Shown here: positions 1-64,000 of the stretch, in pieces | Layout: the number at the start of each line of letters is the position of its first letter | Numbering within the stretch: the stretch's first letter is position 1 | Origin: a virus | Reading direction: 5' to 3' (one strand) | Length of the DNA: 64,000 nt | IMG/VR virus record: IMGVR_UViG_3300042508_000221 | Coordinates: 1-64,000 of that record | Position numbers and translations under genes: made by a program | The notes under the pieces: generated by a model | Seen by the model: only the letters and a program-made list of their open reading frames with translations | Told to the model about the DNA's origin: nothing | Database searches by the model: none

Positions 1-34
1 AGGGGGAAGACGCGAGGACAAAACTGGCGCTTTC

Positions 35-59
35 GCTGGCCGGCTGTTCGCCGGCCAGC
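35..59 (+). terminator. Rho-independent terminator ahead of the terminase genes
   Basis: A perfect 10-bp inverted repeat (GCTGGCCGGC / GCCGGCCAGC) encloses the loop TGTTC. A T-rich stretch ending in TTTTT follows at 61-72. It lies 60 bases before the terminase small subunit and would end transcription entering from the left. The T-run starts a few bases after the stem, so efficiency is uncertain. Confidence 0.6.
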
Positions 60-119
60 TTCTCCCTGTTTTTCCGACTCCTTTGCACGCCCTAGAAGCC
101 GTTCTGTAGGCTTGTAGGC

Positions 120-599
120 ATGAAGGGTCGCCCCCCAACGCCGAAACACATCCTCGCCATGCGTGGTTCCAAGCACGCCAAGAACCGCGAGGAGCTTGGT
201 GCCGCGCCGCCGGCCCCGATCCAGCCTGCCGAGTGGCTGAAACCTCGGGCGAAGGAGATTTTCTCCCGTGTCGTGGCGTGGCTGGACGGCATGGGCACCC
301 TGGCCGAATCCGACGAACACGTCATCACGAGGTACGCGACGACCTACGTTATGTGGGAGTACGCGACCCAGCAGCTCCAGGCGGTCGACTCAGCCTACGT
401 TGAGGTTCTGGCCCCCGACGGCTCGATCCGATTCTCTCGTCCAGTGGCAATGGCAATGCAGGCAAAAGAGTGCGGCGAGGCGCTTCGGCACCTCGAGACC
501 GTGCTCGGCCTGACCCCCGGCGATCGAACCCGCCTCGGCTACGGAGCCGTGAAGGTGGTCGTCGATCCGATGGATGCTCTGCTCGCCAAGCGTGGTTGA
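120..599 (+). CDS. terS: Terminase small subunit, P27 family
   Basis: A 159-residue protein that would recognise phage DNA and recruit the packaging motor. It opens with a basic MKGRPPTPKHILAMRG segment, typical of P27-family small terminases (GRPP...K...G). A helical body with AMQAKECGEALRHLETVLGL follows, matching the family's conserved centre. The length is normal for the family. The gene overlaps the large subunit by 26 bases, the usual order and coupling for terminase pairs. It starts 60 bases after the hairpin at 35-59. Confidence 0.85.
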   Translation: MKGRPPTPKHILAMRGSKHAKNREELGAAPPAPIQPAEWLKPRAKEIFSRVVAWLDGMGTLAESDEHVITRYATTYVMWEYATQQLQAVDSAYVEVLAPDGSIRFSRPVAMAMQAKECGEALRHLETVLGLTPGDRTRLGYGAVKVVVDPMDALLAKRG

Positions 600-3162
600 T
601 ATCCGCGATTTCATCGGCCTGCTGAAGCACAGTCGCGGCGACTTTGCGGGGAAGCCTTTCGTCCTCGAGCGATGGCAGGACGAGTACCTCGACAAGCTCT
701 TCAACACGAAGAAGGCCGACGGCCTGCGGCAGTATCGAACGAGTTTACTTGCGTTGCCCCGCAAGAATGGAAAAGCGCTGGCCCTGGATACGCCTGTGCT
801 GACGACCACAGGCTGGTCGACAATGGGCGATCTGAATGTCGGCGATCACGTCTTCCACCCCAATGGCTACCCGGTAAGAGTAATTGCGGCGACAGAGGTA
901 ATGCACGGGCGGCCTTGCTATGGGGTCAAGTTCCGCAAAGGCGAAACTATCGTCGCTGACGCGGAGCATTTGTGGAAAACGGTGGCCTACAACGGCGGCC
1001 CCGGCGGCGGACGTGGCTTCAGGCACGCCGACCGCGGCGGCGAGGCTATCCGCACGACGCGGACGATTGCCAAAAGCTGCACGCTGAGTGGCAGGAAACA
1101 GGCTAACCATTCAATCCCAGTTGGCGGTGCCATCCAGCTCCCAGCGAAGAGCCTTCCGATAGACCCCTATGTCTTTGGTCTCTGGCTCGGCGACGGCTCA
1201 AAAACGCAGCCGATGATTGCCGTCGGTGCCGGCGACGAGCAGACGATCAGTAACATCGAGGACTGCGGCTACGACACGCGAGTCACGAGGCGAGTCACGC
1301 AAGGCAGGCCAAACAATGTGGTCAGCCTCGCGGGCCAGCTTACTCCAGACGGCCGTCGAGTCGTCGATCACCTGCGGTCCTTGGGTGTATTTGGCAACAA
1401 GCATGTACCTCGCGAATACATCGAATCGTCTGTCGAGCAGCGGCTCAGTCTTTTGCAGGGTCTCATGGATTCGGACGGATACGCGAGCGAGAGCGGATTG
1501 TGCGTATTCGTGAACAACAATAAGGCTATTGTTGACGGACTCGCCGAGGTCGTGCGTTCACTTGGGATGAAGGCTTATGTGACGGCGAAAAAGAGCACCA
1601 GCGCCGGCAAGGACTACGGAATCATCTATCAGGTAGTGTTTACTGCGTGGCACCCCACGCGAATTTTTCGCCTTTCGCGAAAACAGGAAAGAATCAAGCC
1701 GCGCCCAGAGAAAAGAAGCAAAACTGGCTTTCACTACATCGCGGAGTGCCAGCCGACCGACTCCGTCCCCGTCCGCTGCATTCAAGTCGATTCGCCTGAC
1801 GGGATGTTCCTCGTCGGCCGCTCGCTCATCCCGACGCACAACTCTGCGCTCTGCGCCGCCATCGGCATCTACATGATGTGCTGCGACGACGAGGGGGCAG
1901 AGGTGATCGTCGCGGCCGGCGACCGCGCGCAGGCTTCGCTCCTGCACACGGCTGCAAAGCAGTTCGTCGAGGGTTGTCCGTCACTGATGAAGAGATGCCG
2001 CATCTACAGAAATAGCATCGTCTTCCCTGAGAAGAACTCCACGATGCTGTGCATCAGCAGCGAAAGTGCCACGAAACACGGTTACAACCCAAGCTGCTGC
2101 CTCATTGACGAAATGCACGTCTTCCCCGACCGCGAGCTGATCGACGTTCTGGAGACCGGCATGGGTGCCAGAAGCCAGCCGCTGACCATCTACATCACGA
2201 CGGCCGGCACCGACATGGACGGCCCGTGCTACAAGGACTGGCAGCGGGCACTCAAGATTCGCGACGGCGTCCTGAAGGACGACTCGTTCCTGCCCTGCAT
2301 ATACGCCGCCGATCCCGAGGACGACCCGTTCATCGAGGAGACTTGGAAGAAGGCCAACCCGAACTACGGAATCACGCTAAAACCCGACTATTTCAGGCAA
2401 TTTTCGGAAAAAGCCAAGTCCTCACCCACCGACGAAGTCGTCTTCCGCACGCTGCACTTGAACCAGTGGCAGAAGTCGGAAACCAAGTGGATCAGGCACG
2501 GTGCCTGGGACGCCAACAACGTGCCGCTGCGGCCGACGGCGGGGCGGCCGTGCTGGTGCGGCGTCGACCTCGCCAGCACGTTCGACACGACGGCGTTCGT
2601 GGCGATCTGGCCTGACGCCGATGGAACGTATGACGTTCACGCCCACTTCTTCATCCCCGAGGAGAACGCGCACAGGCGGGCGAAGGAGGATCGGGTGCCG
2701 TATCACGCCTGGGCGGATGCGGGTTTTGTTACACTAACAGATGGCGACATAACGGATTACGACGCCGTCCGCGACTACATTCTCTCGTTCGCCGAGAAGA
2801 ATGCGGTTCGGGGTATTGCAATCGACCGCTGGAATGCGGTGCATCTGACGACGCAGCTCGTATCGGAGGGAATCGACGTTAAGCCGTTTGGACAAGGTTT
2901 TGCGAGCATGTCAGCGCCGAGCAAGCTGCTCGAAACCTTGACCATCTCCAGACGCTTGCGGCACGCCGGCAACCCTGTTCTGGCGTGGCAGATGTCGAAT
3001 GTTCAGGTCAAGATCGACGATGCCGGGAACATAAAGCCTACTAAGAAACACTCACATTCGACGGCCCGCATCGACGGCGCGGTCTCTCTGATCATGGCCC
3101 TCGGTATCTCCTCCAGCGAGAACCACGGCAACACCGACGAACCAACCCTCATGGTGCTCTAG
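574..3162 (+). CDS. terL: Terminase large subunit precursor, interrupted by an intein
   Basis: An 862-residue precursor; removing the intein (residues 68-423) leaves a 506-residue terminase, normal for the HK97-like Terminase_1 family. The ATPase loop reads LPRKNGK before the intein and SALCAA after it, so splicing rebuilds the Walker A-like motif. The Walker B motif is CLIDEMHVF (Asp512-Glu513), followed by the coupling segment YITTAGTD. The nuclease domain starts at GVDLAST (Asp665), with IDRWNA and a late ARIDGAVS motif. It cuts concatemeric DNA and pumps it into the prohead. Without splicing the ATP site is split and the protein should be inactive. Confidence 0.92.
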   Translation: MLCSPSVVDIRDFIGLLKHSRGDFAGKPFVLERWQDEYLDKLFNTKKADGLRQYRTSLLALPRKNGKALALDTPVLTTTGWSTMGDLNVGDHVFHPNGYPVRVIAATEVMHGRPCYGVKFRKGETIVADAEHLWKTVAYNGGPGGGRGFRHADRGGEAIRTTRTIAKSCTLSGRKQANHSIPVGGAIQLPAKSLPIDPYVFGLWLGDGSKTQPMIAVGAGDEQTISNIEDCGYDTRVTRRVTQGRPNNVVSLAGQLTPDGRRVVDHLRSLGVFGNKHVPREYIESSVEQRLSLLQGLMDSDGYASESGLCVFVNNNKAIVDGLAEVVRSLGMKAYVTAKKSTSAGKDYGIIYQVVFTAWHPTRIFRLSRKQERIKPRPEKRSKTGFHYIAECQPTDSVPVRCIQVDSPDGMFLVGRSLIPTHNSALCAAIGIYMMCCDDEGAEVIVAAGDRAQASLLHTAAKQFVEGCPSLMKRCRIYRNSIVFPEKNSTMLCISSESATKHGYNPSCCLIDEMHVFPDRELIDVLETGMGARSQPLTIYITTAGTDMDGPCYKDWQRALKIRDGVLKDDSFLPCIYAADPEDDPFIEETWKKANPNYGITLKPDYFRQFSEKAKSSPTDEVVFRTLHLNQWQKSETKWIRHGAWDANNVPLRPTAGRPCWCGVDLASTFDTTAFVAIWPDADGTYDVHAHFFIPEENAHRRAKEDRVPYHAWADAGFVTLTDGDITDYDAVRDYILSFAEKNAVRGIAIDRWNAVHLTTQLVSEGIDVKPFGQGFASMSAPSKLLETLTISRRLRHAGNPVLAWQMSNVQVKIDDAGNIKPTKKHSHSTARIDGAVSLIMALGISSSENHGNTDEPTLMVL
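775..1842 (+). other. Class 3 intein with LAGLIDADG endonuclease, inside terL
   Basis: A 356-residue in-frame insertion. Block A is ALALDTPVLTTTGW, with Ala instead of Cys at position 1. Block B has AEHLW (Trp67 of the intein). Block F has VRCIQVDSPDG (Cys335). Block G ends IPTHN before Ser+1 (Thr354, His355, Asn356). Ala1 plus the Trp-Cys-Thr set is the signature of class 3 inteins, where the block F cysteine starts splicing. Two LAGLIDADG-like helices, GLWLGDGS and LLQGLMDSDGY (precursor residues about 201 and 293), mark a homing endonuclease. The insertion is exactly after the Walker A lysine, a conserved site where homing would be hard to escape. Confidence 0.9.
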
Positions 3163-3163
3163 C

Positions 3164-4810
3164 GTGGACAAGATCGACGAGGAAGTCTCCGATCTGATTG
3201 AGCTTCGCGGCAATCTCTCCCGTATTTTCGAGGAGATTTCCAACACCAGACGCACGGCATCAGGCGTCACCGTCTCGCCAGAGACCGCTCTTGAATGCAC
3301 TGCCGTATTGGCGTGCGTTCGCGTCTTATCGGAATCGATTGCCAGCCTCCCGTTCAACGTCTACCGCAGGCTCCCCGGCGGCGGCAAGGAAATCGCCGAA
3401 GAACAGCACCTCCACGAGGTCATCTGCTACCAGCCCAACTCGTGGATGACGGGCTTCGAGTTCCGCGAGCTGATGCAAAGCTGGCTCCTCCTCTGGGGCA
3501 ACGCCTACGCCCACATCAAGGGCGGCCGTCAGGGCGGCGTGACTGAGCTGATCCCTCTGCATCCGTCGCGGATGGAGGTCAAGCGGCTCACCAACGGCAA
3601 GCTACGGTACTACTACACCGAGCCGACGACGCCGATCCAGCCACAGATCAACGTGACGGAGTATCGGCAGGACGAGATTTTTCATCTTCGCTGGCTCAGT
3701 TCGGACGGCGTGACCGGATTCGTTCCGACGACGCTCTCCAGGGACGCCATCGGACTGGCCCGAGCGACCGAATTGCACTCTGGTGCATTCTTCGGGAACG
3801 GTGCGACACCGGGCACCTATATCGAAACCGATCAGCCCCACAAGCCCGAGGTGCTGTCAAGATTCAAGGAACAGTGGAACGACGCTCATTCCGGCCCCGA
3901 CAAGGCTTACAAGACCGTTGTCATGCCGTTCGGCTTCCATCGGAAGCAGGTCGAGGTTCGGAATGACACGGCCCAGCTCATTGAGACCAGGAAGTATCAA
4001 GTCGAAGAGGTGGCTCGGGCATACCGCGTGCCGCCGCACCTGCTCGGCGATCTGTCGAACGTGCGTTTCTCGACGGTGGAGCAATCGGCCATCGACTTCG
4101 TCACGTTCTCGTTGATCCCGTGGTGCCGCCGATGGGAATCGGCCTGCCGCCGCGATCTAGTGGTCGATGACAAGCAGTATTTCTGTCAGTTCGACGTGAA
4201 TGCCCTGATGGCCGGTGACTATGCGGCGAGGTCGCAGTTCATTCGGGAGATGGCGAACCTCGGGGCACTTGATGTCGACGAAATCCGCGCTCAAATCGGC
4301 TACAACCCGCTACCGGACGGCCTGGGCAAGAAGCGGTTCGTGCAGGTCAACATGCAGTTGCTGGAGGCGTTCACTCCCGACAACCCGACCGGCCAGAAGC
4401 AGCAGCCGGAAGCGACCCCCTCGCCCCCGGTCAGCGTTGACGGGACGCCGGAACCGTCGGCCACCGACGCTCCCGCAGCCGCCGAGGACGCTCGCCAGCT
4501 TGCCGGTGCCGAAGTTATCTTCAAAACGACTCTTCGTCGACTCGCCGCCGTCGAAGCCGACGGAATCCTCGAGCGACGTGCCAAGCCCGAGAAGATCGCG
4601 ACGTGGTTCGATCAGACGAGCCAGCGGATGCGGGAAGAACTTCGCGAGGCCGCAGAGGCCACTGGCCGAGACATCGACAAGTTCGTAGGAGATTGGGTGA
4701 ACCGCTCGCGAGACCTCTTGCTTGAGTGTCATCGCAGCGGTCAGAAGTACGAAACCGTCACTGAAGGCTGGTGCGACAAGCACCTGACAACCGATGCCGC
4801 AAGCACCTGA
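3164..4810 (+). CDS. Portal protein, HK97 family
   Basis: A 548-residue protein with a GTG start one base after the terL stop. It forms the ring at the capsid vertex through which DNA passes. Family features seen: a start of the ALECTAVLACVRVLSESIA type, then LPFNVYRR, LLLWGNAYAHI, the DEIFHLRWLSSDG segment, and VEEVARAYRVPPHLLGDL followed by FSTVEQ, the most diagnostic stretch of Phage_portal proteins. The C-terminal 140 residues are Pro/Ala-rich, then helical. The gene overlaps the next one by 17 bases. Confidence 0.92.
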   Translation: MDKIDEEVSDLIELRGNLSRIFEEISNTRRTASGVTVSPETALECTAVLACVRVLSESIASLPFNVYRRLPGGGKEIAEEQHLHEVICYQPNSWMTGFEFRELMQSWLLLWGNAYAHIKGGRQGGVTELIPLHPSRMEVKRLTNGKLRYYYTEPTTPIQPQINVTEYRQDEIFHLRWLSSDGVTGFVPTTLSRDAIGLARATELHSGAFFGNGATPGTYIETDQPHKPEVLSRFKEQWNDAHSGPDKAYKTVVMPFGFHRKQVEVRNDTAQLIETRKYQVEEVARAYRVPPHLLGDLSNVRFSTVEQSAIDFVTFSLIPWCRRWESACRRDLVVDDKQYFCQFDVNALMAGDYAARSQFIREMANLGALDVDEIRAQIGYNPLPDGLGKKRFVQVNMQLLEAFTPDNPTGQKQQPEATPSPPVSVDGTPEPSATDAPAAAEDARQLAGAEVIFKTTLRRLAAVEADGILERRAKPEKIATWFDQTSQRMREELREAAEATGRDIDKFVGDWVNRSRDLLLECHRSGQKYETVTEGWCDKHLTTDAAST

Positions 4811-5267
4811 AGGCGTGATCGACGCCCTGCAAGCCTCCGTTCGGCTGCACATGACCGCGATTGAGACGTATCAGTCGCAGGCCGAGCACTTCGATCGATG
4901 GGGCTACGGGAAGCTGGCCGACACGAGCCGCTTCGAGGCCGAAGAGGAACGCCGCCACCTGCATGAGGTGCAGGCTCGGCTTGAATACTACGACGTTCAG
5001 CCGGCCTACGACCACGACCAGCCCGACTGGCCGCGGCACGACTTCGAGGGCATCCTCGCAGCCAACCTGTCGCTTGAAACCGCCGCCGCGGAGGCCGAGC
5101 GAGCCAACGTGACGGCCTGCCGTGCCGTCGGCGACGAGATTTCCGCCGTCATCTTCACCCGGTTGCTCGAAGGCAGCGAAGAAGCGGTGGCCGCGATCGA
5201 AGCAAAACAGCGTGTGATCGAGCAGATCGGTGTGGACAACTACCTCGCGAATCAGGTGACGGCATGA
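4794..5267 (+). CDS. Bacterioferritin-like four-helix protein with a degraded ferroxidase site
   Basis: 157 residues, against 158 for E. coli Bfr, and alignable by eye without gaps. Shared landmarks are VIDAL near the start, TAIETY...F.RWG, an ExxxExxH region and the C-terminal IEQIGVDNYLANQ. Against Bfr ligands: Glu51 and His54 are kept (Glu52, His55), Glu94 is kept, but Glu18 becomes His19, Glu127 becomes Ser and His130 becomes Ala. The haem ligand Met52 is Arg53. So the fold and probably the cage contacts persist while iron oxidation is doubtful. It overlaps portal by 17 bases and the protease by 4 (ATGA), implying co-translation with head proteins. A role in the virion is inference. Confidence 0.75.
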   Translation: MPQAPEGVIDALQASVRLHMTAIETYQSQAEHFDRWGYGKLADTSRFEAEEERRHLHEVQARLEYYDVQPAYDHDQPDWPRHDFEGILAANLSLETAAAEAERANVTACRAVGDEISAVIFTRLLEGSEEAVAAIEAKQRVIEQIGVDNYLANQVTA

Positions 5268-6931
5268 GCAATGAAATTGAACGGCGCACGACGGTCTCGG
5301 ACGCGACGATTGAGTACCGAGACATGGGAAACGGCGAGAAGAAGCCTGTGATTTCGGGCTACGCCGCCGTCTTCAACGCTGAGAGCCGCAACCTGGGCGG
5401 CTTCGTCGAGACGATTCACCCGAATGCGTTCGACGAAGTGCTGGCCGAGAACCCCGATGTCATCGGCGTGTTCAATCACGACCGCAATCTGCTCCTCGGC
5501 CGCACCGGAAACGGGTCGATGAAGCTCACGAAAGACCCCTATGGTCTTCGTTACGAGATCACGCCGAACGAAAACACGTCCATCGGCCGCGACGTGATCG
5601 AATGGGTGAAGGATAGGACAGTCGTGGGGTCAAGTTTCGCCTTCGCAATCCGTCGGGATAATGGCGATTCGTGGTCTACGGACAATACTCGTGGCATTCG
5701 GAAGCGAGAAGTGAGAGCAATTGGGCTGCTTGAAGATGTCGGGCCAGTGGTTCGGCCTGCATATGACTCGTCCAGCGTGGTGGTGAGCCGTCGAGCCATC
5801 GAAATGGCCCTCGGCGAGAGCCATCGGCCCATCCAAACGATGGCGAACGCGGCGAAACGCGGTCTGAAGCTCGCCCAGAAGGCAGAAAACATCGATTCTC
5901 GCCTCCTGTGCATCGCCGAACGTGTCGCAAACCGCGAAATCGTCTCCGTCGAGGAGGTTTCGTACCTCTCGGGAGTCTACGGACGCTGTTTGGCGGCGAA
6001 AGTGACGGGCTGGTCGGGCACGCCGGCCTGGATCGAGTGGCAACTGGCCGGCGGAGATGCAGGGCAGAAGTGGGTGGATCGGCGTGCTGCTTCCGCGCAG
6101 CCGGAAGCAGCCCCGTCGGTGGACTCTGCCACTGAAATCCCTGTTTCCGACGCTCCTGCCGAGGAACGAGCCGCCTCCGACGTGAATCTGAAGCCCACCG
6201 CGGGCATGGCAGCCGCCGCGAAGCGAGGATTGGCCCTCCACGAGGAAGGCCGATCGGGCGACGGGCTCAAGCCCGAGACGGTGGCGCGTGCCGGCAAGAT
6301 CGCCGACCGCGACGAACTCACTCCCGAGCACGTTCGCGAGATGCGGGCGTGGTTTCGGCGTCACAAGGTCGACAAGAAGGCCGGCTGGAGCGCGAAAGGC
6401 GCTGAGACCCCCGGCTATACCGCCTGGATGCTCTGGGGCGGCGACCCGGCGTGGCGGTGGAGTGAGGCCAAGGTCTCACAGATGGAGCGTGCCGCTGGAA
6501 AGCGAGACATCGTCGAAGGCGAGGAGATCGAGGAAGAGTACGAATCCATGCTCTCGCCCGCGAACCTCGCCCTGGCTGAGTCCTATGAGGGCATCGCCGA
6601 GGAATTCGGCGCGTTCTCGCAGAACGATGCCCACTACATGACCGAGAACCCGTTTGCCAAGGACGGCATGAAGTGCAGCAACTGCGTCTTCTTCGAGAGC
6701 GAGGAAGGCAGGTGCTACATCGTGCAAGGCGAGATCGCCGCTGATGCGATCTGCAAACTGTGGATCATCCCCGAGGAGCGTATGAGCGAAGAAAAGAAGC
6801 CGGAACCCGTCGACGAGAAGGTCGCCGAGGACATGCGGGCGGCCAAGGAACAGTTGGACATCGACGTGAAGCTGGCGGCTCTGAAGGCCACAATCCTTCG
6901 GACTCAGTTGCACGGTCTTCCGAAGGCTTGA
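5264..6931 (+). CDS. Prohead protease (HK97 family) with a long C-terminal extension
   Basis: 555 residues, roughly 2.5 times the usual length. Residues 1-185 are a HK97-type prohead protease: SGYAAVFN, the catalytic FNHD (His72) with LLGRT, and VVGSSFAF (Ser124), followed by EVRAIGLLEDVGPVVRPAY. It would trim the capsid precursor. The rest holds two copies of a helical module (A.AAKRGL.L... ending in W.LWGGD or WQLAGGD, about residues 190-280 and 310-405) and a late cysteine motif CSNCVFF...GRCYIVQGE...AICKLW (about 468-502). The extension may act as scaffold, since no separate scaffold gene is seen. The ATG overlaps the upstream stop. Confidence 0.88.
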   Translation: MSNEIERRTTVSDATIEYRDMGNGEKKPVISGYAAVFNAESRNLGGFVETIHPNAFDEVLAENPDVIGVFNHDRNLLLGRTGNGSMKLTKDPYGLRYEITPNENTSIGRDVIEWVKDRTVVGSSFAFAIRRDNGDSWSTDNTRGIRKREVRAIGLLEDVGPVVRPAYDSSSVVVSRRAIEMALGESHRPIQTMANAAKRGLKLAQKAENIDSRLLCIAERVANREIVSVEEVSYLSGVYGRCLAAKVTGWSGTPAWIEWQLAGGDAGQKWVDRRAASAQPEAAPSVDSATEIPVSDAPAEERAASDVNLKPTAGMAAAAKRGLALHEEGRSGDGLKPETVARAGKIADRDELTPEHVREMRAWFRRHKVDKKAGWSAKGAETPGYTAWMLWGGDPAWRWSEAKVSQMERAAGKRDIVEGEEIEEEYESMLSPANLALAESYEGIAEEFGAFSQNDAHYMTENPFAKDGMKCSNCVFFESEEGRCYIVQGEIAADAICKLWIIPEERMSEEKKPEPVDEKVAEDMRAAKEQLDIDVKLAALKATILRTQLHGLPKA

Positions 6932-7082
6932 TAGTCTACAGGTAGACACATTGCTTCACGACGGATGTCGTGAGGAGCAGTGCGAGCGTCTTGAGGATTC
7001 AAGCACGCGGCGCGCTAGCGGGATCACCCGCCGGCCGCCGCATCGTGCGTTAGGCCGGCTCAATCACAGGAGCAGGCCAAAC
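6932..7082 (+). promoter_or_regulatory. Structured leader upstream of the capsid gene
   Basis: A 151-base gap in an otherwise gapless head operon. It contains a perfect hairpin GTCTAC-AG-GTAGAC (6934-6947), a second perfect hairpin CACGAC-GGAT-GTCGTG (6957-6972) and further GC-rich pairing around 6985-7060. An AGGAGCAGG Shine-Dalgarno precedes the capsid ATG at 7083. Likely roles are mRNA stabilisation, a processing site or a capsid-gene promoter; none is proven by sequence. Confidence 0.5.
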
Positions 7083-8435
7083 ATGGCATCGAATCTCAAG
7101 CGTCTTCAGGAACGTGCCGCGGCTGTCGCCGCTCGGATGACCGAACTGTCCGGTATCGAGGATCGCTCGGCCGAGCAGACCAAGGAACTCATCTCGCTCG
7201 GCACTCAGGCCGACGACCTGAAGACTTCCCTCGACTTCGAGGAGCGGATCGCCGCCAAGGAAGCCGAGCTGCGTGCGGTGGTCGAGAAGGCCGCCCCCGC
7301 CCCGGCCCCGGTTGCCGAAGTGGCCGCCAAGGCCGAGGACAAGAAGGTCGAGATTCGTTCGATCCAGCCCCACCACACCAGCCTGCGGGCGTTCAACGAC
7401 GGCCCCGAGGCCGTCGAGAGCGCGTATCGATGCGGCCGGTGGCTCCGGGCCCATATCTTCAAGAACGCCGAAGACCTTCGCTGGTGCAAGGATCACGGCG
7501 TCGAGAGCCGTGCCCTGGGCGAGAGCAGCAACTCGTCGGGTGGCGCTCTAGTGCCCGAAGAGTTTGCGGCCCGCGTGATTCGTCTCGTCGAAAACTACGG
7601 CACCTTCGCCGCGAGCAACGTCGAGAAGGTCACGATGACCCGCGACACCCTCGTGATCCCCAAGCGGGTTACGGGCACCGCAGCGTACTTCGTGGGCGAA
7701 GGGACGGCGGTAAACGAGAGCGAGCCCACTTATTCCAATGTGCAGCTTATCGCCAAAAAGCTGGCGGTTGGCACTCGGATGTCGAGCGAAATCGTAGAGG
7801 ACGCTCTGGTTTCGATTGCTGATGCTGTGGCAGTGGAGTTCAGCACCTCGCTGTCGCTCAAGCAGGATATGTGCGGTTGGTTGGGTGACGGCACCTCCAG
7901 CTTCGGCGGAATCCACGGCGTGGTGCCGAAGATCAACGACGGCACTCACACCGCTGGCGTGCTGACTGCCGGCACGGGTGCGACGGGCTTCGAGACCCTG
8001 ACCGTGACCGACTTCATCAAGCTGATCGGCCGGATGCCGCTGTACGCCCGCCAGGGTGCAGCCTTCTACATCTCGCCGGCCGGTTTCGCTGCCTCGATGG
8101 CCCGCCTCCGCTACGCGGCTGGTGGCAACACCGTCGAGCAGGTCGGTGGCGGCGTGAACGAGCAGTTCCTCGGCTACCCGGTGAACCTCGTCCACGTCAT
8201 GGACGGCACGCTCGGTGCCGACGCTGGCAAGGTGAAGGTGCTGTTCGCGAACCTCGGCCTGTCGAGCATCTACGCTCGTCGCCGTGACTTCTCGGTCAAG
8301 ATGTACGACCAAGTGTACGCCACGACCGACCAGTTGCTCCTCCAGGGAACGCTTCGCTTCGACATTAACCACCACTCGCTGGGCGACAACACGACCGCCG
8401 GCCCGGTGGTGGCCCTCAAGACCGCGGCGTCCTGA
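7083..8435 (+). CDS. Major capsid protein, HK97 fold
   Basis: 450 residues from the ATG at 7083, chosen because AGGAGCAGG sits just before it; the frame stays open upstream to 6951. The N-terminal 100 residues are a charged coiled coil (LKRLQERAAAVAARMTEL), the delta domain that substitutes for a scaffold and is removed by the protease. The core follows: SSNSSGGALVPEEFAARVI, TLVIPKRVTGTAAYFVGEG, ARQGAAFYISPAGFA and FLGYPVNLVHVMDG, all hallmarks of Phage_capsid proteins. It is expected to be the most abundant virion protein. Confidence 0.92.
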   Translation: MASNLKRLQERAAAVAARMTELSGIEDRSAEQTKELISLGTQADDLKTSLDFEERIAAKEAELRAVVEKAAPAPAPVAEVAAKAEDKKVEIRSIQPHHTSLRAFNDGPEAVESAYRCGRWLRAHIFKNAEDLRWCKDHGVESRALGESSNSSGGALVPEEFAARVIRLVENYGTFAASNVEKVTMTRDTLVIPKRVTGTAAYFVGEGTAVNESEPTYSNVQLIAKKLAVGTRMSSEIVEDALVSIADAVAVEFSTSLSLKQDMCGWLGDGTSSFGGIHGVVPKINDGTHTAGVLTAGTGATGFETLTVTDFIKLIGRMPLYARQGAAFYISPAGFAASMARLRYAAGGNTVEQVGGGVNEQFLGYPVNLVHVMDGTLGADAGKVKVLFANLGLSSIYARRRDFSVKMYDQVYATTDQLLLQGTLRFDINHHSLGDNTTAGPVVALKTAAS

Positions 8436-8475
8436 GCCTAACAACCAAAACCTCAAGGAAAGGAACCCCTAGACC

Positions 8476-8898
8476 ATGATCCACGCCCAGAATGAAAAGG
8501 TTGTGGCCTCCGTCCCGGCTTCGGTCGGCTCGAGTGCCGTGACCCTGACGATCGACACGCTCGGCTATGACCACGCGAGCGTGGCCGTGATGCGGGCCAG
8601 CAACGCCTCGACGGTTTTTGCCAGCGTCCTGAAGATCGAAGAGTCGGACGACAACTCGTCCTACTCGAACGTGACCGGCCTCGTGGGCGGCACCGACTTC
8701 ACGATCCCCGTCGTGTCCGACACGTCGGCCGTCGCGGTGGTGAAGCTGGATGTCGACACGAAGGCGAAGAAGCGTTACCTCAAGGTCACGGCGACCCCCG
8801 CGGTCAGCGTGAACACGGTGGTGACGGCTCGGCTGTCTCGTGGCGATGCCCCGACGACTGCTACTGAAGCTGGCTGCATCGGCTGGGTTAAGGGCTGA
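8476..8898 (+). CDS. Small head protein, candidate capsid decoration protein
   Basis: 140 residues, Thr/Ser/Val-rich with predicted beta strands and few cysteines. It directly follows the capsid gene with a good AAGGAAAGGAACC leader. It contains no catalytic motif I recognise. Position, size and beta-rich composition fit a decoration (cement) protein, but a minor structural role is equally possible. Confidence 0.5.
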   Translation: MIHAQNEKVVASVPASVGSSAVTLTIDTLGYDHASVAVMRASNASTVFASVLKIEESDDNSSYSNVTGLVGGTDFTIPVVSDTSAVAVVKLDVDTKAKKRYLKVTATPAVSVNTVVTARLSRGDAPTTATEAGCIGWVKG

Positions 8899-8974
8899 TT
8901 CCCGAACTGCGGGACGGCCATGATGGCCGACAAAGGCGCATGGATGCGCGCCCGCTCCACATACGGAGCGATCC
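8899..8974 (+). promoter_or_regulatory. Three consecutive inverted repeats between capsid and glycosyltransferase genes
   Basis: The 76-base gap holds CGGCCAT-G-ATGGCCG (8915-8929), GCGCAT-GG-ATGCGC (8936-8949) and CGCTCC-ACATAC-GGAGCG (about 8951-8968). None is followed by a T-run, so RNA processing, attenuation or a protein-binding site is as likely as termination. The third hairpin would lie just before the next ATG at 8975. Confidence 0.45.
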
Positions 8975-9703
8975 ATGCTGATCCGAGTCGGTAACGTCGA
9001 AGCGGAAATCAAAGTCGCGGCGGTGATGAGCACCCCGCGACTTGGATTTACCGACAATTTCTTCTGCGTCTCGTCGGCACTGGCCCCGCATGGCATCAGT
9101 CCCATCAAGGTGACGGGTGCTTTCTGGGGCCAGTGCCTTCAGCGAGCGATGGAGCAGGTCGTCGATACCCACGACGTGATCCTGACCATCGACTACGACA
9201 CAGTCTTCAATGCAAAGACTGTCGAGGCGCTGCTGGCTCTGCTTCTGCACTCTGGCTACGACGCCATCGCGCCGCTCCAGACCAAGCGGGAAGCGAATGC
9301 GGTCATGTTCGCCCTGCCGGGGAACACCCCCGACGAGAAGACGACTGTAGACGGCGACTTCTTCCAGAAGGTGGTGCAGCCGGTCGAGACGGCTCACTTC
9401 GGACTGACGTTCCTGCGGACGGCTGGCCTCAAGAAGATGAAGAAGCCCTGGTTCCTCGCCAGGGCGAATGATGATGGCGAGTGGACGGGCGGGCACACTG
9501 ACGAAGACATCGGCTTCTGGAAGGGCTGGGCCGCCTGCGGCAACAAGCTCGGGCTGGCAACGCACGTCAGCGTCGGGCACGCCGAACTGATGGTCACATG
9601 GCCCTCTCGGACGGCCGAGGGCGGCAAGGTGCAGCAGCACACGACTGAGTATTGGAACGGCGGCCAGAAGGCACCAGAGAACGCCTGGGGGCAGGTTCAT
9701 TGA
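8975..9703 (+). CDS. Glycosyltransferase, GT-A type, in the head operon
   Basis: 242 residues. A nucleotide-sugar site is suggested by VILTIDYDTVFN, a DxD-type metal motif within a GT-A-like sheet. Later HFGLTFLRTAGL and a TDEDIGFWKGW segment resemble acceptor-side motifs of glycan synthases. It sits between the capsid and connector genes and overlaps the next TTG start, so it is made with head proteins. Glycosylation of the capsid or decoration protein is a reasonable inference; the sugar and target are unknown. Three more glycosyltransferases lie at 60173-62797. Confidence 0.7.
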   Translation: MLIRVGNVEAEIKVAAVMSTPRLGFTDNFFCVSSALAPHGISPIKVTGAFWGQCLQRAMEQVVDTHDVILTIDYDTVFNAKTVEALLALLLHSGYDAIAPLQTKREANAVMFALPGNTPDEKTTVDGDFFQKVVQPVETAHFGLTFLRTAGLKKMKKPWFLARANDDGEWTGGHTDEDIGFWKGWAACGNKLGLATHVSVGHAELMVTWPSRTAEGGKVQQHTTEYWNGGQKAPENAWGQVH

Positions 9704-9891
9704 AGATTCGCGTCCTCCAAAACTTTGACTGCTACGAAAAAGGCCAAGTCTTCGAGGACTGGGCTGGTGGGATGTGCGACATCCTCATCCGCCGTGGGCT
9801 GATCGAAGAGGTGGAGACGGCCGAGGCCGTTCCAGTGGCCGTCGAGCGAGCCGAAGTAACGACGAAGCAAGTACCAAAAAAGAGGCGATAG
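9700..9891 (+). CDS. Small hypothetical head-operon protein
   Basis: 63 residues from a TTG at 9700 that overlaps the preceding TGA. It starts LKIRVLQNFDCYEKGQVFED, has a short acidic middle and ends in a basic tail (KQVPKKRR). The size and place, just before a connector gene, are typical of small head-completion proteins, but no family is recognised. Confidence 0.55.
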   Translation: MKIRVLQNFDCYEKGQVFEDWAGGMCDILIRRGLIEEVETAEAVPVAVERAEVTTKQVPKKRR

Positions 9892-10530
9892 ATGGACACG
9901 ATTGTCTTCGGTACGCCGCAGAAGCCGACAGCGTCGATCACGCCGTTTCGCAGCCTAGTTCGCATCACACCGCCGGCCGTGGAGCCGGTCAGTCTGGCGT
10001 TCGCCAAGCAGCACTGCCGCGTCGATACGGATGCGGACGATCTCTACATCCAGTCGTTGATCTCGGTGGCGAGGCAGTACGTTGAGGATGTGCTGGACAT
10101 CACGATCTGCTCGACGGTCTGGGAGGTCAAGTATGACCTGTTCCCCGTCTGGGCGATCGTCCTGCCCCGCCTGCCCATGCTGGATCGTGCCGTGACGGTG
10201 ACTTACCGCAGCGGCGACGGCACCTATAGCCAGCTCTCGAGCGCCACCGACTTTCAGGTCGACGCCAGCGTGATCCCAGGCCGCATCTACCCGCAGTGGG
10301 CTCGCTCCTGGCCGGCGACCCGCGGCGACGAGAATTCGGTGACGGTGCGGTACTCGGCGGGCTACGGCGACGACGGGCAGGCAGCGCCCCCCATCGTGAA
10401 GCACCTGATTCTTCTTTTGACGGCCCATTGGTACGACACGAGACAGCCGGCCGTCGCCGGGGCTCCGCAGTCGGTGCCGCACACGTTCGACACGCTTCTG
10501 GCTGCGGCCAGCATGGGGGTCTACCGATGA
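9892..10530 (+). CDS. Head-tail connector protein (gp6-like)
   Basis: 212 residues. The segment LAFAKQHCRVDTDADDLYIQ followed by LISVARQYVEDVLDI is the signature of gp6-like (phiE125 gp8-type) connectors. A beta domain (VTVTYRSGDGTY) and late PPIVKHLILLLTAHWYDTR also match that family. It would form the ring below the portal. It starts directly after the previous stop and overlaps the following ATG by 4 bases. Confidence 0.85.
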   Translation: MDTIVFGTPQKPTASITPFRSLVRITPPAVEPVSLAFAKQHCRVDTDADDLYIQSLISVARQYVEDVLDITICSTVWEVKYDLFPVWAIVLPRLPMLDRAVTVTYRSGDGTYSQLSSATDFQVDASVIPGRIYPQWARSWPATRGDENSVTVRYSAGYGDDGQAAPPIVKHLILLLTAHWYDTRQPAVAGAPQSVPHTFDTLLAAASMGVYR

Positions 10531-10856
10531 CTGTACGGGCCCGAATCGACGTTGACGCCGTCTACCACGACGTGAGCGACTCGTCGCTGACAATCGGCAA
10601 CTTGGCGGAGCACCTTTCGCCGGCCCTGACAACGGCCCAGACGATCAGCGGGAGCGTCGGCACGGCGGCGGTGCAGATCGTCGGTGCCACGCCCCTGTCG
10701 ACGCTGGTGGTCAAGAACACGGGCTCGAGCGCCCTGCGGCTGGCTGGCAGCATCAACGTCTCAGCGGGCCGGCTGGCCGTCCTGCCCGTGACGGCGACGA
10801 TCACGGTCTCGGCTCCCTCGGGATCAGGCACCTACACCGCACTCTGGATGGGGTGA
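10527..10856 (+). CDS. Hypothetical small structural protein
   Basis: 109 residues from an ATGA-overlapping start. Rich in Thr, Ser, Ala and Val with alternating hydrophobic residues, pointing to a beta-sandwich. A TTAQTISGSVGTAAVQIVG segment recalls decoration or neck proteins. No catalytic residues or membrane segment are evident. Its place between two connector genes supports a virion role. Confidence 0.55.
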   Translation: MTVRARIDVDAVYHDVSDSSLTIGNLAEHLSPALTTAQTISGSVGTAAVQIVGATPLSTLVVKNTGSSALRLAGSINVSAGRLAVLPVTATITVSAPSGSGTYTALWMG

Positions 10857-10859
10857 TCC

Positions 10860-11180
10860 ATGATCAACTCCGGCACCATGCGGGAGAGGGTGACGATCCA
10901 GAAGCCGGTCGAGAGCCAAAGCTCGTTCGGCGAGACGACGTTGACCTGGGAGGACGAGGCCACGGTTTACGCCAGCATCATGGGCGTCAGGGCCAGTGAC
11001 TACTTCGCTGCCCAGCAGGCAGGCGCGCTGGTCACGCATCGCATTCGCATCCGATTCTTCCCTGGCATCACGCACCAGCACCGCCTCCTCTGGCGTGGCC
11101 GCGTGATGGAGATTTCCAGCGTGCTTGAACGCGACTCCCGCTCGATCCATGAGATACTGGCGAGGGAGGAAGCGACATGA
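10860..11180 (+). CDS. Head-tail joining protein (head closure)
   Basis: 106 residues. It begins MINSGTMRERVTIQKP and continues with WEDEATVYASIMGVRASDYF, then HRIRIRFFPGITHQHRLLWRG. This matches Phage_H_T_join (SPP1 gp16-like) proteins, which close the head and dock the tail. The gene overlaps the next one by 4 bases. Confidence 0.85.
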   Translation: MINSGTMRERVTIQKPVESQSSFGETTLTWEDEATVYASIMGVRASDYFAAQQAGALVTHRIRIRFFPGITHQHRLLWRGRVMEISSVLERDSRSIHEILAREEAT

Positions 11181-11914
11181 TTACGCAAGGCCAGGGATCG
11201 CCGCGAGATTTCGGCGGCAGCACCGGCAAGTCGCTCGCCGAGGGCTTCGTCACGGTCAAAACGGCTGGCGTCCGCGAGTTGGCGGAGCAGTTGCAGGCCA
11301 TCGCCATCAAGATGGGCGAGCCGAAGGCGCTCGAGGACGCGACCAAGAAGGCCGCCGAACACATTCGGCGCGGATACCGGGCCAAAGTCGGCAACGCCAC
11401 GGGCAACCTCAAAAAGTCGGTAAGGATCAAGACGAAAACCTACGACGCAGCCGCCGTCGCGATTGTCGGCCCGTGGCAGTCAGGCACCGCCGGCAGTCGC
11501 GAGGGGGCAGAATCGGGGAATCATGCGTGGCTCGTCGAATTCGGCACCGACCGCCGCAAGCCGGGAACGAAAGGCCGTCGGACGTACCTCAACGTCCACC
11601 AGATGATCAACGGGAAGATGCGGCGTCATTCGTCGGCGAACAACCAGCAGTTTGCCAATATGTCGAAGGGCTACTACTTCCTGATGGGCAGCATCAACGA
11701 GGCCACTCGGCAGGCCGGCATGGGCAAGGGCTACCCGCACGACTTCGGCTACTCCGGCGGCAAGATGCACCCCGTCACGCTACACCCTGGCGAAGACTAT
11801 GCCCCCATGCCGGCAAAGCACGCGATGCAGCAGACCATCGACGAGCAGCAGGGGGCAGTATTCAACACGCTCAAGGCCGCCATCGAAAACACGCTGGCGA
11901 GGCTGACGCAATGA
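11177..11914 (+). CDS. HK97 gp10-like tail completion protein
   Basis: 245 residues. VRELAEQLQAIAIKMGEPKA and RRGYRAKVGNATGNLKKSV are typical of HK97 gp10-like proteins. HAWLVEFGTDRR is the family's conserved HxxxxEFGT stretch. The C-terminus has the usual MQQTIDEQQGAVFNTLKA helix. A loop of about 60 residues (640-780 bases into the gene) makes it longer than average. It should join the tail to the head adaptor. Confidence 0.82.
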   Translation: MITQGQGSPRDFGGSTGKSLAEGFVTVKTAGVRELAEQLQAIAIKMGEPKALEDATKKAAEHIRRGYRAKVGNATGNLKKSVRIKTKTYDAAAVAIVGPWQSGTAGSREGAESGNHAWLVEFGTDRRKPGTKGRRTYLNVHQMINGKMRRHSSANNQQFANMSKGYYFLMGSINEATRQAGMGKGYPHDFGYSGGKMHPVTLHPGEDYAPMPAKHAMQQTIDEQQGAVFNTLKAAIENTLARLTQ

Positions 11915-12336
11915 TCATTTCGCCAGAAAAACACGTTTTCCAGAGGCTCGTCACCACCCCGGCGGTGGCGAGGCTGGTCGGATTTCAGGTCTACCCGATC
12001 GCGGTGCCGAAGAACGCCGTTCTGCCGTTCTGCGTCTACAAGCGGAACAACATCACCCGCGAAGCCCATCTTGCGGGGCCGATGTTCCAGCCGATTGTTC
12101 ACCTCCAGATCGCCTCCTGGGCACTCTATTACGACGCAGCCCGCGAGCTGGCCGACGAGGTACGACTTGCCTTGGATGGCCGCACCGGCACCCTCTCAGG
12201 CGTTACAATTAGTGATATACGGCTCGTGTCGGAGACGGACGACTATCTAGACCCAGCCGCCGTGGGAGCCCAGCTCCCGCCAGCCTACGAGGTTCGACAA
12301 CTATTTCAGATTCGGTGGTCGGAAGCCACTGACTAA
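11911..12336 (+). CDS. Tail terminator protein (DUF3168-like)
   Basis: 141 residues from the ATG at 11911, overlapping the upstream stop. The pattern VFQRLVTTPAVARLVGFQVYP, then AVLPFCVYKR, HLQIASWA...AARELADEVRLAL and a late beta strand fits DUF3168 tail terminators, which cap the tube and set its end. The same frame is open far upstream, but no start there competes with this ATG. Confidence 0.8.
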   Translation: MIISPEKHVFQRLVTTPAVARLVGFQVYPIAVPKNAVLPFCVYKRNNITREAHLAGPMFQPIVHLQIASWALYYDAARELADEVRLALDGRTGTLSGVTISDIRLVSETDDYLDPAAVGAQLPPAYEVRQLFQIRWSEATD

Positions 12337-12342
12337 GACTTT
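12324..12342 (+). promoter_or_regulatory. Copy of the recurrent CTACT-type motif before the tail tube gene
   Basis: AGCCACTGACTAAGACTTT closely matches the intergenic copy at 46548-46566 (same GACTAA core and ACTTTA end). It spans the end of the terminator gene and lies 19 bases before the tube ATG. It may drive the tail genes. Confidence 0.4.
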
Positions 12343-12360
12343 AGCGCAAGGAGGCGCACT

Positions 12361-12696
12361 ATGGCCGGTGTTGCAGCGATGGGCGTGACCATGAACTACT
12401 CTGGTCAGACCCTGACGATCACGAGCTTCAATGTCAACGACCAGATCGACAACGCCGACGGTTCGCACCTCGGCCAAGCCGTGGGCAGCCGCCGCGAGTA
12501 CGTCCCGACGTTCGTGCAGCGGGAAATCTCCTGCGACTACATCGCGTCGACCGTCATTACGGTTCAGTCGGCTGCTCTCAGCATCACCGGCCCCGGCGGT
12601 CTCAGCTTCTCCGGCAACGCCACCCTCACGGCCTCGACCGTTGGCGGCACCGTCGGCGATCTCCTCAAGGGCAATGCGACTTGGCGGGTGGCCTAA
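12361..12696 (+). CDS. Tail tube-like protein 1
   Basis: 111 residues preceded by AAGGAGG. It starts MAGVAAMGVTMNYSGQTL, has VQREISCDYIASTV and ends with GLSFSGNATLTASTVGG. The beta-rich, Gly/Thr-rich make-up and the slot between terminator and chaperone genes fit a tube or tube-associated protein. The next gene has a similar opening, so the two may be divergent paralogues that co-assemble. Confidence 0.6.
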   Translation: MAGVAAMGVTMNYSGQTLTITSFNVNDQIDNADGSHLGQAVGSRREYVPTFVQREISCDYIASTVITVQSAALSITGPGGLSFSGNATLTASTVGGTVGDLLKGNATWRVA

Positions 12697-12716
12697 CCGC
12701 CTGGAGGTGACCCGAC

Positions 12717-13082
12717 ATGGCCGGGGCCACCGCACATGGCGCGACGTTTACCTTCCTGACGTTCGTCGGCAAGCTGACGGGCATCTCGGTGGAGATGCCT
12801 TCGGCGGAGGTCACGAACATGACCGCCGCGACGGACAGTCTTGGATACACGTTCATGGTGCCGACCGGCGAATGGGCCGGCGGCACCATAACCGTGGACT
12901 TCTTGACCACCAACGCCGACCCCCAGTTGTTCGTCAGGAAGGTCGGCGATCTCAAGTTCTCCTCGGCTGGATACACCATTATCCGCCGCGTGGTCTGCGA
13001 GTCCGCGTCAGTGAGCGCCCAGGCGGGCGAACTGGTTCGCGGGTCGTTCAAGTTTCTGATGACTGATTATCAAGGCACATAG
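12717..13082 (+). CDS. Major tail tube protein candidate
   Basis: 121 residues. FTFLTFVGKLTGISVEMPS, then VPTGEWAGGTITVDFL and CESASVSAQAGELVRGSFKF follow the strand order of short siphovirus tube subunits. It sits directly before the frameshifting chaperone pair, the normal place of the major tail protein. A GGAGGTGACC ribosome site precedes it. Confidence 0.7.
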   Translation: MAGATAHGATFTFLTFVGKLTGISVEMPSAEVTNMTAATDSLGYTFMVPTGEWAGGTITVDFLTTNADPQLFVRKVGDLKFSSAGYTIIRRVVCESASVSAQAGELVRGSFKFLMTDYQGT

Positions 13083-13126
13083 CCGGCAGGATGCCGCACA
13101 GCAAGCACTTTCTGGAGCAGATTGAT

Positions 13127-13498
13127 ATGGCACTTGATCGTAAAAGCATCCTGGCAGTCGACGACGTTCGCAAGGAGAAGTTTGCCGTTCCCGAGTGGAA
13201 GGGCGACGTGTTTCTTCGTGTCCTCACTGGCACCGACCGCGATCGTTTCGAGGAGTCCTACGCCGACCAGAAGATGAAGGCGTTCCGTATCCGCTTCCTC
13301 CTGCTTGCCTTGTGCGATGACGACGGCAAGCGGTTGTTCAGCGACGATGAGGCCGACATCCTCGGCAAGAAGTCTTCGGTGGTAATCAACCGCCTGTTCG
13401 AGGCCGGCTGGAAGCTCAACGCCTTCACGCAGGAGGCAGTGGATGACCTGGGGGAAGATTCGCCCTCCGGCCAGAAAGGCGCTTCTACTTCCGCCTAG
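13127..13498 (+). CDS. Tail assembly chaperone, short (gpG-like) form
   Basis: 123 residues from the ATG at 13127, chosen over the ATG at 13091 because GGAG lies 9 bases before it and because the protein then starts MALDRKSILAVDDV, the usual chaperone opening. It has VFLRVLTGTDRDRFEE and FRIRFLLLALCDDDGKRLF, the conserved core. A -1 slip near 13450 would extend it into the gpT-like frame ending at 13773. It would bind the tape measure protein during tail assembly. Confidence 0.85.
   Translation: MALDRKSILAVDDVRKEKFAVPEWKGDVFLRVLTGTDRDRFEESYADQKMKAFRIRFLLLALCDDDGKRLFSDDEADILGKKSSVVINRLFEAGWKLNAFTQEAVDDLGEDSPSGQKGASTSA
13450..13456 (+). other. Probable -1 ribosomal frameshift site GGGGGAA
   Basis: In the chaperone frame the codons are CTG GGG GAA. 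Five G bases let the Gly tRNA re-pair after a -1 slip. The -1 frame is open from 13447 and encodes RFALRPERRFYFRLAATLG, the expected start of a gpT-like domain that lies upstream of any start codon. This makes a gpG-gpT fusion likely. Confidence 0.7.
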
Positions 13499-13512
13499 CG
13501 GCAACGCTGGGC

Positions 13513-13773
13513 ATGAGCGTGAAGCGGCTTCTGGCAGAGGTCGACAGTAAGGAGATCGCCGAGTGGTATGCGTTTGATCAGAGATGGCCGCTGCCTGACC
13601 CCTGGGGTCAGACGGCCAGACTGTGCAGGGTGATCATGGCCTCGTCGGGAAACTACAAGAAGCACGACCTCCCCGACGAGTCAGCGTTCATCCCGAGCGT
13701 GGTCAAGCCAGAGCAGTCGAAGTCGCAGATCATGTCTGAGTTGATGAAGCTGAGCACGCCAATTCAAGGATGA
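13513..13773 (+). CDS. Tail assembly chaperone, gpT-like extension
   Basis: 86 residues are counted from the in-frame ATG at 13513, but the domain really begins near 13447 with FYFRLAATLGMSVKRLLAEV. The motif RLA..LG..V..LL..V.S.E..EW.AF is typical of the T domain of tail chaperones. It is in the -1 frame relative to the upstream gene and is most likely made only as the frameshift fusion. Confidence 0.75.
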   Translation: MSVKRLLAEVDSKEIAEWYAFDQRWPLPDPWGQTARLCRVIMASSGNYKKHDLPDESAFIPSVVKPEQSKSQIMSELMKLSTPIQG

Positions 13774-13777
13774 ATCG

Positions 13778-16700
13778 ATGGCAAACGGCTACCTCGGCAA
13801 AATCAGTGCAGTTGTTTCGGCGAATACGGCCGACTTCTCGAGCAAGCTCAATGCTGCCGCGAAGGACGTTCAGAAGTTCGCCAGCAGCATGCAGGGATCG
13901 CTGACGAGCGCCCAGTCAAGCTCATCTTCTGCGCTTCGGGGGATATACACCGATGCGCAGAAGCTCGAGCGGGCTCTGACGGCGATCTCGACGAGGAAGT
14001 TGTCGTTTCGAGGCTTTGCCGACAAGGACATCGACACCGCCGTAGGGCGGATGCAGGCTCTGTACTCTGCGACGGAGCAGATAAACAAGCCGCTCGCGTC
14101 TGCCGCGAAAGCCTTCAGCAAACTCCCGGCGGAGATTCAGGGGGCTTTCCTGCCGGCGTTGATTTCGTCGCAGAAGGCCGCTGAGTCGCTTGCCGATGAG
14201 ATTAATCGAACCGGAAAAGTCAGCGAGCAGCGATTTGACGCCGTTGCCGCGAAGATCGAACGAACGACTGCGGCAATGTCCAGGCTCAAAGAGGCGTCAT
14301 CGCTCGTTTCTGGGCTGGCGACCGGCAGAGAATTGGCATTCCAGCGACCCGAAATGGTCGCTGAGACGCGGCGGTCAGCATCGCTTCAATCGGACATAGG
14401 CAGACTGCCGGCGGCAGACATCGGCGGATACGCCGACCTTGTCACGCAGCAGCGGGCCGCAGCAGTTGAGACCGAGCGGCTCGCCGCCGCCCTCGAGAAG
14501 GCGAAGCTTTCCCGAAACGCCGACGTAGCCGCCGCGACTGCCGCCTATCAGTCGCAGCTCGCTGCGCAGAGGCAGTTGAACGACGAGATAGAACGTCGCG
14601 TCGGGGCGCAGGAAGCTGCGAGCAAGAGGGCGGCAGCAGCGGCAGGTGCGGAGATCGCCGTCCTCCAGAGGCGTGCGCAAGCAGAGAAGACAGCAGAGCT
14701 AGAGCGACAGGCTCAGGCTCAGAGGACGGCCGACGCAGAGATCGCTCTTCTCCAGCGTCGAGCACAGTCGCAAAAAGATGCCGAACTTGAGCGACAGGCT
14801 CAGGCTCAGAGGACGGCCGACGCAGAGATCGCCGTCCTTCAGAGGGTTCAGCAGGCCGCCAAGGCCGCGGAGCTTGAGAGACAGGCCCAGGCCCAGAAGA
14901 TTGCCGACAGCGAGATCGCGAACCTCCAGAGGGTTCAGCAAGCCGCCAAGGCCGCCGAGATTGAGCGACAGGCTCAGGCTCAGAGGACTGTCGATGCAGA
15001 ACTCGCCGTCCTCCAGAGGCGTGCGCAAGCAGAGAAGACAGCAGAGCTAGAGCGACAGGCTCAGGCTCAGAGGACGGCCGACGCAGAGATCGCTCTTCTC
15101 CAAAGGGTTCAGCAGGCCGCCAAGGCCGCCGAGATCGAACGGCAGGCGCAGTCGCAGAAGACGGCAGACGATGAGATCGCATCGCTTATACGAAGAGAGC
15201 AGGCCGCGAGGGCGGGAGCCACGGGCGGCGAAGGCAGCCTCGGACTCGGCCTAGACATCGAAGCCCCCGCCCGACAGCTTGGTGTGCTCCAGGGGAGCAT
15301 CTCCTCGCTGAAGAGCGTGATCGACACACTGCCAGAGCCGATGCGGGCGAGGTTCGTCCCCGCGATCCGCGAGGCAGAGGCCGAGTTCATTCGACTGAGT
15401 ACGGCGGCGGTGCCGATTGCTGCCGACATTGAGGCCGCTCGGCAGCGACTCATTCATCTGACTCAGGATGCCACCCGAGCCACGCAGGCGATGAACTTCT
15501 CGCAGTCGTTCGGTGGCGCTGGCGCAACTGGCGTAAACCTCGGCCTGGATCAGCGCGCCCTTCAGGGCTACAACGCGCAGTTGCAGATTCTGCAAGGTGC
15601 GATCTCGCGGGGCAGTGCCGAGGCCAGAGGGCCAGCCGTCGCGGCGTTTGAGCGGTTTCGTGCCGCTGTCTCAACCGCCTTCGACGAGGGCACCATCGAC
15701 TCTCGCGCGATGCGAGCGCAACTCGCAGCGCTTCGCACTGAAGCCATCGCCGCAGCCGCCGCAGCGGGCGGGGTGCGCGTCGGCACGTTAACTCGCGAGG
15801 TTTCAAGGGCCGGTGACGTTGGCAGGGCTGGGTTTGACAGATTCGGTCTTGCCCTCAATCAGGCAGGCTACGCCATCGACGACTTCATGTCTTCGACGGG
15901 CGGCCTTGAGTTCAAGCTTCGCGCCGTCAGCAACAACATCACGCAGATGGCGTTCATCCTTGGCGGCACGACCGGCCTGTTCGTCGGGCTCGGTGCGGTC
16001 ATCGCAGGGCAGGCCGCCGTTGCCATCATAAAGTTTATGAACAGCGGTCGATCCGCAGAGGATCAGACAAAGGCACTCAACGACGCCCTTGCAAAACAGA
16101 AGAGCCTTGTCGACGGTTTGGCGGAGTCCCACAAAGCGCTCGCTGACGCGATTCTGCGAGGTACAACGTCAAGCTCGTCGGAGTCCGAAAGGAAGATCGT
16201 AGCTGGACAAGCCGACTTGCGGCGACAGTCCGCAGAACTGTCGGCCGAACGCAAGGCGACGGCGGACACGGCTCCTCTTGCTCCGCAGTCGATCTCGCGG
16301 ATGATCGGTGAGTTCCTCGAGACCCGCCAGAGACGCAACGAGTTTCAGGGGGTCGCCGAGCTTCGTGCCGAACTCAACAAGCTTGAGAAACAGCTCAAGG
16401 CAGCCACGACCGTCGGCGAGCGGGCGACGATTCAGGGTCGCATTCGCGACACGGGGCGAGCGGAACTGGCGACCAGGGGTCGTCTGGCGGCAGGGCAGAC
16501 ACCAGACCAGACCGTCGTTCAGTCGGCGATCAGGGGGTCGGCTGACTCGTCGGAAAATGCGTACAACGGCACATTCCTTGGGTTCAACACGGAGCAGATG
16601 TTTGCCAACGCAACTACGCTGGGTGGGTCGTACTTTTCGGGCGTCAATAATGCGAGATATGACCAGCAGATCGCAGCAAACGAAGGTCTCCGCGGCCTTG

Positions 16701-18931
16701 CAGCACAGGTGCCGACATCTGTTCAGGGTCAGATCGAGGCGTTGCGCAAGTCGCAGGAACTGAAAAGGCCCGAGCAAGGCCAGCGGGATCTGGGTTTCAT
16801 CCCGACTGGCGTAGCGATTGACGCCGACCGCGAGATCGCAAAGTTCGAGGCGATGATCCAGTCGCTGCAAAAAGTGATAGAAAGCGGAGTCGTCGATTCC
16901 GCCGCAAAGACATACGCCGCATCTGTTGACGCAGCCAATTCGATCAGGGCAGCGCAAGAGGACGTTGCAGACGCCATCAAGCGAGGCGTGCCCCCTGCGC
17001 TCGCGTTTCAGGCTGAGTTGGACAAGCTTTCGTCTGAGCTTGCCGCGGCAGACGACGAACTCCGCACGGCTGTTACCGCGAGCCCAGATGACCCCAACAT
17101 CACGCCTGAGAGGCGGGAATCCGCCATCAATCGCGCGCAGGAGCGTGTGGAGAGCGTCAATCAGCAGCGTGCCGACGTGGAGTCGCGGGCGAGGGAAGTG
17201 CGTCTGGGCCGCACGTTCGGCGGCGAGCGGACAACGAAAGCTCTGTCATCGCTTGAGGGCAACGACAGGTTCGCGAACGAGCAGGCTGGTCTGGTCGCTC
17301 GCCTAAAGCGAGCTGTCGACGACGAGGTGCAGGCCCGTCGCAAGGCGTCAGAGGCGGCGGCGAGAGAGGCAGCGATCGTCGACCTGATTGCCAAGAAGCG
17401 GACGGAGGTCGCGAATTCCGGCAGCGACATCAACAAGCGAATGATCGCGGAGGCCGACATCAAGGCCGCAGAGGCAGACCTTGAGAAGGCGAAGGCTGCG
17501 AGAGAGGCGGCGTCCGCTGCATCCGACCTCGCCCAGAAAGCCTCCGAAGCCGCCGCCGCCCTGGCCGAGGCCGCCGCCGGCATCGAAGCCGCGTTGACCC
17601 GCATCCGCAAAGTCGGCGAATCGGCGTTGCAGAGGTCTGAGCAGGGCGCGGACGCCGCACAGAGGGCGTTTGAGGAAAACCCGCTGCGGGCAGGGGCCCG
17701 CGAAGCCAGAGATGCAGCCGAGGAGCGGCTGATCAATGACCGCGCTACGGTCGGCGGTGCCCAGGCGAGCCTAGACAATCGCCGCCGCGAGATTCAGCAA
17801 GACCCGCAGATGCAGGCGATCAACAGCGAACTTGAAGCCGCCACGCAACGCCGTAAAGACCTTGAGGCCAAGGGTGCGATCGGCGGCGGGCTTAATCAGG
17901 CTGAGAGCGCGGAGCTTGACGCCGCGGCCAAGCGAGAGATTGAGCTGCTCCGGCAGCGAGAAATGATGGCGCGACAGTTGACCGAGGCCGAGCGGAAGCA
18001 GCTTGACGCCATCAACAACGGCATCCTGGCTCGCGAGAAGGAGCTTGAGAAGGGTCGCCAGCGGGCCGCTGAAGACCCGACATTTAAACGCAGCATCGAT
18101 GCGGCGAACCAGATCATGGCCGACAGCGAGCGGCAGGCGAACGAGGCGCAGCAGCGGTACATCAATAATCCGACCGAGAAGAACCGTAAGGAGCGGGACG
18201 AAGCCGATGCTCGCCTCCGCAGCGATCGCCAGCGCGCCCAGGAGTTGCAGGACAATCTGGACAACAAGCGGAAGGAGATTGAGCGAGACCCAGCCGTCGC
18301 GGCAAACAACAAGGCAATCGCAGCGAACGACAAGCGTTTGGCTGATCTGGCCGAGAAGGAGGCGAAGGGTGGGCTCACAGGCCTGGAGATACAAGAGAGG
18401 GAACGCATTCAGGGAGAGAACCGCAGAATGCGAGGCGAGAATGAGGCAGCCATAGACGCTGGTACTCGTGACGAACGCAAGTCAATCGACGGCGAGCAAT
18501 ACACCCGCAACCAACGCGATCGCGCCCGCCGCGGACGCGACCTGGGCATGACTGACCGCGAGCGGTTCCGCCGCGACTTCGAGGAAGGCGCAGGAGCCGA
18601 CATCAACGCCCGCGCCGCCGAAATGCGGCGAGCCGGCGAAGACCCCACAAAGTTTCTCCGCCAAGCCTTGCGGAACCAGATGGAGCAAGTCGCCCCGATG
18701 CTCAAGGGCTTCCAAGACGAGCGGCAGACCGCCGCCCTGCAAGGCCCGTCCCGCGCCGCCCTAAACGTCTCCGACGTTTCGACGAGCCAGGGTGCCAGCG
18801 AACTTACCCGACTTCTCCGAGGCGAAGATTCGGCGAAGGACGTGAATCTCGCGGAGCTACAGAAGCAGACGGGCTACCTTGCCGACATCAGGGCTGACCT
18901 CAAGGCAAACAACCCAGGAGTGCTCCTCTAA
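13778..18931 (+). CDS. Tape measure protein
   Basis: 1717 residues, the longest gene, directly after the chaperones. It starts MANGYLGKISAVVSANTADF with a coiled coil. Residues 291-464 are six near-perfect 29-residue repeats (AEIAVLQRRAQAEKTAELER type). A hydrophobic region around 700-745 (ITQMAFILGGTTGLFVGLGA, then VIAGQAAVAIIKF) may insert in the host membrane. The last 700 residues are Ala/Glu/Arg-rich helix. Length sets the tail at roughly 250 nm if fully helical. No peptidase or transglycosylase motif was seen. Confidence 0.92.
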   Translation: MANGYLGKISAVVSANTADFSSKLNAAAKDVQKFASSMQGSLTSAQSSSSSALRGIYTDAQKLERALTAISTRKLSFRGFADKDIDTAVGRMQALYSATEQINKPLASAAKAFSKLPAEIQGAFLPALISSQKAAESLADEINRTGKVSEQRFDAVAAKIERTTAAMSRLKEASSLVSGLATGRELAFQRPEMVAETRRSASLQSDIGRLPAADIGGYADLVTQQRAAAVETERLAAALEKAKLSRNADVAAATAAYQSQLAAQRQLNDEIERRVGAQEAASKRAAAAAGAEIAVLQRRAQAEKTAELERQAQAQRTADAEIALLQRRAQSQKDAELERQAQAQRTADAEIAVLQRVQQAAKAAELERQAQAQKIADSEIANLQRVQQAAKAAEIERQAQAQRTVDAELAVLQRRAQAEKTAELERQAQAQRTADAEIALLQRVQQAAKAAEIERQAQSQKTADDEIASLIRREQAARAGATGGEGSLGLGLDIEAPARQLGVLQGSISSLKSVIDTLPEPMRARFVPAIREAEAEFIRLSTAAVPIAADIEAARQRLIHLTQDATRATQAMNFSQSFGGAGATGVNLGLDQRALQGYNAQLQILQGAISRGSAEARGPAVAAFERFRAAVSTAFDEGTIDSRAMRAQLAALRTEAIAAAAAAGGVRVGTLTREVSRAGDVGRAGFDRFGLALNQAGYAIDDFMSSTGGLEFKLRAVSNNITQMAFILGGTTGLFVGLGAVIAGQAAVAIIKFMNSGRSAEDQTKALNDALAKQKSLVDGLAESHKALADAILRGTTSSSSESERKIVAGQADLRRQSAELSAERKATADTAPLAPQSISRMIGEFLETRQRRNEFQGVAELRAELNKLEKQLKAATTVGERATIQGRIRDTGRAELATRGRLAAGQTPDQTVVQSAIRGSADSSENAYNGTFLGFNTEQMFANATTLGGSYFSGVNNARYDQQIAANEGLRGLAAQVPTSVQGQIEALRKSQELKRPEQGQRDLGFIPTGVAIDADREIAKFEAMIQSLQKVIESGVVDSAAKTYAASVDAANSIRAAQEDVADAIKRGVPPALAFQAELDKLSSELAAADDELRTAVTASPDDPNITPERRESAINRAQERVESVNQQRADVESRAREVRLGRTFGGERTTKALSSLEGNDRFANEQAGLVARLKRAVDDEVQARRKASEAAAREAAIVDLIAKKRTEVANSGSDINKRMIAEADIKAAEADLEKAKAAREAASAASDLAQKASEAAAALAEAAAGIEAALTRIRKVGESALQRSEQGADAAQRAFEENPLRAGAREARDAAEERLINDRATVGGAQASLDNRRREIQQDPQMQAINSELEAATQRRKDLEAKGAIGGGLNQAESAELDAAAKREIELLRQREMMARQLTEAERKQLDAINNGILAREKELEKGRQRAAEDPTFKRSIDAANQIMADSERQANEAQQRYINNPTEKNRKERDEADARLRSDRQRAQELQDNLDNKRKEIERDPAVAANNKAIAANDKRLADLAEKEAKGGLTGLEIQERERIQGENRRMRGENEAAIDAGTRDERKSIDGEQYTRNQRDRARRGRDLGMTDRERFRRDFEEGAGADINARAAEMRRAGEDPTKFLRQALRNQMEQVAPMLKGFQDERQTAALQGPSRAALNVSDVSTSQGASELTRLLRGEDSAKDVNLAELQKQTGYLADIRADLKANNPGVLL
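14648..15169 (+). repeat. Six tandem 87-bp units within the tape measure gene
   Basis: Each unit codes for 29 residues and the reading frame never breaks. A 100-base exact match joins 14655-14754 and 15003-15102, four units apart, which shows recent duplication or gene conversion. A seventh, shorter unit begins at 15170. Confidence 0.9.
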
Positions 18932-20025
18932 TGCCCAAGCTCGTCTCCGAACTCGCCCAGGGCAAATCATTCAGCCGCAGCGCCGACGGCGGGCAGCTTG
19001 CCGATCAGGCCACGCGGACGTGGAAGATTCTGCTGAACTCGCCGAACGAGTCGTTCAACATAGCCCAGGCAGTCGGCGTCAACATCGGCGACCCCCTTGG
19101 CTCGGCGAACCCCATCCCGTGCGTCAGCCTGGACGTGAAGGCGGACGGCGAGAGCAGGCTCGTGCGGATCGTCACCGCGCAGTATCGCAGCAATGCGGGC
19201 ATGGGCACCATAGACCCGGGCACGCAAGAGCCAGCCCAGCGGCCTGCAATGTATTCGATGACCACGTCGCTGACGGAGATCGCGGCGTGGGGTGGCGCGC
19301 CGGTGACAGGTGGCGTGTCTGGTTCATGGATTCCAGCAGTCAACCCAGTCGGCGACTTAGTCGACGGCGTGACGCGACTTGAGCCGGTAGTGAACATCAA
19401 CATTGATCAGTATTCGTATTCCGACATGAGCCAGCTCCTGGCCTACTGCGGCTATGTAAACAGAGACAACTTCACCTTCTCCAACCTGTCGGTCGGCGTT
19501 CATTGCTGTATGTTACAGAGCATTGCGTCAACAGCCGTTGTCGAGCAGTTCGGCGACTTCAAGTTTCGCGGATTCAAGGTCTCGTTCGGCTTTGCAGTCA
19601 GAGCGCACTGGACGATCACCCGCGAAGGCTTCCAGGCGATTGGCTGGGACATGGCCGTTCCGCAGACGGGGTTCAATGTCATCAACTACGGCCTGTCGTC
19701 TCCGAATGAAGTCGACATTGAGTCGCTGACTCTTCAACATGACGAGATCGGGAAGGTGCAGCTCAACAGTGATGGAACGCCACAAACCTACGCTTTTGGG
19801 ACTCAAACCAAAAGGACGAGGGCGATGGTTACGGTGCCCGCAAACCAAGGCGGGTGGACACAGAGACCATCTGCCCAGCCGGTAGCGCTCAACGACGACG
19901 GTACGCCGCGGAATGTCCGTAACTTCCCGATGGCGCAGAAAGTCCTCATCAACCGTATCTGCATTCAGCCCGAGATGAATTTCGGCAACAACTTCGCGAA
20001 CTTCGGAATTAGGTGGTTTACCTAA
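18931..20025 (+). CDS. Tail protein downstream of the tape measure, candidate distal tail protein
   Basis: 364 residues, start overlapping the tape measure stop by one base. Rich in Asn, Gly, Ser and Thr with aromatic strands (DQYSYSDMSQLLAYCGY). It lacks a signal peptide or enzyme motif. In this gene order the slot belongs to distal tail or baseplate hub proteins. The family is not recognised. Confidence 0.6.
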   Translation: MPKLVSELAQGKSFSRSADGGQLADQATRTWKILLNSPNESFNIAQAVGVNIGDPLGSANPIPCVSLDVKADGESRLVRIVTAQYRSNAGMGTIDPGTQEPAQRPAMYSMTTSLTEIAAWGGAPVTGGVSGSWIPAVNPVGDLVDGVTRLEPVVNINIDQYSYSDMSQLLAYCGYVNRDNFTFSNLSVGVHCCMLQSIASTAVVEQFGDFKFRGFKVSFGFAVRAHWTITREGFQAIGWDMAVPQTGFNVINYGLSSPNEVDIESLTLQHDEIGKVQLNSDGTPQTYAFGTQTKRTRAMVTVPANQGGWTQRPSAQPVALNDDGTPRNVRNFPMAQKVLINRICIQPEMNFGNNFANFGIRWFT

Positions 20026-20735
20026 TGGCTGACGGCAAGTACCTCATCGGCGAGAGCCTCCGCGAGAAGCTGAAAAGCACGATCGCGAAGGTGGAGTCCA
20101 TACCCTTCGGCGGCCCGGTGAGCCGGATTCCGACGGTGATCGAAGGCGACGGGCAGTCGTTCGCCCCAAAAGTCTTCCGCGTCTGCACGGCCACGGGCGC
20201 ATGGCAGCTAAACGCGATCAAGGCCGTCGCTTACTACGGCGTCACCAGCACGCCCAACACCGTCAACGTCATCAACCAGATCGTGAGCCTGCCGGCACCA
20301 AAGAGCACGAACACCCCTCGAATCGTCAACATCGCCAAAGACGGCACGCAGTGGTATCTGGTCAGCTTCCAGATGGCGACGGCGACGGCGGTGTTTTCTG
20401 GGCGGACGCAGACGATGACATTCGTCGGCACAGCCGCCACTCAGAGGATCACGTTTGTTGGGACTGGCTCAACGCAGACTCTAACCTACGCCGCCCCGGG
20501 CACCGCCGACGCGACGGTGGTGACGGGCGTGTCTGCTTCGCTCAACACCACCAACTGCTCAATCTCGGTTGTCACGGCAACGGCAAGGCTGAAAACAGTT
20601 GGCGACCCCAGGACAGCCACCACCATATCCATGTCGGGCACGCAGACCGCCACGACCATATCCATGTCGGGCACGCAGACGGCGACCTTCATCACCAACA
20701 CGTTCACGGCCACGTTCGTGACCCTGGAGATATAA
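20025..20735 (+). CDS. Hypothetical tail protein with Thr-rich C-terminal repeats
   Basis: 236 residues from the ATG that overlaps the previous TAA (TAATG). The first 120 residues look globular; the rest is Thr/Ala/Ser-rich beta repeat, including MTFVGTAATQRITFVGTGS and two copies of TATTISMSGTQ. Such threads are common in fibrous virion proteins. Its partner genes on both sides are also tail-tip candidates. Confidence 0.6.
   Translation: MADGKYLIGESLREKLKSTIAKVESIPFGGPVSRIPTVIEGDGQSFAPKVFRVCTATGAWQLNAIKAVAYYGVTSTPNTVNVINQIVSLPAPKSTNTPRIVNIAKDGTQWYLVSFQMATATAVFSGRTQTMTFVGTAATQRITFVGTGSTQTLTYAAPGTADATVVTGVSASLNTTNCSISVVTATARLKTVGDPRTATTISMSGTQTATTISMSGTQTATFITNTFTATFVTLEI
20622..20680 (+). 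repeat. Direct repeat of 26 bp, spacing 33 bp
   Basis: Two identical 26-base copies (20622-20647 and 20655-20680) encode the repeated TTISMSGTQ peptide. The 33-base period keeps the frame, so copy number can change without harm. Confidence 0.85.
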
Positions 20736-20737
20736 TC

Positions 20738-21340
20738 ATGGCGTGTCCATGCTGCGGCCAGACATGGCAATGCCTTGCGTGCTGCTGCCCGAGCGGCCAG
20801 CCATCGCCGCAGTCCATCCAGCTACGGCTTTATAACTGGCGAGTCTCCGATGTCGCACCGCGGCGAGGGCAGGGCGAGTACCTCTCATCTCGCGGAATGG
20901 GCGCGGTGACGTTCAGGGATTTTTCCGTCGAGGGCACTTACACGCTGTCGCTCACGACAATACCAGACCCCTTTTACACGCTCAACCAAGGGAATTCGGT
21001 CAGTTGTGTACGATATGTCTATCGCGAAGGCGCGCCGTCCGGCTGCCCGATGCTGGTGCAGTACCAAACTCTTCCACAAGGGGTTCCAGAAAACAACAAG
21101 AAACTTTTATTCGTAGCACGAATGGCCTGGGGCTCGAAGTATGTTTTTGCTTTTTCCGGCGAAAACCAGCAGGGGCGCTGCCTCTCCTTCGCGTCATCGT
21201 CGACTGCTGGAACTGGATACGACCTATGCACCGGCGTTCGCCAACAGAGGTTGCCGGGGGAACCTGACTCCGTCCCTTATGCGGTCTGCACGGTCGAGGG
21301 GCAGGAAGTGGCGATGCTGTTTGACGTTGAGCATATATAG
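20738..21340 (+). CDS. Hypothetical cysteine-containing tail-region protein
   Basis: 200 residues from ATG 20738. It opens with MACPCCGQTWQCLACCCPSG, seven cysteines in 20 residues, which could bind metal or form disulfides. The body (LRLYNWRVSDVAPRR, then VTFRDFSVEGTYTLSL) looks beta-rich. The next gene is also cysteine-rich, and the two start only 10 bases apart. Confidence 0.6.
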   Translation: MACPCCGQTWQCLACCCPSGQPSPQSIQLRLYNWRVSDVAPRRGQGEYLSSRGMGAVTFRDFSVEGTYTLSLTTIPDPFYTLNQGNSVSCVRYVYREGAPSGCPMLVQYQTLPQGVPENNKKLLFVARMAWGSKYVFAFSGENQQGRCLSFASSSTAGTGYDLCTGVRQQRLPGEPDSVPYAVCTVEGQEVAMLFDVEHI

Positions 21341-21349
21341 GTAACTTCT

Positions 21350-21580
21350 ATGCCGTGCTATAGCGCCGCAAACGTCACTCTCTGGCTGGGCTACAAGAGG
21401 CTCGGCAAGGCATACGCCACGCAGCAGGAGTGCGAGCAGGAGTGTTCGCAGCCTTCGGGGGCGTGCTGTAACGCAGGAGTGTGCCGAACCGCAACGCCCT
21501 GCCAGTGCGCCGGACAGGGCGACTCTTTTCTGGGGATAGGAACACAATGCTCGCCAAACCCATGCAACCCACTTCCATGA
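21350..21580 (+). CDS. Small cysteine-rich protein
   Basis: 76 residues with ten cysteines in CC, CxC and CxxxC patterns (GACCNAGVC, TPCQCAG, QCSPNPC). No signal peptide is seen. A metal-binding or disulfide-knotted knob at the tail tip is possible, but no family is recognised. It overlaps the next gene by 34 bases. Confidence 0.5.
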   Translation: MPCYSAANVTLWLGYKRLGKAYATQQECEQECSQPSGACCNAGVCRTATPCQCAGQGDSFLGIGTQCSPNPCNPLP

Positions 21581-22011
21581 TTACCTGCCACCGCATGCAC
21601 CTTGAGGTTCGCTGCGCCGAACGTGGCTACACGCTCGACGAAGTGATGCCGTGCGTTGTCGCCCGGGATGGCGACGAGTGGACAGTGGACATCGACCACC
21701 CCGCTTTCCCCCGGGACTCGCGATTTCCGCCGCCACCCCCGCCGCACGGCCCAGGCACGGAACTCAAAAAGCTCCTGGCCGGATGGCCGTTTCGCATCAC
21801 AGCTTCCCCAGACTGCTCGTGTAACCAAGTCGCCAACGAGATGGACGCCTGGGGCGTGGACGAGTGTGAGAAGCCCGACCGCGTCGAATACGTCCTTTCG
21901 GCCATGCGGGCCAATGCTGAGAAGCGCGGCCTGCCATTTCTTGACGCCGCCGGCAGGTTTCTGATCAAGCGTGCTATCAAGCAAGCGCGAAAATCAAAGG
22001 TTGACCCATAA
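21547..22011 (+). CDS. Conserved phage protein of unknown function
   Basis: 154 residues from ATG 21547 (21577 is another possible start). After a variable Pro-rich stretch it has GPGTELKKLLAGWPF, a CxC pair, MDAWGVDECEKPDRV and a C-terminal basic helix. This GPGTELKKLL...CxC...M...G...CEK pattern recurs in tail-region phage proteins of unknown role. Confidence 0.65.
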   Translation: MLAKPMQPTSMITCHRMHLEVRCAERGYTLDEVMPCVVARDGDEWTVDIDHPAFPRDSRFPPPPPPHGPGTELKKLLAGWPFRITASPDCSCNQVANEMDAWGVDECEKPDRVEYVLSAMRANAEKRGLPFLDAAGRFLIKRAIKQARKSKVDP

Positions 22012-22012
22012 A

Positions 22013-22031
22013 GGCTACTCGGCCACACTAT
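22013..22031 (+). promoter_or_regulatory. Recurrent GGCTACT motif copy
   Basis: GGCTACTCGGCCACACTAT lies just after the upstream stop and is preceded by TTGACC at 22001-22006. It overlaps the first ATG of the next gene, so if it is a promoter the transcript would be nearly leaderless. Confidence 0.4.
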
Positions 22032-22263
22032 GTCTATGTCCAAGAAGCCGCCACGGGGATTGATACTTCCCCCTGAACTTGACGACGACGACGAGATCAC
22101 GGGCGGCGGCATCCCCGATGATGATGGATGGATTCACCTTGAGGGCAAGCCGAATGGACTTAGCGAAGGAGATCCTGGAGAGCGCGAAGCCGTCGGCAGG
22201 AAACCAAAGCTGGTTTCACGGTCTGTCAAGCGAGCACCAAGACGCCGTCCTCGCGGTTCGTGA
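22030..22263 (+). CDS. Small hypothetical protein, acidic then basic
   Basis: 77 residues: KKPPRGLILPPELDDDDE, a DDDGWIHLEGK stretch, then a basic end. The next gene overlaps it by 110 bases in another frame. The N-terminal two-thirds looks conserved in character; the Arg-rich end may be read-through past the useful part. An alternative start is ATG 22036. Confidence 0.45.
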   Translation: MSMSKKPPRGLILPPELDDDDEITGGGIPDDDGWIHLEGKPNGLSEGDPGEREAVGRKPKLVSRSVKRAPRRRPRGS

Positions 22264-22399
22264 CCAGTGGCGGAAGACCGCCGAGGCCACCGGCATCTCG
22301 GCCTCCCAGATGGCGAAGACGATCGTCGCAAAGCTCACGGCCCGCGGGTACAAGACCTCCAAGTTCAGGCAGGTGCAGCGATGGCTGACGCAGGGTTGA
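22154..22399 (+). CDS. Small helical protein, possible DNA-binding
   Basis: 81 residues from ATG 22154 (MDLAKEILESAKPSAGNQSW). Two or three helices with RDQWRKTAEATGISASQMAK, a possible helix-turn-helix, and a basic KTSKFRQVQRWL end. It overlaps genes on both sides. A regulator or DNA-binding adaptor is the best guess. Confidence 0.5.
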   Translation: MDLAKEILESAKPSAGNQSWFHGLSSEHQDAVLAVRDQWRKTAEATGISASQMAKTIVAKLTARGYKTSKFRQVQRWLTQG

Positions 22400-23562
22400 C
22401 CGGCGACATCCTTTCGGCCGCGGCAGCCGCCGCCACGCCGAAGCCCGCCGCCGACGCAGAGCAGGTGACGCAGCGCCGCGAGGGAGACGTGCTGGAGGCG
22501 CGCTCCACGTCGAAGCGCATCAAGACGGTCGCCGACCTCCTGGCTCACATCGAAGCTGACATGCGGGCTTATGATGTCGCAGCATCCGAGGCGACCAAGT
22601 GGGAGGTCGCAACAGCCGACTCAAGCGGCGAGCCGACCGTCACTGAGCTGCACCGCGTCTGGGTCAGGCTCAAGCCCAAGGCTGGCCCAGGGATCAAGGA
22701 AGTCGTCGAGGCGATGATCGCGGCGGCGAGTAAGCAGATAGTGCAGGCGAAGATGCCCAGGCATCGCAAGCGGCGAGACGGCCTGTGGAGCGTAGTGGTC
22801 GTCAGCGACCTGCACGTTGGGTCGAAGTCTTGGCGGCACGCGACCGGGCACGACTACGACATCAACATCGCAGGACAGGTTGCGGCAAAAACGACCAGCG
22901 AGTTGATTCAGCGCAGCGACGGCCTCGGCGTTACGCGGCGATCGATCGTGCTGTGCGGCGATACGCTACACTTCGACACAATTGCGGGAACGACGACATC
23001 GGGCACCTACCTAGACCGAGACACTCGCATACAGAAAGCCATAGAATGCGCCGCCGAGGCGATATTTCGAGCCGTCGAGCATTCTGCGTCGTCGGTTCCG
23101 ACGGACGTTGTTCTGGTGCCTGGAAACCACGACTCCGCGATGACCTGGGCACTCCAGAAGATCGTGGTGGAGCGGTATCGCAACGACAAACGAATCAAGG
23201 TCAACGGCGAATTCACCAGCCGAAAATACCTGATCCACGGGAAAAACCTGATCGGCGTGACGCACGGCGACAAGGGGAAAAAGCGTCTTGGTGGCATCAT
23301 GGCCTTGGAGGCCGCCGAGCAGTGGTCAACCTGCGTTCACCGCGAATGGCACGTCGGACATCTACACCATCAAGCAGCCGAGATAAGCACAATCGACGGT
23401 GTCGTCGTCAGGACGCACCCGACGATCGTTCCGCCGGACGCATGGCACTTCGATAACGGCTTTGTCGGAGCAGAGCGGGCAATGCAGGGGTTCGTCTACG
23501 CCCCCGAGGGCGGGCTGCTTGAGCTGCATATGGCTTACGCAGGATGCGGGAGGGCGCATTGA
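22381..23562 (+). CDS. Calcineurin-like metallophosphoesterase
   Basis: 393 residues. The five metal motifs are all visible: VVSDLHVGS, LCGDTLHFD, LVPGNHDSA, GVTHGDKGK and WHVGHLHH. The first 130 residues are a separate helical region. Enzymes of this type cleave phosphodiesters or phosphomonoesters; in phages they may process nucleic acid or nucleotides. Substrate cannot be told here. It overlaps the next TTG start by 4 bases. Confidence 0.85.
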   Translation: MADAGLTGDILSAAAAAATPKPAADAEQVTQRREGDVLEARSTSKRIKTVADLLAHIEADMRAYDVAASEATKWEVATADSSGEPTVTELHRVWVRLKPKAGPGIKEVVEAMIAAASKQIVQAKMPRHRKRRDGLWSVVVVSDLHVGSKSWRHATGHDYDINIAGQVAAKTTSELIQRSDGLGVTRRSIVLCGDTLHFDTIAGTTTSGTYLDRDTRIQKAIECAAEAIFRAVEHSASSVPTDVVLVPGNHDSAMTWALQKIVVERYRNDKRIKVNGEFTSRKYLIHGKNLIGVTHGDKGKKRLGGIMALEAAEQWSTCVHREWHVGHLHHQAAEISTIDGVVVRTHPTIVPPDAWHFDNGFVGAERAMQGFVYAPEGGLLELHMAYAGCGRAH

Positions 23563-24233
23563 GATTAGAGACTGAAGAGCAGCGAAGCCGTCGCCTCGCA
23601 GCCGGCCGAGAGCGGGCTGCCCGCTACAGAGCAAACGAAACACCAGAGCAGAGAGCAAAACGCCTTGCGTATTTTCAAGAGTATAGAAAGTCATACTACT
23701 CAGCCAACAAAGACAAGATAGCCGCCGGGAACAGGAAGAGATACGAGCAGAAGAAGCCTGAGATTTTAATGCAGTGCAAGGAATACAGACAGAAAAACAA
23801 AGACAAGATCACTGCCGCTTACTCGCATAAGCGAAGAACAGACCCGCAGACTCTCTTGGCAAGTCGCCTGCGGCACCGCCTATCCATGCTGCTTCGCGTC
23901 ACCGGAACCAGAAAAACAAAAGCAACCATGAGGCTTGTGGGGTGCGACCGGCCGTGCCTGAAGACATGGATTGAGATGCAGTTCCTCCCAGAAATGACTT
24001 GGGGCGTGTCACGCGAATGGCACATTGATCACATCATCCCGTGCAGCGCTTTTGATCTAACCTCCGAAAGTCAGCAGTCAGTTGCCTTTCACTACCTGAA
24101 CCTTCGGCCAATGTGGGCCAAAGACAACGTAGCCAAGCGAGACCGTCTGGTGGTTGAACGCCCCAGTGACGGCATTTGGACTCTTGATCACGTCATAAAA
24201 GCGCGCCGGATTACTGCCGGAGTTCGCCGATGA
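23559..24233 (+). CDS. HNH-type endonuclease with a basic helical N-terminus
   Basis: 224 residues if the TTG at 23559 is used (GGGAGG precedes it); an ATG at 23544 gives five more. The first 110 residues are rich in Lys, Arg, Tyr and Glu, likely a DNA-binding helix. WHIDHIIPCSAFDL then FHYLNLRPMWAKDNVAKRDR is an HNH (DH...N) nuclease signature. The gene is clearly more AT-rich than its neighbours (about 23640-23960), which fits a free-standing homing endonuclease. Confidence 0.75.
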   Translation: MRLETEEQRSRRLAAGRERAARYRANETPEQRAKRLAYFQEYRKSYYSANKDKIAAGNRKRYEQKKPEILMQCKEYRQKNKDKITAAYSHKRRTDPQTLLASRLRHRLSMLLRVTGTRKTKATMRLVGCDRPCLKTWIEMQFLPEMTWGVSREWHIDHIIPCSAFDLTSESQQSVAFHYLNLRPMWAKDNVAKRDRLVVERPSDGIWTLDHVIKARRITAGVRR

Positions 24234-24709
24234 ACGAACTGGACTACCTCCGCGAAGCCTGCCGCTACGCCTCAGAGCACTCCCACGACCCAGACACGCA
24301 GAACGGGGCCGTGCTCGTGACGGGCAGGCAGATCATCTACGCCGCCAACTGCGTTCCGGCGGGGGTGGCCCGCCCCGCGCACCGACTCGGGAGGCCGTTC
24401 AAGTACGACTTTATCGAGCACGCCGAGCGGGCGGCGATCCACAAGGCCGCGGCGGCCGGGGCGGCGACGGCCGGCGGGAAGCTCTACTGCCCCTGGTTCG
24501 CCTGCACCGACTGTGCCAGGGCGATCATTTCGGCGGGCATCACCGAGGTCGTCGGTCTGATCTCGCTCCGCAACGCCACGCCGGCCCGCTGGCTCCTCAA
24601 CGTGGAGCTGGCCGAAAAGATGCTCGAAGAGGCGTGCGTGAGCCAGCGGCTCCTGGCAGACACAGTCGGCGTCACACTTCGCTTCGACGGGAGGGATTTC
24701 TCATGCTGA
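24230..24709 (+). CDS. Deoxycytidylate deaminase family protein
   Basis: 159 residues. Zinc site: IEHAERAAIHKA (His and catalytic Glu) and PWFACTDCARAI (PCxxC-type pair). This is the CDA/dCMP deaminase fold; dCMP to dUMP supplies dTTP. The neighbouring dNMP kinase supports a nucleotide role. Both sides overlap adjacent genes by 4-7 bases. A different pyrimidine or modified base as substrate cannot be excluded. Confidence 0.85.
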   Translation: MNELDYLREACRYASEHSHDPDTQNGAVLVTGRQIIYAANCVPAGVARPAHRLGRPFKYDFIEHAERAAIHKAAAAGAATAGGKLYCPWFACTDCARAIISAGITEVVGLISLRNATPARWLLNVELAEKMLEEACVSQRLLADTVGVTLRFDGRDFSC

Positions 24710-25245
24710 TCGGACTCTGCGGGGCCGCCGGGGCTGGGAAGAATACGGTGGCAGAATTTCTTACGGATTCCGACGGCTGCACATTCATGCAGATCGCCTT
24801 CGCCGACCCGCTCTACGAGTGCGTCTCGACGATCACGGGCCTGCCGGCGGCCCGCCTCAAGGATCGCGTCGTCAAGGAGACCGTCATCCCCTGGCTGGGC
24901 AAGTCGCCCAGGCAACTGCTCCAGACCCTCGGCACCGAGTGGGGCCGCGGCACCGTCCATCCCGAAATCTGGGTTCGCATCGCGATGGAGCGAGCCGCCC
25001 AGCACCTGACCGTCAATCGCTGCGTGGTCATCACCGACGTTCGGTTCGACAACGAGGCTCAGGCCATCATCGACGCCGGAGGCGAGGTGTGGCGGGTTGA
25101 GCGGCCGGGGTGGCGGTGCCTCGCCGCCGAGGCGGCCACGCACCAGAGCGAGGCCGGGGTGAGCGACCATCTTGTCGCCCGAACCATCGACAATTCCGGC
25201 TCCTTGGATGCCCTCAGACTGCAACTCGTCGCTGCTACAATTTAG
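24703..25245 (+). CDS. Deoxynucleoside monophosphate kinase-like protein
   Basis: 180 residues from ATG 24703. P-loop GAAGAGKNTVAEF, then IAFADPLYECVSTITG, SPRQLLQTLGTEWGR and VVITDVRFDNEA are the order seen in phage dNMP kinases. It would phosphorylate dNMPs, possibly modified ones, given the deazaguanine genes elsewhere. It overlaps the deaminase gene by 7 bases. Confidence 0.85.
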   Translation: MLIGLCGAAGAGKNTVAEFLTDSDGCTFMQIAFADPLYECVSTITGLPAARLKDRVVKETVIPWLGKSPRQLLQTLGTEWGRGTVHPEIWVRIAMERAAQHLTVNRCVVITDVRFDNEAQAIIDAGGEVWRVERPGWRCLAAEAATHQSEAGVSDHLVARTIDNSGSLDALRLQLVAATI

Positions 25246-25248
25246 ATA

Positions 25249-25267
25249 GGCTACCGGCCTGCATACT
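25249..25267 (+). promoter_or_regulatory. Variant copy of the recurrent motif
   Basis: GGCTACCGGCCTGCATACT follows the kinase stop and lies 22 bases before the candidate holin gene. It shares TAGGCTAC with the other copies but the right half is shifted by one base. Confidence 0.35.
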
Positions 25268-25288
25268 GTAGTTTTCGCGGAGTGGCAG

Positions 25289-25588
25289 ATGAGCAGCGAA
25301 TCATTCGTCGAGGCCGCGTTCCGCGTGGCCGAGCGTTTCGGCGTTCCGTTGGTGCTTCTGGCGGTCGGCATCTGGTTTATGAGGGATGCGGCAGTGACGC
25401 TCCACGGCACCGTCGTGGTGCCGATTGTGAAGTCGCACACCGAGTTCCTCGATTCGACCAGAGAGACGCTCGACGAGATCGGGAAAACGCAGTTCAAGCA
25501 GGCCGAGACCCTCCAAGAAATCGCCGCTGGGCAGCAGGAAATCAAGCAGGCCGTCGTGAAAAAGACCGGCCAGCCGGCTCAAAACTGA
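25289..25588 (+). CDS. Single-span membrane protein, candidate holin
   Basis: 99 residues. One membrane segment (about residues 18-37, VPLVLLAVGIWFM...) is followed by a polar coiled coil with many Gln and Glu and a Lys-containing end. Small size, one span and a soluble helix resemble XhlA-type or other class III-like holins. No endolysin gene is adjacent, so the role is tentative. Confidence 0.45.
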   Translation: MSSESFVEAAFRVAERFGVPLVLLAVGIWFMRDAAVTLHGTVVVPIVKSHTEFLDSTRETLDEIGKTQFKQAETLQEIAAGQQEIKQAVVKKTGQPAQN

Positions 25589-25597
25589 GGTGCCGCC

Positions 25598-25963
25598 TTG
25601 CCCGTCTTCAGCCAGCTTCCTGGGAATTTAGATTTAGAACTTGTGCCCGGGGACGAGTGTAATGTCGCGCTGAACCTTCAGCGCGACGTTACGTCGCATT
25701 CGTTCACGAGCTACATCTACCGCACCGACATCGTCGGCACCGGCGGCGGCCTGGGCTCGATCTCCAGCTTCGGCCAGACCGTCACCTCCCCGACGATCGG
25801 CATCGCCAACGCCTCGACCGGCTCCATGATCCTGGGGCTCTCCGAGACCCAGACTTCCCTGCTTTCCCCCGGCCAGACCTACCGCTGGTATCTCCGCTGG
25901 GTGGCCCCGGGGCAGATCACCCGCACGATTGTGAGCGGTAGCGTGACGGCGGTGGCCCCATGA
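25598..25963 (+). CDS. Baseplate/fibre-associated beta protein (BppU-like module)
   Basis: 121 residues from a TTG start with GAGGTG in front. It ends SPGQTYRWYLRWVAPGQITR and VSGSVTAV, like the gene at 34638 (PAGTYGWRLDWTAPGSVQR, ending LQGTVEVYA). Both start with a segment of the type found at the N-terminus of BppU-like baseplate proteins. It overlaps the large fibre gene by 4 bases. Confidence 0.6.
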   Translation: MPVFSQLPGNLDLELVPGDECNVALNLQRDVTSHSFTSYIYRTDIVGTGGGLGSISSFGQTVTSPTIGIANASTGSMILGLSETQTSLLSPGQTYRWYLRWVAPGQITRTIVSGSVTAVAP

Positions 25964-28900
25964 GTGAAATCAGCGTCGTTGTCGTCGGCTCGACGAGCAT
26001 CAATAGCGTCGTGGGCAACGGCGACACGGTCAACGTCACCGTTGGCAGCAGCACGGGCGGCGGCGGCAGCGGCACGGCGGCGACCATCGAGGCCGGGACT
26101 GTCACGACGATCGACGCGACCCAGACGGCCACCGTCACCAACGTCGGGTCAGCCTTCGCCGCCAAGTTCAACTTCTCGCTGCCGCGAGGCTTTACGGGCT
26201 TGCAGGGTCAGGCTGGCCCAGCCGGCCCTGGCAACTCGCTGTCGATTGGGACGGTCTCGACGGGCACCGCGGCGAGCGCGACGATCACGGGCACCTCGCC
26301 ATCGCAAACGCTCAGTCTCGTGCTCCCGCAGGGCAACGCCGGCCCGCAGGGCGCAGTGGGCGCAGCAGGCCCCGCCAACTCTCTGACGGTTGGGAGCGTA
26401 ACGACCGGCGCGACCGCGGCCGTGTCGATCACGGGGAGTGCCCCGTCGCAGCAGATTTCTTTTGTGATCCCAGCAGGCCCGAGCGGCCCCGCCGGCCCCG
26501 CCAATTCACTGGAAGTCGGGAGCGTGACGACCGGCGCGACCGCTGCCGTGTCGATCACCGGAAGCGCCCCGTCGCAGCAAATCTCATTCGTAATCCCCCA
26601 GGGGCCGAGCGGCCCCACCGGCCCCGCGGGCGGTCTGGCGACGGTGAGCGTTGGCACAGTCACCACCGGCAGCCCAGGGACTCCTGCCGCCGTGCAGGCT
26701 GTCGCAAACGGCTCGACCGTCACGTTGAACTTCACGATTCCCAGGGGCTCAGACGGCACGTCGAACCTCGCGGACGAGACGCCGCAGCCACTCGGAGTTG
26801 CCTCTGCGGGGTCGGCTCTCAAGGCGGCGCGGGCCGATCACATTCACGCCGTGCCGACGATTGACTACAGCTCCCTGGCGGGGGTGCCGAGCACTTTTGT
26901 TCCGGTTTCCCATCAGCACCTCATAACCGACGTGACGGGGCTGGAGACCGCGCTCAATGCCAAGCAGGCTGCGGGCAACTACGCCACACTCGTGGGCGGG
27001 ACAGTACCCAGCAGCCAACTGCCGGGGTTCGTCGATGACGTTGTCGAGGCCGCGTCTTTTGGGACGCTGCCCTCACCCGGCGAGTCTGGGAAGCTGTATG
27101 TTGCCGTCGACACTCGCAAGGTGTATCGCTGGAGCGGCGGTTCCGTTGGCTACGTCGAGATTGCAGCCTCCCCCGGCTCGACCGATGCCGTGCCAGAAGG
27201 CGCGACGAATCTGTATTTCACAAGCGTCCGCGCCGCAGCGGCGGCGCCGGTGCAGAGCGTGGCGGGCCGCACGGGGGCGGTGACGCTCGCAAAGTCTGAC
27301 GTGGGGCTTGGCAGCGTCGACAACACGTCAGACGCAAACAAACCTGTAAGCACCGCTCAAGCGTCTGCTGACTCTGCCGTGCAGTCGTATTCCATCCAGC
27401 GTGCTAACCACACCGGCACGCAGACGGCATCGACCATCAGCGACTTCGCCGCCGAAGCAGCAAAGTACGGCCCGGTCGCCAGTCTGAACTCGCTCACTGG
27501 CGCGTTGACGCTTGCGCCAGGAAACGGCGTGACGATCACGCCGAGCGGCACGACGCTGACCATCGCATCGACGGCCACGGGGCTTGGTGCTGACGATGCC
27601 ATTGACGGCGGTGCCTTCGGAGGCAGCGCCAGTCTGGGCGGCGGGGTATCGTGGACGCAGCGGACGCTGGCGGCGAACGCAGAATGGCTGCAAGTTGCCT
27701 ACGGCAACGGCGTGTTTGTGGCAGTAGCTCTTGGCACAACCGCAGCCACAAGCACAGACGGCATCACATGGACACAGCGGACGATGCCCAGCGGGGATTA
27801 CCACGCTTTCGCCCACGGCAACGGCGTGTTCGTCGCGATTAGCTTGGGGGGCGGGTGGACTGCAAGAAGCGCCGACGGCATCACATGGACCAAAACCGGG
27901 ATGCTTGCGGGAGGTGATAATTGGAATGGCACTTCTTTCTGGCGCGTGGCGTATGGCAACGGCACATTCGTTGCGGTGTCCATTAGTGGCACAACCGCAG
28001 CCACAAGCGTAGACGGCATCACATGGACGAGCCGCACGCTTCCGGGCTCTTACCCATATCGGTGCATAGCCTACGGCAGCGGCACATTTGTCGCGCTGAC
28101 ATATAACAGCAATACGGCGGCCACGAGCGCTGACGGCATCACATGGACGGCACGCACACTGCCAAGCAATCAGGGGTGGACCGGCATCACATACGGCAAC
28201 GGCCTGTTCGTGGCGGTTGCGAGTAATACCGGATATACAGCGCGAAGCGCCGACGGTATCACATGGACGCAGAGCGGTACGCTTCCTACGGGACTGATCG
28301 AACCAGCCGTCACCTATGGCGCTGGCACGTTTGTGATAGTTGGGCAAGGCGGCTCAGGCAGCGGCACCTCCGTCGCCGCGACAAGCATCGACGGGATTAA
28401 CTGGACGCAACGCACACTTCCAGCCAGCGGCGTCTGGCAATCGGTGGCTTATGGCAGCGACCTTTTTGTTGCAATAGCCGGCGGCGGCACACCGACAACG
28501 CTTGCGGCCACTTCTCCCGGTTCCTTCGCGTCTGCGGACGTAGTCAAGCCAAAGCGGAGCTACACGGCTGGCATTACGCCAGCAACGGCAGAGCTAGAGA
28601 CGCACGAGTTGGCTGTGTCGTGGGCAGACGGCAAGCTCTTCACGAAGGACGTCGACGGCAACCTCGTCACGTTGACGCTCGGCGGCGGCTCCGGTGCTGA
28701 CGATGCCATCGATGGCGGTTGGTTTTACGGCACGAGCGGCCATACGGCATCGGTCACGATCACGTCGCCGCCTGCCAACAAGACGGCCAGCAGCGGGGCT
28801 GCGACGTTTGCGGTCACGGCGACCGTTGACCCCAGCGGATCGCCGTCGTACCAGTGGCAGAAAAGCGATGCCAACAGCACGATTGTGACGCAGCGCACGA

Positions 28901-29901
28901 TGCCCGCCGCGCGGGATTGGAAAAGCGTGGCATACGGCAACGGAGTGTTTGTCGCGGTGTCATACAACGGCGACACAGCGGCCACAAGCACCGATGGCAT
29001 CAACTGGACGCAGCGAACGCTGCCAGTTAGCGGGTATTGGAGTGGCGTGACCCATGGAAACGGCACGTTTCTTGCAATTCCGTACACGGGCACTTACGCC
29101 GCCACTAGCGCGGACGGCATTACTTGGACGCAGCGGACACTGCCATCCGACTCGCCTTGGCGAGCCGGCGTATATGGCGGTGGCACGTTCGTAGCGGTTG
29201 CTGCCGCCAGCTCAATCGCCGCTACGAGCACTGACGGCGTTAGCTGGACTCAGCGAACGCTGCCCTTCAACGGGTCTTGGGAGAGCGTGACCTACGGCAA
29301 CGGAATGTTTGTTGCGATTGCCAACAACAGCACTTACGCCGCCACCAGCACGGACGGCGTTACTTGGACGCAGCGGACGCTGCCGTCCGCCGCCTTCTGG
29401 CGAAGCGTCACATACGGAAACGGAATGTTTGTTGCCGTTGCAAGCAACAGCACTATCGCCGCCACAAGCACGAACGGCATTGAGTGGACGCAGCGGACAA
29501 TGCCCGTCTTGGAAGGATGGTCATCTGAGGATTGGTACGGTGTTGCCTACGGAAGCGGAGCGTTCGTCGCGGTATCGTATACCCATGGTGCTGCGGCCCG
29601 CAGCGCAGATGGCGTCAACTGGACGCTGTTTGCGATGCCGGTTAGCGCAGGATGGCAAAGCATCACATACGGCGGCGGCAAGTTTGTCTCGGTGGCTGGC
29701 GGGATAAACACTACTATCGCCGCAACTGTCGAGGTGGGTGTTTATTCGCCGTTCGCCAACATCAGCAGTGCCACGTCCTCCTCGCTCGCTCTTTCCGGCC
29801 TATCAAAAGCCGCCGATGATGGCGATCGCTTTCGGGTTGTCGTGTCTGCCACAGGGGCTGCAAGCGTAACAAGCCAACCCGCAACACTCACGGTGTCGTG
29901 A
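25960..29901 (+). CDS. Large tail fibre with collagen-like stalk, two beta-propellers and a split Ig domain
   Basis: 1313 residues. Residues about 70-230 mix GPAGPAN-type collagen-like segments with a repeated SVTTGATAAVSITGSAPSQQ unit. Residues about 290-560 hold fibre connectors (VAGRTGAVTLAKSDVGLGSV). Residues 563-854 are seven repeats of ITWTQRTLP...VAYGNGVFVAV...AATSTDG, and 975-1260 seven more: two likely seven-bladed propellers. The second sits inside an Ig-like domain whose halves lie at about 928-972 (PSYQWQKSD) and 1262-1313 (DDGDRFRVVVSATG). Probably binds host surface glycans; no sialidase catalytic set was recognised. Confidence 0.85.
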   Translation: MSEISVVVVGSTSINSVVGNGDTVNVTVGSSTGGGGSGTAATIEAGTVTTIDATQTATVTNVGSAFAAKFNFSLPRGFTGLQGQAGPAGPGNSLSIGTVSTGTAASATITGTSPSQTLSLVLPQGNAGPQGAVGAAGPANSLTVGSVTTGATAAVSITGSAPSQQISFVIPAGPSGPAGPANSLEVGSVTTGATAAVSITGSAPSQQISFVIPQGPSGPTGPAGGLATVSVGTVTTGSPGTPAAVQAVANGSTVTLNFTIPRGSDGTSNLADETPQPLGVASAGSALKAARADHIHAVPTIDYSSLAGVPSTFVPVSHQHLITDVTGLETALNAKQAAGNYATLVGGTVPSSQLPGFVDDVVEAASFGTLPSPGESGKLYVAVDTRKVYRWSGGSVGYVEIAASPGSTDAVPEGATNLYFTSVRAAAAAPVQSVAGRTGAVTLAKSDVGLGSVDNTSDANKPVSTAQASADSAVQSYSIQRANHTGTQTASTISDFAAEAAKYGPVASLNSLTGALTLAPGNGVTITPSGTTLTIASTATGLGADDAIDGGAFGGSASLGGGVSWTQRTLAANAEWLQVAYGNGVFVAVALGTTAATSTDGITWTQRTMPSGDYHAFAHGNGVFVAISLGGGWTARSADGITWTKTGMLAGGDNWNGTSFWRVAYGNGTFVAVSISGTTAATSVDGITWTSRTLPGSYPYRCIAYGSGTFVALTYNSNTAATSADGITWTARTLPSNQGWTGITYGNGLFVAVASNTGYTARSADGITWTQSGTLPTGLIEPAVTYGAGTFVIVGQGGSGSGTSVAATSIDGINWTQRTLPASGVWQSVAYGSDLFVAIAGGGTPTTLAATSPGSFASADVVKPKRSYTAGITPATAELETHELAVSWADGKLFTKDVDGNLVTLTLGGGSGADDAIDGGWFYGTSGHTASVTITSPPANKTASSGAATFAVTATVDPSGSPSYQWQKSDANSTIVTQRTMPAARDWKSVAYGNGVFVAVSYNGDTAATSTDGINWTQRTLPVSGYWSGVTHGNGTFLAIPYTGTYAATSADGITWTQRTLPSDSPWRAGVYGGGTFVAVAAASSIAATSTDGVSWTQRTLPFNGSWESVTYGNGMFVAIANNSTYAATSTDGVTWTQRTLPSAAFWRSVTYGNGMFVAVASNSTIAATSTNGIEWTQRTMPVLEGWSSEDWYGVAYGSGAFVAVSYTHGAAARSADGVNWTLFAMPVSAGWQSITYGGGKFVSVAGGINTTIAATVEVGVYSPFANISSATSSSLALSGLSKAADDGDRFRVVVSATGAASVTSQPATLTVS
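27646..28521 (+). repeat. Seven propeller repeats, first block
   Basis: Units of about 40 residues (120 bp) start with W-T-Q-R-T and contain YGNGxFVAV and TAATSxDG. Seven units are present, the number needed for a closed seven-bladed propeller. Confidence 0.85.
28882..29739 (+). repeat. Seven propeller repeats, second block
   Basis: The same consensus as the first block, again seven units. Several neighbouring units are very alike at DNA level (for example 29275-29500), which suggests recent copying between blades. Confidence 0.85.
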
Positions 29902-31289
29902 TGCCTGAACCTGTGAAACCAAAAAGAAGCTACACGGCTGGCGTCGTGCCAACGGCGGCGGAGCTACAGTCGCACGAATGCTCTATCAACTGGGCAGACC
30001 GCGTTCTGTTCGTGAAGTCGGCGGACGGCGCTATTCAGTCAGTGACACTCGGTGGCGGCAGCGGCACTCTGCCAACTGCATCAGACACGGTGCTTGGCGG
30101 CATCAAGGTTGGCAGCGGGTTGTCGATCTCGTCTGGCGTGTTGTCTGCAACTGGCGGCAGCGGCACAATCGACGGCGGCGTCTACGCCAACATCGCGACC
30201 ATCACAATCTCGTCGCAGCCGTCGAATCAGACGGCTGGCGTGAACGGGGCGACGTTCACTGTCACGGCGTCTGTGACCGAGAACGCCACGCTGGCGTACC
30301 AGTGGCAGCGGCAGGCGGGCGGTGCAGGGTCGTGGGCGAATGTCGGCACAAATTCGGCGAGTCTCAGCCTCACGAACCTCACGACGCAATCGAACGACGG
30401 CGACAAGTATCGCGTCGTTCTTACCGCGACGGGCGGTGCCGAGAGCGTGACGAGCAACGCCGCAACGCTTACCGTGCCAGCCGTGGCGGTCGTGGACTAC
30501 CTCGTTGTCGCGGGAGGTGGCAGCGGGTCAAGGGACTGGAGCGGCGGCGGCGGTGCGGGTGGTATGCTGACCGGCACGACAACCTTTGGAGTTGGCTCGA
30601 CAACCACGGTCACGGTCGGCGCGGGCGCGGCTGGGGCCACCGGAAATTATGGCCGTGGCAACTCGGGGAACGCCTCGTCTCTCGGCTCTCTGTCGGCCGT
30701 TGGCGGCGGTTCCGGCGGTGACAGCGATAATTGGGACTCATCCGGCCTGCGTCAAGCTGGAGGAAGCGGCGGATCGGGCGGCGGCGGCGGTCGCAGTCCG
30801 AACTCGTTTTCCGACCCGGTCAACACTGCGTTTGGCGGGCTCGGCACGGCGAACCAAGGCAATAGCGGCGGCGAAGGCACCTATGCACTGGCAGGAGGGT
30901 CTGGGGGCAGGGGCGGCGGCGGCGGCGGCGCTGGCGCTGCCGGCGGCAGTGGCGCTGCTGGCGGCAACGGCGGCAGCGGCCTCGCGTGGCTCGACGGTGT
31001 TACCTACGCGGGCGGCGGCGGTGGAGGAACTGACGGAGCCGGCGGTTCGGGCGGCGGTGGAGGCGCGGCGGGCGCGGCCACGGGCCAGCCCGGTTCGGCG
31101 AACACGGGCGGCGGCGGCAGCGGCTCGGCCATGCCGCACTTCAGCGTGCCCAGCGCCGGCGGCGGCTCTGGCGTTGTCATCATCCGCACAACAGCCACCG
31201 CAGCGTCCACGACAGGCTCGCCGACCGTGACGCAGTCCGGTGGATACAACTTCTACAAGTTCACGGGCAGCGGGAGCATCACGTTCTAG
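29901..31289 (+). CDS. Glycine-rich receptor-binding tail protein 1
   Basis: 462 residues from the ATG overlapping the previous TGA (GTG 29898 is an alternative). The N-terminus PVKPKRSYTAGVVPTAAELQ repeats a segment of the preceding fibre (about residue 865). An intact Ig-like domain follows (YQWQRQAGGAGSW...DDGDKYRVVLTATG type). Then VVDYLVVAGGGSGS opens a 260-residue glycine-rich domain with long Gly runs, ending in a GGYNFYKFTGSGSITF strand. Such domains form polyglycine sandwiches at phage adhesin tips. Confidence 0.8.
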   Translation: MPEPVKPKRSYTAGVVPTAAELQSHECSINWADRVLFVKSADGAIQSVTLGGGSGTLPTASDTVLGGIKVGSGLSISSGVLSATGGSGTIDGGVYANIATITISSQPSNQTAGVNGATFTVTASVTENATLAYQWQRQAGGAGSWANVGTNSASLSLTNLTTQSNDGDKYRVVLTATGGAESVTSNAATLTVPAVAVVDYLVVAGGGSGSRDWSGGGGAGGMLTGTTTFGVGSTTTVTVGAGAAGATGNYGRGNSGNASSLGSLSAVGGGSGGDSDNWDSSGLRQAGGSGGSGGGGGRSPNSFSDPVNTAFGGLGTANQGNSGGEGTYALAGGSGGRGGGGGGAGAAGGSGAAGGNGGSGLAWLDGVTYAGGGGGGTDGAGGSGGGGGAAGAATGQPGSANTGGGGSGSAMPHFSVPSAGGGSGVVIIRTTATAASTTGSPTVTQSGGYNFYKFTGSGSITF

Positions 31290-31291
31290 GC

Positions 31292-31642
31292 ATGGCACAC
31301 TTCGCGCAAATCAACGAAGACAACGTCGTGACTCAGGTCATCGTTGTTAATAACAGCGAACTCCTCGAAGACGGCGTCGAAATCGAGGCCAAGGGGATTG
31401 CTTTCTGCAAGTCTCTGATCGACGGGGATTGGGTGCAGACCAGCTATAACGGAAGTATGCGGAAGCAGTTCGCGGGAGTCGGCTACAAGTACGACCAGCA
31501 GGCGGACGTGTTTGTAACGCCGAGGCCGTACCCTTCGTGGTCGCTGGACGCGAACCACGACTGGCAACCCCCTGTCGCAATGCCGACCGATGGTGGCAGC
31601 TACGGATGGAACGAAGAAACACAGTCGTGGGTTAGCCGATGA
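31292..31642 (+). CDS. Small fibre-cassette protein, copy 1
   Basis: 116 residues starting MAHFAQINEDNVVTQVIVVN. It contains GVGYKYDQQADVFVTPRPYP and SWSLDANHDWQPP. The gene at 34154 encodes a clear paralogue. Similar small proteins are found next to fibre genes in marine phages, where the role is unknown; a fibre chaperone or a virion subunit are both possible. It overlaps the next gene by 4 bases. Confidence 0.7.
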   Translation: MAHFAQINEDNVVTQVIVVNNSELLEDGVEIEAKGIAFCKSLIDGDWVQTSYNGSMRKQFAGVGYKYDQQADVFVTPRPYPSWSLDANHDWQPPVAMPTDGGSYGWNEETQSWVSR

Positions 31643-33093
31643 GCGACATTATCAGGCTGAAGCGGACTGCCGTTCAGGGCGTTGCACCAACGTCGCTTGA
31701 TTTTGGCGAGCTTGCGCTCAACTACCACTCGTCCGGCGGGAAGCTGTATTACAAGAACTCAGCGGGCACGATCGTAGAGTTCACTCTCGCCTCCGGTGCC
31801 ACCGAGATTTTCGAGGCAACCACAACCGCAGGCTTTCCCGCCACTGGTTCGGCGGGCGTGCTGTATGTAAGTCGTGATGCCTCTCGCGTGTTTCGCTGGG
31901 ATTCGTCGGGCGTGTACATCGAGATCGGCACGGCGGGTGGTGGTGGTGGTGGCAATGGCGAGGACGCGGTGCTTCGTGCGTTGTTCGTGCCGCCTGCGCC
32001 GACAAGCGTCACGGCGGGCGGATTCGACGGTCAGGCCGTAGTGCAGTGGACTGCGCCAACGGTTCTTTCGCAGACTCCGATCACAGACTACACGTTGCAG
32101 TTCCGTCAGGGCAGCGGCGATTGGACAACCGTCACGCGATCTGCCTCGACGGCAGCGAGCGCGACGGTGACGGGGCTTCAAAACGGCTCTGCCTACACCT
32201 TCAGAGTCGCAGCGGTGAACGGCGTGGGCACTGGTGCTTATTCGGCGGCGAGTAGTTCCGTGACGCCCAATTCCGGCGTGGCCGTAACCTACTTGCTCGT
32301 CGGCGGTGGCGGCGGTGGTGGTGATGGTCGCGGTGGCGGTGGCGGTGCTGGTGGATACTTGTACGGATCAGGGATTGCCGCCCTCGCCAGTTCGCTGTCG
32401 GTTGTTGTCGGCGCTGGTGGCAGCAACAGCACGAACGGCGAAAACTCCACTTTCGCGCTTTCGTCGGGGTCGCTGACTGCCTTCGGTGGGGGCGGCGGCG
32501 CGGACGGCCTTAAGGGGCTGTTTACCGGTTCTGGCGAGGCGGGTGGTTCTGGCGGCTCCGGCGGCGGCGGCAGCGGATATCCGCCTGTCGGCGATGGCGG
32601 CAGCGGCAGTCAAGGCTACGCCGGCGGTAGCGGCTATGGCTTAGGGGAGCCATACAACGGCGGCAGCGGCGGTGGCGCAGGCGGCGCTGGCAGTACCGGC
32701 CACACGGCACCGGGCGGTCCCGGCAGGAGTAACGAGTCTGACTTCCTTGCTGCCGCTAACGCCGGCGTAGATGTAAGCGGAACAAGATACATCGCTGCTG
32801 GCGGCTCTGGTGGCTCTTACGGGCCGACACCGGGCAGCGGTGGCGTCGGTGGCGGCGGCGCAGGTGGCAACTCAGGGGCACAAGGCAGCAGCGGCGCTGC
32901 GTTCACTGGCTCTGGCGGCGGCGGCGGCGGCAACGGAGCAAACGGCGGTTATGGCGGCTCTGGCGTGGTGATCCTGCGAATCCCAACCACGCACACCGCG
33001 ACAACCACAGGATCGCCTGACATTTATGTGACCGGCGGATACCGCTATTACAAGTTCACGCAAAACGGAACCATTCAATTCTCCGTCGCATGA
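31639..33093 (+). CDS. Glycine-rich receptor-binding tail protein 2, with FnIII domain
   Basis: 484 residues. The N-terminal anchor IIRLKRTAVQGVAPTSLDFG recurs in other fibres here. A FnIII domain follows (AQPITDYTLQF-type strands; GSAYTFRVAAVNGVGTGAYS). Then VTYLLVGGGGGGGDG opens a long Gly-rich domain ending in GGYRYYKFTQNGTIQF. Same architecture class as the genes at 29901 and 33138, with a different middle domain. Confidence 0.8.
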   Translation: MSDIIRLKRTAVQGVAPTSLDFGELALNYHSSGGKLYYKNSAGTIVEFTLASGATEIFEATTTAGFPATGSAGVLYVSRDASRVFRWDSSGVYIEIGTAGGGGGGNGEDAVLRALFVPPAPTSVTAGGFDGQAVVQWTAPTVLSQTPITDYTLQFRQGSGDWTTVTRSASTAASATVTGLQNGSAYTFRVAAVNGVGTGAYSAASSSVTPNSGVAVTYLLVGGGGGGGDGRGGGGGAGGYLYGSGIAALASSLSVVVGAGGSNSTNGENSTFALSSGSLTAFGGGGGADGLKGLFTGSGEAGGSGGSGGGGSGYPPVGDGGSGSQGYAGGSGYGLGEPYNGGSGGGAGGAGSTGHTAPGGPGRSNESDFLAAANAGVDVSGTRYIAAGGSGGSYGPTPGSGGVGGGGAGGNSGAQGSSGAAFTGSGGGGGGNGANGGYGGSGVVILRIPTTHTATTTGSPDIYVTGGYRYYKFTQNGTIQFSVA

Positions 33094-33122
33094 GAGACTC
33101 CATCTACCTCGGCGTAGCTTGA
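33090..33122 (+). pseudogene. Remnant of the small membrane peptide gene
   Basis: ATG followed by RDSIYLGVA and a stop. The first seven codons match the start of the 42-residue membrane peptide at 34506 (VRDSIYLAAIL) almost exactly, including the DNA GACTCCATCTACCTCG. It overlaps the previous TGA, as the intact copy does. It marks the truncated edge of a duplicated cassette. Confidence 0.6.
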
Positions 33123-33137
33123 TATAAAGGACTGCAC

Positions 33138-34151
33138 ATGCCATTCAACTTCCCCACAAGTAACCTCACCGTTGGACAGGTGTCGATCCAAAACGGCAGG
33201 TCGTACACCTACGCTGGCGGCTCGGTTTGGGAACTCACCGCGACCGGTGGCTCGGGCCTGTCATGGTCAAGCGCGCCAGCGTCTGCGACGGCGACGGGCG
33301 TGGCGGGCGAGATCGCGTATGACGGCGACAACCTCTGGGTGGCGACGGCTGCGAATACGTGGAAGCGGACGCCTCTCACTACTCCTGTGAATCTCAGCTA
33401 TCTGGTGGTCGGCGGCGGCGGCGGCGGCGGGCGCTATTTTTCTGGCGGCGGTGGTGCTGGCGGGTATCGGTCTGGCACGACAACCATCACCGCAGGGACC
33501 GCATACGCGGTCGTGGTTGGCGGCGGTGGTGCTGCCCTCACGGCATCGCAGGTCGGCATCGGCTCCTCGGGCAGTGCCAGTTCATTCGCTGGCATAGAGT
33601 CCGCAGGCGGCGGCTACGGTGCGGGCAGCGACAGCGCGGGCGTGGTTGGCGGCTCGGGAGGCTCTGGTGGCGGCGGTGGTGGCGCGGGGTCGGCGGCTGG
33701 TGGTGCTGGCAACACACCTGCGACCTCGCCTTCGCAGGGTAACAACGGCGGCGCGACGACTTACGGCGGCGCAGGCGGCGGCGGCGCGGGTGGTGTCGGG
33801 ATTGCCACGGCCAGCGGCTCGACGGGTGGTAGTGGTGCCTCCTCAACAATCACCGGCACCGCAGTAGTGCGTGCAGGCGGCGGCGGCGGCAGCGCACCGA
33901 CGAGCGGGTCGGGTTCCGGCGGTGGCGGAAATGGCGCGACCGATAGCGTGGCTGGCACCAGCGGCGCAACGAACACCGGCTCGGGAGGCGGCGGCGGATC
34001 GTATCCGCAGCAGGGCGGCTCGGGCGGCTCGGGCGTTGTCATCATTCGCGCCCCCGTTGCAGCAGCTTCGACCACCGGATCGCCAACCGTCTCCACGGTC
34101 GCAGGCGAGACGGTCTATGTGTTCACGTCCACCGGGAGTATCACTTTTTAA
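33138..34151 (+). CDS. Glycine-rich receptor-binding tail protein 3
   Basis: 337 residues. A short N-terminal anchor (TVGQVSIQNGRSYTYAGGS, then WELTATGGSGLSW) precedes LSYLVVGGGGGGGRYFSGG and a 240-residue Gly-rich domain, ending ETVYVFTSTGSITF. It shares the AASTTGSPTV segment before the last strand with the other two. AAAGGACTG is the ribosome site. Confidence 0.8.
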   Translation: MPFNFPTSNLTVGQVSIQNGRSYTYAGGSVWELTATGGSGLSWSSAPASATATGVAGEIAYDGDNLWVATAANTWKRTPLTTPVNLSYLVVGGGGGGGRYFSGGGGAGGYRSGTTTITAGTAYAVVVGGGGAALTASQVGIGSSGSASSFAGIESAGGGYGAGSDSAGVVGGSGGSGGGGGGAGSAAGGAGNTPATSPSQGNNGGATTYGGAGGGGAGGVGIATASGSTGGSGASSTITGTAVVRAGGGGGSAPTSGSGSGGGGNGATDSVAGTSGATNTGSGGGGGSYPQQGGSGGSGVVIIRAPVAAASTTGSPTVSTVAGETVYVFTSTGSITF

Positions 34152-34153
34152 TC

Positions 34154-34513
34154 ATGGCACACTTTGCACAACTTGACGAAAACAACGTCGTCACGCAGGT
34201 GATCGTTGTCGCCAACGCGGAACTGCTTGACAACGGCGTGGAGAGCGAGGCCAAGGGGGTCGCGTTCTGCCACTCGCTGTTCGGCGGCAAATGGCGGCAG
34301 ACGAGCTACAGTGGCGGGTTTCGCGGGCGATTCGCGGGCATTGGCTACCGCTACGACGCGGATGCGGAAGTGTTTATCTCGCCGCAGCCATTCCCCTCAT
34401 GGACGCTAGATGCCAGCCATGACTGGCAACCGCCGACACCGATGCCAGCCGATGACAAGCTGTATCGCTGGGATGAGCCGACGCTGGCGTGGGTGGAGGT
34501 TCCCGGTGCGTGA
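34154..34513 (+). CDS. Small fibre-cassette protein, copy 2
   Basis: 119 residues, paralogue of the gene at 31292: MAHFAQLDENNVVTQVIVVA, GIGYRYDADAEVFISPQPFP and SWTLDASHDWQPP. It follows a Gly-rich tip gene by two bases exactly as the first copy does, so tip and small protein form a repeated two-gene unit. Confidence 0.7.
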   Translation: MAHFAQLDENNVVTQVIVVANAELLDNGVESEAKGVAFCHSLFGGKWRQTSYSGGFRGRFAGIGYRYDADAEVFISPQPFPSWTLDASHDWQPPTPMPADDKLYRWDEPTLAWVEVPGA

Positions 34514-34634
34514 CTCCATCTACCTCGCCGCGATCCTAACAGCCGCAGCGTCCGCGCTGCTGCTCTCGGCTCGCGCGGGGCAAACAGCGATGCGGTGGGT
34601 GATTGGCAAGGCGATACAAAACACTCTCGGGTAA
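34506..34634 (+). CDS. Small membrane peptide
   Basis: 42 residues from GTG 34506, overlapping the previous stop. VRDSIYLAAILTAAASALLL is a likely membrane segment, followed by a short basic tail. A broken copy lies at 33090. Function unknown; holin-like or tail-tip membrane anchor are possible. Confidence 0.5.
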   Translation: MRDSIYLAAILTAAASALLLSARAGQTAMRWVIGKAIQNTLG

Positions 34635-34637
34635 CAC

Positions 34638-34964
34638 ATGAGCAACACCTACTCAGTCCTGCCGGGGTCGATGAATCTCGCTTTCAAGAAGGCCGGAGAC
34701 TTCGCCGCCCTCATCGACTTCGACGGCACCTCGCTCGTCGGGTACACCGCCACGGCGACCGTGACGAGCCTCGTCACCGGAGCGGCCGTCGTGCCGTTCA
34801 CGACGAGCGTGGCTGACGCCTCGGCCGGTCAGGTCAACATCTCGCTGACCGACACGCAGACCGCCGCCCTGCCCGCCGGAACCTACGGCTGGCGGCTCGA
34901 CTGGACGGCACCGGGCAGCGTGCAGAGGACGGCGCTGCAAGGCACCGTGGAGGTCTACGCATGA
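34638..34964 (+). CDS. Baseplate/fibre-associated beta protein, paralogue of 25598
   Basis: 108 residues. FKKAGDFAALIDFDGTSLVG and GQVNISLTDTQTAALPAGTY resemble BppU-type N-terminal modules that anchor receptor-binding proteins. It opens a second fibre set, as the 25598 gene opens the first. It overlaps the next gene by 4 bases. Confidence 0.6.
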   Translation: MSNTYSVLPGSMNLAFKKAGDFAALIDFDGTSLVGYTATATVTSLVTGAAVVPFTTSVADASAGQVNISLTDTQTAALPAGTYGWRLDWTAPGSVQRTALQGTVEVYA

Positions 34965-35236
34965 GCGCGATCACGGCAACAGTTGTCTCGCAGCCGATCA
35001 CGGCGAGCGTGAGCAACGCGGGCGGCATCTCCGCGAACGTCGGGGCATCGTCGGTGAGCGTCACGGCAGGCGGCGGCATCGGGCCGCAGGGGCCAGCGGG
35101 AACGGACGGCGGGCTGCTGGAGCAACTCAGCAACGTGCAGATCAGCGGCGCGGTGGACGGCGACGTGCTGCGGTACTCAGCGAACAAGTGGAAGAACTAT
35201 CCCGACGCCGACATCGTAGACGGCGGCAATTGGTAA
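34961..35236 (+). CDS. Short fibre protein with collagen-like segment
   Basis: 91 residues: Ala/Ser/Thr/Val-rich strands, then GGGIGPQGPAGTDGGLLEQL and a DGDVLRYSANKWKNY motif common in phage fibres (LRYxxxxWxN). It resembles the N-terminal and connector parts of the large fibre at 25960 cut down to a minimum. Confidence 0.6.
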   Translation: MSAITATVVSQPITASVSNAGGISANVGASSVSVTAGGGIGPQGPAGTDGGLLEQLSNVQISGAVDGDVLRYSANKWKNYPDADIVDGGNW

Positions 35237-35257
35237 CGCACAACTAGGAGGTGCAAC

Positions 35258-35959
35258 GTGGCAAATACTCTCAGGATTCGTCGAAGGGCACTGGGCGGCG
35301 CGAGCGGGGCACCGTCCTCGCTGGCACAGAGTGAGCTTGCATGGTCGGAGGTCGATCAGAGCCTTTTTATTGGTCAAGGCTCGGGCGGCTCCGCGACTGT
35401 CATCTGCATCGGCGGGCCGGGCACCTACGCAACGAAGTCTTATGTCACCTCGGCTGTCGCTGCCGTTGACGTGTCGAGCCAGCTTGCCAACTACCTGACC
35501 GCCGCGAACGCTGCATCGACCTACCTGACGATCTCGTCCGCGAGCAGCACCTACCTGACGCAGTCGAGCGCGAGCAGCACCTATGCGCCGCTGGCGTCTC
35601 CGACGTTCACGGGCACGCCCGCCTCAGTGACGCCGACGAGCGGAGACAACTCGACCAAGATTGCCACGACGGCGTTCGTGTCTGCGGCAGTGGCGGCACT
35701 CGTGAACGGGGCACCGGAAGCCCTCAACACCTTGGCGGAACTCAGCGCAGCGTTGAACTCGGATGCCTCGTTCTCCACGACCGTCTCGGCCAGCATCGGC
35801 GGCAAGCTCGCCAAGGCGTCTAACCTGAGTGACTTGGCTGACGTTGCCACCGCGAGGTCAAACCTCGGCCTCGGCGGCATCGCCACACAGGCGGCGAACA
35901 ACGTCAATCTGACCGGCGGCTTACTAGACAACTTCGACATCTCAGGCGGCACCTTTTAA
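35258..35959 (+). CDS. Tail fibre protein
   Basis: 233 residues. The N-terminal anchor NTLRIRRRALGGASGAPSSL matches other fibres here. Three YLT..SASSTY repeats and YAPLASPTFTGTPASVTPTS follow, then TKIATTAFVSAAVAAL and LNTLAELSAALNSDASF, all standard fibre segments. It ends GGLLDNFDISGGTF. AGGAGGTGC is the ribosome site. Confidence 0.8.
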   Translation: MANTLRIRRRALGGASGAPSSLAQSELAWSEVDQSLFIGQGSGGSATVICIGGPGTYATKSYVTSAVAAVDVSSQLANYLTAANAASTYLTISSASSTYLTQSSASSTYAPLASPTFTGTPASVTPTSGDNSTKIATTAFVSAAVAALVNGAPEALNTLAELSAALNSDASFSTTVSASIGGKLAKASNLSDLADVATARSNLGLGGIATQAANNVNLTGGLLDNFDISGGTF

Positions 35960-35962
35960 GCG

Positions 35963-36487
35963 ATGGCGAACACCGTCCGCATCCTCCGAAGCACGACCGC
36001 CGGAAATACACCGGCATCGCTCGTCAGCGGCCAGATCGCTGTCAACGAGGCGGATGGACGCTTGTTCTATCGGGCCAGCAACGGCACGGTCACGACGTTT
36101 TCTTCGATTGCTTCGTTTGCCACGACGGCCAGTTTCCCCGCCGCAGGGTCGAGCAGCGTCCTGTATCTGGCGTCCGACACGTCGAAACTCCATCAATGGA
36201 CAGGCAGCGTCTATGTAGAGATTGGCGTCTCTGGTGGCAGTAGCGGAGGCGGCGGATCAACGACCGATGCCAGCTTGCTGACCAGCGGCACGCTGGACGA
36301 CGCGCGTCTCAGTGCGACGGTGACGACCGCGTTGACCAACGCTCGCACGCCAACCGGGGCGGCTGGTGGCGACCTAACGGGCACCTACCCAAATCCGACT
36401 ATCGCCGCCGGTGCCGTGACTGAGGCCGACCTCGCCAACGCCGTCCGCAATTCACTGTTTCATCCATTCCTCTTGATGGGAGGCTGA
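35963..36487 (+). CDS. Tail fibre protein
   Basis: 174 residues. Same anchor type (NTVRILRSTTAGNTPASLVS, then NEADGRLFYR). The SAAGSSSVLYLASDTSKLHQW-like stretch parallels the gene at 31639 (GSAGVLYVSRDASRVFRW). It contains DLTGTYPNPTIAAGAV, a widespread fibre motif. No enzymatic domain. Confidence 0.75.
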   Translation: MANTVRILRSTTAGNTPASLVSGQIAVNEADGRLFYRASNGTVTTFSSIASFATTASFPAAGSSSVLYLASDTSKLHQWTGSVYVEIGVSGGSSGGGGSTTDASLLTSGTLDDARLSATVTTALTNARTPTGAAGGDLTGTYPNPTIAAGAVTEADLANAVRNSLFHPFLLMGG

Positions 36488-36488
36488 C

Positions 36489-36815
36489 ATGCCGCAGGCA
36501 CATAAAGTTTTGGGGCAGTCCAACCCATCGGCCACAACGCTGACCACGCTATACACCGTCCCGTCCTCCACGCAGGCAATCGCATCCACGTTGTCGGTAT
36601 GCAATCTTGGCGTGTCAACGACGTTCCGCGTGGCTGTTCGTCCTGCGGGTGCCACGCTGGCGAATCAGCATTACATCGTCTACGACGCCTCGGTGAACGC
36701 GAACGATTCTTTCTACTTGACGCTCGGCATCTCGCTTGCCGCTACCGATGTTGTGTCGGTTTTTGCGGGCACGGCCAATATCTCGTTCTCGTTGTTTGGC
36801 GTGGAGATAACGTGA
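36489..36815 (+). CDS. Small tail-region beta protein
   Basis: 108 residues. TTLYTVPSSTQAIASTLSVC then FRVAVRPAGATLANQHYIVY and NDSFYLTLGISLAATDVVSV follow the pattern of small phage proteins that accompany tail fibres. No catalytic motif. The last codons overlap the GTG of the repeat protein that follows. Confidence 0.65.
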   Translation: MPQAHKVLGQSNPSATTLTTLYTVPSSTQAIASTLSVCNLGVSTTFRVAVRPAGATLANQHYIVYDASVNANDSFYLTLGISLAATDVVSVFAGTANISFSLFGVEIT

Positions 36816-38224
36816 CCGTCACTTCCGCATCTCGCCCGCGACTGAGCAACAACCGCAGCCTGTGGACCACGGCTTCGCCCGTCACGCCGTGGGTGCGGCC
36901 GTCCGAATGGCTATCTCTACCAGACGTGACTGGGCAGCAGCGATTTGCTGGCTTACATCGAATTGACGTTGATGGCAATTTCGCTGCGATCACTGCGGCT
37001 GGCGCGTACACCGTGGACTGGGGCGACGGCACAACAACCAATCACGCCACCGGCACAACGGCTCAAAAGCAGTACGACTATGCGACGATCAGCAGCACTG
37101 GAGAATCGACGCTCGGCTACAGGCAGGTGATCATTCAAGTCTATCCGCAGAGCGGACAAAACTTGACAAGCGTGAATCTCTCCGTCCGACACAGCGCGAC
37201 AGCCAACAACTATTCTAGCGGCTGGTTGGATGTTGTGGTCAATGGCAACTCCATCGCGACGTTGGTATTTGGCGGAGCTAATGTGGCCGCCCGGTATCTC
37301 CAGCAGGCCACGGTGCTGCAAAATGCACTAACGTCCACAGCAAGTATGTTTCAGAACTGCCATGTGCTTCAGTCGGTGCCGCTGTTCAACACAGCCTCTG
37401 TAACAACGATGACAAGCATGTTCCACGGCTGTCACTCCCTTCAGACCGTGCCGCTGTTCAACACAGCGCTGGTGACCAACATGTCCAATATGTTCTCCTA
37501 CTGTCACTCCCTTCAGACCGCGCCGCTGTTTAACACCGCCGCAGCGACGAACATCTCCGGTATGTTCTCAAACTGTTATTCCCTTCAGTCGGTGCCGCTG
37601 TTTAATACCGCCGCAGCGACGAACACCTCCAGTATGTTCGCAAACTGTTATTCCCTTCAGACCGTGCCGCTATTCAATACGGCACTGGTGACCAACATGT
37701 CCGCTATGTTTCAAAACTGCCCATCGCTTCAATCTATTCCGCTATTCAATACGGCGATGGTGACCTTCATGTCCAATATGTTTCAAAACTGCCAATCGCT
37801 TCAAGCTATTCCGCTATTCAATACTGCATCTGCTACTAGCATGGATCGTATGTTTAGCGGATGCTCGGGGCTTGTGACGGTTCCGCAACTCAATACGTCG
37901 GCGTGCGTAAATGCTTTCCAGATGTTTAACCAAGCCTTTTCTTTGGCTTCTTTGCCAGCGCTAAACCTGCCGGCTGTGTCATTAGCCGCTAACATAAGTG
38001 GATTTGTATCCCAATGCCCTTCGCTTGCATCCGTCGCTTGCACCGGCATCAACCAGACGGTGTCGTTTGCGTCCTGCAAACTCTCTGCGGCACAGATCAA
38101 CGCAATCTTCACCAACCTCTCGTCATCCGGCTCTGGCAAGACGATCACGGTCGCTGGAAACTACGGTGCCGCGACCTGCACTCCATCTATTGCCACCGCC
38201 AAGGGATGGACGGTGACGACATGA
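36812..38224 (+). CDS. Tail-associated leucine-rich-repeat protein (BspA/DUF285-like)
   Basis: 470 residues from GTG 36812. A beta domain comes first (IDVDGNFAAITAAGAYTVDW, then GDGTTTNHATGTT, a PKD-like turn). Residues 179-394 are nine 24-residue repeats of MFxNCxSLQxVPLFNTAxVTNMS, the BspA/DUF285 surface-repeat consensus best known from bacterial cell-surface and mycoplasma proteins. A final globular part ends in KTITVAGNYGAATC. Very likely a host-binding spike; the repeats look recently expanded. Confidence 0.8.
   Translation: MTVTSASRPRLSNNRSLWTTASPVTPWVRPSEWLSLPDVTGQQRFAGLHRIDVDGNFAAITAAGAYTVDWGDGTTTNHATGTTAQKQYDYATISSTGESTLGYRQVIIQVYPQSGQNLTSVNLSVRHSATANNYSSGWLDVVVNGNSIATLVFGGANVAARYLQQATVLQNALTSTASMFQNCHVLQSVPLFNTASVTTMTSMFHGCHSLQTVPLFNTALVTNMSNMFSYCHSLQTAPLFNTAAATNISGMFSNCYSLQSVPLFNTAAATNTSSMFANCYSLQTVPLFNTALVTNMSAMFQNCPSLQSIPLFNTAMVTFMSNMFQNCQSLQAIPLFNTASATSMDRMFSGCSGLVTVPQLNTSACVNAFQMFNQAFSLASLPALNLPAVSLAANISGFVSQCPSLASVACTGINQTVSFASCKLSAAQINAIFTNLSSSGSGKTITVAGNYGAATCTPSIATAKGWTVTT
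37346..37993 (+). repeat. Nine tandem 72-bp leucine-rich repeats
   Basis: An ATG-TTT (MF) starts each unit at exact 72-base steps from 37346 to 37922. The middle units are very alike at DNA level and more AT-rich than the neighbouring genes. The last two are more diverged, which suggests growth in the middle of the array. Confidence 0.9.
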
Positions 38225-38409
38225 GCGAAGAGGCAGGGTTCTACAAGCGCGACCCAGATTCGGGCGAGTTGTTGTTTGCGCCGAATGGTGTCTACGGGCC
38301 GGGGTTTACGTTGCTCGCACCGCAGCGCGCGGAATACAGCTACCCAGTGGATGGCTGGGGGTGGTTTGAAACCCGCGAAGAGGCGACGAGGGCGTGGCGT
38401 GAAGGGTGA
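38221..38409 (+). CDS. Small hypothetical protein
   Basis: 62 residues from the ATG overlapping the previous stop. FYKRDPDSGELLFAPNGVYG and a C-terminal GWGWFETREEATRAW segment resemble short proteins found after fibre genes in other phages. No known function. Confidence 0.5.
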   Translation: MSEEAGFYKRDPDSGELLFAPNGVYGPGFTLLAPQRAEYSYPVDGWGWFETREEATRAWREG

Positions 38410-38557
38410 GCCACTCTCCCGTGAATACTTGCTCGCCAGAGGAAAATGCTGCGGCATGAGCTGCGTGAACTGCCCGTATGGAGATGAGCAGTGCTCAATT
38501 GGCTGCGAAGACAAACCGACGACCTCTTCGGTCGCTCAGGCGCATGGGCCAGGGTGA
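38399..38557 (+). CDS. Small four-cysteine protein, DUF5522-like
   Basis: 52 residues from GTG 38399. REYLLARGKCCGMSCVNCPY matches the core of DUF5522-type zinc-binding peptides (YLxxGxCCGxxCxxCPY). It overlaps genes on both sides, and the HNH nuclease frame runs through its end, so expression is not certain. Confidence 0.45.
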   Translation: MKGEPLSREYLLARGKCCGMSCVNCPYGDEQCSIGCEDKPTTSSVAQAHGPG

Positions 38558-38796
38558 GGCGGGAGCATCTATCCAGGGAGCCGGCCTGCATCGCGTGCGG
38601 GCGCGACGATGAGCTGGAGGTGCATCACATCCAGCCGTACCACGCAGACCCGGCGCTCGAGCTTGATCCCGGCAACCTCGCGACCATGTGCCGAGACTGC
38701 CACTACTCCGTCGCGCACGCCTACGACTGGAGGTCGTGGAGGCCCGACGTGCGGAGGATTGCCGAGGCTATCAAGACCGCTGAAGTGAAACGCTAG
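38491..38796 (+). CDS. HNH endonuclease
   Basis: 101 residues. EPACIACGRDDELEVHHIQP, then LDPGNLATMCRDCHYSVAH, is a complete HNH with two CxxC zinc pairs. HNH proteins of this size often help terminase cut DNA, though they usually lie beside terS; here it stands at the end of the tail block and may be a homing enzyme. Confidence 0.8.
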   Translation: MLNWLRRQTDDLFGRSGAWARVRREHLSREPACIACGRDDELEVHHIQPYHADPALELDPGNLATMCRDCHYSVAHAYDWRSWRPDVRRIAEAIKTAEVKR

Positions 38797-39647
38797 ACCA
38801 CCTTCGGCAGCACGCTCGGGGCGGGCACGCCTGGGCTGACGATGCGAGGGTCGAGGTACTTCTTCGTCACCGCTGGGCTGGAGTGATCAAGAAGTCGCTG
38901 GGCCGACCCGCCGGCAGCCTCGTAGTAGCTCGCCGTCGTCTTGCGGATGCGGTGAAACTTGCACCGGCGGTCGCTGGGCAGGCCCGCCCGCTGGAGGATG
39001 ATCTTCAGTATCCGCCAGAGACAGGTGTGGTGCCGATCCCACGGGATCGCGGTGTCGTCGGGGCCGCGGCGAATCGCCAGGAGGGCGTCGGCGCACTCGA
39101 CGCTGATCTCGCGGAGGATGTCCCGCCGCCTGCCCTTCCGCTCCTCGGCCCTGAAGATGACGTTGCACCCGCGCACGTCGGAGGCCCGCACCTCGACGAC
39201 CGAGGCGATGCGCTCCCCCGTGTCGTAGCACAGCAAGAGAATGGCCTTCCACACCGAGGCGGCCTGAAAGCCACCGATGCGGCCTTGCTCCTGGGCGGCA
39301 GACGCCAGGATCGCCTTCATCTCGTCAGTCAGCCACGCCTCTGGGATTCGCTCGGGCACGATGATCCTGGGCACCTGCGGCCAAGTGTCACAGAGCTTCC
39401 GGCGGGCGCAGAACTCCCAGAGGGCGCGAAGCTGGGCCCGGTCTTTCGCCGCCGTGGCCGCCGACATCTCGCGGACGCGGTGGGCCAGAAAACGGGCAAC
39501 CGCGAGTTCTTCGAGGTCGCTTGTCTCTGGCGGTCGCCCGAGCACCGCCCCCCAGGAGCGGAGGGTGTAGCCATAGAGGGTGATGGTGCGGTCGCTGACT
39601 CCGGTCAGCGGAGCGTAAAGATCGACGAGAACGCGATGCAATGTCAC
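38793..39647 (-). CDS. int: Tyrosine recombinase / integrase
   Basis: 284 residues from a GTG at 39647, preferred because AGGGAG lies 9 bases before it; an ATG at 39695 is possible. Catalytic set (short numbering): Arg146 (GERIASV), Lys171 (EERKGRR), His232-Arg235 (FHRIRK), His255 (LLDHSS) and Tyr264 (KKYLD). An N-terminal SAM-like core-binding domain is present. It would carry out site-specific integration. It faces the tail genes tail-to-tail and overlaps the HNH gene by 4 bases. One of only two clear genes on this strand. Confidence 0.9.
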   Translation of the reverse strand: MTLHRVLVDLYAPLTGVSDRTITLYGYTLRSWGAVLGRPPETSDLEELAVARFLAHRVREMSAATAAKDRAQLRALWEFCARRKLCDTWPQVPRIIVPERIPEAWLTDEMKAILASAAQEQGRIGGFQAASVWKAILLLCYDTGERIASVVEVRASDVRGCNVIFRAEERKGRRRDILREISVECADALLAIRRGPDDTAIPWDRHHTCLWRILKIILQRAGLPSDRRCKFHRIRKTTASYYEAAGGSAQRLLDHSSPAVTKKYLDPRIVSPGVPAPSVLPKVV

Positions 39648-39701
39648 GGTGTGATTCTCCCTCTTGAGAAGTACCACCTCCATGCGAAACAGCAATCCCG
39701 A

Positions 39702-39725
39702 CGCGCCCCCCCGGTGGGGGGCGCG
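39702..39725. terminator. GC-rich perfect inverted repeat upstream of integrase
   Basis: CGCGCCCCCC-CGGT-GGGGGGCGCG. On the + strand TTTTT follows about 10 bases later (39735-39739), so it could stop rightward transcription before the regulatory region. On the - strand no T-run follows, and the stem lies between the small gene and integrase. Confidence 0.4.
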
Positions 39726-39744
39726 AATGGTCGGTTTTTGCGGC

Positions 39745-39954
39745 CTATAGCAGCTTGGCTAACTTTTCCGGCGTCAGGACAAATGCGTTCGTGAGCCGGC
39801 AGGTCGGCCACTCGGCCCCAATGGTCAGCCGCCATTTTTTTCTCGCCTTCTCCACGGCCAGAGCCGGGGTGTCAGTCACAACCACGATCTCGTCGGCGTC
39901 CTCGACGGCGTTCCCAGAGTCCGACCACTCGCAAATCACGGTGTAGCGGGGCAT
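39745..39954 (-). CDS. Small hypothetical protein beside integrase
   Basis: 69 residues starting MPRYTVICEWSDSGNAVEDA, chosen because GGAGGTGCCTG precedes this ATG. The pattern (short strand, acidic turn, VVVTDTPALAVEKARKKWR helix) suggests a small alpha/beta fold. It is transcribed with integrase from the region divergent to 40155. Function unknown. Confidence 0.6.
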   Translation of the reverse strand: MPRYTVICEWSDSGNAVEDADEIVVVTDTPALAVEKARKKWRLTIGAEWPTCRLTNAFVLTPEKLAKLL

Positions 39955-40000
39955 CAGGCACCTCCATGTGTCCTTGTGGCGGCTGGCTTTTTGCCGGCCG

Positions 40001-40027
40001 GTCGGGCACCATGCGGGGGTGCCCGAC
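40001..40027. promoter_or_regulatory. Perfect 10-bp inverted repeat in the divergent control region
   Basis: GTCGGGCACC and GGTGCCCGAC flank a 7-base spacer. It lies between the leftward integrase unit and the rightward tandem-HTH gene. It may be an operator or an integrase arm site; it also could fold as a hairpin in RNA. A shorter dyad, ATTTGTAAAT, lies at 40054-40063. Confidence 0.45.
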
Positions 40028-40034
40028 GCCACTA

Positions 40035-40054
40035 TTCAAATCCCCTATCCTCCA
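40035..40054 (+). other. Candidate attP core resembling a tRNA 3' end
   Basis: TTCAAATCCCCTATCCTCCA reads as a T-loop (TTCAAAT), the 3' half of a T-stem (CCCCT), a 7-base acceptor strand (ATCCTCC) and discriminator A. The 5' partner of a T-stem is absent, as expected for an attachment core rather than a tRNA gene. The host tRNA would begin GGAGGAT. It is near int, in the only non-coding stretch there. Confidence 0.4.
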
Positions 40055-40154
40055 TTTGTAAATAGGAGCCGTGGCGGTTTTTCGGGAAATTGGCTTTTGT
40101 CCCTGTCCCAGGGGTATCCTGCCCGTGGCGGCAAGACCGCCAGAAGGCGGACAC

Positions 40155-40697
40155 ATGGCGAAGAAGAAGCAGATCGATCAAGCGATTGGAAGCTGGGAGG
40201 CGGCGTGCCTCCTGGGCGTTCATTGGACGACCCCGGCCCGAATGGTCGAAAAGGGGCTCCTGACGAGCCGCACGCTGGCATCCCCAGTGGTCAGCGACCC
40301 CGAGCGGGTCTTCACGGTCTACTCGCTCGCCGAGTGCGAGGCAGACTGGGAAGAATACGCCGAACAGTTGAAGCATGGCGGTTCTGGCAAACGGCCGCGT
40401 GCTGGAGTCGACCTCCGGCCTCCGATGGTCAAGGCGCTAGCCGCGCTCGAGCACAAGATCGCATTCGGCGATGCCGTCTCCACGGGTGAGGCCGCAGAGA
40501 TCATGGGCGTCCATTGGACGTTTCCGCCGCGGATGGCGCAGCAGGGAAAGATCGTCGGTCGCATCGTCGTGAACGCGAGGAACAAGCGAAGCCGATGTTG
40601 GATTTTCTCGCGGGCGAGCTGCGAAGCAAACGTGTCCACTGCCCGCCGTCTCCAAGCCGCTGGCAAGAAAAAAGGCCGGCACCGAAACCTCGCTTGA
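40155..40697 (+). CDS. Tandem helix-turn-helix regulator or excisionase
   Basis: 180 residues from ATG 40155. Two related HTH segments, SWEAACLLGVHWTTPARMVE and EAAEIMGVHWTFPPRMAQQG, are about 95 residues apart, so the protein is an internal duplication of a MerR/excisionase-like DNA-binding unit. It is divergent from int with an inverted repeat between. A lysis-lysogeny switch or recombination directionality factor is inferred. No CI-type peptidase domain is present. Confidence 0.6.
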   Translation: MAKKKQIDQAIGSWEAACLLGVHWTTPARMVEKGLLTSRTLASPVVSDPERVFTVYSLAECEADWEEYAEQLKHGGSGKRPRAGVDLRPPMVKALAALEHKIAFGDAVSTGEAAEIMGVHWTFPPRMAQQGKIVGRIVVNARNKRSRCWIFSRASCEANVSTARRLQAAGKKKGRHRNLA

Positions 40698-40723
40698 CGA
40701 AGTGTTGATCAGTCGCCTATCAT
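40694..40723 (+). promoter_or_regulatory. Sigma70-like promoter before the helicase gene
   Basis: TTGACG (40694-40699), an 18-base spacer and TATCAT (40718-40723), 28 bases before the next ATG. The overlapping CGCCTATC resembles the start of the recurrent motif seen elsewhere. Confidence 0.5.
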
Positions 40724-40750
40724 CCTGCCCACGCAAAGGAGTGCAGCAGG

Positions 40751-42139
40751 ATGTTGTGGACCCATCAGCAGGAAGCGATCTCGTGGGCCGACGGCCGCAG
40801 GGATGTCCTTCTCTGGATCGGCATGGGGGCCGGGAAAACACGCACGACGCTCGAGATCATCAAGCGGGCCATGCTGGCCGGGTCGTTTCGTCGCATTCTC
40901 GTCGGCTGCCCGAAAGCCGTGATTCCCGCCTGGGCGAAGCAGGCGGCGATGTGGCTGCCTGAAATCCGCGTTGTCTTGCTTGACCGCGGCACCTCGGCCG
41001 ACAAAGGCCGGCAGATCGTGGCAGCGATGGCCGATACGTCGCCCGTGATCATCGTCGGCAACTACGAGTCGCTTTGGCGAATCAAAGAAGTTGAAAAGCT
41101 CTCCTGGGACTGCCTCGTGTGGGACGAAGTCCATCGCCTCAAGTCACCGTCGGGGGCGGCGAGCAAATGGGCGGCAAAGCTGTGCAAGAAGAACCCGACC
41201 GCGAAGCGGATCGGACTCTCGGGCACGCTCCTCGCCCAAAGCCCGCTCGACGCCTACGGGACATGGCGAGCCGTCGAATCGCCGGAATGTGCCACCTTTG
41301 GCACGACCTACACGCTGTTCAAGGCCACCTACGCGATCACGAATCCAGCCATCCCCGGCATGGTCATCGGCTGGAGGAACAAGGAGCAGTTTGCGGCCAG
41401 GGTCGCGGCCACGACGTTCCAGCGCAAAAGCGAGGATGTCCTTGACCTGCCGCCGATTCACCACGTTGAAGTGCCGGTCGAAATGACGGCCAAAGAAGGC
41501 AAGGTATACACGCAGCTTGAGAAGGACTTCTGCGCCGAGGTCGACGGGGGGTACATCACTCCCCAGAACGCGATGGTCGGTCTGCTGCGGATGCTCCAGG
41601 CCACCAGCGGCTTCATGCGGCTCGACGACACCGTCGCCGCGAGGCAGATCGACGAGACCCCGTCGAAGCGGGCGGCGTTCGCGGAGATGCTTGAGGATAT
41701 GCCCGAGCACGAACCGCTCGTCGTCTTCTGTCGGTTTCGCAGCGACATCGACAGCGTCCTCCACGTTTGCGACCAACTGGGTCGCACGGTGGGCGAGTTG
41801 TCGGGTAAAGTGGACGACCTTGCCGCGTGGCAGGCCGGGAAGACCGCCGTGCTGGTCGCTCAGATTCAAAGCGGCGGCATCGGCATCGACTTAACGCGGG
41901 CGAACGTGGGCGTCTTCTACAGCCTCGGCCACTCGCTCTCCGAATGGCTCCAGGCGATCGCCCGACTGCACCGCCCCGGCCAGGAACGACACACGCGATT
42001 TTTTAGTCTGGTTGCACAGCTACACGGCAAGACAACGGCCGACGGCCGCGTGTATGAAGCCCTCTCCAATCGAAAGGAAGTGATTGATGTCGTCTGCAAT
42101 TCCTACCGTGCAAGACAGTGCGCTGTCGACCGCACTTGA
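40751..42139 (+). CDS. SNF2-like superfamily 2 helicase
   Basis: 462 residues. Motif I GMGAGKTRT, motif II VWDEVH, motif III GLSGTLLAQ, motif V region QSGGIGIDL and motif VI QAIARLHRPGQ. This is the compact SNF2-type ATPase found in many phages, which moves on duplex DNA and may help replication or remodel host proteins. The start has AAGGAG upstream. It is the first gene of the replication block. Confidence 0.9.
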   Translation: MLWTHQQEAISWADGRRDVLLWIGMGAGKTRTTLEIIKRAMLAGSFRRILVGCPKAVIPAWAKQAAMWLPEIRVVLLDRGTSADKGRQIVAAMADTSPVIIVGNYESLWRIKEVEKLSWDCLVWDEVHRLKSPSGAASKWAAKLCKKNPTAKRIGLSGTLLAQSPLDAYGTWRAVESPECATFGTTYTLFKATYAITNPAIPGMVIGWRNKEQFAARVAATTFQRKSEDVLDLPPIHHVEVPVEMTAKEGKVYTQLEKDFCAEVDGGYITPQNAMVGLLRMLQATSGFMRLDDTVAARQIDETPSKRAAFAEMLEDMPEHEPLVVFCRFRSDIDSVLHVCDQLGRTVGELSGKVDDLAAWQAGKTAVLVAQIQSGGIGIDLTRANVGVFYSLGHSLSEWLQAIARLHRPGQERHTRFFSLVAQLHGKTTADGRVYEALSNRKEVIDVVCNSYRARQCAVDRT

Positions 42140-42545
42140 ACAGATCAGTCAGATCGACCGCGAAATCGACGTGGCCGAGCTGACGGTGAAAGAACTGAAA
42201 AAGAAGCGGGATGTGCTCGCGAATCTGGCCGTCGAGGAGATGACGGCGGGGAGACTCGACGGAGTTCGGGTCGCCGGACGGAGTTGGCGAGTCGAGTGGG
42301 ATCACTCGATCAGCGCCACGGCCGAAAACAAGGATGCGGTCTTGGCTGCGGCACGGGCGGCAGGGATGGAGAAGCAGCTCATTGGCGTGAACACAAGCCA
42401 ATTGAAGTCTGTGCTCAAGGAGATGCACAAGGCAGCGGGAAAGGATGCCCGCGAGCCTTGGGCCGACGGCACGGCGTTCGCCGGCCTCGTCAGCGAGTTC
42501 GTTCGCCCCGTCCTGCGGCACCTCACGGTTGGAGGTGGCTCGTGA
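42087..42545 (+). CDS. Conserved phage protein with coiled-coil N-terminus
   Basis: 152 residues from ATG 42087 (AAGGAAG upstream). The N-terminal ISQIDREIDVAELTVKELKK coiled coil is followed by a SWRVEWDHSISATAENKDAV strand-helix unit and AAGMEKQLIGVNTSQLKSVL. Proteins of this pattern are common next to phage helicase genes and have no assigned role. It overlaps the helicase by 53 bases. Confidence 0.6.
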   Translation: MSSAIPTVQDSALSTALEQISQIDREIDVAELTVKELKKKRDVLANLAVEEMTAGRLDGVRVAGRSWRVEWDHSISATAENKDAVLAAARAAGMEKQLIGVNTSQLKSVLKEMHKAAGKDAREPWADGTAFAGLVSEFVRPVLRHLTVGGGS

Positions 42546-42829
42546 GCAACGTCATCTCGCGACGAGTTGAGTTCCTCCCCAGCGGCGGCACCTGCACCAC
42601 GATTGAGTGGGAGGGCGGATTCAAGGTCTCGACCTACACGATGCCGACGCCCGACGGGGGCGTCTTGATTCGGCAGAACCGTGGCCCTCGCTACTCCCCA
42701 GGCAGCAACGGCTACCAGCGGGCGATGCGGACGATCGACGCCCGCGTTGAAGGCGGCGTGATCACGGCTGACGAGGGGCGGCGGATGGAGGAGGACTGCA
42801 TCACGCGGCTCGACCGCGAGGGCTGGTGA
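42542..42829 (+). CDS. Hypothetical protein in the replication block
   Basis: 95 residues from a GTG overlapping the previous TGA. VEFLPSGGTCTTIEWEGGFK suggests a small beta sheet; the C-terminus is helical (ADEGRRMEEDCITRLDREGW). No family recognised. Confidence 0.5.
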   Translation: MSNVISRRVEFLPSGGTCTTIEWEGGFKVSTYTMPTPDGGVLIRQNRGPRYSPGSNGYQRAMRTIDARVEGGVITADEGRRMEEDCITRLDREGW

Positions 42830-42901
42830 CAAGCGTTGCCGTCTCGGCGTGTTGCCGGGGCGGTGTGTTGATGGATCGATGACAAGCTCTAGGAGAAAAC
42901 C

Positions 42902-43684
42902 ATGAGCACAGCAATTTCGACGAACCTGAAGACGATCGACTACCCCGCGCTCTCGCCGACCAGTCGGCAGGCGCGGATCATCCAGGCCAATCTGGAAGGC
43001 GAGCCGATGCGGGAGCAGGACTTGATCCGCGTCCCCACGCCGGCCGGTGGGGGTACGATGTGGAGCATCGACAATCAGGGCAACGTGGAGACGACCGAGG
43101 AGATCGTCGGCCTGCTCGTCGCCGAGGGTCGCCGCGGCACGCTCTGGCCGAAAGACGACCCGTCGGATATGCGTCCCGTGATCGTGACGCACGATCTGCT
43201 CGTCGGATACCGCGTCTCGGATGATCTCGGAGATTGTGATCCAAAGGCCCTGGAACGGTATCGTATCGGCGATAGGAAATATGACTGGGCGGCACTGTCT
43301 ACCGGCCCAGAGTTCGGTTGGGGTAGCGGCAAGGGCGGCGGACGCAGCCGGAAGGTCAAGGAAAACCGCGTGCTCGCCATCCTCCGCGAGGGCGAGACAT
43401 GGCCGATGCTTGTGACCGTCGGGCCGGGGTCGCTTGCGAACTGGCTGCCGTTCAGGAAGCGGATGCCCTCGTTCGTCTACGAGTGCGTCATCGGCCTGAA
43501 GCTCCAGAAGATCAAGAATGCTGGCGGCCAGCCTTACTCGCAGATCGTGCCGCGAATCGTCGGCACCGTCAGCGAGGAGCAGGGCGATGTCGCTCTGAGG
43601 GTCTACCACACGCCCCTGACGCAGATGTTCAACGCGCCGCCCGCCGGTGCCACCGTGAACGCTGCCGACCTGGGCGACGAGTAG
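42902..43684 (+). CDS. Hypothetical protein, possible single-stranded-DNA-binding role
   Basis: 260 residues, preceded by AGGAGAAAACC. No motif gives a firm function. It has MLVTVGPGSLANWLPFRKRM and YECVIGLKLQKIKNAGGQPY, a basic glycine patch (GWGSGKGGGRSRKVK) and an acidic end (NAADLGDE). Beta-rich middle, acidic tail and place between helicase and primase genes recall phage SSB-like proteins, but that is only context. Confidence 0.5.
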   Translation: MSTAISTNLKTIDYPALSPTSRQARIIQANLEGEPMREQDLIRVPTPAGGGTMWSIDNQGNVETTEEIVGLLVAEGRRGTLWPKDDPSDMRPVIVTHDLLVGYRVSDDLGDCDPKALERYRIGDRKYDWAALSTGPEFGWGSGKGGGRSRKVKENRVLAILREGETWPMLVTVGPGSLANWLPFRKRMPSFVYECVIGLKLQKIKNAGGQPYSQIVPRIVGTVSEEQGDVALRVYHTPLTQMFNAPPAGATVNAADLGDE

Positions 43685-43833
43685 TTCTTTGCCGTCGGGC
43701 CGGCGGCGAGACACGCCGGTCTCCATCGTCCCTGCGTGCCGGTCGCCTATGCCTCGGCGTGGCGTCGTAACCCGAGGAAGTCGTCGCAGCTCACCCGTGC
43801 CAACTCTCGCGGGCCTGTGATGGCGAATTTAAA

Positions 43834-43870
43834 CCCCGCGGGGCCGTCAGCTTTTGGCGGCTCCGCGGGG
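43834..43870 (+). terminator. Terminator-like hairpin after the 42902 gene
   Basis: A 13-bp stem (CCCCGCGGGGCCG with CGGCTCCGCGGGG, one G-U pair) with an 11-base loop, followed by GGTTCTTTG. It is in the 220-base gap 43685-43904 that otherwise holds nothing I can identify. The T-run is weak. Confidence 0.55.
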
Positions 43871-43904
43871 GGTTCTTTGCACAACAAACCAAAGGAGTGG
43901 ATCA

Positions 43905-44786
43905 ATGAGTTGGAAGGCGATATCGAGCGACAAGGAAAAGTATCAGGCGTATCTATGTAGTCGCGAGTGGTGCGCCAGACGCGAGGCCGTCAGGAAGCGA
44001 AGCGACGGCAAGTGCGAACGATGTCGCGTGAACGAGATGGATCACGTTCATCATCTGACATATGCCCGCAAATACGACGAGCCGCTGGATGACCTCCAGG
44101 CTCTCTGCAAGCAGTGCCATGAGTTTACGCACGGCAAGTGCGATTATGACCCTCGGGTCAACTCGCCGCTGTTTCTTGAGAGAGGAAAGCCAATCCGATC
44201 TGTCTATCTGGCAGGGAAAATCACTGGCGACGATTGGCGCGACGAGATAGTTGATGGCTGGAGCTACCAGAACCACTCTCCGTTTTATTATCAAGCAGTC
44301 GATTCTGACAGAGGCGACAAATGGGAAGTGGTTCCTCGCGCTGTTTCAGCGGCGTTTGGGTCTCGCCTTGATTACTTAGGGCCGTGGTGGTGCGATTTCG
44401 GTAGAGGCGGCGGTCACGGAGACTCTAATTGGTGCGGCGAGCCTCACGCATACACGCCCGTTGAATTTGATGATCACGGGGTCGGCGCGCTCCCGAGCGG
44501 AGCTGACCGAAGGCGTGCAATGTCGATCGTTCACAAAAACATCGACTCGGCGATCACTAAGTGCGACCTCCTGTTTGCTTGGATCAACTCAGACGACTGC
44601 TTCGGCACAATCTTTGAGATCGGATTGGCTGTCGCGCGAAGGAAGACAGTGGTCGTCGCAAGTCCGAAGGAATTCGATGATCACCAGATGTGGTTGTGCC
44701 AGCAGTTTGCGGCGACTCGCATTTTTGCGAATACGGCGGGAGAGGCGTGGAAGAAGCTCTGGAACCAAGTGGAGGCGAATGTATGA
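43905..44786 (+). CDS. HNH domain fused to a nucleoside 2-deoxyribosyltransferase-like domain
   Basis: 293 residues from ATG 43905 (AAAGGAG upstream). Residues about 20-80: CERCRVNEMDHVHHLTYARK and LCKQCHEFTH, an HNH-type zinc finger. Residues about 95-293: SVYLAGKITGDDWRDEIVDG, then KCDLLFAWINSDDCFGTIFE with the GTxxE glutamate of deoxyribosyltransferase-like enzymes. The second domain would cleave or transfer a base-deoxyribose bond. The gene is more AT-rich than its neighbours. It overlaps the primase gene by 4 bases. Confidence 0.7.
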   Translation: MSWKAISSDKEKYQAYLCSREWCARREAVRKRSDGKCERCRVNEMDHVHHLTYARKYDEPLDDLQALCKQCHEFTHGKCDYDPRVNSPLFLERGKPIRSVYLAGKITGDDWRDEIVDGWSYQNHSPFYYQAVDSDRGDKWEVVPRAVSAAFGSRLDYLGPWWCDFGRGGGHGDSNWCGEPHAYTPVEFDDHGVGALPSGADRRRAMSIVHKNIDSAITKCDLLFAWINSDDCFGTIFEIGLAVARRKTVVVASPKEFDDHQMWLCQQFAATRIFANTAGEAWKKLWNQVEANV

Positions 44787-46540
44787 ACGACATATTCAAA
44801 GCAGCAGCAGGATACGCCGCCAATCAAGGCTGGCCGATGGTGCAGAACTGGGGCATGCGAGAAGACGGCGGGTGCATGTGCCATCGCCGCAAGTCATGCG
44901 CCACCCCAGGGAAGCACCCCATCCACGATGACTGGCTTCTTCATGTCACAACAGACGAAGACGTGATTGCGTCGTGGTTCGAGGATGACGCGATGTTCAA
45001 CATCGGCCTCCCCCTCGGCCCGTCCAGCGGTGTGATCGATACCGAATGGGACGACGAGAAGTCTTTTGCCACGGCGAAGAGGTTTGGCCTGCTCAACATC
45101 CCGACCCCCGGCTTCGTCTCCTCTCGTGGCGGTCACAGGCTCTGGAAGATGGACAAGCGTCTGATCGACATCTCGAAGGGCGTCAAGAAGATCGACGGAC
45201 TGGAGGTGCGGTTCGGTGGTGGCGGCAAGATGACGCAGTCCATCATCCCGCCCAGCGTGCATCACACGGGCAAGAAGTATGCGTGGGAGCCCGGTAGATC
45301 GCCGGATGAGGTCGAGCTGGCGACGATGCCAGAAGCTCTTGTGCTCGCGGTCATCGCCGCATGCGGTGGCGAAGGGGGGGAAGGCGAGATCACCAAAAAC
45401 ACGATCTACGAGCGGATCATTCAGGAGGGCGAGCGGAATGATGCTCTCGTCGCCTGGATTTCGTCAGAGATCATGCGGATGAGAGACCCACACGACCCCG
45501 TCGAGCAGCAGAACGTGCTGATGATCTGCCGGTCGCTCAACCAAACGCGGCTCGCAGACCCCCTAAAAGACCCGCAGGTCGTCTCAATCTGGCAGGGGCA
45601 GCTCCGCTGGGGCATGAAGGCTAGGGCGTCTGGGGCCACCAAGATCGCCAGCACCGACAAGGATGCCGACGAGAAGGTTCGCGAGATGAAGGCGAAGAGT
45701 CCACATACCGCCAGCGGTCTGGAAATCCGCAGCGGCGAGTGGTTCCCGGGTCTGTGGCGGCTCACAGTCGTTCACTCCGACCCCAAGGAGTTTCGCCTGG
45801 GCGTGCCCCTGCCTGGGGCCACCCAAGATGACGAAGAAGACGAGAAGATGCGGGTCTTCGTCTCGCTGACCAGCGCCGACTGGTCTAGCCCCATCGCCGT
45901 CGCCAGGAAGGTGCTCGAGGCCACAGGCACGATCGACGTGACCGACCCGAACCCCAAGGAGTGGGCCAAAATCTGGAACGGCTACTCCTACAAGCCCGAG
46001 GGGGAGAAGAAGACGGTCAAGGTGCGCGGCCTCAAGGTCAAGTTGATGGATGACCGCGACGAGGAGTGGCCGCCGGCCGAGCAGCAGCGGTATGCGGTCG
46101 TGGCTGGGTGGCTGCTAGACGGCTTGTCGAACATCGCCAAGCCGGAGCCGGACATGGACGACTCCATGCCCCACCCGTCGGGCAGGCCATGCTGGGTGCG
46201 GTCTGGCGACGGCACCTACGAACTCTACTTCTCGTGGACTCGCGTATTCGAGGACATCCAGAAGACGAGGAAGGTCAGGCTCAACGAGGGCGACATGGTG
46301 GCCCTGAAGAGGCGGATGCTGGCAGCCGCGGAAGAGAACGAGTTCAAGATCGAACGGGTGCGGACGGAGACCGGAGTCAGGCGGCGCTACGTCGTCTGGA
46401 CGCAAGCCCATATTGCCCATCTTGAAAACATTGCCCATCCTGACGGCATTCTTGGCCCAAAAGCCCTTATATATAGGGGCCAAATTGATTTTCAGGAACC
46501 AATTGTAGACGCGGGAAAGCTGGTTTGTGGGCCAGCGTGA
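44783..46540 (+). CDS. Bifunctional primase-polymerase (PrimPol)
   Basis: 585 residues. The N-terminal PrimPol domain has CATPGKHPIHDDW, NIGLPLGPSSGVIDTEWDDE (acidic metal ligands), FVSSRGGHRLW and IIPPSVHHTGKKYAWEP, the order of PF09250 proteins. The remainder contains no Walker motif, so a helicase domain is absent. It would lay primers and perhaps extend them. The last 45 residues have a simpler composition and an AT-rich DNA stretch (46435-46500). Confidence 0.82.
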   Translation: MNDIFKAAAGYAANQGWPMVQNWGMREDGGCMCHRRKSCATPGKHPIHDDWLLHVTTDEDVIASWFEDDAMFNIGLPLGPSSGVIDTEWDDEKSFATAKRFGLLNIPTPGFVSSRGGHRLWKMDKRLIDISKGVKKIDGLEVRFGGGGKMTQSIIPPSVHHTGKKYAWEPGRSPDEVELATMPEALVLAVIAACGGEGGEGEITKNTIYERIIQEGERNDALVAWISSEIMRMRDPHDPVEQQNVLMICRSLNQTRLADPLKDPQVVSIWQGQLRWGMKARASGATKIASTDKDADEKVREMKAKSPHTASGLEIRSGEWFPGLWRLTVVHSDPKEFRLGVPLPGATQDDEEDEKMRVFVSLTSADWSSPIAVARKVLEATGTIDVTDPNPKEWAKIWNGYSYKPEGEKKTVKVRGLKVKLMDDRDEEWPPAEQQRYAVVAGWLLDGLSNIAKPEPDMDDSMPHPSGRPCWVRSGDGTYELYFSWTRVFEDIQKTRKVRLNEGDMVALKRRMLAAAEENEFKIERVRTETGVRRRYVVWTQAHIAHLENIAHPDGILGPKALIYRGQIDFQEPIVDAGKLVCGPA

Positions 46541-46547
46541 CGTAAGT

Positions 46548-46566
46548 GGCTACTGACTAACACTTT
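46548..46566 (+). promoter_or_regulatory. Recurrent GGCTACT motif copy
   Basis: GGCTACTGACTAACACTTT, preceded by GTGACG (46538-46543), in the gap between primase and helicase genes. Its right half repeats the copy at 12324-12342 almost base for base. Confidence 0.5.
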
Positions 46567-46618
46567 AGGGTGGACCGAAAACCCGCCCACAAAACCCCAA
46601 GGAAGGAAAAGCGGTCCA

Positions 46619-48262
46619 ATGCAAGTTGCAAGGCTCATCGGTGGTGCTGGAACAGGGAAGACAACGGAGTTACTCGGGATCATGAAGTCGGTGCTCGAGC
46701 AGATCGGCGACACGCCGTCTGCCATCGGGTTTGCCAGCTTCACGACGGCGGCCCGCGAGGAGATGGTGAACCGGGCGGCAGCGGCGTTTGACTGCCACCC
46801 CTCCATGCTGGACAAGCATGGCTGGTTTCGGACGGTGCATTCGACGTGCTTCAAGATGCTCGACCTGAAGACCGAGCAGATGCTCACCAGGGACGACAAG
46901 GCGTCGAAATGGATCGCCGACCGGCTCCGCGTCTCGGTCTCGTGGAAGAAGGTCGGGGATAGCGGGTACGCGGCCTGTGTGGGCGACGACGAGGCGGCTG
47001 CCTCCCTGACGCTCTGGGACATCGCCAGAAGCCGTATCGTGCCTTTGGCCTCTGTTCACGCCGAGAAGTCCCATGCGGGGCTGGACGTGCCTCCTATCGC
47101 CACCGTGAGGCATTTCATCAGGAAGTACGAGGATGCCAAGCGGATCGACGGCAAATCCGACTTCGTGGACATCCTCGGCCGGTATGCCGGAGTGAGGTTC
47201 CCTTTGGAGGGGCCGGAGGAAATGGAGCCGGAGGGTGATTTGCCAGAGGGCGTGCAGGCGTGGGTATTCGATGAGGCTCAGGACTCGTCAGCACTGGTCG
47301 ATCGCGTCTGCCGGCGGTTGGCGTATGGGCGGGGGGTCAAGTGGACGTACCTAGCCGCGGACCCTTTTCAGTCGGTCTTCGGCTTCGGCGGCGCAGACTA
47401 CAACAACTTCCTGTCGTGGAACGTCGACAAGGAGCGGACGATGCCGCAGTCCTGGCGGTGCCCAAAGCCCGTAATGGAGCTTGGCGAGCGGTGCTTGCGG
47501 CGGATGCACAAGGGATACTTCGACCGGAAGATCGCCCCTGCATCCCACGACGGGTGCGTCATCCGCGAGGCGTCCGTCGAGCGGGCGCTGAGTCAGGTCG
47601 ATGGTAGCCGCTCGACACTGGTGCTAGCTCGCTGCAACTACTCGCTGGCGAAGTTCTCCCAGGTGCTCGAGTCTAGGCGGATTCCTCACGCCGGCATCAA
47701 CGACAAGGACGACACAAAGGGGCTGGTGGCCTACAACGCCTACTGGAAGCTTCAACACGGCCAGGGCATTGGAGGGCATGAGTGGAAGGCGGCCATCGAG
47801 CTGACGCCCGTAAAGGCTACTGGTGACGCCATCTTTCTGCGGCGGGGCGCGAAGTCGGCCTGGAGCAAGGGTGCCAGGGACGACGTTGACTTCATCGCGG
47901 CCGACGAAATCGCCGACCTCGGCGGCGTGACTCCGGCCCTGATGGAGCTGATCCAGTCTGGCGGATGGGCGTCCCTGCTGGACGGCGGGAAGAAGTGGTA
48001 CGACTCTGCAAAGAGGCACGGGCCGGCGACCGCGACGAAGCCGAATGTTCGTCTGTCGACCATTCACGGGGCCAAGGGGATGGAGGCCCAAGACGTGATC
48101 CTGGCGACCGAGACGGCCGCCCGCGTCGAGCAGGAGCGAGAACTTGACCCACGGTGCCACGACGAGGAGTGCCGGCTTGAGTACGTCGGCGTCACTCGGG
48201 CAAAAGAACGGCTGATTGTGTGCGAATCTGACGAACCCTACGCAATGGAGCTGCCACGCTGA
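46619..48262 (+). CDS. UvrD/Rep-type superfamily 1 helicase
   Basis: 547 residues. Motif I GGAGTGKTTEL, motif Ia FASFTTAAREEM, motif II VFDEAQDSS, motif III YLAADPFQSVFGF, motif IV PQSWRCPKPV, motif V STIHGAKGMEAQDV and motif VI YVGVTRAKERL. A 3'-5' DNA helicase for replication or recombination. It overlaps the next ATG by one base. Confidence 0.9.
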   Translation: MQVARLIGGAGTGKTTELLGIMKSVLEQIGDTPSAIGFASFTTAAREEMVNRAAAAFDCHPSMLDKHGWFRTVHSTCFKMLDLKTEQMLTRDDKASKWIADRLRVSVSWKKVGDSGYAACVGDDEAAASLTLWDIARSRIVPLASVHAEKSHAGLDVPPIATVRHFIRKYEDAKRIDGKSDFVDILGRYAGVRFPLEGPEEMEPEGDLPEGVQAWVFDEAQDSSALVDRVCRRLAYGRGVKWTYLAADPFQSVFGFGGADYNNFLSWNVDKERTMPQSWRCPKPVMELGERCLRRMHKGYFDRKIAPASHDGCVIREASVERALSQVDGSRSTLVLARCNYSLAKFSQVLESRRIPHAGINDKDDTKGLVAYNAYWKLQHGQGIGGHEWKAAIELTPVKATGDAIFLRRGAKSAWSKGARDDVDFIAADEIADLGGVTPALMELIQSGGWASLLDGGKKWYDSAKRHGPATATKPNVRLSTIHGAKGMEAQDVILATETAARVEQERELDPRCHDEECRLEYVGVTRAKERLIVCESDEPYAMELPR

Positions 48263-48738
48263 TGGACACGCTTTTCGATGTATCTCCCGACGAACCTGTT
48301 CGGTCTAAAGGGAAACGCCTTACTCGCGCGCAGCCTGTTGCTCCCTTACAAGAACCAGAAAAGCCGGTTCTTTTTAGGGCATTCCAGCAGGACAGAGCGA
48401 TCCTGCCCATCGGCATGATCGATCACACCTACGACTGCGCCGACGCCGCCTGCGGCACGCAGCTCCACGACATCCTCCACGAGGATGGCGGCGAGTGGTA
48501 TCTGTCGTGCGTGTTCTGCCATACCGGCCAGTGGGTAAAGGCGATCAAGGGTCACCTGAAGCCAAAGGAACGTGAGTTCGTGCTGCGAGACGGCCGCTTC
48601 GCCGGCCTCACGCTGCCCGAGGTGGAGAAGCAGCCGCGTGGCCTTGACTACCTGAAGTGGGCGGCCGAGAGCCATCCGCGACCGACTGTCAGGGCCGAGT
48701 GCCAAAGACATCTAGACAAGACATCTGGTGTTCGTTAG
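48262..48738 (+). CDS. Zinc-finger protein with exonuclease-X-like C-terminal tail
   Basis: 158 residues. HTYDCADAACGTQLHDILHE and WYLSCVFCHTGQWV supply C/H zinc ligands. The C-terminus FVLRDGRFAGLTLPEVEKQP followed by DYLKWAAE resembles the small F.GK..G..L.E......YL.W module found at the end of exonuclease X-like proteins. It sits directly after the helicase and may act with it. Confidence 0.55.
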   Translation: MDTLFDVSPDEPVRSKGKRLTRAQPVAPLQEPEKPVLFRAFQQDRAILPIGMIDHTYDCADAACGTQLHDILHEDGGEWYLSCVFCHTGQWVKAIKGHLKPKEREFVLRDGRFAGLTLPEVEKQPRGLDYLKWAAESHPRPTVRAECQRHLDKTSGVR

Positions 48739-48756
48739 GCTACTGACACCCACATC
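48738..48756 (+). promoter_or_regulatory. Recurrent GGCTACT motif copy
   Basis: GGCTACTGACACCCACATC directly follows the stop of the previous gene (TTAGGCT) and precedes the next gene. Confidence 0.45.
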
Positions 48757-48774
48757 GGAATGGAGTCCGCGGTT

Positions 48775-49125
48775 ATGTATGGCGCATCTACACGCTTCCG
48801 AAAGCACTCTGCCTCGTGCGACACGGTGGAGGTGTCGCTATACATGGCCGGCGACATCGAGCACGCAAAACAAGTCATCAGGTTGTATTGCAAGAACAAC
48901 CCGACGTGCGTGACCGTGACGCCGACGACGTTCATCTACCGCGGCGGCGAAGAGGCCGGTTTTGTTGTGGGGTTCCGCAACTATCCGAGGTTTCCGACCG
49001 ACTTGGCCGCGCTTGAGGCTCACGCCGCGCCTCTTGCAGACGAGCTGCGAGAACAGCTTGGGCAGGACTCGCACATGATCGTAACGGCCACAAGTACGAC
49101 GTGGAGCACCAACCGCGATGCCTGA
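48775..49125 (+). CDS. Hypothetical protein
   Basis: 116 residues from ATG 48775, chosen because GGAG lies about 9 bases before it; ATG 48760 is the alternative. VEVSLYMAGDIEHAKQVIRL is an alpha/beta stretch, then VTPTTFIYRGGEEAGFVVGF. No known family. It overlaps the next gene by 8 bases and may belong functionally with it. Confidence 0.5.
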   Translation: MYGASTRFRKHSASCDTVEVSLYMAGDIEHAKQVIRLYCKNNPTCVTVTPTTFIYRGGEEAGFVVGFRNYPRFPTDLAALEAHAAPLADELREQLGQDSHMIVTATSTTWSTNRDA

Positions 49126-49966
49126 GTATCATTTTCTCAACCTGGGTGCGGGCGTTCAATCAACTGCTCTGTACCTCATGAGCATCGACGGTAGTGAGCC
49201 AGAAGTGCCGAAGTTTGATGCCGCGATCTTTGCCGATGTGCAGGAGGAGCCAGATGAGGTCTACACACACCTCGAGCACCTCAAGACGCTCGGAGGCCCG
49301 CCGATCATCGTGACCACTGCGGGCAAGCTTGGTGACGCACTGGATCACAAAGGAAGCGGAAAAACAGGGCACTACACAGCAATCCCGTCTTACACGCTCA
49401 ACCCGACAACTGGCAGCAGGGGGATCATCCAGCGTCAATGCACCGCCGACTTCAAGGTGAAGCCGATTGAACGCACCATTCGCGAGGAATGCGGAGGTCA
49501 GTTTGGTAAGCCCCTGCCGAAAGGCGTCGTTGTTCACCAGTACATGGGCCTATCTTTTGACGAGCCGAAGCGAGTGATCCGAGTTAAGCAGCGGTTCCTC
49601 GCCAAGCCAGCAAGCTGGCAAGTTCATTTCCCTCTTTGGGAAATGCAGATGACGCGATCCGACTGCGTGGCGTACCTAAATTCAAGGATAACCTATGAGG
49701 TGCCACGATCTGCTTGCGTGTTTTGCCCTTTCAAGGCGGACTCGGAGTGGCGCAGGCTCAAGGAAGAAGACCCGAAGGGCTGGGAGCGGGCGGTGCATAT
49801 CGACAAGGTGTGCCGCACTGGGAATGGTCTAGATTCCCATCGGTATCTGCACAAGGCGTGCGTGCCGCTTGATCAAGTTGACCTGCGGCCTGCCGACGAG
49901 AAGAGCGGCCAGAAGCACCTGTTCAGCGGGTTTCAAGACGAGTGCGAAGGCTACTGTGGCAATTAG
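49118..49966 (+). CDS. PAPS-reductase-like ATP pyrophosphatase, copy 1
   Basis: 282 residues. The ATP loop is LNLGAGVQSTALYL (a SGGxDS-type PP-loop variant), then AIFADVQEEPDEVY. Cysteines that may bind metal: RQCTADFK, SACVFCPFKA and FQDECEGYCG. Such enzymes adenylate a substrate (alpha-hydrolase fold); QueC, ThiI and DndC share this fold. A close paralogue follows at 50021. Their place before queD-queE-dpdA suggests a base-modification step. Confidence 0.75.
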   Translation: MPEYHFLNLGAGVQSTALYLMSIDGSEPEVPKFDAAIFADVQEEPDEVYTHLEHLKTLGGPPIIVTTAGKLGDALDHKGSGKTGHYTAIPSYTLNPTTGSRGIIQRQCTADFKVKPIERTIREECGGQFGKPLPKGVVVHQYMGLSFDEPKRVIRVKQRFLAKPASWQVHFPLWEMQMTRSDCVAYLNSRITYEVPRSACVFCPFKADSEWRRLKEEDPKGWERAVHIDKVCRTGNGLDSHRYLHKACVPLDQVDLRPADEKSGQKHLFSGFQDECEGYCGN

Positions 49967-49984
49967 GCTACTGGCCGACACTCA
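49966..49984 (+). promoter_or_regulatory. Recurrent GGCTACT motif copy
   Basis: GGCTACTGGCCGACACTCA directly after the copy 1 stop codon, 37 bases before the copy 2 gene. Confidence 0.45.
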
Positions 49985-50020
49985 CAAAGGATCGCCGCCG
50001 AAGAAGCCAAGCGAAAACCT

Positions 50021-50872
50021 ATGAAAAAGCGAATCCTAAACCTCGGAGCTGGCGTCCAGTCGACGGCTCTGTACCTGATGGCGATGGACGGCGAGATCGA
50101 GCCGTTTGACGTGGCGATATTCGCCGACACCCAGGAGGAGCCGGCTGATGTTTATCAGCACTTGGCTTGGATGGAATCACTGGGCGGCCCCACGATTTTG
50201 AAAGCGTCGGCTGGAAGCCTTGGTGACTGCCTGCTTGCCGGCAGCGATGCCCGCGGCAATATGAGGCGAGACGGTTCGCACTTCTCTTCAATTCCCGCCT
50301 ACGTCATGGACGGAGACAAGAAAAAAGGCATCGGCCAGCGGCAATGCACGAAGGAGTTTAAGGTCGATGTCGTCGAGAGGGTTATCCGCCGTCAGATATT
50401 CGGCGTAGAGCCGGGGCGACCGCTGCCGAAAGACTCCGTCTGCGTTCAGCTAATGGGGCTGTCTTTCGACGAGCCGAAAAGAGTAATCCGCGTCAAGCAG
50501 CGGTACTCTGCGAGGCCGAAGCAGTGGCTGGTTGAGTTCCCGCTATTTGACCTTGAGATGTCGCGAGGCGACTGCGTGTCTTACCTGAAGGACAGGGTTC
50601 CGCACAAAGTGCCACGGTCGGCGTGCGTCTTCTGCCCGTACAAGACCAACAAGGAATGGCTTGAACTAAAAGAGACAGACCCAGTCTCGTGGGCCAGGGC
50701 CGTGCAGATCGACGAGGGCGTCCGCGGCGACGGGTCTCGCGGCCTGAACTTCCTTCACCGCTCGTACCAGCCCCTGGCTGTTGTCGACCTGCGATCCGAG
50801 GAAGAAAAGTCTGGTCAGAGGTCTTTGTTCTCGAATTTCAACGACGAGTGCGAAGGCATGTGCGGCGTATAG
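50021..50872 (+). CDS. PAPS-reductase-like ATP pyrophosphatase, copy 2
   Basis: 283 residues, clearly paralogous to the gene at 49118: LNLGAGVQSTALYLMAMDGE, IFADTQEEPADVY, RQCTKEFK, LSFDEPKRVIRVKQR, SACVFCPYKT and FNDECEGMCG are all kept. The two differ most in the stretch before RQC and near residue 225. Retention of both with all motifs implies distinct substrates or a heteromeric enzyme. Confidence 0.75.
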   Translation: MKKRILNLGAGVQSTALYLMAMDGEIEPFDVAIFADTQEEPADVYQHLAWMESLGGPTILKASAGSLGDCLLAGSDARGNMRRDGSHFSSIPAYVMDGDKKKGIGQRQCTKEFKVDVVERVIRRQIFGVEPGRPLPKDSVCVQLMGLSFDEPKRVIRVKQRYSARPKQWLVEFPLFDLEMSRGDCVSYLKDRVPHKVPRSACVFCPYKTNKEWLELKETDPVSWARAVQIDEGVRGDGSRGLNFLHRSYQPLAVVDLRSEEEKSGQRSLFSNFNDECEGMCGV

Positions 50873-50890
50873 GCTACTGGACGATACTCC
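50872..50890 (+). promoter_or_regulatory. Recurrent GGCTACT motif copy before csrA
   Basis: GGCTACTGGACGATACTCC overlaps the copy 2 stop codon (TATAGGCT) and lies 46 bases before csrA. It would be the start of the csrA-queD-queE-dpdA unit. Confidence 0.45.
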
Positions 50891-50936
50891 CGGCGTAGTT
50901 TAGATTCTCCCCGCACACAACGGAAAGGATTCCCGT

Positions 50937-51125
50937 ATGGCACTCTGCTTAACACGTCGCCCCGGTCAGAAGCTGATTCTGGATCGACCGCATATCGAGA
51001 TCACGGTGGAATCCGTGGTCGGCAAGACGGTGCGTCTGGTCATCGACGCCCCCAGGCACGTCAAGATCGTGCGTGAGGAGCTGATCTATCGGGCTCCGCC
51101 GAAGACCGAGGAGGCCGCGTCGTGA
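50937..51125 (+). CDS. csrA: CsrA/RsmA-family RNA-binding regulator
   Basis: 62 residues: LTRRPGQKLILDRPHIEITV, then VRLVIDAPRHVKIVREELIY, the whole CsrA strand-helix pattern including the conserved LTR, G and the VxREE end. CsrA binds GGA in mRNA leaders and blocks or stabilises translation. AACGGAAAGGA lies upstream. Its stop overlaps the ATG of queD, so it heads the operon. Whether it targets phage or host mRNA is unknown. Confidence 0.88.
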   Translation: MALCLTRRPGQKLILDRPHIEITVESVVGKTVRLVIDAPRHVKIVREELIYRAPPKTEEAAS

Positions 51126-51526
51126 TCGTCACAGTCACCAAGCAGTTTCACTTCTACGCAGCTCACCGCAACGAAGAGATCGGCGGCAAGTGCGCGAACA
51201 TTCACGGGCATCGCTACGGTCTGACCGTCACGGTAGCAGGACAAAGAGAAGGCAGCGTGACCGTTCTTTTTGAGCAATTAGAGCGATGGGTGCAGGCTGA
51301 AATAATCGATCCGGCAGATCACTCGCTCATGCTGAACCGCGAAGACCCAGCGGCCGATGCCCTTCTGGCATCCGGCGCATGCGGGAAGGTCTTCTGGGTG
51401 AGCGGCCCGACATCGTGCGAAAACATTGCAGAGCTTTTTTTCTCAATGTTGCAGTCAGTCTGCGCCTCGGTCGTTTCGGTAACGCTGAAGGAAACCGACA
51501 CATCCTCAGTCACGGTGACGGCATGA
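51122..51526 (+). CDS. queD: QueD-like 6-carboxytetrahydropterin synthase
   Basis: 134 residues. Zinc ligands are His15 (FYAAHR), His28 and His30 (NIHGHRY); Cys24 is the catalytic cysteine in KCANIHGH. Further motifs: DHSLMLN and TSCENIAELFF. It converts dihydroneopterin triphosphate to 6-carboxytetrahydropterin. No folE is seen, so the substrate likely comes from the host. Overlaps csrA and queE by 4 bases each. Confidence 0.88.
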   Translation: MIVTVTKQFHFYAAHRNEEIGGKCANIHGHRYGLTVTVAGQREGSVTVLFEQLERWVQAEIIDPADHSLMLNREDPAADALLASGACGKVFWVSGPTSCENIAELFFSMLQSVCASVVSVTLKETDTSSVTVTA

Positions 51527-52107
51527 AGCTAAAACTTGCCAGCCAGGGCGTGTATTGGACGATCCAAGGCGAAGGCCACTTCGCAGGCGAGCCGATGGTT
51601 TTCATTAGGCTGGCAGGATGCTCCGTCGGCTGTCCGAAGTGCGACACGAACTACAAGCCCTCTCGCGAGGCAACGGTTGATGAGATCGTCGCCGAGTGCG
51701 TGCGTGCGCGCGACGAGAACGGCCGTGCGAAGTACGTCTGGGTGACCGGCGGCGAGCCAACCGACCAAGACCTGACCAAGCTAAATCGGGCGGTTTGGGA
51801 CGCTGGGTTCAAGCCGTGTCTTGCGACCAGTGGCATACGGAAGGTCGGGGGTCACTGGTGGTGGCTTTCCGTCTCGCCACATGCGAACGGCTTTGAGCAG
51901 CGGATGGGTGCCGAGCTGAAGCTCGTGCCTGGGCTGAACGGCCTCTCGTTGGACGACATCGACCTCTCTGGCACCGACTTCGGATATCGCTATGTCCAGC
52001 CTATGGCGGGCAACGCGGAGTCTCTTGTCGCCTGCATCGAGTGGGTGAAGACCCACAGCGACTACACCCTCTGCCAGCAGAGCCACAAGGAATGGGGTGT
52101 GCCATGA
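51523..52107 (+). CDS. queE: QueE-like 7-carboxy-7-deazaguanine synthase (radical SAM)
   Basis: 194 residues. Opening QGVYWTIQGEGHFAGEPMVF is the QueE hallmark. The [4Fe-4S] motif CSVGCPKC gives Cys33, Cys37 and Cys40 (CX3CX2C). WVTGGEPTDQDL binds SAM. It rearranges 6-carboxytetrahydropterin to 7-carboxy-7-deazaguanine. Tight 4-base overlaps with queD and the next gene show one operon. Confidence 0.9.
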   Translation: MKLKLASQGVYWTIQGEGHFAGEPMVFIRLAGCSVGCPKCDTNYKPSREATVDEIVAECVRARDENGRAKYVWVTGGEPTDQDLTKLNRAVWDAGFKPCLATSGIRKVGGHWWWLSVSPHANGFEQRMGAELKLVPGLNGLSLDDIDLSGTDFGYRYVQPMAGNAESLVACIEWVKTHSDYTLCQQSHKEWGVP

Positions 52108-52511
52108 AGGCCGTCTACCTAGCTGGGCCGATCAACGGGTGCTCCGACGACGAGTGCATGGCGTGGCGTTCCAGAGCGCGGAAGCTCCTTGAAGGGCAGT
52201 TCGACATCTACGACCCGTTGGATCGCGACTTTCGTGGCTGCGAGGCTATTTATGCAGAAGCAATTGTCAACACAGACCTGCACGCGATCGCCGCCTGCGA
52301 CTTTTTGCTCGTGAACGCTTCTCGCCCCTCCTGGGGGACGGCGATGGAGGTGGTTCGGGCATGGGACAGCGGCAAGGGCGTCGTCGCGTTCTCCGATGCG
52401 GAAGCACCAAGCCCGTGGCTGACGGTTCATACACACGCGATCGTCAAGTCGCTCGAGGCCGCCGTTGTGTTCGTGATGAACTTCGACGCGATGGCGAGGA
52501 GCCGCACATGA
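52104..52511 (+). CDS. Nucleoside 2-deoxyribosyltransferase-like protein
   Basis: 135 residues. KAVYLAGPINGCSDDECMAW then ACDFLLVNASRPSWGTAMEV holds the GTxxE glutamate. The fold handles base-deoxyribose bonds. Lying between queE and dpdA it may act on a free deazaguanine base or its nucleoside. A second domain of this type is in the HNH fusion at 43905. 4-base overlaps on both sides. Confidence 0.75.
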   Translation: MKAVYLAGPINGCSDDECMAWRSRARKLLEGQFDIYDPLDRDFRGCEAIYAEAIVNTDLHAIAACDFLLVNASRPSWGTAMEVVRAWDSGKGVVAFSDAEAPSPWLTVHTHAIVKSLEAAVVFVMNFDAMARSRT

Positions 52512-53185
52512 CCGTCTACCTCGCCAGCCCCGGCAACCAGCAGCAGGCCGAGCATGTGAAAGATATGCCGGTGCTCCTGTCGTTCGGCTTGTACGACCCG
52601 TTTCTGGACAAGTACCAGCATTCGTTCCGTCGGCTGCTGATCGATAGCGGCGCGTACTCGGTGCTGAACTCTGGGCAGAAGATCGACATCGCAGCGTATG
52701 CCGACTGGTCGCTCCGCTGGGAGGGCCACGCCGATGCGGTCGCCGGTCTTGACGACATCGCAGGCGACTGGCGGCAGAGCCTCCGCAACTACGAGGCGAT
52801 GCCGAACGGATTTCCTACTATGCACGACTCTGACCCGCCGGAGTTGCTGAAGGATTTGGTTGCCATCGCTCGCGAGCGAGGCAACTGGATCGGCATCGGC
52901 CTTGTGCCGCCCCGCGAAGGCAAGGAGCGGTTCGTTCGCTGGGCATGCGACAACATTCCCGAGGACATGCACATTCACGGCTGGGCCTTGCGAGCGTACA
53001 CAAAGGTCAGGCGGCTCGACAGCGTCGACAGCACGAACTGGTGGCGCGACGCATTTAAGGTTCGTCGGGATTTGCCGTGGCTGACCTACGGCGAGGCGTT
53101 GGAAATCATTGTGAAGCGGTATCAGCGTGAAAACCGCGTGATCGTCGATGACACTCAGAAAACCATGTTTGAGGAGGTCGCGTGA
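52508..53185 (+). CDS. dpdA: DpdA-like DNA-guanine transglycosylase
   Basis: 225 residues, TIM-barrel pattern of tRNA-guanine transglycosylase relatives: LLIDSGAYSVLNSGQKIDIA, VAGLDDIAGDW, PTMHDSDP, GIGLVPPREGKER and LDSVDSTNWWRDAF (the DSxSW-type end of phage DpdA). It would swap guanine in DNA for a 7-deazaguanine. It is shorter than bacterial DpdA, in line with phage forms. Its neighbours queD and queE support this over a tRNA enzyme. Confidence 0.78.
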   Translation: MTVYLASPGNQQQAEHVKDMPVLLSFGLYDPFLDKYQHSFRRLLIDSGAYSVLNSGQKIDIAAYADWSLRWEGHADAVAGLDDIAGDWRQSLRNYEAMPNGFPTMHDSDPPELLKDLVAIARERGNWIGIGLVPPREGKERFVRWACDNIPEDMHIHGWALRAYTKVRRLDSVDSTNWWRDAFKVRRDLPWLTYGEALEIIVKRYQRENRVIVDDTQKTMFEEVA

Positions 53186-53424
53186 GCAAGAAGAAGCCAG
53201 CTTTCAGCGTCGAGCAGTCTCTCGCCGGTATCGCGAAGACGGTCCACGAGCTGCGCGAGGAGGGCGAGTCGACCGACCGCATGGTGGTGGTCGCCAGCAG
53301 GGGGCTCGCCGCCTTGACTGCCCGCGTCGAGGCTCTGGAGAAGTCGTGGGCAGCGGTGCTGTTCGATGTCGAGCAGCTCAAGAAGCCGCCCAGAACGTGG
53401 TTCCAATTTCTCAACGGCGAGTGA
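53182..53424 (+). CDS. Small coiled-coil protein
   Basis: 80 residues from a GTG overlapping the dpdA stop. SVEQSLAGIAKTVHELREEG and LTARVEALEKSWAAVLFDVE form a coiled coil, ending PPRTWFQFLNGE. No family recognised. Confidence 0.55.
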   Translation: MSKKKPAFSVEQSLAGIAKTVHELREEGESTDRMVVVASRGLAALTARVEALEKSWAAVLFDVEQLKKPPRTWFQFLNGE

Positions 53425-53549
53425 TGCTCCTGGGCATGAATGAAATCGAACAGTCGATCAGCGTCTGGCTGAACGTCGCGACGCTCCTCGTGTTCGTTGG
53501 GGCGGTCGCGTACATCAGCCTCATCCCGTACATGACGAGGGATAAGTGA
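53424..53549 (+). CDS. Small single-span membrane protein
   Basis: 41 residues (TGATG overlap; ATG 53436 gives 37). SVWLNVATLLVFVGAVAYIS is a membrane segment, then a short charged tail. Function unknown. Confidence 0.5.
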   Translation: MLLGMNEIEQSISVWLNVATLLVFVGAVAYISLIPYMTRDK

Positions 53550-53764
53550 AACCCCCTGCACCGATCGACATCGACGACGAGTTGTTCTGCATGGTGTGCA
53601 GGCCGTCAGAGGACGGGGCGGCGTCGTATGTCGACTGCCGCTTCGATAGCGTCCCTCCGACGAATGACGATCCAGACTATTCGGAGAATCCAGACGCGCT
53701 GCGGAAAGTCGCGGCGTGGCTGGTGAAGGCGGCCGATTGGCTTGAGAAGGAGCAGGGGCGATGA
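53546..53764 (+). CDS. Small acidic hypothetical protein
   Basis: 72 residues from a GTG overlapping the previous stop. IDIDDELFCMVCRPSEDG is acidic with a CxxC pair; the end is a helix (ALRKVAAWLVKAADWLEKEQ). No known family. Confidence 0.5.
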   Translation: MKPPAPIDIDDELFCMVCRPSEDGAASYVDCRFDSVPPTNDDPDYSENPDALRKVAAWLVKAADWLEKEQGR

Positions 53765-54102
53765 TGAAAGACTTTTCATCGGCGTTCGCCGATTTTTTGA
53801 ATTCAGATGGATCGATGAAGCTGCCAATCACTTTTTATCACGCTTTTGAGGCAGGCCCGATTCACACCAACATCGACCCTGACGGAATCATCGTGACAGT
53901 TACAGTGCATTCGATTGACACAGAAGAGCCATGCCTTCTGACGATGCTTTTTCCGATGCCGTTGGGTGCCGCCAAGGCGAAGCTGCGGCAAGGACGGCTT
54001 CCTGTTTTGCAAAGCAGCGCGGTAACAGTGCTGCGAAAGATCGACGAAGTAGTCGGAGATTCTGGTGAGCGGTACTCACGGTTTAAGGTCGAGGTGACAT
54101 GA
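53761..54102 (+). CDS. Hypothetical protein
   Basis: 113 residues; tandem ATG codons at 53761 and 53764. IHTNIDPDGIIVTVTVHSID then EPCLLTMLFPMP indicate a beta sheet. More AT-rich than its neighbours. It overlaps the protease gene by 4 bases. No family recognised. Confidence 0.5.
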   Translation: MMKDFSSAFADFLNSDGSMKLPITFYHAFEAGPIHTNIDPDGIIVTVTVHSIDTEEPCLLTMLFPMPLGAAKAKLRQGRLPVLQSSAVTVLRKIDEVVGDSGERYSRFKVEVT

Positions 54103-54830
54103 CCCCCATCGAAGACAAAGCCCTCGCCGCCTTCCTTCTGGGCGTTCCTGCCGCGATGGCCGGCACGACCGACGACGCCGTGCCGGACGCGAGGTACATC
54201 GAGTACGGTTCTCGATTCCGCGATTACACAGTTCGCTTCTCCGGCCGCGACGATGACGGCAAATACTCGGAGGCGACGGCAACTCTGCTGTCCCCGCACT
54301 GGGCGATCACTGCGGCGCACGTTGCCGTCGGCGTCAGCGGGATCACGCTGTCGAACCGTCTGGTTGACCGAGTGGTCATCCACCCGGACTGGGACGACGA
54401 CAAGAACGGATTTCACGATCTGGCCCTGCTGCACTGTGACAAGCCCGCTGGCATTGCCTACTATCCACCACTTAGCGACGGCGACGAGAAGGTCGGACAG
54501 ACGGTCAGCATCGTCGGCTACGGCCTCTACGGGAAGCTGACTGCGGGGCACGAGGGCTACGACGGCAAGCTGCGGGCGGGGACGCAGACGATCGAGCGTT
54601 TCGAGCGGTCGGTCATCGTCTGCCACGCTCAGTGTGGGACGAGCACGCTCGAGTTCTGCATCTCGCCTGGGGACTCAGGAGGCCCGCTTTTCGCCGGAGG
54701 CAAGCTGGCCGGGGTCAATAGTTTCACGATGGCCCCGAGGGGGCCGCTGAAGAGCCGCCAGGGCGAGGAGACGGCGCACACGCGGGTGAGTTTGTATCGG
54801 GAGTGGATCAAGGAGGTAACCGGAGAATGA
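54099..54830 (+). CDS. Trypsin-like (S1 family) serine protease
   Basis: 243 residues. The triad is His74 (AITAAHV), Asp107 (FHDLALL) and Ser193 (SPGDSGGPLF). VIHPDWDDDKNGFHDL is the usual stretch before the Asp. Residues about 8-21 (ALAAFLLGVPAAMA) form a weak signal peptide, and there are four cysteines (113, 175, 179, 187) of which some could pair. S1 proteases are rare in phages. Roles could be in the virion, in the periplasm or against host or rival proteins. Overlaps genes on both sides by 4 bases. Confidence 0.82.
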   Translation: MTPIEDKALAAFLLGVPAAMAGTTDDAVPDARYIEYGSRFRDYTVRFSGRDDDGKYSEATATLLSPHWAITAAHVAVGVSGITLSNRLVDRVVIHPDWDDDKNGFHDLALLHCDKPAGIAYYPPLSDGDEKVGQTVSIVGYGLYGKLTAGHEGYDGKLRAGTQTIERFERSVIVCHAQCGTSTLEFCISPGDSGGPLFAGGKLAGVNSFTMAPRGPLKSRQGEETAHTRVSLYREWIKEVTGE

Positions 54831-55084
54831 GCGTCGAACGACTTGAAGAGCTTACCGAGATCAACCCCGAAGCGCTCCTGGCCGACGGCCTCGAGTCGGC
54901 GTTCATCGGCTACACGGCGAATCATCATCACGCCGTCGTCGCCGTCTACGACTACGACAAGTGCGTCCAGGCTCTCGTCGACCGCGACGGCATGACGCAC
55001 GAGGAGGCCGACGAGTTCCTCGAGTTCAACACGCTCGGAGCCTACGTCGGCGAGAACGGCCCGCTGTATGTGAGGCTTGGTTAA
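54827..55084 (+). CDS. Conserved phage protein of unknown function
   Basis: 85 residues from ATG 54827. FIGYTANHHHAVVAVYDYDK, RDGMTHEEADEFLEFNTLGA and YVGENGPLYV. This VYDY.KC...L..RDGMT.EEA.EF.EFN..GAYVG pattern is common in phages and has no assigned role. Confidence 0.7.
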   Translation: MSVERLEELTEINPEALLADGLESAFIGYTANHHHAVVAVYDYDKCVQALVDRDGMTHEEADEFLEFNTLGAYVGENGPLYVRLG

Positions 55085-55488
55085 TGGAACTCTTCATCCT
55101 CAAGACCTCCCGCCTGCGCCGCTCCGAGCGGCGATTCATCGCCGACCACCTGACGCGACCGGAGAGCGAATTCCAGCGTGCTCTGCTCGCCGGCACCGTG
55201 ACCGGCACGATCGCCATCTGCCTAGATCAAGGCGAGATCATTGGATGGGCGAGGACTGAGGTCTGGCAGGGCATCCCGACGCTTGAGGCGTTCGTGTCGC
55301 CCGCCTACCGCCGCCGCGGCGTGGCAACGCTCTGCGCCGCCGGCCTGCGGACAGAGGGCGTGTTCCGCGACCACGAATTCGTAGCCGTATTCCGGCCGAC
55401 GATGATCCCGCTCGCCCGCCGACTGAATCTGTCGACCGCGACCTTCGACCGGAAGCCCGACGGGACGTGGCGAGAGGCGAAAGCGTGA
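55084..55488 (+). CDS. GNAT-family acetyltransferase
   Basis: 134 residues. IAICLDQGEIIGWARTEV then LEAFVSPAYRRRGVATLCAA gives the acetyl-CoA loop (RRRGVA). Target unknown; protein, antibiotic or nucleobase acetylation are all possible. The ATG overlaps the previous TAA. Confidence 0.7.
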   Translation: MELFILKTSRLRRSERRFIADHLTRPESEFQRALLAGTVTGTIAICLDQGEIIGWARTEVWQGIPTLEAFVSPAYRRRGVATLCAAGLRTEGVFRDHEFVAVFRPTMIPLARRLNLSTATFDRKPDGTWREAKA

Positions 55489-55697
55489 CGCCCGAAGACA
55501 AGCTCCTGATCGCGCTGCGGATGATGAACATCGAGCGGATGTTGTCCACGACGATTCCGGCGATCAAGGCGACTGCGAGGGCTGCACAAGAGGTAGAAGC
55601 ACTGGGGCTGGCGACTGCATCGTATTTGCTGGCGGAGTCGGTCGAGGTGTATGCCACTGAGATGAGGAAGTTCGTCGACAGCATCGATCAGTCTTGA
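55485..55697 (+). CDS. Small helical protein
   Basis: 70 residues from GTG 55485. Helical throughout (LLIALRMMNIERMLST, AARAAQEVEALGLATA). No family recognised. It ends at a promoter-like site. Confidence 0.5.
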   Translation: MTPEDKLLIALRMMNIERMLSTTIPAIKATARAAQEVEALGLATASYLLAESVEVYATEMRKFVDSIDQS

Positions 55698-55722
55698 CAG
55701 GTTGACTACCGCGCCAGACAAT
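55694..55722 (+). promoter_or_regulatory. Sigma70-like promoter overlapping the recurrent motif
   Basis: TTGACA (55694-55699), 17 bases, GACAAT (55717-55722). The spacer contains GACTACC, the left half of the recurrent motif. It lies 45 bases before the secreted-protein gene. Confidence 0.55.
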
Positions 55723-55766
55723 GCCGGCCGGTTTGGTTTCCGTTTCACTTCATGGAGGATTTTCGC

Positions 55767-56093
55767 ATGCGTTCCTTTTTTCTTGTTTTCGCCATCGCCT
55801 GTTGCACCACGGTCGCCAGTGGCGGCGACGTGATCGTGACAACGACGACCGTGATCTCGGCGCAGGAGACGGCCGACGAGTGTGCTCGAACCGGGCTGCT
55901 CAAGCACTGCCGCGTGCTCGGCGGTCGCCGCGAGGGCATCGGCTTCTCGACCGTCAGCCCCGAGGCGGCGGAGAAGTCGGCGTGCTTCTACTCCGAGGCC
56001 GTCCGCGGTCGTTACCGCATCGTCGAGCGAGGGTATGCCTACTCGCCGGCTCGCCGCGGCTGGTTCGCGGTGCTCCGGTACAGCGGGAATTGA
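55767..56093 (+). CDS. Small secreted protein
   Basis: 108 residues from ATG 55767 (GGAGG 8-9 bases before); ATG 55752 is less likely. MRSFFLVFAIACCTTVASGG is a signal peptide; a lipobox is weak. The mature part has three cysteines and GRREGIGFSTVSPEAAEKSA. A periplasmic role during infection is likely. It has its own promoter-like site. Confidence 0.65.
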   Translation: MRSFFLVFAIACCTTVASGGDVIVTTTTVISAQETADECARTGLLKHCRVLGGRREGIGFSTVSPEAAEKSACFYSEAVRGRYRIVERGYAYSPARRGWFAVLRYSGN

Positions 56094-56168
56094 TCTTATT
56101 CATCCGCGCCGCGCCGGGGGTGGTGGTTCTCGTCTGCCACCGCCCCCGGCCCCCGATGGGAAAACACC

Positions 56169-56468
56169 ATGCAAGACCTAATCGAAAAGATTGAATCCTG
56201 GGCCCGCGATCGGCGGATCATCCCGAACAGCACCCCGATGGCCCAGTTGATGAAGACGGTCAGCGAACTCGGCGAACTCGCCGACGCCACGCTCAAGAAC
56301 GACCGCGAGGGCATCGTTGACGGCGTGGGCGACGTGATCGTGACGCTCATCATCTACGCGGCTCTCCAGGGCGTGACCGTCGAGGACTGCCTCGCGTCGG
56401 CGTATGGGGAGATCAAGGACAGGAAGGGCACGCTGACGCCGGAGGGCGTGTTTGTCAAGGAGACATGA
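56169..56468 (+). CDS. MazG-like nucleotide pyrophosphohydrolase
   Basis: 99 residues. KTVSELGELADATLKNDREG then VDGVGDVIVTLIIYA holds the ExxE...D..D metal set of all-alpha NTP pyrophosphatases. It may clear non-canonical dNTPs or lower alarmone. Preceded by GGGAAAACACC. Confidence 0.75.
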   Translation: MQDLIEKIESWARDRRIIPNSTPMAQLMKTVSELGELADATLKNDREGIVDGVGDVIVTLIIYAALQGVTVEDCLASAYGEIKDRKGTLTPEGVFVKET

Positions 56469-56469
56469 A

Positions 56470-56673
56470 ATGTTCGACTGGCTGTTTGGTAAGAAGCGAA
56501 TTCGCCTGCTTGAGTCCAAGCTGGCCGACGCGAACGGAATTATCTCCAAGCTCGACGAGATGTGGAAAGCACGGTGCCGGGAGTGCGAGCAGCAGCGTGT
56601 GCTCATCACCGCGCTCCGCGATGTGAACGCGACCCTGGACAAGCGGTGTAACGATCTTGAGGGAGTTCGATGA
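56470..56673 (+). CDS. Small coiled-coil protein
   Basis: 67 residues. FDWLFGKKRIRLLESKLADA and a CRECEQQRV pair, ending DKRCNDLEGVR. Helical. No family recognised. Confidence 0.5.
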   Translation: MFDWLFGKKRIRLLESKLADANGIISKLDEMWKARCRECEQQRVLITALRDVNATLDKRCNDLEGVR

Positions 56674-57026
56674 GTCCCGAACTTGAAAACAAGCTGTACG
56701 CCGACTTTCCTCTGCTATTCGCGAATCGCGAAAGCAGGGGGAGCTGCATGGTCTTCGGATGCGAACACGGCGACGGCTGGTACGGCATCCTGCGTGCGGC
56801 GTGCAAGGAAATCGCAAGGCACGCAGGGCCGCACTTTCAGTTCACTCAGGTGAAGGAAAAGTACGGCACGCTGCGTCTCTACTTCGTTGGCGGCGACTCG
56901 TACTGCGAAGGCGTCATCGACATGGCCGAGGCTATGTCAGCCGTAACGTGCGAGCAGTGCGGCAATCCGGGGAAGCCGAACGACGGCGGATGGATTACGA
57001 CTCTCTGTGAGGGGTGCCGGAAGTAA
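56670..57026 (+). CDS. Conserved phage protein with C-terminal zinc ribbon
   Basis: 118 residues. FQFTQVKEKYGTLRLYFVGG is widespread in phage proteins of unknown role. The end TCEQCGNPGK...TLCEGCRK gives two CxxC pairs for zinc. WYGILRAACKEIA precedes. 4-base overlap with the upstream gene. Confidence 0.65.
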   Translation: MSPELENKLYADFPLLFANRESRGSCMVFGCEHGDGWYGILRAACKEIARHAGPHFQFTQVKEKYGTLRLYFVGGDSYCEGVIDMAEAMSAVTCEQCGNPGKPNDGGWITTLCEGCRK

Positions 57027-57238
57027 TGCCACACGTCATCATTCGATTCAGATTGCCAGAGGATCAAGGCGACTTCAACGCTGCGATGCAGGGGCGTGAC
57101 GCCAAGAGCGTCATCTGGGAAGTGGATCAATACTGCCGAACTATCCTGAAGCACGGCGAGCCGAGCGATGACGAGCGGCGGCACCTTGGGCGGATACGCG
57201 ACATACTGCGAGAGCGGCCGGGACTGCTTGATGACTGA
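57026..57238 (+). CDS. Small hypothetical protein
   Basis: 70 residues from the ATG overlapping the previous TAA. VIIRFRLPEDQGDFNAAMQG then VIWEVDQYCRTILKHGEP. This FxLPE...F..A..G......W..D...R...KH pattern is seen in other phages. Role unknown. Confidence 0.6.
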   Translation: MPHVIIRFRLPEDQGDFNAAMQGRDAKSVIWEVDQYCRTILKHGEPSDDERRHLGRIRDILRERPGLLDD

Positions 57239-57482
57239 GCGAAACTGGATTCCCGTGAGCGAGCGACTGCCGGAGATCGCCCCGCTTGGCGTTACTGCGA
57301 CTGTCATCGTTGCCCATGCCGAGTACGACACCAACAGAGAGCCGACAGGAAACGTCAAGGTTTCTCCAGCGTCATTCCTCGGCAGTGACCAACAAGGGCC
57401 GTTCTTCAAGAGCATGATCAACGGGCGGCGTCTTGACTCAAAGGCGTGGATGCCGCTCCCAGAGCCACCGGAGGTAGAGTAA
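57231..57482 (+). CDS. DUF551-family protein
   Basis: 83 residues. It starts ERNWIPVSERLPEIAPLG and ends AWMPLPEPPEVE, the two ends that define DUF551 proteins (WIxVSERLPE and WxPLPEPP). Common in phages; function unknown. Confidence 0.75.
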   Translation: MTERNWIPVSERLPEIAPLGVTATVIVAHAEYDTNREPTGNVKVSPASFLGSDQQGPFFKSMINGRRLDSKAWMPLPEPPEVE

Positions 57483-58207
57483 TGGGCATCACAAAAGCCG
57501 ACTTAGACGCACAGCGTGCCATGCTGAAGCGTGGCGAAGAGAGGCGAAGAGCAGCCAAGCAGGAGAAAGAACGCGAGCGACTCCGCGACACGTTCGCCGC
57601 TGCGGCGTTGACGGGGCTGCTTTCACGCTCCATCGCGCCAGAACAGGCGATGAGCCAATACGTTCGCATAGCAGCAGCCTATGCCGACGCTATGCTCCGC
57701 GAGCGTGAGCGAACAAATCATGACGCTGTGCCGGAAGCGATAGCCTATCCATCTGAATCCTCCGTTCCACGGGGGAATGGGGGCGGATGCGGCGGGACTG
57801 ATAAACCCGTTACGCTACCCGCTATGGGCACCGGCGACATTCCAGTTTCCAGAACGCGAGGACGGGTAGGCACGATACTATCCGAGGCCGAAATCGACGC
57901 TCTGGAATACGTCGCCGAGGAGGGACGCATCGCCAGCATGGATGATTACGGCATCCTGCGGTCGCTGCTCGTCAGGGTGCGGCCGGAATGGGAGAGCCAA
58001 TCGTATGAGAAAAACGACGAAAAACGCACGAACGCTGCTATGAATCGGGACGCTACACCGAGCGAGGGTAGTGTGCAGGGCGAGGGTGCGCTCACTGACG
58101 CGGAGCGAGAGGCGATTTCATTTTTTGCTACGTTACGCGGCGGCGACTTTGATTCCTGCCTACCGCGCGCCGCCACCCTCCGAGAACTGCTGGAGAGACT
58201 GAAGTGA
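57482..58207 (+). CDS. Hypothetical protein with shared C-terminal module
   Basis: 241 residues (TAATG overlap). A basic helical start (AKQEKERERLRD) is followed by a low-complexity linker. The last 37 residues, EREAISFFATLRGGDFDSCL to the end, are nearly the same as the end of the gene at 58778. An internal ILSEAEIDALEYVAEEGR unit looks like a second, diverged version. Confidence 0.55.
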   Translation: MGITKADLDAQRAMLKRGEERRRAAKQEKERERLRDTFAAAALTGLLSRSIAPEQAMSQYVRIAAAYADAMLRERERTNHDAVPEAIAYPSESSVPRGNGGGCGGTDKPVTLPAMGTGDIPVSRTRGRVGTILSEAEIDALEYVAEEGRIASMDDYGILRSLLVRVRPEWESQSYEKNDEKRTNAAMNRDATPSEGSVQGEGALTDAEREAISFFATLRGGDFDSCLPRAATLRELLERLK

Positions 58208-58425
58208 AAACAAAGCCCGTAGCATGGCGTGTAACAAGCGAAGGCCAGTCGTACATCTACTACACCAAATCAGAAGCGATGTTTTGGGCCGATTTTAAAG
58301 CTGGCTACAGTACCACTCCTGTTCTGGTGAGTCCGCTGTTCGCCGGAGATTCAAAAGAGTTCGCGCCGCGAGCCGCAAAACGACGGAAGCCAGTAAAGCT
58401 GTGGATCAGAAAGGTCATGTGGTAG
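58204..58425 (+). CDS. Small hypothetical protein, PVAW family
   Basis: 73 residues from a GTG overlapping the previous stop. KTKPVAWRVTSEGQSYIYYT and VLVSPLFAGD match the short PVAWR...PLY proteins common in phages. The N-terminus of the 58778 gene (SKPVAYAAVAADGSESVYV...SPLYAAPP) is of the same type. Confidence 0.6.
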   Translation: MKTKPVAWRVTSEGQSYIYYTKSEAMFWADFKAGYSTTPVLVSPLFAGDSKEFAPRAAKRRKPVKLWIRKVMW

Positions 58426-58433
58426 GAGGAATT

Positions 58434-58781
58434 ATGAGACTTCAACACGCTGGGTCATGCGATGAATGCGGAACCAACACTGGGCCGTTCGTCCACTTCG
58501 GAGGTGGAACGATGGCGTCCGAGGATTGCTTGATTTGTATGCCGTGCATTTACGCTGCATACAGGTCTACGCACTTGCTGACGATGGTGAATGGGCCGAT
58601 GGCAGGAATGCGAATGGACGCATCTACGGAGAAGATGAAGCCATTCGTAGACACAAATGGGCGAGTGTATTGGTACGAACTCTCCGATTGGAGTAGGGAA
58701 GGCGAAAACACTCCCCACTGCGTGTGGCTGTTTCGCGGCGAGACTGACTCCTACTCAAAACCACCAGAGGTGAAGAGATGA
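58434..58781 (+). CDS. Small zinc-finger hypothetical protein
   Basis: 115 residues, preceded by AGGAGGA. Cysteine pairs CDECG and CLICMPC may bind zinc. The middle has MTMVNGPMAGMRMDAS-like stretches; no family recognised. More AT-rich than average. 4-base overlap with the next gene. Confidence 0.5.
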   Translation: MRLQHAGSCDECGTNTGPFVHFGGGTMASEDCLICMPCIYAAYRSTHLLTMVNGPMAGMRMDASTEKMKPFVDTNGRVYWYELSDWSREGENTPHCVWLFRGETDSYSKPPEVKR

Positions 58782-59167
58782 GCAAACCCGTCGCCTACGC
58801 TGCCGTTGCTGCTGATGGCAGCGAATCTGTCTATGTTGCGAGTCTCAAGGAACAGGCGGAGGAATGCTGCCGAGAGAACGGGTGGTTTCTTTCGCCTCTC
58901 TACGCTGCTCCTCCGACATGGCAAGAGGAGGTAGCCGCAGTCGAAGCCGCGTTTGAGAGAAGCGGCGTGCAGCCGACATGGCCCGATGACGAGGCGGGGA
59001 ATGTCGGGCCGATGGCCGAAGCAATGGCAGATGATATTGAGCGTCTGCGACTCGCCGCCGATGAGCGTGAGGCGATTGCATTTTTTGCTGAGTTACGCGG
59101 CGGCGACTTTGATTCTTGCTTACCGCACGCCGTCACGCTTCGCAACCTGCTGGAGCGACTCAAATGA
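58778..59167 (+). CDS. Hypothetical protein, PVAY start and shared C-terminal module
   Basis: 129 residues. The first 50 resemble the 58204 protein, the last 37 (EREAIAFFAELRGGDFDSCL to the end) resemble the 57482 protein. So it looks like a fusion of pieces of its two neighbours, or they derive from one longer ancestor. Confidence 0.55.
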   Translation: MSKPVAYAAVAADGSESVYVASLKEQAEECCRENGWFLSPLYAAPPTWQEEVAAVEAAFERSGVQPTWPDDEAGNVGPMAEAMADDIERLRLAADEREAIAFFAELRGGDFDSCLPHAVTLRNLLERLK

Positions 59168-59475
59168 CCCAAAACGACGACACGTCACCGAAACCTGTCG
59201 CCGCCAGCGACATCGTCGCCGACGCACGGCAGTGGCTCGCGGACATCGGCGGCGAGCGTTTGCAAACGCACTCTGATAACTGTCACCAGTGGCACTCGAC
59301 GTGCCTCGTCGGAAAGCTGATCAGAGAGATCGAGGTGCAGCGGGCCTGCACGGCGGCGGGTCGCGACGAGATTACGCGACTACGCGATCTCGTCGATGGC
59401 CTGGGTGCCGCCATCGAAACGGCCGGCTACATCTACCGCAACACCGACTCCGGCCCCAATCTTGTTCGACCGTAA
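59164..59475 (+). CDS. Hypothetical protein
   Basis: 103 residues (ATGA overlap). IVADARQWLADIGGERLQTH then NCHQWHSTCLVGKLIREIEV, and a helix EITRLRDLVDGLGAAIETAG. Two cysteines and several histidines could bind metal. No family recognised. Confidence 0.5.
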   Translation: MTQNDDTSPKPVAASDIVADARQWLADIGGERLQTHSDNCHQWHSTCLVGKLIREIEVQRACTAAGRDEITRLRDLVDGLGAAIETAGYIYRNTDSGPNLVRP

Positions 59476-59512
59476 GTTCTGTTTCGTTTCATCACTTCAA
59501 GGAGGAATCCTC

Positions 59513-59851
59513 ATGCACTGCCCCCCAGTCGACCTCAAGCACCTCACGCAGCTCTGGAAAAGCGAGATGAAGAGCGACCAGATATGCCTGGAACTCGGCG
59601 TGACTCGCGGCCACCTATACAACCTCGTCCGCAAGCACGCCCTGGGCTGCCGGCCGCCGCAGTTTAGCGCAGCCAGGAACACCGAGACCCCCGACCCCAC
59701 CGAGGCCGAGATCGCCGAGCGGGCCGCCGCCATCCGCGCAACGTGGACGCCAGAAGAGCGGCGCAACCGTCTGGCGAAGTGCTACCGCCCGAAGCGGGTC
59801 GAGATCAGTAACTTTAACTTCGACCGCGAGACGTATTCTTTTTCGTCTTGA
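59513..59851 (+). CDS. GcrA-like helix-turn-helix protein, copy 1
   Basis: 112 residues with AAGGAGG upstream. LKHLTQLWKSEMKSDQICLE then LGVTRGHLYNLVRKHALG is a GcrA-type HTH (LWxxxxSxxQIxxxLG...R..V...H.LG). The C-terminus has AAAIRATWTPEERRNRLAKC, shared with the gene at 62794. A transcription regulator; targets unknown. Confidence 0.65.
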   Translation: MHCPPVDLKHLTQLWKSEMKSDQICLELGVTRGHLYNLVRKHALGCRPPQFSAARNTETPDPTEAEIAERAAAIRATWTPEERRNRLAKCYRPKRVEISNFNFDRETYSFSS

Positions 59852-59876
59852 CGAATAGACTACTAATACCCACAAT
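59848..59876 (+). promoter_or_regulatory. Sigma70-like promoter overlapping the recurrent motif
   Basis: TTGACG (59848-59853), 17 bases, CACAAT (59871-59876). The spacer contains GACTACT. The next ATG is at 59883, so the transcript would be almost leaderless. Confidence 0.55.
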
Positions 59877-59882
59877 CAAGGG

Positions 59883-60176
59883 ATGCAACGGAAAGCTCCT
59901 CTGGAGAAGACCATTGTTGCAAACGTCATGGCTCAAGGACGAGCCTTGGGCTTCTGGGTCACGAAGTTCCACGGGAACGCCTACACCATGTCGGGCGTGC
60001 CCGACGTGCTGATGATCAAGGACGGCAGGGCGTTTTGGCTTGAGTGCAAACGCCCAGGCGAGGAGCCGACGAAAATCCAGAATCACCGGATGCGGGAACT
60101 CGCATCGGCAGGATGCCCCGTAGCCGTCGTTACCTCGGCGGCAGATGCACGGCATTTTCTGGAGAACGTCTCGTGA
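59883..60176 (+). CDS. VRR-NUC domain nuclease
   Basis: 97 residues. SGVPDVLMIKDGRAFWLECK gives the PD...ExK catalytic set, then a VVTSAADARHFL helix. Phage VRR-NUC proteins cut branched or flapped DNA and help replication or recombination. First gene after a promoter-like site; overlaps the next GTG by 4 bases. Confidence 0.82.
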   Translation: MQRKAPLEKTIVANVMAQGRALGFWVTKFHGNAYTMSGVPDVLMIKDGRAFWLECKRPGEEPTKIQNHRMRELASAGCPVAVVTSAADARHFLENVS

Positions 60177-60805
60177 AGGTTGCCCTGGTGACGAGCGTGT
60201 CGGCGAACATCGCTGAGTTGGCGTCCGTTACGGTGCCAAATAAGCTGGAATATTGCATCCGACACGACTACTCGCTGATTGTCGACAACCGCCCTTATGC
60301 CGAGGCTATCCGCGATATCCGCAGGGTGCTCGTCCCCCTACTTGAGGTCTACGACCTCGTCTGGACGCTGGACTGTGACGCCGTCATCACCGACATGACG
60401 AAGCCGGTGCATACCCTGCCCTGCTTGGGCCAAGGGGTCACTGTCTGCGAGGAAGGCATCGTCGGGTGGAACAGGCTGAACTGCGGCAGCATGGTATGGC
60501 GGGCAGGCTCGCGGTCGCGATACCTCCTTGAACGCATCGACGAGTCGGTTACCGAGTGGGCCGCCGCGCCCTGCGTCTGGCAGACGTGGCTCGGGCAGTA
60601 TGCACCGGCTCTGTCTGACGAGATGACCGTCGCACCGCTGCGATCGTTCAACTCGTGCGCGTGGAACCGCCCAGGCGGCTCTAGCGGCGACCCCGGCAGC
60701 CACTGGGAGCACGGCGATTTTGTGTTTCACCCGTGCGGCGTGTTTCCGCATGAAGAGCGGATTGGGATCATTCGATCCGTACTTGATGCGGGAGTTTCCA
60801 GATGA
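60173..60805 (+). CDS. Glycosyltransferase, GT-A type
   Basis: 210 residues from GTG 60173. DLVWTLDCDAVITDMTKP has a DxD-type metal site; NRLNCGSMVWRAGSRSRYLL and QTWLGQYAPALSD match acceptor-side segments of GT34-like (galactosyl/mannosyl) transferases. First of a four-gene set joined by 4-base overlaps. Target unknown. Confidence 0.72.
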   Translation: MKVALVTSVSANIAELASVTVPNKLEYCIRHDYSLIVDNRPYAEAIRDIRRVLVPLLEVYDLVWTLDCDAVITDMTKPVHTLPCLGQGVTVCEEGIVGWNRLNCGSMVWRAGSRSRYLLERIDESVTEWAAAPCVWQTWLGQYAPALSDEMTVAPLRSFNSCAWNRPGGSSGDPGSHWEHGDFVFHPCGVFPHEERIGIIRSVLDAGVSR

Positions 60806-61320
60806 CCGGCTGGCGTGAATTCGTCGACTTCCTTGACGACTCGCATCCGATGACGACCGACCGTCGCCACATCGCGAAGCTCTGCGAGGCCGTCGAAGGC
60901 CAAGCGTGGCGAATCCTTGAGCTAGGCAGCCACGAAGGCCGATCGGCCGCAGCGATGGCCTGGGCGGCTCCCAGAAGCACGATCACCGCCGTCGACCTGT
61001 GCGACACGGTGGCGGAGGCCATGCGGACTGTCTACTGGGCCACCCTCGGGATCACGAACATCACGCCCGTGGCGGGGAGTGCCGGCGACTTCTTGTCCGC
61101 CTGCGTGCTGGGGCAGTTCGACTTCATCTTCCACGACGCTGTCCACGGGCCTGCGGCGTTCTTTGAATATCTGGGGTGCGCTGAGATTGCCAGCGGTCTG
61201 GCGATCCACGACTTCGAGCAGTTGCCGCCTGAGATGCAGCAGGCGATCGCGGCGAAGTTCTCGCACACGGCGACCGACGCCGATGGCAAGGGGCGGGTCT
61301 TGTTCATGGGGCGGAAATGA
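60802..61320 (+). CDS. Class I SAM-dependent methyltransferase
   Basis: 172 residues. Motif I ILELGSHEGRSAAAMAWA, then TITAVDLCD (acidic ribose ligand) and FDFIFHDAVHGPAAFFEYL. This is the Methyltransf_24 type often found with sugar-modifying genes. It may methylate a glycan made by its neighbours. Confidence 0.75.
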   Translation: MTGWREFVDFLDDSHPMTTDRRHIAKLCEAVEGQAWRILELGSHEGRSAAAMAWAAPRSTITAVDLCDTVAEAMRTVYWATLGITNITPVAGSAGDFLSACVLGQFDFIFHDAVHGPAAFFEYLGCAEIASGLAIHDFEQLPPEMQQAIAAKFSHTATDADGKGRVLFMGRK

Positions 61321-61934
61321 CCAAGGCTCTCACCACGTTCGGATTTGGGCCGATGGCCGAGCTGCTGGACGTGGCGCTGCCGACGTTCGCGTGGTACGCG
61401 CAGAAGCACGGCTATGACCTGTTCGTCCCGTCGGGGGAGCAGTACAAGGGCATGAGCCGGCATCCTGCGTGGGGAAAGATACCGCTGATCATCTCGCTCC
61501 TGAAGGGCGGGTATGACACGGTTCTCTGGCTGGACGCCGATGTTGCCGTCGTCAGGCACGACCGCGACATCCTTGACGATCTGCCGGCCGACGCCCCGAT
61601 GGGGCTGGTGGTGCATCACACGCCCGACGGGGCGGTGCCGAACAGCGGCGTATGGATCGTGCGAAAAGAGGCCGTCGAGCTGCTCGAAAGCCTCTGGCCG
61701 CTGAACGGGTTCGACCGCTCGGGCTGCTGGTGGGAGCAGGCGGCTCTGATCGCAGCCCTCGGCGGCGACCCCGACGCCAAGCAGGTCGAAGTACCCGCGG
61801 GCAGGGCATGGGCGGAACTGCCGTATGAGTGGAATCCGCACTGCCGCGACCCCAGGGGTGTAGCGGCTTGTCGCTTCTTCCACGCCACCTGCTTCCCCGA
61901 CCGTAAGGCCGCCATGATCGAGGCGCTTCGATGA
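61317..61934 (+). CDS. Glycosyltransferase, GT34-like
   Basis: 205 residues. GYDTVLWLDADVAVVRHDRD (DxD), then VPNSGVWIVRKEAVELLESL and WWEQAALIAALGGDP: the order of GT34/GMA12-like enzymes. The C-terminus has FHATCFPDRKAAMIEAL. Overlaps both neighbours by 4 bases. Confidence 0.78.
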   Translation: MTKALTTFGFGPMAELLDVALPTFAWYAQKHGYDLFVPSGEQYKGMSRHPAWGKIPLIISLLKGGYDTVLWLDADVAVVRHDRDILDDLPADAPMGLVVHHTPDGAVPNSGVWIVRKEAVELLESLWPLNGFDRSGCWWEQAALIAALGGDPDAKQVEVPAGRAWAELPYEWNPHCRDPRGVAACRFFHATCFPDRKAAMIEALR

Positions 61935-62797
61935 AACTCCGCTACCGCTCCGGCATGACGATTCGACGGCCAGAGGATTTCTGGGATGTCGACTATGTCG
62001 AGTCCTACAAGGAACACGTCGAATACGGCCGCGTCGAGGCCCGCCGGCAGAAGCTGGCGATCGTCAGCATCTGCCGCAACGCGATGCCGCACTTGACGAA
62101 CACGCTGAGGCTGGTCGACGAGCTGGCCGGATTGTGGCGTGACTGTTCTTACTACATCTACGAGAACGACTCGGCCGACGAGACCGCGGCGGTGCTGGAT
62201 GACTTCGCCATCCGGCAGTGGGTCACGGTCGAGCACGACACGCTGGGGGGCGAGGATGCCCGCGGGTTTGAGCCCGAGCGGACGGCGCGGCTGGCGAAGT
62301 GCCGAGCCCGCTGCCAGGAGTGGGTTCGGAATCACGCCGCCGACGCCGGGTATGTGCTCGTGCTGGACGCCGACCCGCAGGGCGGGTTCAGTGTCGACGG
62401 CGTGCTCAACAGCCTCGGCTGGTTCTGCCAGATGCTCGGCGAGTCGTTTCATCGGCGGCAGCCGGGGGCGATGGCGAGCTACTCGCTCTTCATGCGGGAG
62501 GAGTCGCCGGGGGTGTTCGGCGCGGCCCAGTACGATGCCTGGGCCGCGAGGCCGAATCACTGGGAAGACGATCGCCAGATGGCGTGGTTCCATCTCTTCA
62601 TGCCGCCCGTCGGCAGCCATCCGATCTCCATGAACTCCGCGTTCGGCGGCTTGTGCCTCTATAGCCGCGAGGCGTTCCTGGCCGGCACCTACGAGGGCGG
62701 CGACTGCGAGCACGTCTTCCTGCACCGCTCCATGCAGCGGGCCGGCTACCAGCTTTTCTTAAACCCAGGATCGAGGTACGTCGCTCTCCTCCCATGA
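61931..62797 (+). CDS. Glycosyltransferase, mannosyltransferase-like
   Basis: 288 residues. LAIVSICRNAMPHLTNTLRL and YYIYENDSADETAAVLDDFA start a GT-A fold; YVLVLDADPQGGFSVDGVLN has the DxD motif. The arrangement resembles CAP59-like mannosyltransferases (YENDSxDxT...L). It ends the glycan gene set and overlaps the next ATG by 4 bases. Confidence 0.75.
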   Translation: MKLRYRSGMTIRRPEDFWDVDYVESYKEHVEYGRVEARRQKLAIVSICRNAMPHLTNTLRLVDELAGLWRDCSYYIYENDSADETAAVLDDFAIRQWVTVEHDTLGGEDARGFEPERTARLAKCRARCQEWVRNHAADAGYVLVLDADPQGGFSVDGVLNSLGWFCQMLGESFHRRQPGAMASYSLFMREESPGVFGAAQYDAWAARPNHWEDDRQMAWFHLFMPPVGSHPISMNSAFGGLCLYSREAFLAGTYEGGDCEHVFLHRSMQRAGYQLFLNPGSRYVALLP

Positions 62798-63150
62798 AGT
62801 TGACCGCGAACCAGAAACGGAGTTTGCGGCGTCTATGGAAGGGCGACTCGACGACAGAGGAAATCTGCGTCGAATTGGAATTCACGGTCGACGAGCTGGC
62901 GGCGGCGGCGGCGTTCCTGGGGCTGCCGGAGCGGGCCGAGCCCGAGTTCTACCTGCCCGACGAGGCGACGATTCGCCTGGAGTGCGCCAAGATTCGCGCC
63001 AAATGGCATCCCGCCGAGAGGGAACTGCGATTGGGTAGAATAAATGTACCTACTGGAGCAGACAACGATGCTAGCGAAAGTCGAGCTGGTCATCGCTCCA
63101 AAAGAGGCTCGTCTGACGCTCTACAAAGGCGATCAGATCGTCGAGGATGA
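62794..63150 (+). CDS. GcrA-like helix-turn-helix protein, copy 2
   Basis: 118 residues. SLRRLWKGDSTTEEICVELE and the late CAKIRAKWHPAERELRLG match the gene at 59513. The HTH is less perfect. The last 35 residues overlap the next gene in another frame and are probably dispensable. The two copies bracket the glycosyltransferase set. Confidence 0.55.
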   Translation: MKLTANQKRSLRRLWKGDSTTEEICVELEFTVDELAAAAAFLGLPERAEPEFYLPDEATIRLECAKIRAKWHPAERELRLGRINVPTGADNDASESRAGHRSKRGSSDALQRRSDRRG

Positions 63151-63262
63151 GGTCTGGTCATTTGGCCGGCAGATCGGAAAGACCGAGGCGGCCGAGTTCG
63201 CCAGGGCTGTTTTCGACGACGCCTACGACGGGATGAATTTCATGGTGCATGGCGACGAGTGA
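63068..63262 (+). CDS. Small hypothetical protein
   Basis: 64 residues from ATG 63068 (GGAG 9-10 bases before). KVELVIAPKEARLTLYKGDQ is a beta hairpin; then EAAEFARAVFDDAYDGM is helix. No family recognised. Confidence 0.55.
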   Translation: MLAKVELVIAPKEARLTLYKGDQIVEDEVWSFGRQIGKTEAAEFARAVFDDAYDGMNFMVHGDE

Positions 63263-63447
63263 TGCCAATCGACGACGAAGACATCGACCAGCGTGAGTTT
63301 GAAAGCCGCCGCGGCAACGACTCGACGCCGTTGATGGCCCTGGTTCGCGATCAGCCTTACTCACGGGGGAAGTTGACGAGCGAGGGCCGCACGGCCAGCC
63401 GCGAATATCAGGCATTTCTTGAAAGGAACCGCAATGGACGGAAGTGA
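63262..63447 (+). CDS. Small hydrophilic hypothetical protein
   Basis: 61 residues from the ATG overlapping the previous TGA. Charged throughout (DDEDIDQREFESRRGNDS); KLTSEGRTASREYQAFLERN at the end. No family recognised. Confidence 0.5.
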   Translation: MPIDDEDIDQREFESRRGNDSTPLMALVRDQPYSRGKLTSEGRTASREYQAFLERNRNGRK

Positions 63448-63724
63448 AGAGCAGTTCGGTGCCTACGGCGGGCTGTCGCTGGTCGGCAAGATCGCCCTGC
63501 TGGCCCAGTGGGCTCCACTCTTGGCGAAGCTCGAGGCCGTCGCCACGGCGAAGACGCCGCAGGACAGGTCGCTGGCATTGGTGGCCGCCCTCCGGCTGGC
63601 CGCCGACAAGACTGCCACCGACAAAGACAACGACGTGCTCACGCTCGTCGAGAACGTGCTCAAGACGCCCGAGGGGGCCGCCCTCGTCAACTGGTTCGCC
63701 AACGCCGCCGGGGGGATCAAATGA
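63434..63724 (+). CDS. Hypothetical protein, lysis-region candidate
   Basis: 96 residues from ATG 63434 (GAAAGGAACC upstream). LVGKIALLAQWAPLLAKLEA is amphipathic; the rest is helical and ends NWFANAAGGIK. It overlaps the next gene by 4 bases. Possibly a partner of the following membrane protein. Confidence 0.5.
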   Translation: MDGSEEQFGAYGGLSLVGKIALLAQWAPLLAKLEAVATAKTPQDRSLALVAALRLAADKTATDKDNDVLTLVENVLKTPEGAALVNWFANAAGGIK

Positions 63725-63990
63725 CCGTCGAGCAGATCGGAGCAGGAGCCATCGCGGCCGTGGTGGTGGCGTGGCCGAAGATCGTGCAGGCCGCCAAGTT
63801 CCTGCGGGGCGTCGTGCCTGCCGGCCCGACCCCTCCGCCGGCTCCTGTGACCTATGAGGAGGCCATCCGCAACCTTGCCCTGGTTCGGGCCCGCCTGAAC
63901 GCCACGGGCTTCCTGGGCGACGAGAAGAGCCCGCAGAGGGGTGCCATCGACACACTGACGCTGGCCCTCGTGGCCGGGAGCGATAAGTAG
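63721..63990 (+). CDS. Membrane-anchored small protein, holin-like candidate
   Basis: 89 residues. IGAGAIAAVVVAWPKIVQAA is a likely membrane segment, then a Pro-rich linker (GPTPPPAPV) and a helical domain (YEEAIRNLALVRARLNATG). Such proteins often precede endolysin genes, and the next gene begins at the window end. Confidence 0.45.
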   Translation: MTVEQIGAGAIAAVVVAWPKIVQAAKFLRGVVPAGPTPPPAPVTYEEAIRNLALVRARLNATGFLGDEKSPQRGAIDTLTLALVAGSDK

Positions 63991-64000
63991 TGAACATCCA
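63990..64000 (+). CDS. Start of a further gene, cut by the window end
   Basis: A GTG overlapping the last base of the previous TAG begins a frame (GTG AAC ATC CA...) that runs off the window. An endolysin would fit this place, but only three codons are visible. Confidence 0.25.

What the first reader, a model, noticed from the sequence alone, without database searches (positions are those of the whole stretch)
4794..5267. Bacterioferritin-fold protein built into the head operon, with half its ferroxidase site lost
The protein aligns along its full length, without gaps by eye, to bacterioferritin (157 versus 158 residues), yet Glu18, Glu127, His130 and haem Met52 equivalents are changed while Glu51, His54 and Glu94 equivalents remain. 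It is translationally coupled to portal and prohead protease. A cage-forming iron protein turned into a head component, or a device carrying metal in the virion, would be unusual. It could bear on ideas that phages carry or mimic host iron.
Basis: partly seen in the sequence, partly recalled or inferred. Interest (0 to 1): 0.85.

Follow-up and report, generated by a model that had tools for sequence, protein, structure and literature searches.

The report
Optional phage gene derived from bacterioferritin
A virus of (probably planctomycete) bacteria carries, between two capsid-assembly genes, a remodelled copy of a bacterial iron-storage protein; many close relatives have lost it or swapped it for a very different version, so it looks like an optional metal-handling accessory rather than a required part of the virus shell.

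Summary
Window 4794-5267 (+) encodes a 157-aa ferritin-fold protein (here 'FLP') that aligns full length with bacterioferritin (Bfr) and overlaps the portal and prohead-protease genes. Pfam Ferritin 1.8e-12; AlphaFold pLDDT 95.6; the top PDB fold matches are all Bfr or bacterial ferritin, TM mostly 0.9 or more.

It belongs to a large phage family: 223 IMG/VR places ring to its profile. In 30 aligned members E18 is invariantly His, E51 and H54 are kept, E94 is Glu/Asp, E127 is invariantly Ser and H130 is Ala/Ser/Gly. Haem Met52 becomes Arg (27 of 30). In the tree all FLPs form one clade.

'Built into the head' does not hold. Among 117 distinct relatives of the portal, 64 lack FLP, 35 carry one allele class and 18 another, about 55% identical. 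Clean deletions and whole-gene swaps occur between phages with nearly identical flanks. Other phages carry FLP in the replication block or beside an integrase; planctomycete MAG contigs carry it too.

Loss of E127/H130 is not a phage invention: many planctomycete Bfrs lack both. E18>His and loss of the haem Met separate the phage clade.

Best reading: an optional, late-expressed, metal-handling Bfr derivative. Virion association is untested.

The parts
4794..5267 (+). FLP: 157-aa bacterioferritin-derived ferritin-like protein
   Evidence: Pfam PF00210 1.8e-12; TIGR00754 4e-18, below cut-off; PDB Bfr 2e-13; AlphaFold pLDDT 95.6, helices 8-35, 39-65, 84-111, 115-145, 147-152; Foldseek TM mostly 0.9 or more to Bfr
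4848..4850 (+). codon of His19, at the position of the Bfr ligand Glu18
   Evidence: His in 30 of 30 aligned family members
4947..4958 (+). codons Glu52-Arg53-Arg54-His55 (Bfr Glu51, Met52, -, His54): two ligands kept, haem Met lost
   Evidence: Glu52 and His55 in 30/30; Arg53 in 27/30, otherwise Phe/Leu
5076..5078 (+). codon of Glu95 (Bfr Glu94)
   Evidence: Glu in 21 and Asp in 9 of 30; the Asp form marks allele class D
5175..5186 (+). codons Ser128 to Ala131 (Bfr Glu127 and His130): both ligands lost
   Evidence: Ser128 in 30/30; residue 131 Ser 16, Ala 11, Gly 3
3164..4810 (+). HK97-type portal protein, overlaps the FLP start by 17 nt
   Evidence: Pfam Phage_portal 9.8e-94, TIGR01537 2.8e-65
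5264..6931 (+). prohead protease (S78), start overlaps the FLP stop (ATGA); C-terminal HiPIP-like 4-Cys motif from residue 471
   Evidence: Pfam Peptidase_S78 1.7e-36; Cys motif
6951..8435 (+). HK97-fold major capsid protein (context)
   Evidence: Pfam Phage_capsid 2e-26, TIGR01554 1.3e-42
574..3162 (+). large terminase interrupted by an intein-like segment with LAGLIDADG/homing endonuclease motifs (context)
   Evidence: Pfam TerL_nuclease 4e-51, TerL_ATPase 7e-19, Hom_end 1.4e-08

Best explanation
FLP is an accessory (moron-like) phage gene encoding a bacterioferritin derivative. SHOWN: Bfr-type fold by prediction; one sequence clade; a fixed slot between portal and protease; repeated loss and whole-gene replacement there; other genomic locations in other phages; purifying selection. 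INFERRED: it is made late from the head transcript by translational coupling, but acts mainly as a soluble metal-handling protein in the infected cell. The reworked site (His19, Glu52, His55 and Glu/Asp95, with Ser128 in place of the bridging Glu127) would hold one metal ion rather than a di-iron pair, so it would bind Fe(II) or another divalent metal rather than run the classical Bfr ferroxidase cycle. Without the haem Met and with the ferredoxin-docking surface altered, stored metal could not be released by the usual Bfd route. The likely benefit is removing or buffering iron and limiting Fenton damage while virions assemble.
For: Family and fold. Invariant remodelled site. Slot: portal-FLP-protease order in nearly all head-bearing loci. 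Dispensable: 84 of 120 portal+protease loci have no FLP; 64 of 117 distinct portals; none elsewhere in 22 such records (same query rings in 3 of 3 positive genomes). Deletion scars: L154 against L093, flanks 95-96% identical at DNA level, FLP missing except its first codons; L139 keeps the FLP C-terminus DQIGLDNYLVNKVQE in frame on the portal; L192 fuses MSQPLD to the protease. Swap: L011 against L089 drop from 93% to 49-69% only across FLP and return to 92%. Presence needs at least 8 changes and the A/D/none state 17 changes on the portal tree. Other places: replication block and integrase side, planctomycete MAG contigs. dN/dS 0.07-0.18 within allele classes. Bfd-docking residues from PMC13366587 compared on the alignment: L68>Gln69, G80>Arg81.
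Against: No metal, oligomer, expression or virion data exist. The conserved slot inside the head operon would also fit a dispensable virion protein. Several E. coli Bfr assembly residues are changed, so a 24-mer cage is not assured.
Confidence: 0.5

Rival explanations
1. FLP is a non-essential virion protein (decoration or internal head protein), perhaps carrying metal in the particle, like dispensable decoration proteins of other phages.
For: Fixed slot between portal and protease with overlapping starts and stops. BFVD fold matches include proteins named prohead protease of uncultured phages, TM 0.64-0.72 on the query, so ferritin-like domains may be tied to head proteins elsewhere. The protease C-terminus has a HiPIP-like 4-Cys motif.
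Against: Related phages carry FLP outside the head module; planctomycete contigs carry it; no conserved tail or targeting extension; absent in most relatives of the portal.
Confidence: 0.22
2. FLP is a Bfr mimic that co-assembles with the host Bfr and alters host iron storage or release.
For: Hetero-Bfr cages of functionally unequal subunits are known (PMC6529640, PMC12120770), and homo- and hetero-Bfr subunits can mix in vivo. FLP lacks the haem Met and has several assembly residues changed, as does M. gryphiswaldense Bfr1. Planctomycete Bfrs keep the haem Met.
Against: No interface data; only about 28% identity to any Bfr of known structure. Host inferred, not proven.
Confidence: 0.15
3. FLP serves phage-phage or phage-host conflict (exclusion, counter-defence), with metal binding incidental.
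For: Presence/absence, allele swapping and integrase-side copies are typical of such cargo.
Against: No hit to a defence family was sought or seen; ligand positions are invariant across both alleles.
Confidence: 0.1
4. FLP is a decaying Bfr copy without function.
For: Half the ferroxidase ligands are lost.
Against: 34 invariant positions in 26 diverse members, dN/dS 0.07-0.18, conserved replacement His19 and Ser128.
Confidence: 0.03

Closest known systems
Bacterioferritin (Bfr, TIGR00754)
   Same: Full-length ungapped alignment, four helices plus short fifth, Glu51, His54, Glu94, Tyr25 kept
   Different: E18>His, E127>Ser, H130>Ala/Ser/Gly, M52>Arg; bits 65.9 against a cut-off of 125.55; coded in phage head operons
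Planctomycete Bfrs with signature EEHESS
   Same: Already lack E127 and H130 (Ser/Ser)
   Different: Keep Glu18 and haem Met52, score over the TIGR00754 cut-off; separate from FLPs on long, fully supported branches
Hetero-bacterioferritins (Magnetospirillum Bfr1/Bfr2, Shewanella SoBfr12)
   Same: Precedent for subunits without haem Met or with a defective ferroxidase centre (PMC6529640, PMC12120770)
   Different: Chromosomal pairs acting together; FLP is a single phage gene with a different ligand set
Viral bfr auxiliary metabolic gene (Vrana Lake sediment virus)
   Same: Virus-encoded Bfr under purifying selection (PMC10904782)
   Different: One archaeal-virus contig with a host-derived Bfr; no head-operon slot family described in the passages read
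Phage Dps and ferritin-like proteins (Streptomyces and Lactobacillus phages, BFVD entries)
   Same: Ferritin-superfamily proteins in phages
   Different: Best fold matches of FLP are Bfr, not Dps; viral library matches are only 5-19% identical

Membership tests
Ferritin-like superfamily (Pfam PF00210) | score over the curated gathering cut-off | tested here: met
   47.8 bits against 24.5; met by four divergent members too
Ferritin-like superfamily (Pfam PF00210) | four-helix ferritin bundle | tested here: met
   AlphaFold pLDDT 95.6; TM mostly 0.9 or more to Bfr. Predicted, not solved
Bacterioferritin | score over the TIGR00754 cut-off | tested here: not met
   65.9 against 125.55 bits
Bacterioferritin | six ferroxidase ligands E18, E51, H54, E94, E127, H130 | tested here: not met
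   three of six kept
Bacterioferritin | haem ligand Met52 | tested here: not met
   Arg in 27/30, Phe/Leu in 3
Bacterioferritin | 24-mer cage | not testable with these tools
   single-chain prediction only
Bacterioferritin | ferroxidase activity and iron storage | not testable with these tools
   needs biochemistry
Core HK97-type head component | always present with portal and protease | tested here: not met
   absent in 64 of 117 distinct portals; deletion scars
Core HK97-type head component | present in virions | not testable with these tools
   needs proteomics
Phage accessory (moron-like) gene | present/absent and exchanged between close relatives | tested here: met
Phage accessory (moron-like) gene | own promoter and terminator | not tested
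   overlapping genes suggest it has none in this slot; no scan was run
Encapsulin cargo ferritin | C-terminal cargo-loading extension | tested here: not met
   by inspection of the alignment: members end within a few residues of the Bfr C-terminus, except a 7-residue tail in L033, L036 and L038
Dps | closest fold is the Dps dodecamer subunit | tested here: not met
   the 50 best PDB fold matches listed are Bfr or bacterial ferritin

The most novel reading that the evidence does not exclude
A distinct phage-borne branch of the bacterioferritin family with an invariant His for Glu18 has become a single-metal protein that phages exchange through a recombination slot inside the head operon, used to control iron during assembly or to poison or retune host Bfr cages, possibly together with the HiPIP-like 4-Cys domain on the neighbouring protease.
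Probability: 0.2. Interest if true: 0.8.

Novelty: new variant of a known kind. Interest (0 to 1): 0.55.

Why it matters
Viral bacterioferritin has been reported before, but this is a large family with its own reworked metal site and a defined exchange slot. It gives natural with/without and allele A/allele D pairs in otherwise near-identical phages, which makes the question whether phages handle or carry iron directly testable. It also warns that position in a head operon does not prove a head function.

Tried and rejected
Obligate head component: rejected by FLP-less relatives and deletion scars. FLP hidden elsewhere in FLP-less phages: none in 22 records, many of them fragments. Another gene in the slot of L194/L195 (apparent 555-nt gap): rejected, the gap is protease that the comparison missed. 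Known isolated phages with FLP: none; the one hit, MT835709, is an ordinary-looking distant Bfr at 24% with signature EEDEEH. Prophages in planctomycete genomes with this portal: only distant portals and no FLP beside them, so the host stays inferred. A link between FLP and the protease 4-Cys motif: 36 of 47 untruncated FLP+ against 13 of 53 FLP-, but phylogenetically confounded and present in several FLP- phages. Signal peptide on the chromosomal copy: open upstream frame in L041 and L043 with a signal-like stretch, but codon differences are too few to prove it coding. Paper searches for a ferritin-like gene between portal and protease gave nothing on point. In one search the second query was a made-up filler peptide entered by mistake; it had no hit and is ignored.

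Full report
OBSERVATION. The ORF at 4794-5267 (+) is real, 157 aa, between an HK97-type portal and an S78 prohead protease, overlapping both. It is a ferritin-superfamily protein by sequence (PF00210 1.8e-12), closest to bacterioferritin (TIGR00754 4e-18; PDB 5zur 2e-13 along residues 8-156). An AlphaFold model built on 26 family members has mean pLDDT 95.6 and four long helices plus a short fifth. The 50 best PDB fold matches listed are all bacterioferritins or bacterial ferritins with TM 0.85-0.95. The record that holds the window is a 74,090-bp virus contig.

THE FAMILY AND ITS SITE. Single-sequence search gives 38 IMG/VR loci; the family profile gives 223 places, of which 80 were kept (some may be other Bfrs). 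Published Bfr chemistry has Glu51 and Glu127 bridging two irons (PMC7762939). With Glu127 and His130 gone and a His added at position 18, the remaining cluster is His19, Glu52, His55 and Glu/Asp95. I infer a single-metal site. The residues at the Bfd-docking depression named in PMC13366587 are changed too, for example L68>Gln69 and G80>Arg81 (alignment), so the normal iron-release route is probably absent.

WHERE THE HALF-SITE CAME FROM. A search of 294 planctomycete genomes gave 45 with relatives, all but the 55-57% copies being cellular Bfrs at 1e-25 or weaker. Eleven of those inspected have signature EEHESS, that is Glu18 kept and E127/H130 already Ser/Ser, with the haem Met kept. Ten of twelve genomes searched have a Bfr over the TIGR00754 cut-off, mostly these same loci. 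Whether it was inherited or arose twice is not settled: in the tree the FLPs form one 64-row group, 100/100, separated from all cellular Bfrs by long branches, and E18>His marks that group.

NOT A CORE HEAD GENE. In loci with the head module, order is portal-FLP-protease almost without exception. But 84 of 120 portal+protease loci fetched by the portal itself have no FLP, the protease following the portal directly (redundant loci included). Reduced to 117 distinct portals: 64 none, 35 allele A, 18 allele D; the presence of FLP needs at least 8 changes on the portal tree and the three-state label 17, against 46 when shuffled. Scars show losses. L154 and L093 share 95-96% identical DNA on both sides and L154 lacks FLP save its first codons. 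L139 ends its portal in frame with DQIGLDNYLVNKVQE, the FLP C-terminus. L192, sister to the FLP-bearing L191/L109, starts its protease MSQPLD, the FLP start. Swaps: L011 (A) and L089 (D) are about 92-96% identical at DNA level on both sides near FLP and 49-69% within it. Within an allele class dN/dS is 0.07-0.18, so the gene is maintained where present.

OTHER PLACES. L030, L031, L034, L035, L117-L120 and later finds carry FLP in a replication block that shares genes and order with the window's early region (for example 41% to window 46541-48262 and about 70% to 54722-55084), and no PF04860 portal was found in the records of this type that were searched. L084 and L087 carry it near a tyrosine recombinase, L087 with a CsrA gene nearby. 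L041, L042 and L043 are MAG contigs labelled Planctomycetota; L041 has sulfatase-like and kinase-like neighbours by eye and an upstream signal-like stretch. MAG labels can be wrong by binning. The planctomycete host of the window phage is an inference from these.

MECHANISM. Shown: family, predicted fold, invariant residues, slot, loss, swap, selection. Inferred: late expression through coupling, single-metal binding, cytosolic action on iron or redox balance. Rivals are a dispensable virion protein (0.22), a Bfr mimic joining host cages (0.15), and a conflict gene (0.10). Hetero-Bfrs with unequal subunits are an experimental precedent for the mimic idea (PMC6529640, PMC12120770). Viral Bfr as a metabolic gene has been reported once in the papers read (PMC10904782).

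VERDICT. Observation confirmed. Interpretation partly supported: a real Bfr derivative in a head operon, but optional, exchangeable and mobile. I file it as a ferritin-superfamily protein and a new variant of phage-borne bacterioferritin, not as a Bfr (cut-off, ligands and haem Met not met) and not as a core head protein.

Noticed in passing
window 6674-6760 (protease residues 471 to about 500): Conserved HiPIP-like motif CxNC-x8/9-C-x12-C followed by KLWxIPEE at the C-terminus of the prohead protease; HIPIP is the best Pfam match in six proteins tested (E 0.009-0.06, under the cut-off). Found in 36 of 47 untruncated FLP+ and 13 of 53 FLP- proteases.
   Followed up: partly
   Followed up: no
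L255-L267, L275 (planctomycete genomes): Cellular Bfrs lacking E127 and H130 are common in Planctomycetota and are mostly the only high-scoring Bfr of their genomes; Nitrospira Bfrs have Ser or Thr at 127.
   Followed up: partly
window 574-3162: Large terminase interrupted by an intein-like segment with homing-endonuclease motifs; L001, L002 and others appear to match only the terminase parts.
   Followed up: no
L041:7884-8468, L043:6777-7097: Chromosomal FLP copies with an open, signal-peptide-like upstream stretch (MLKMLGLGLAICASSIAISA in L041), possibly an exported version.
   Followed up: partly
window 38793-39695 (-): Protein related to the recombinases beside FLP in L082, L084 and L087 (25-34% identity), so the window phage may be temperate.
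   Followed up: no
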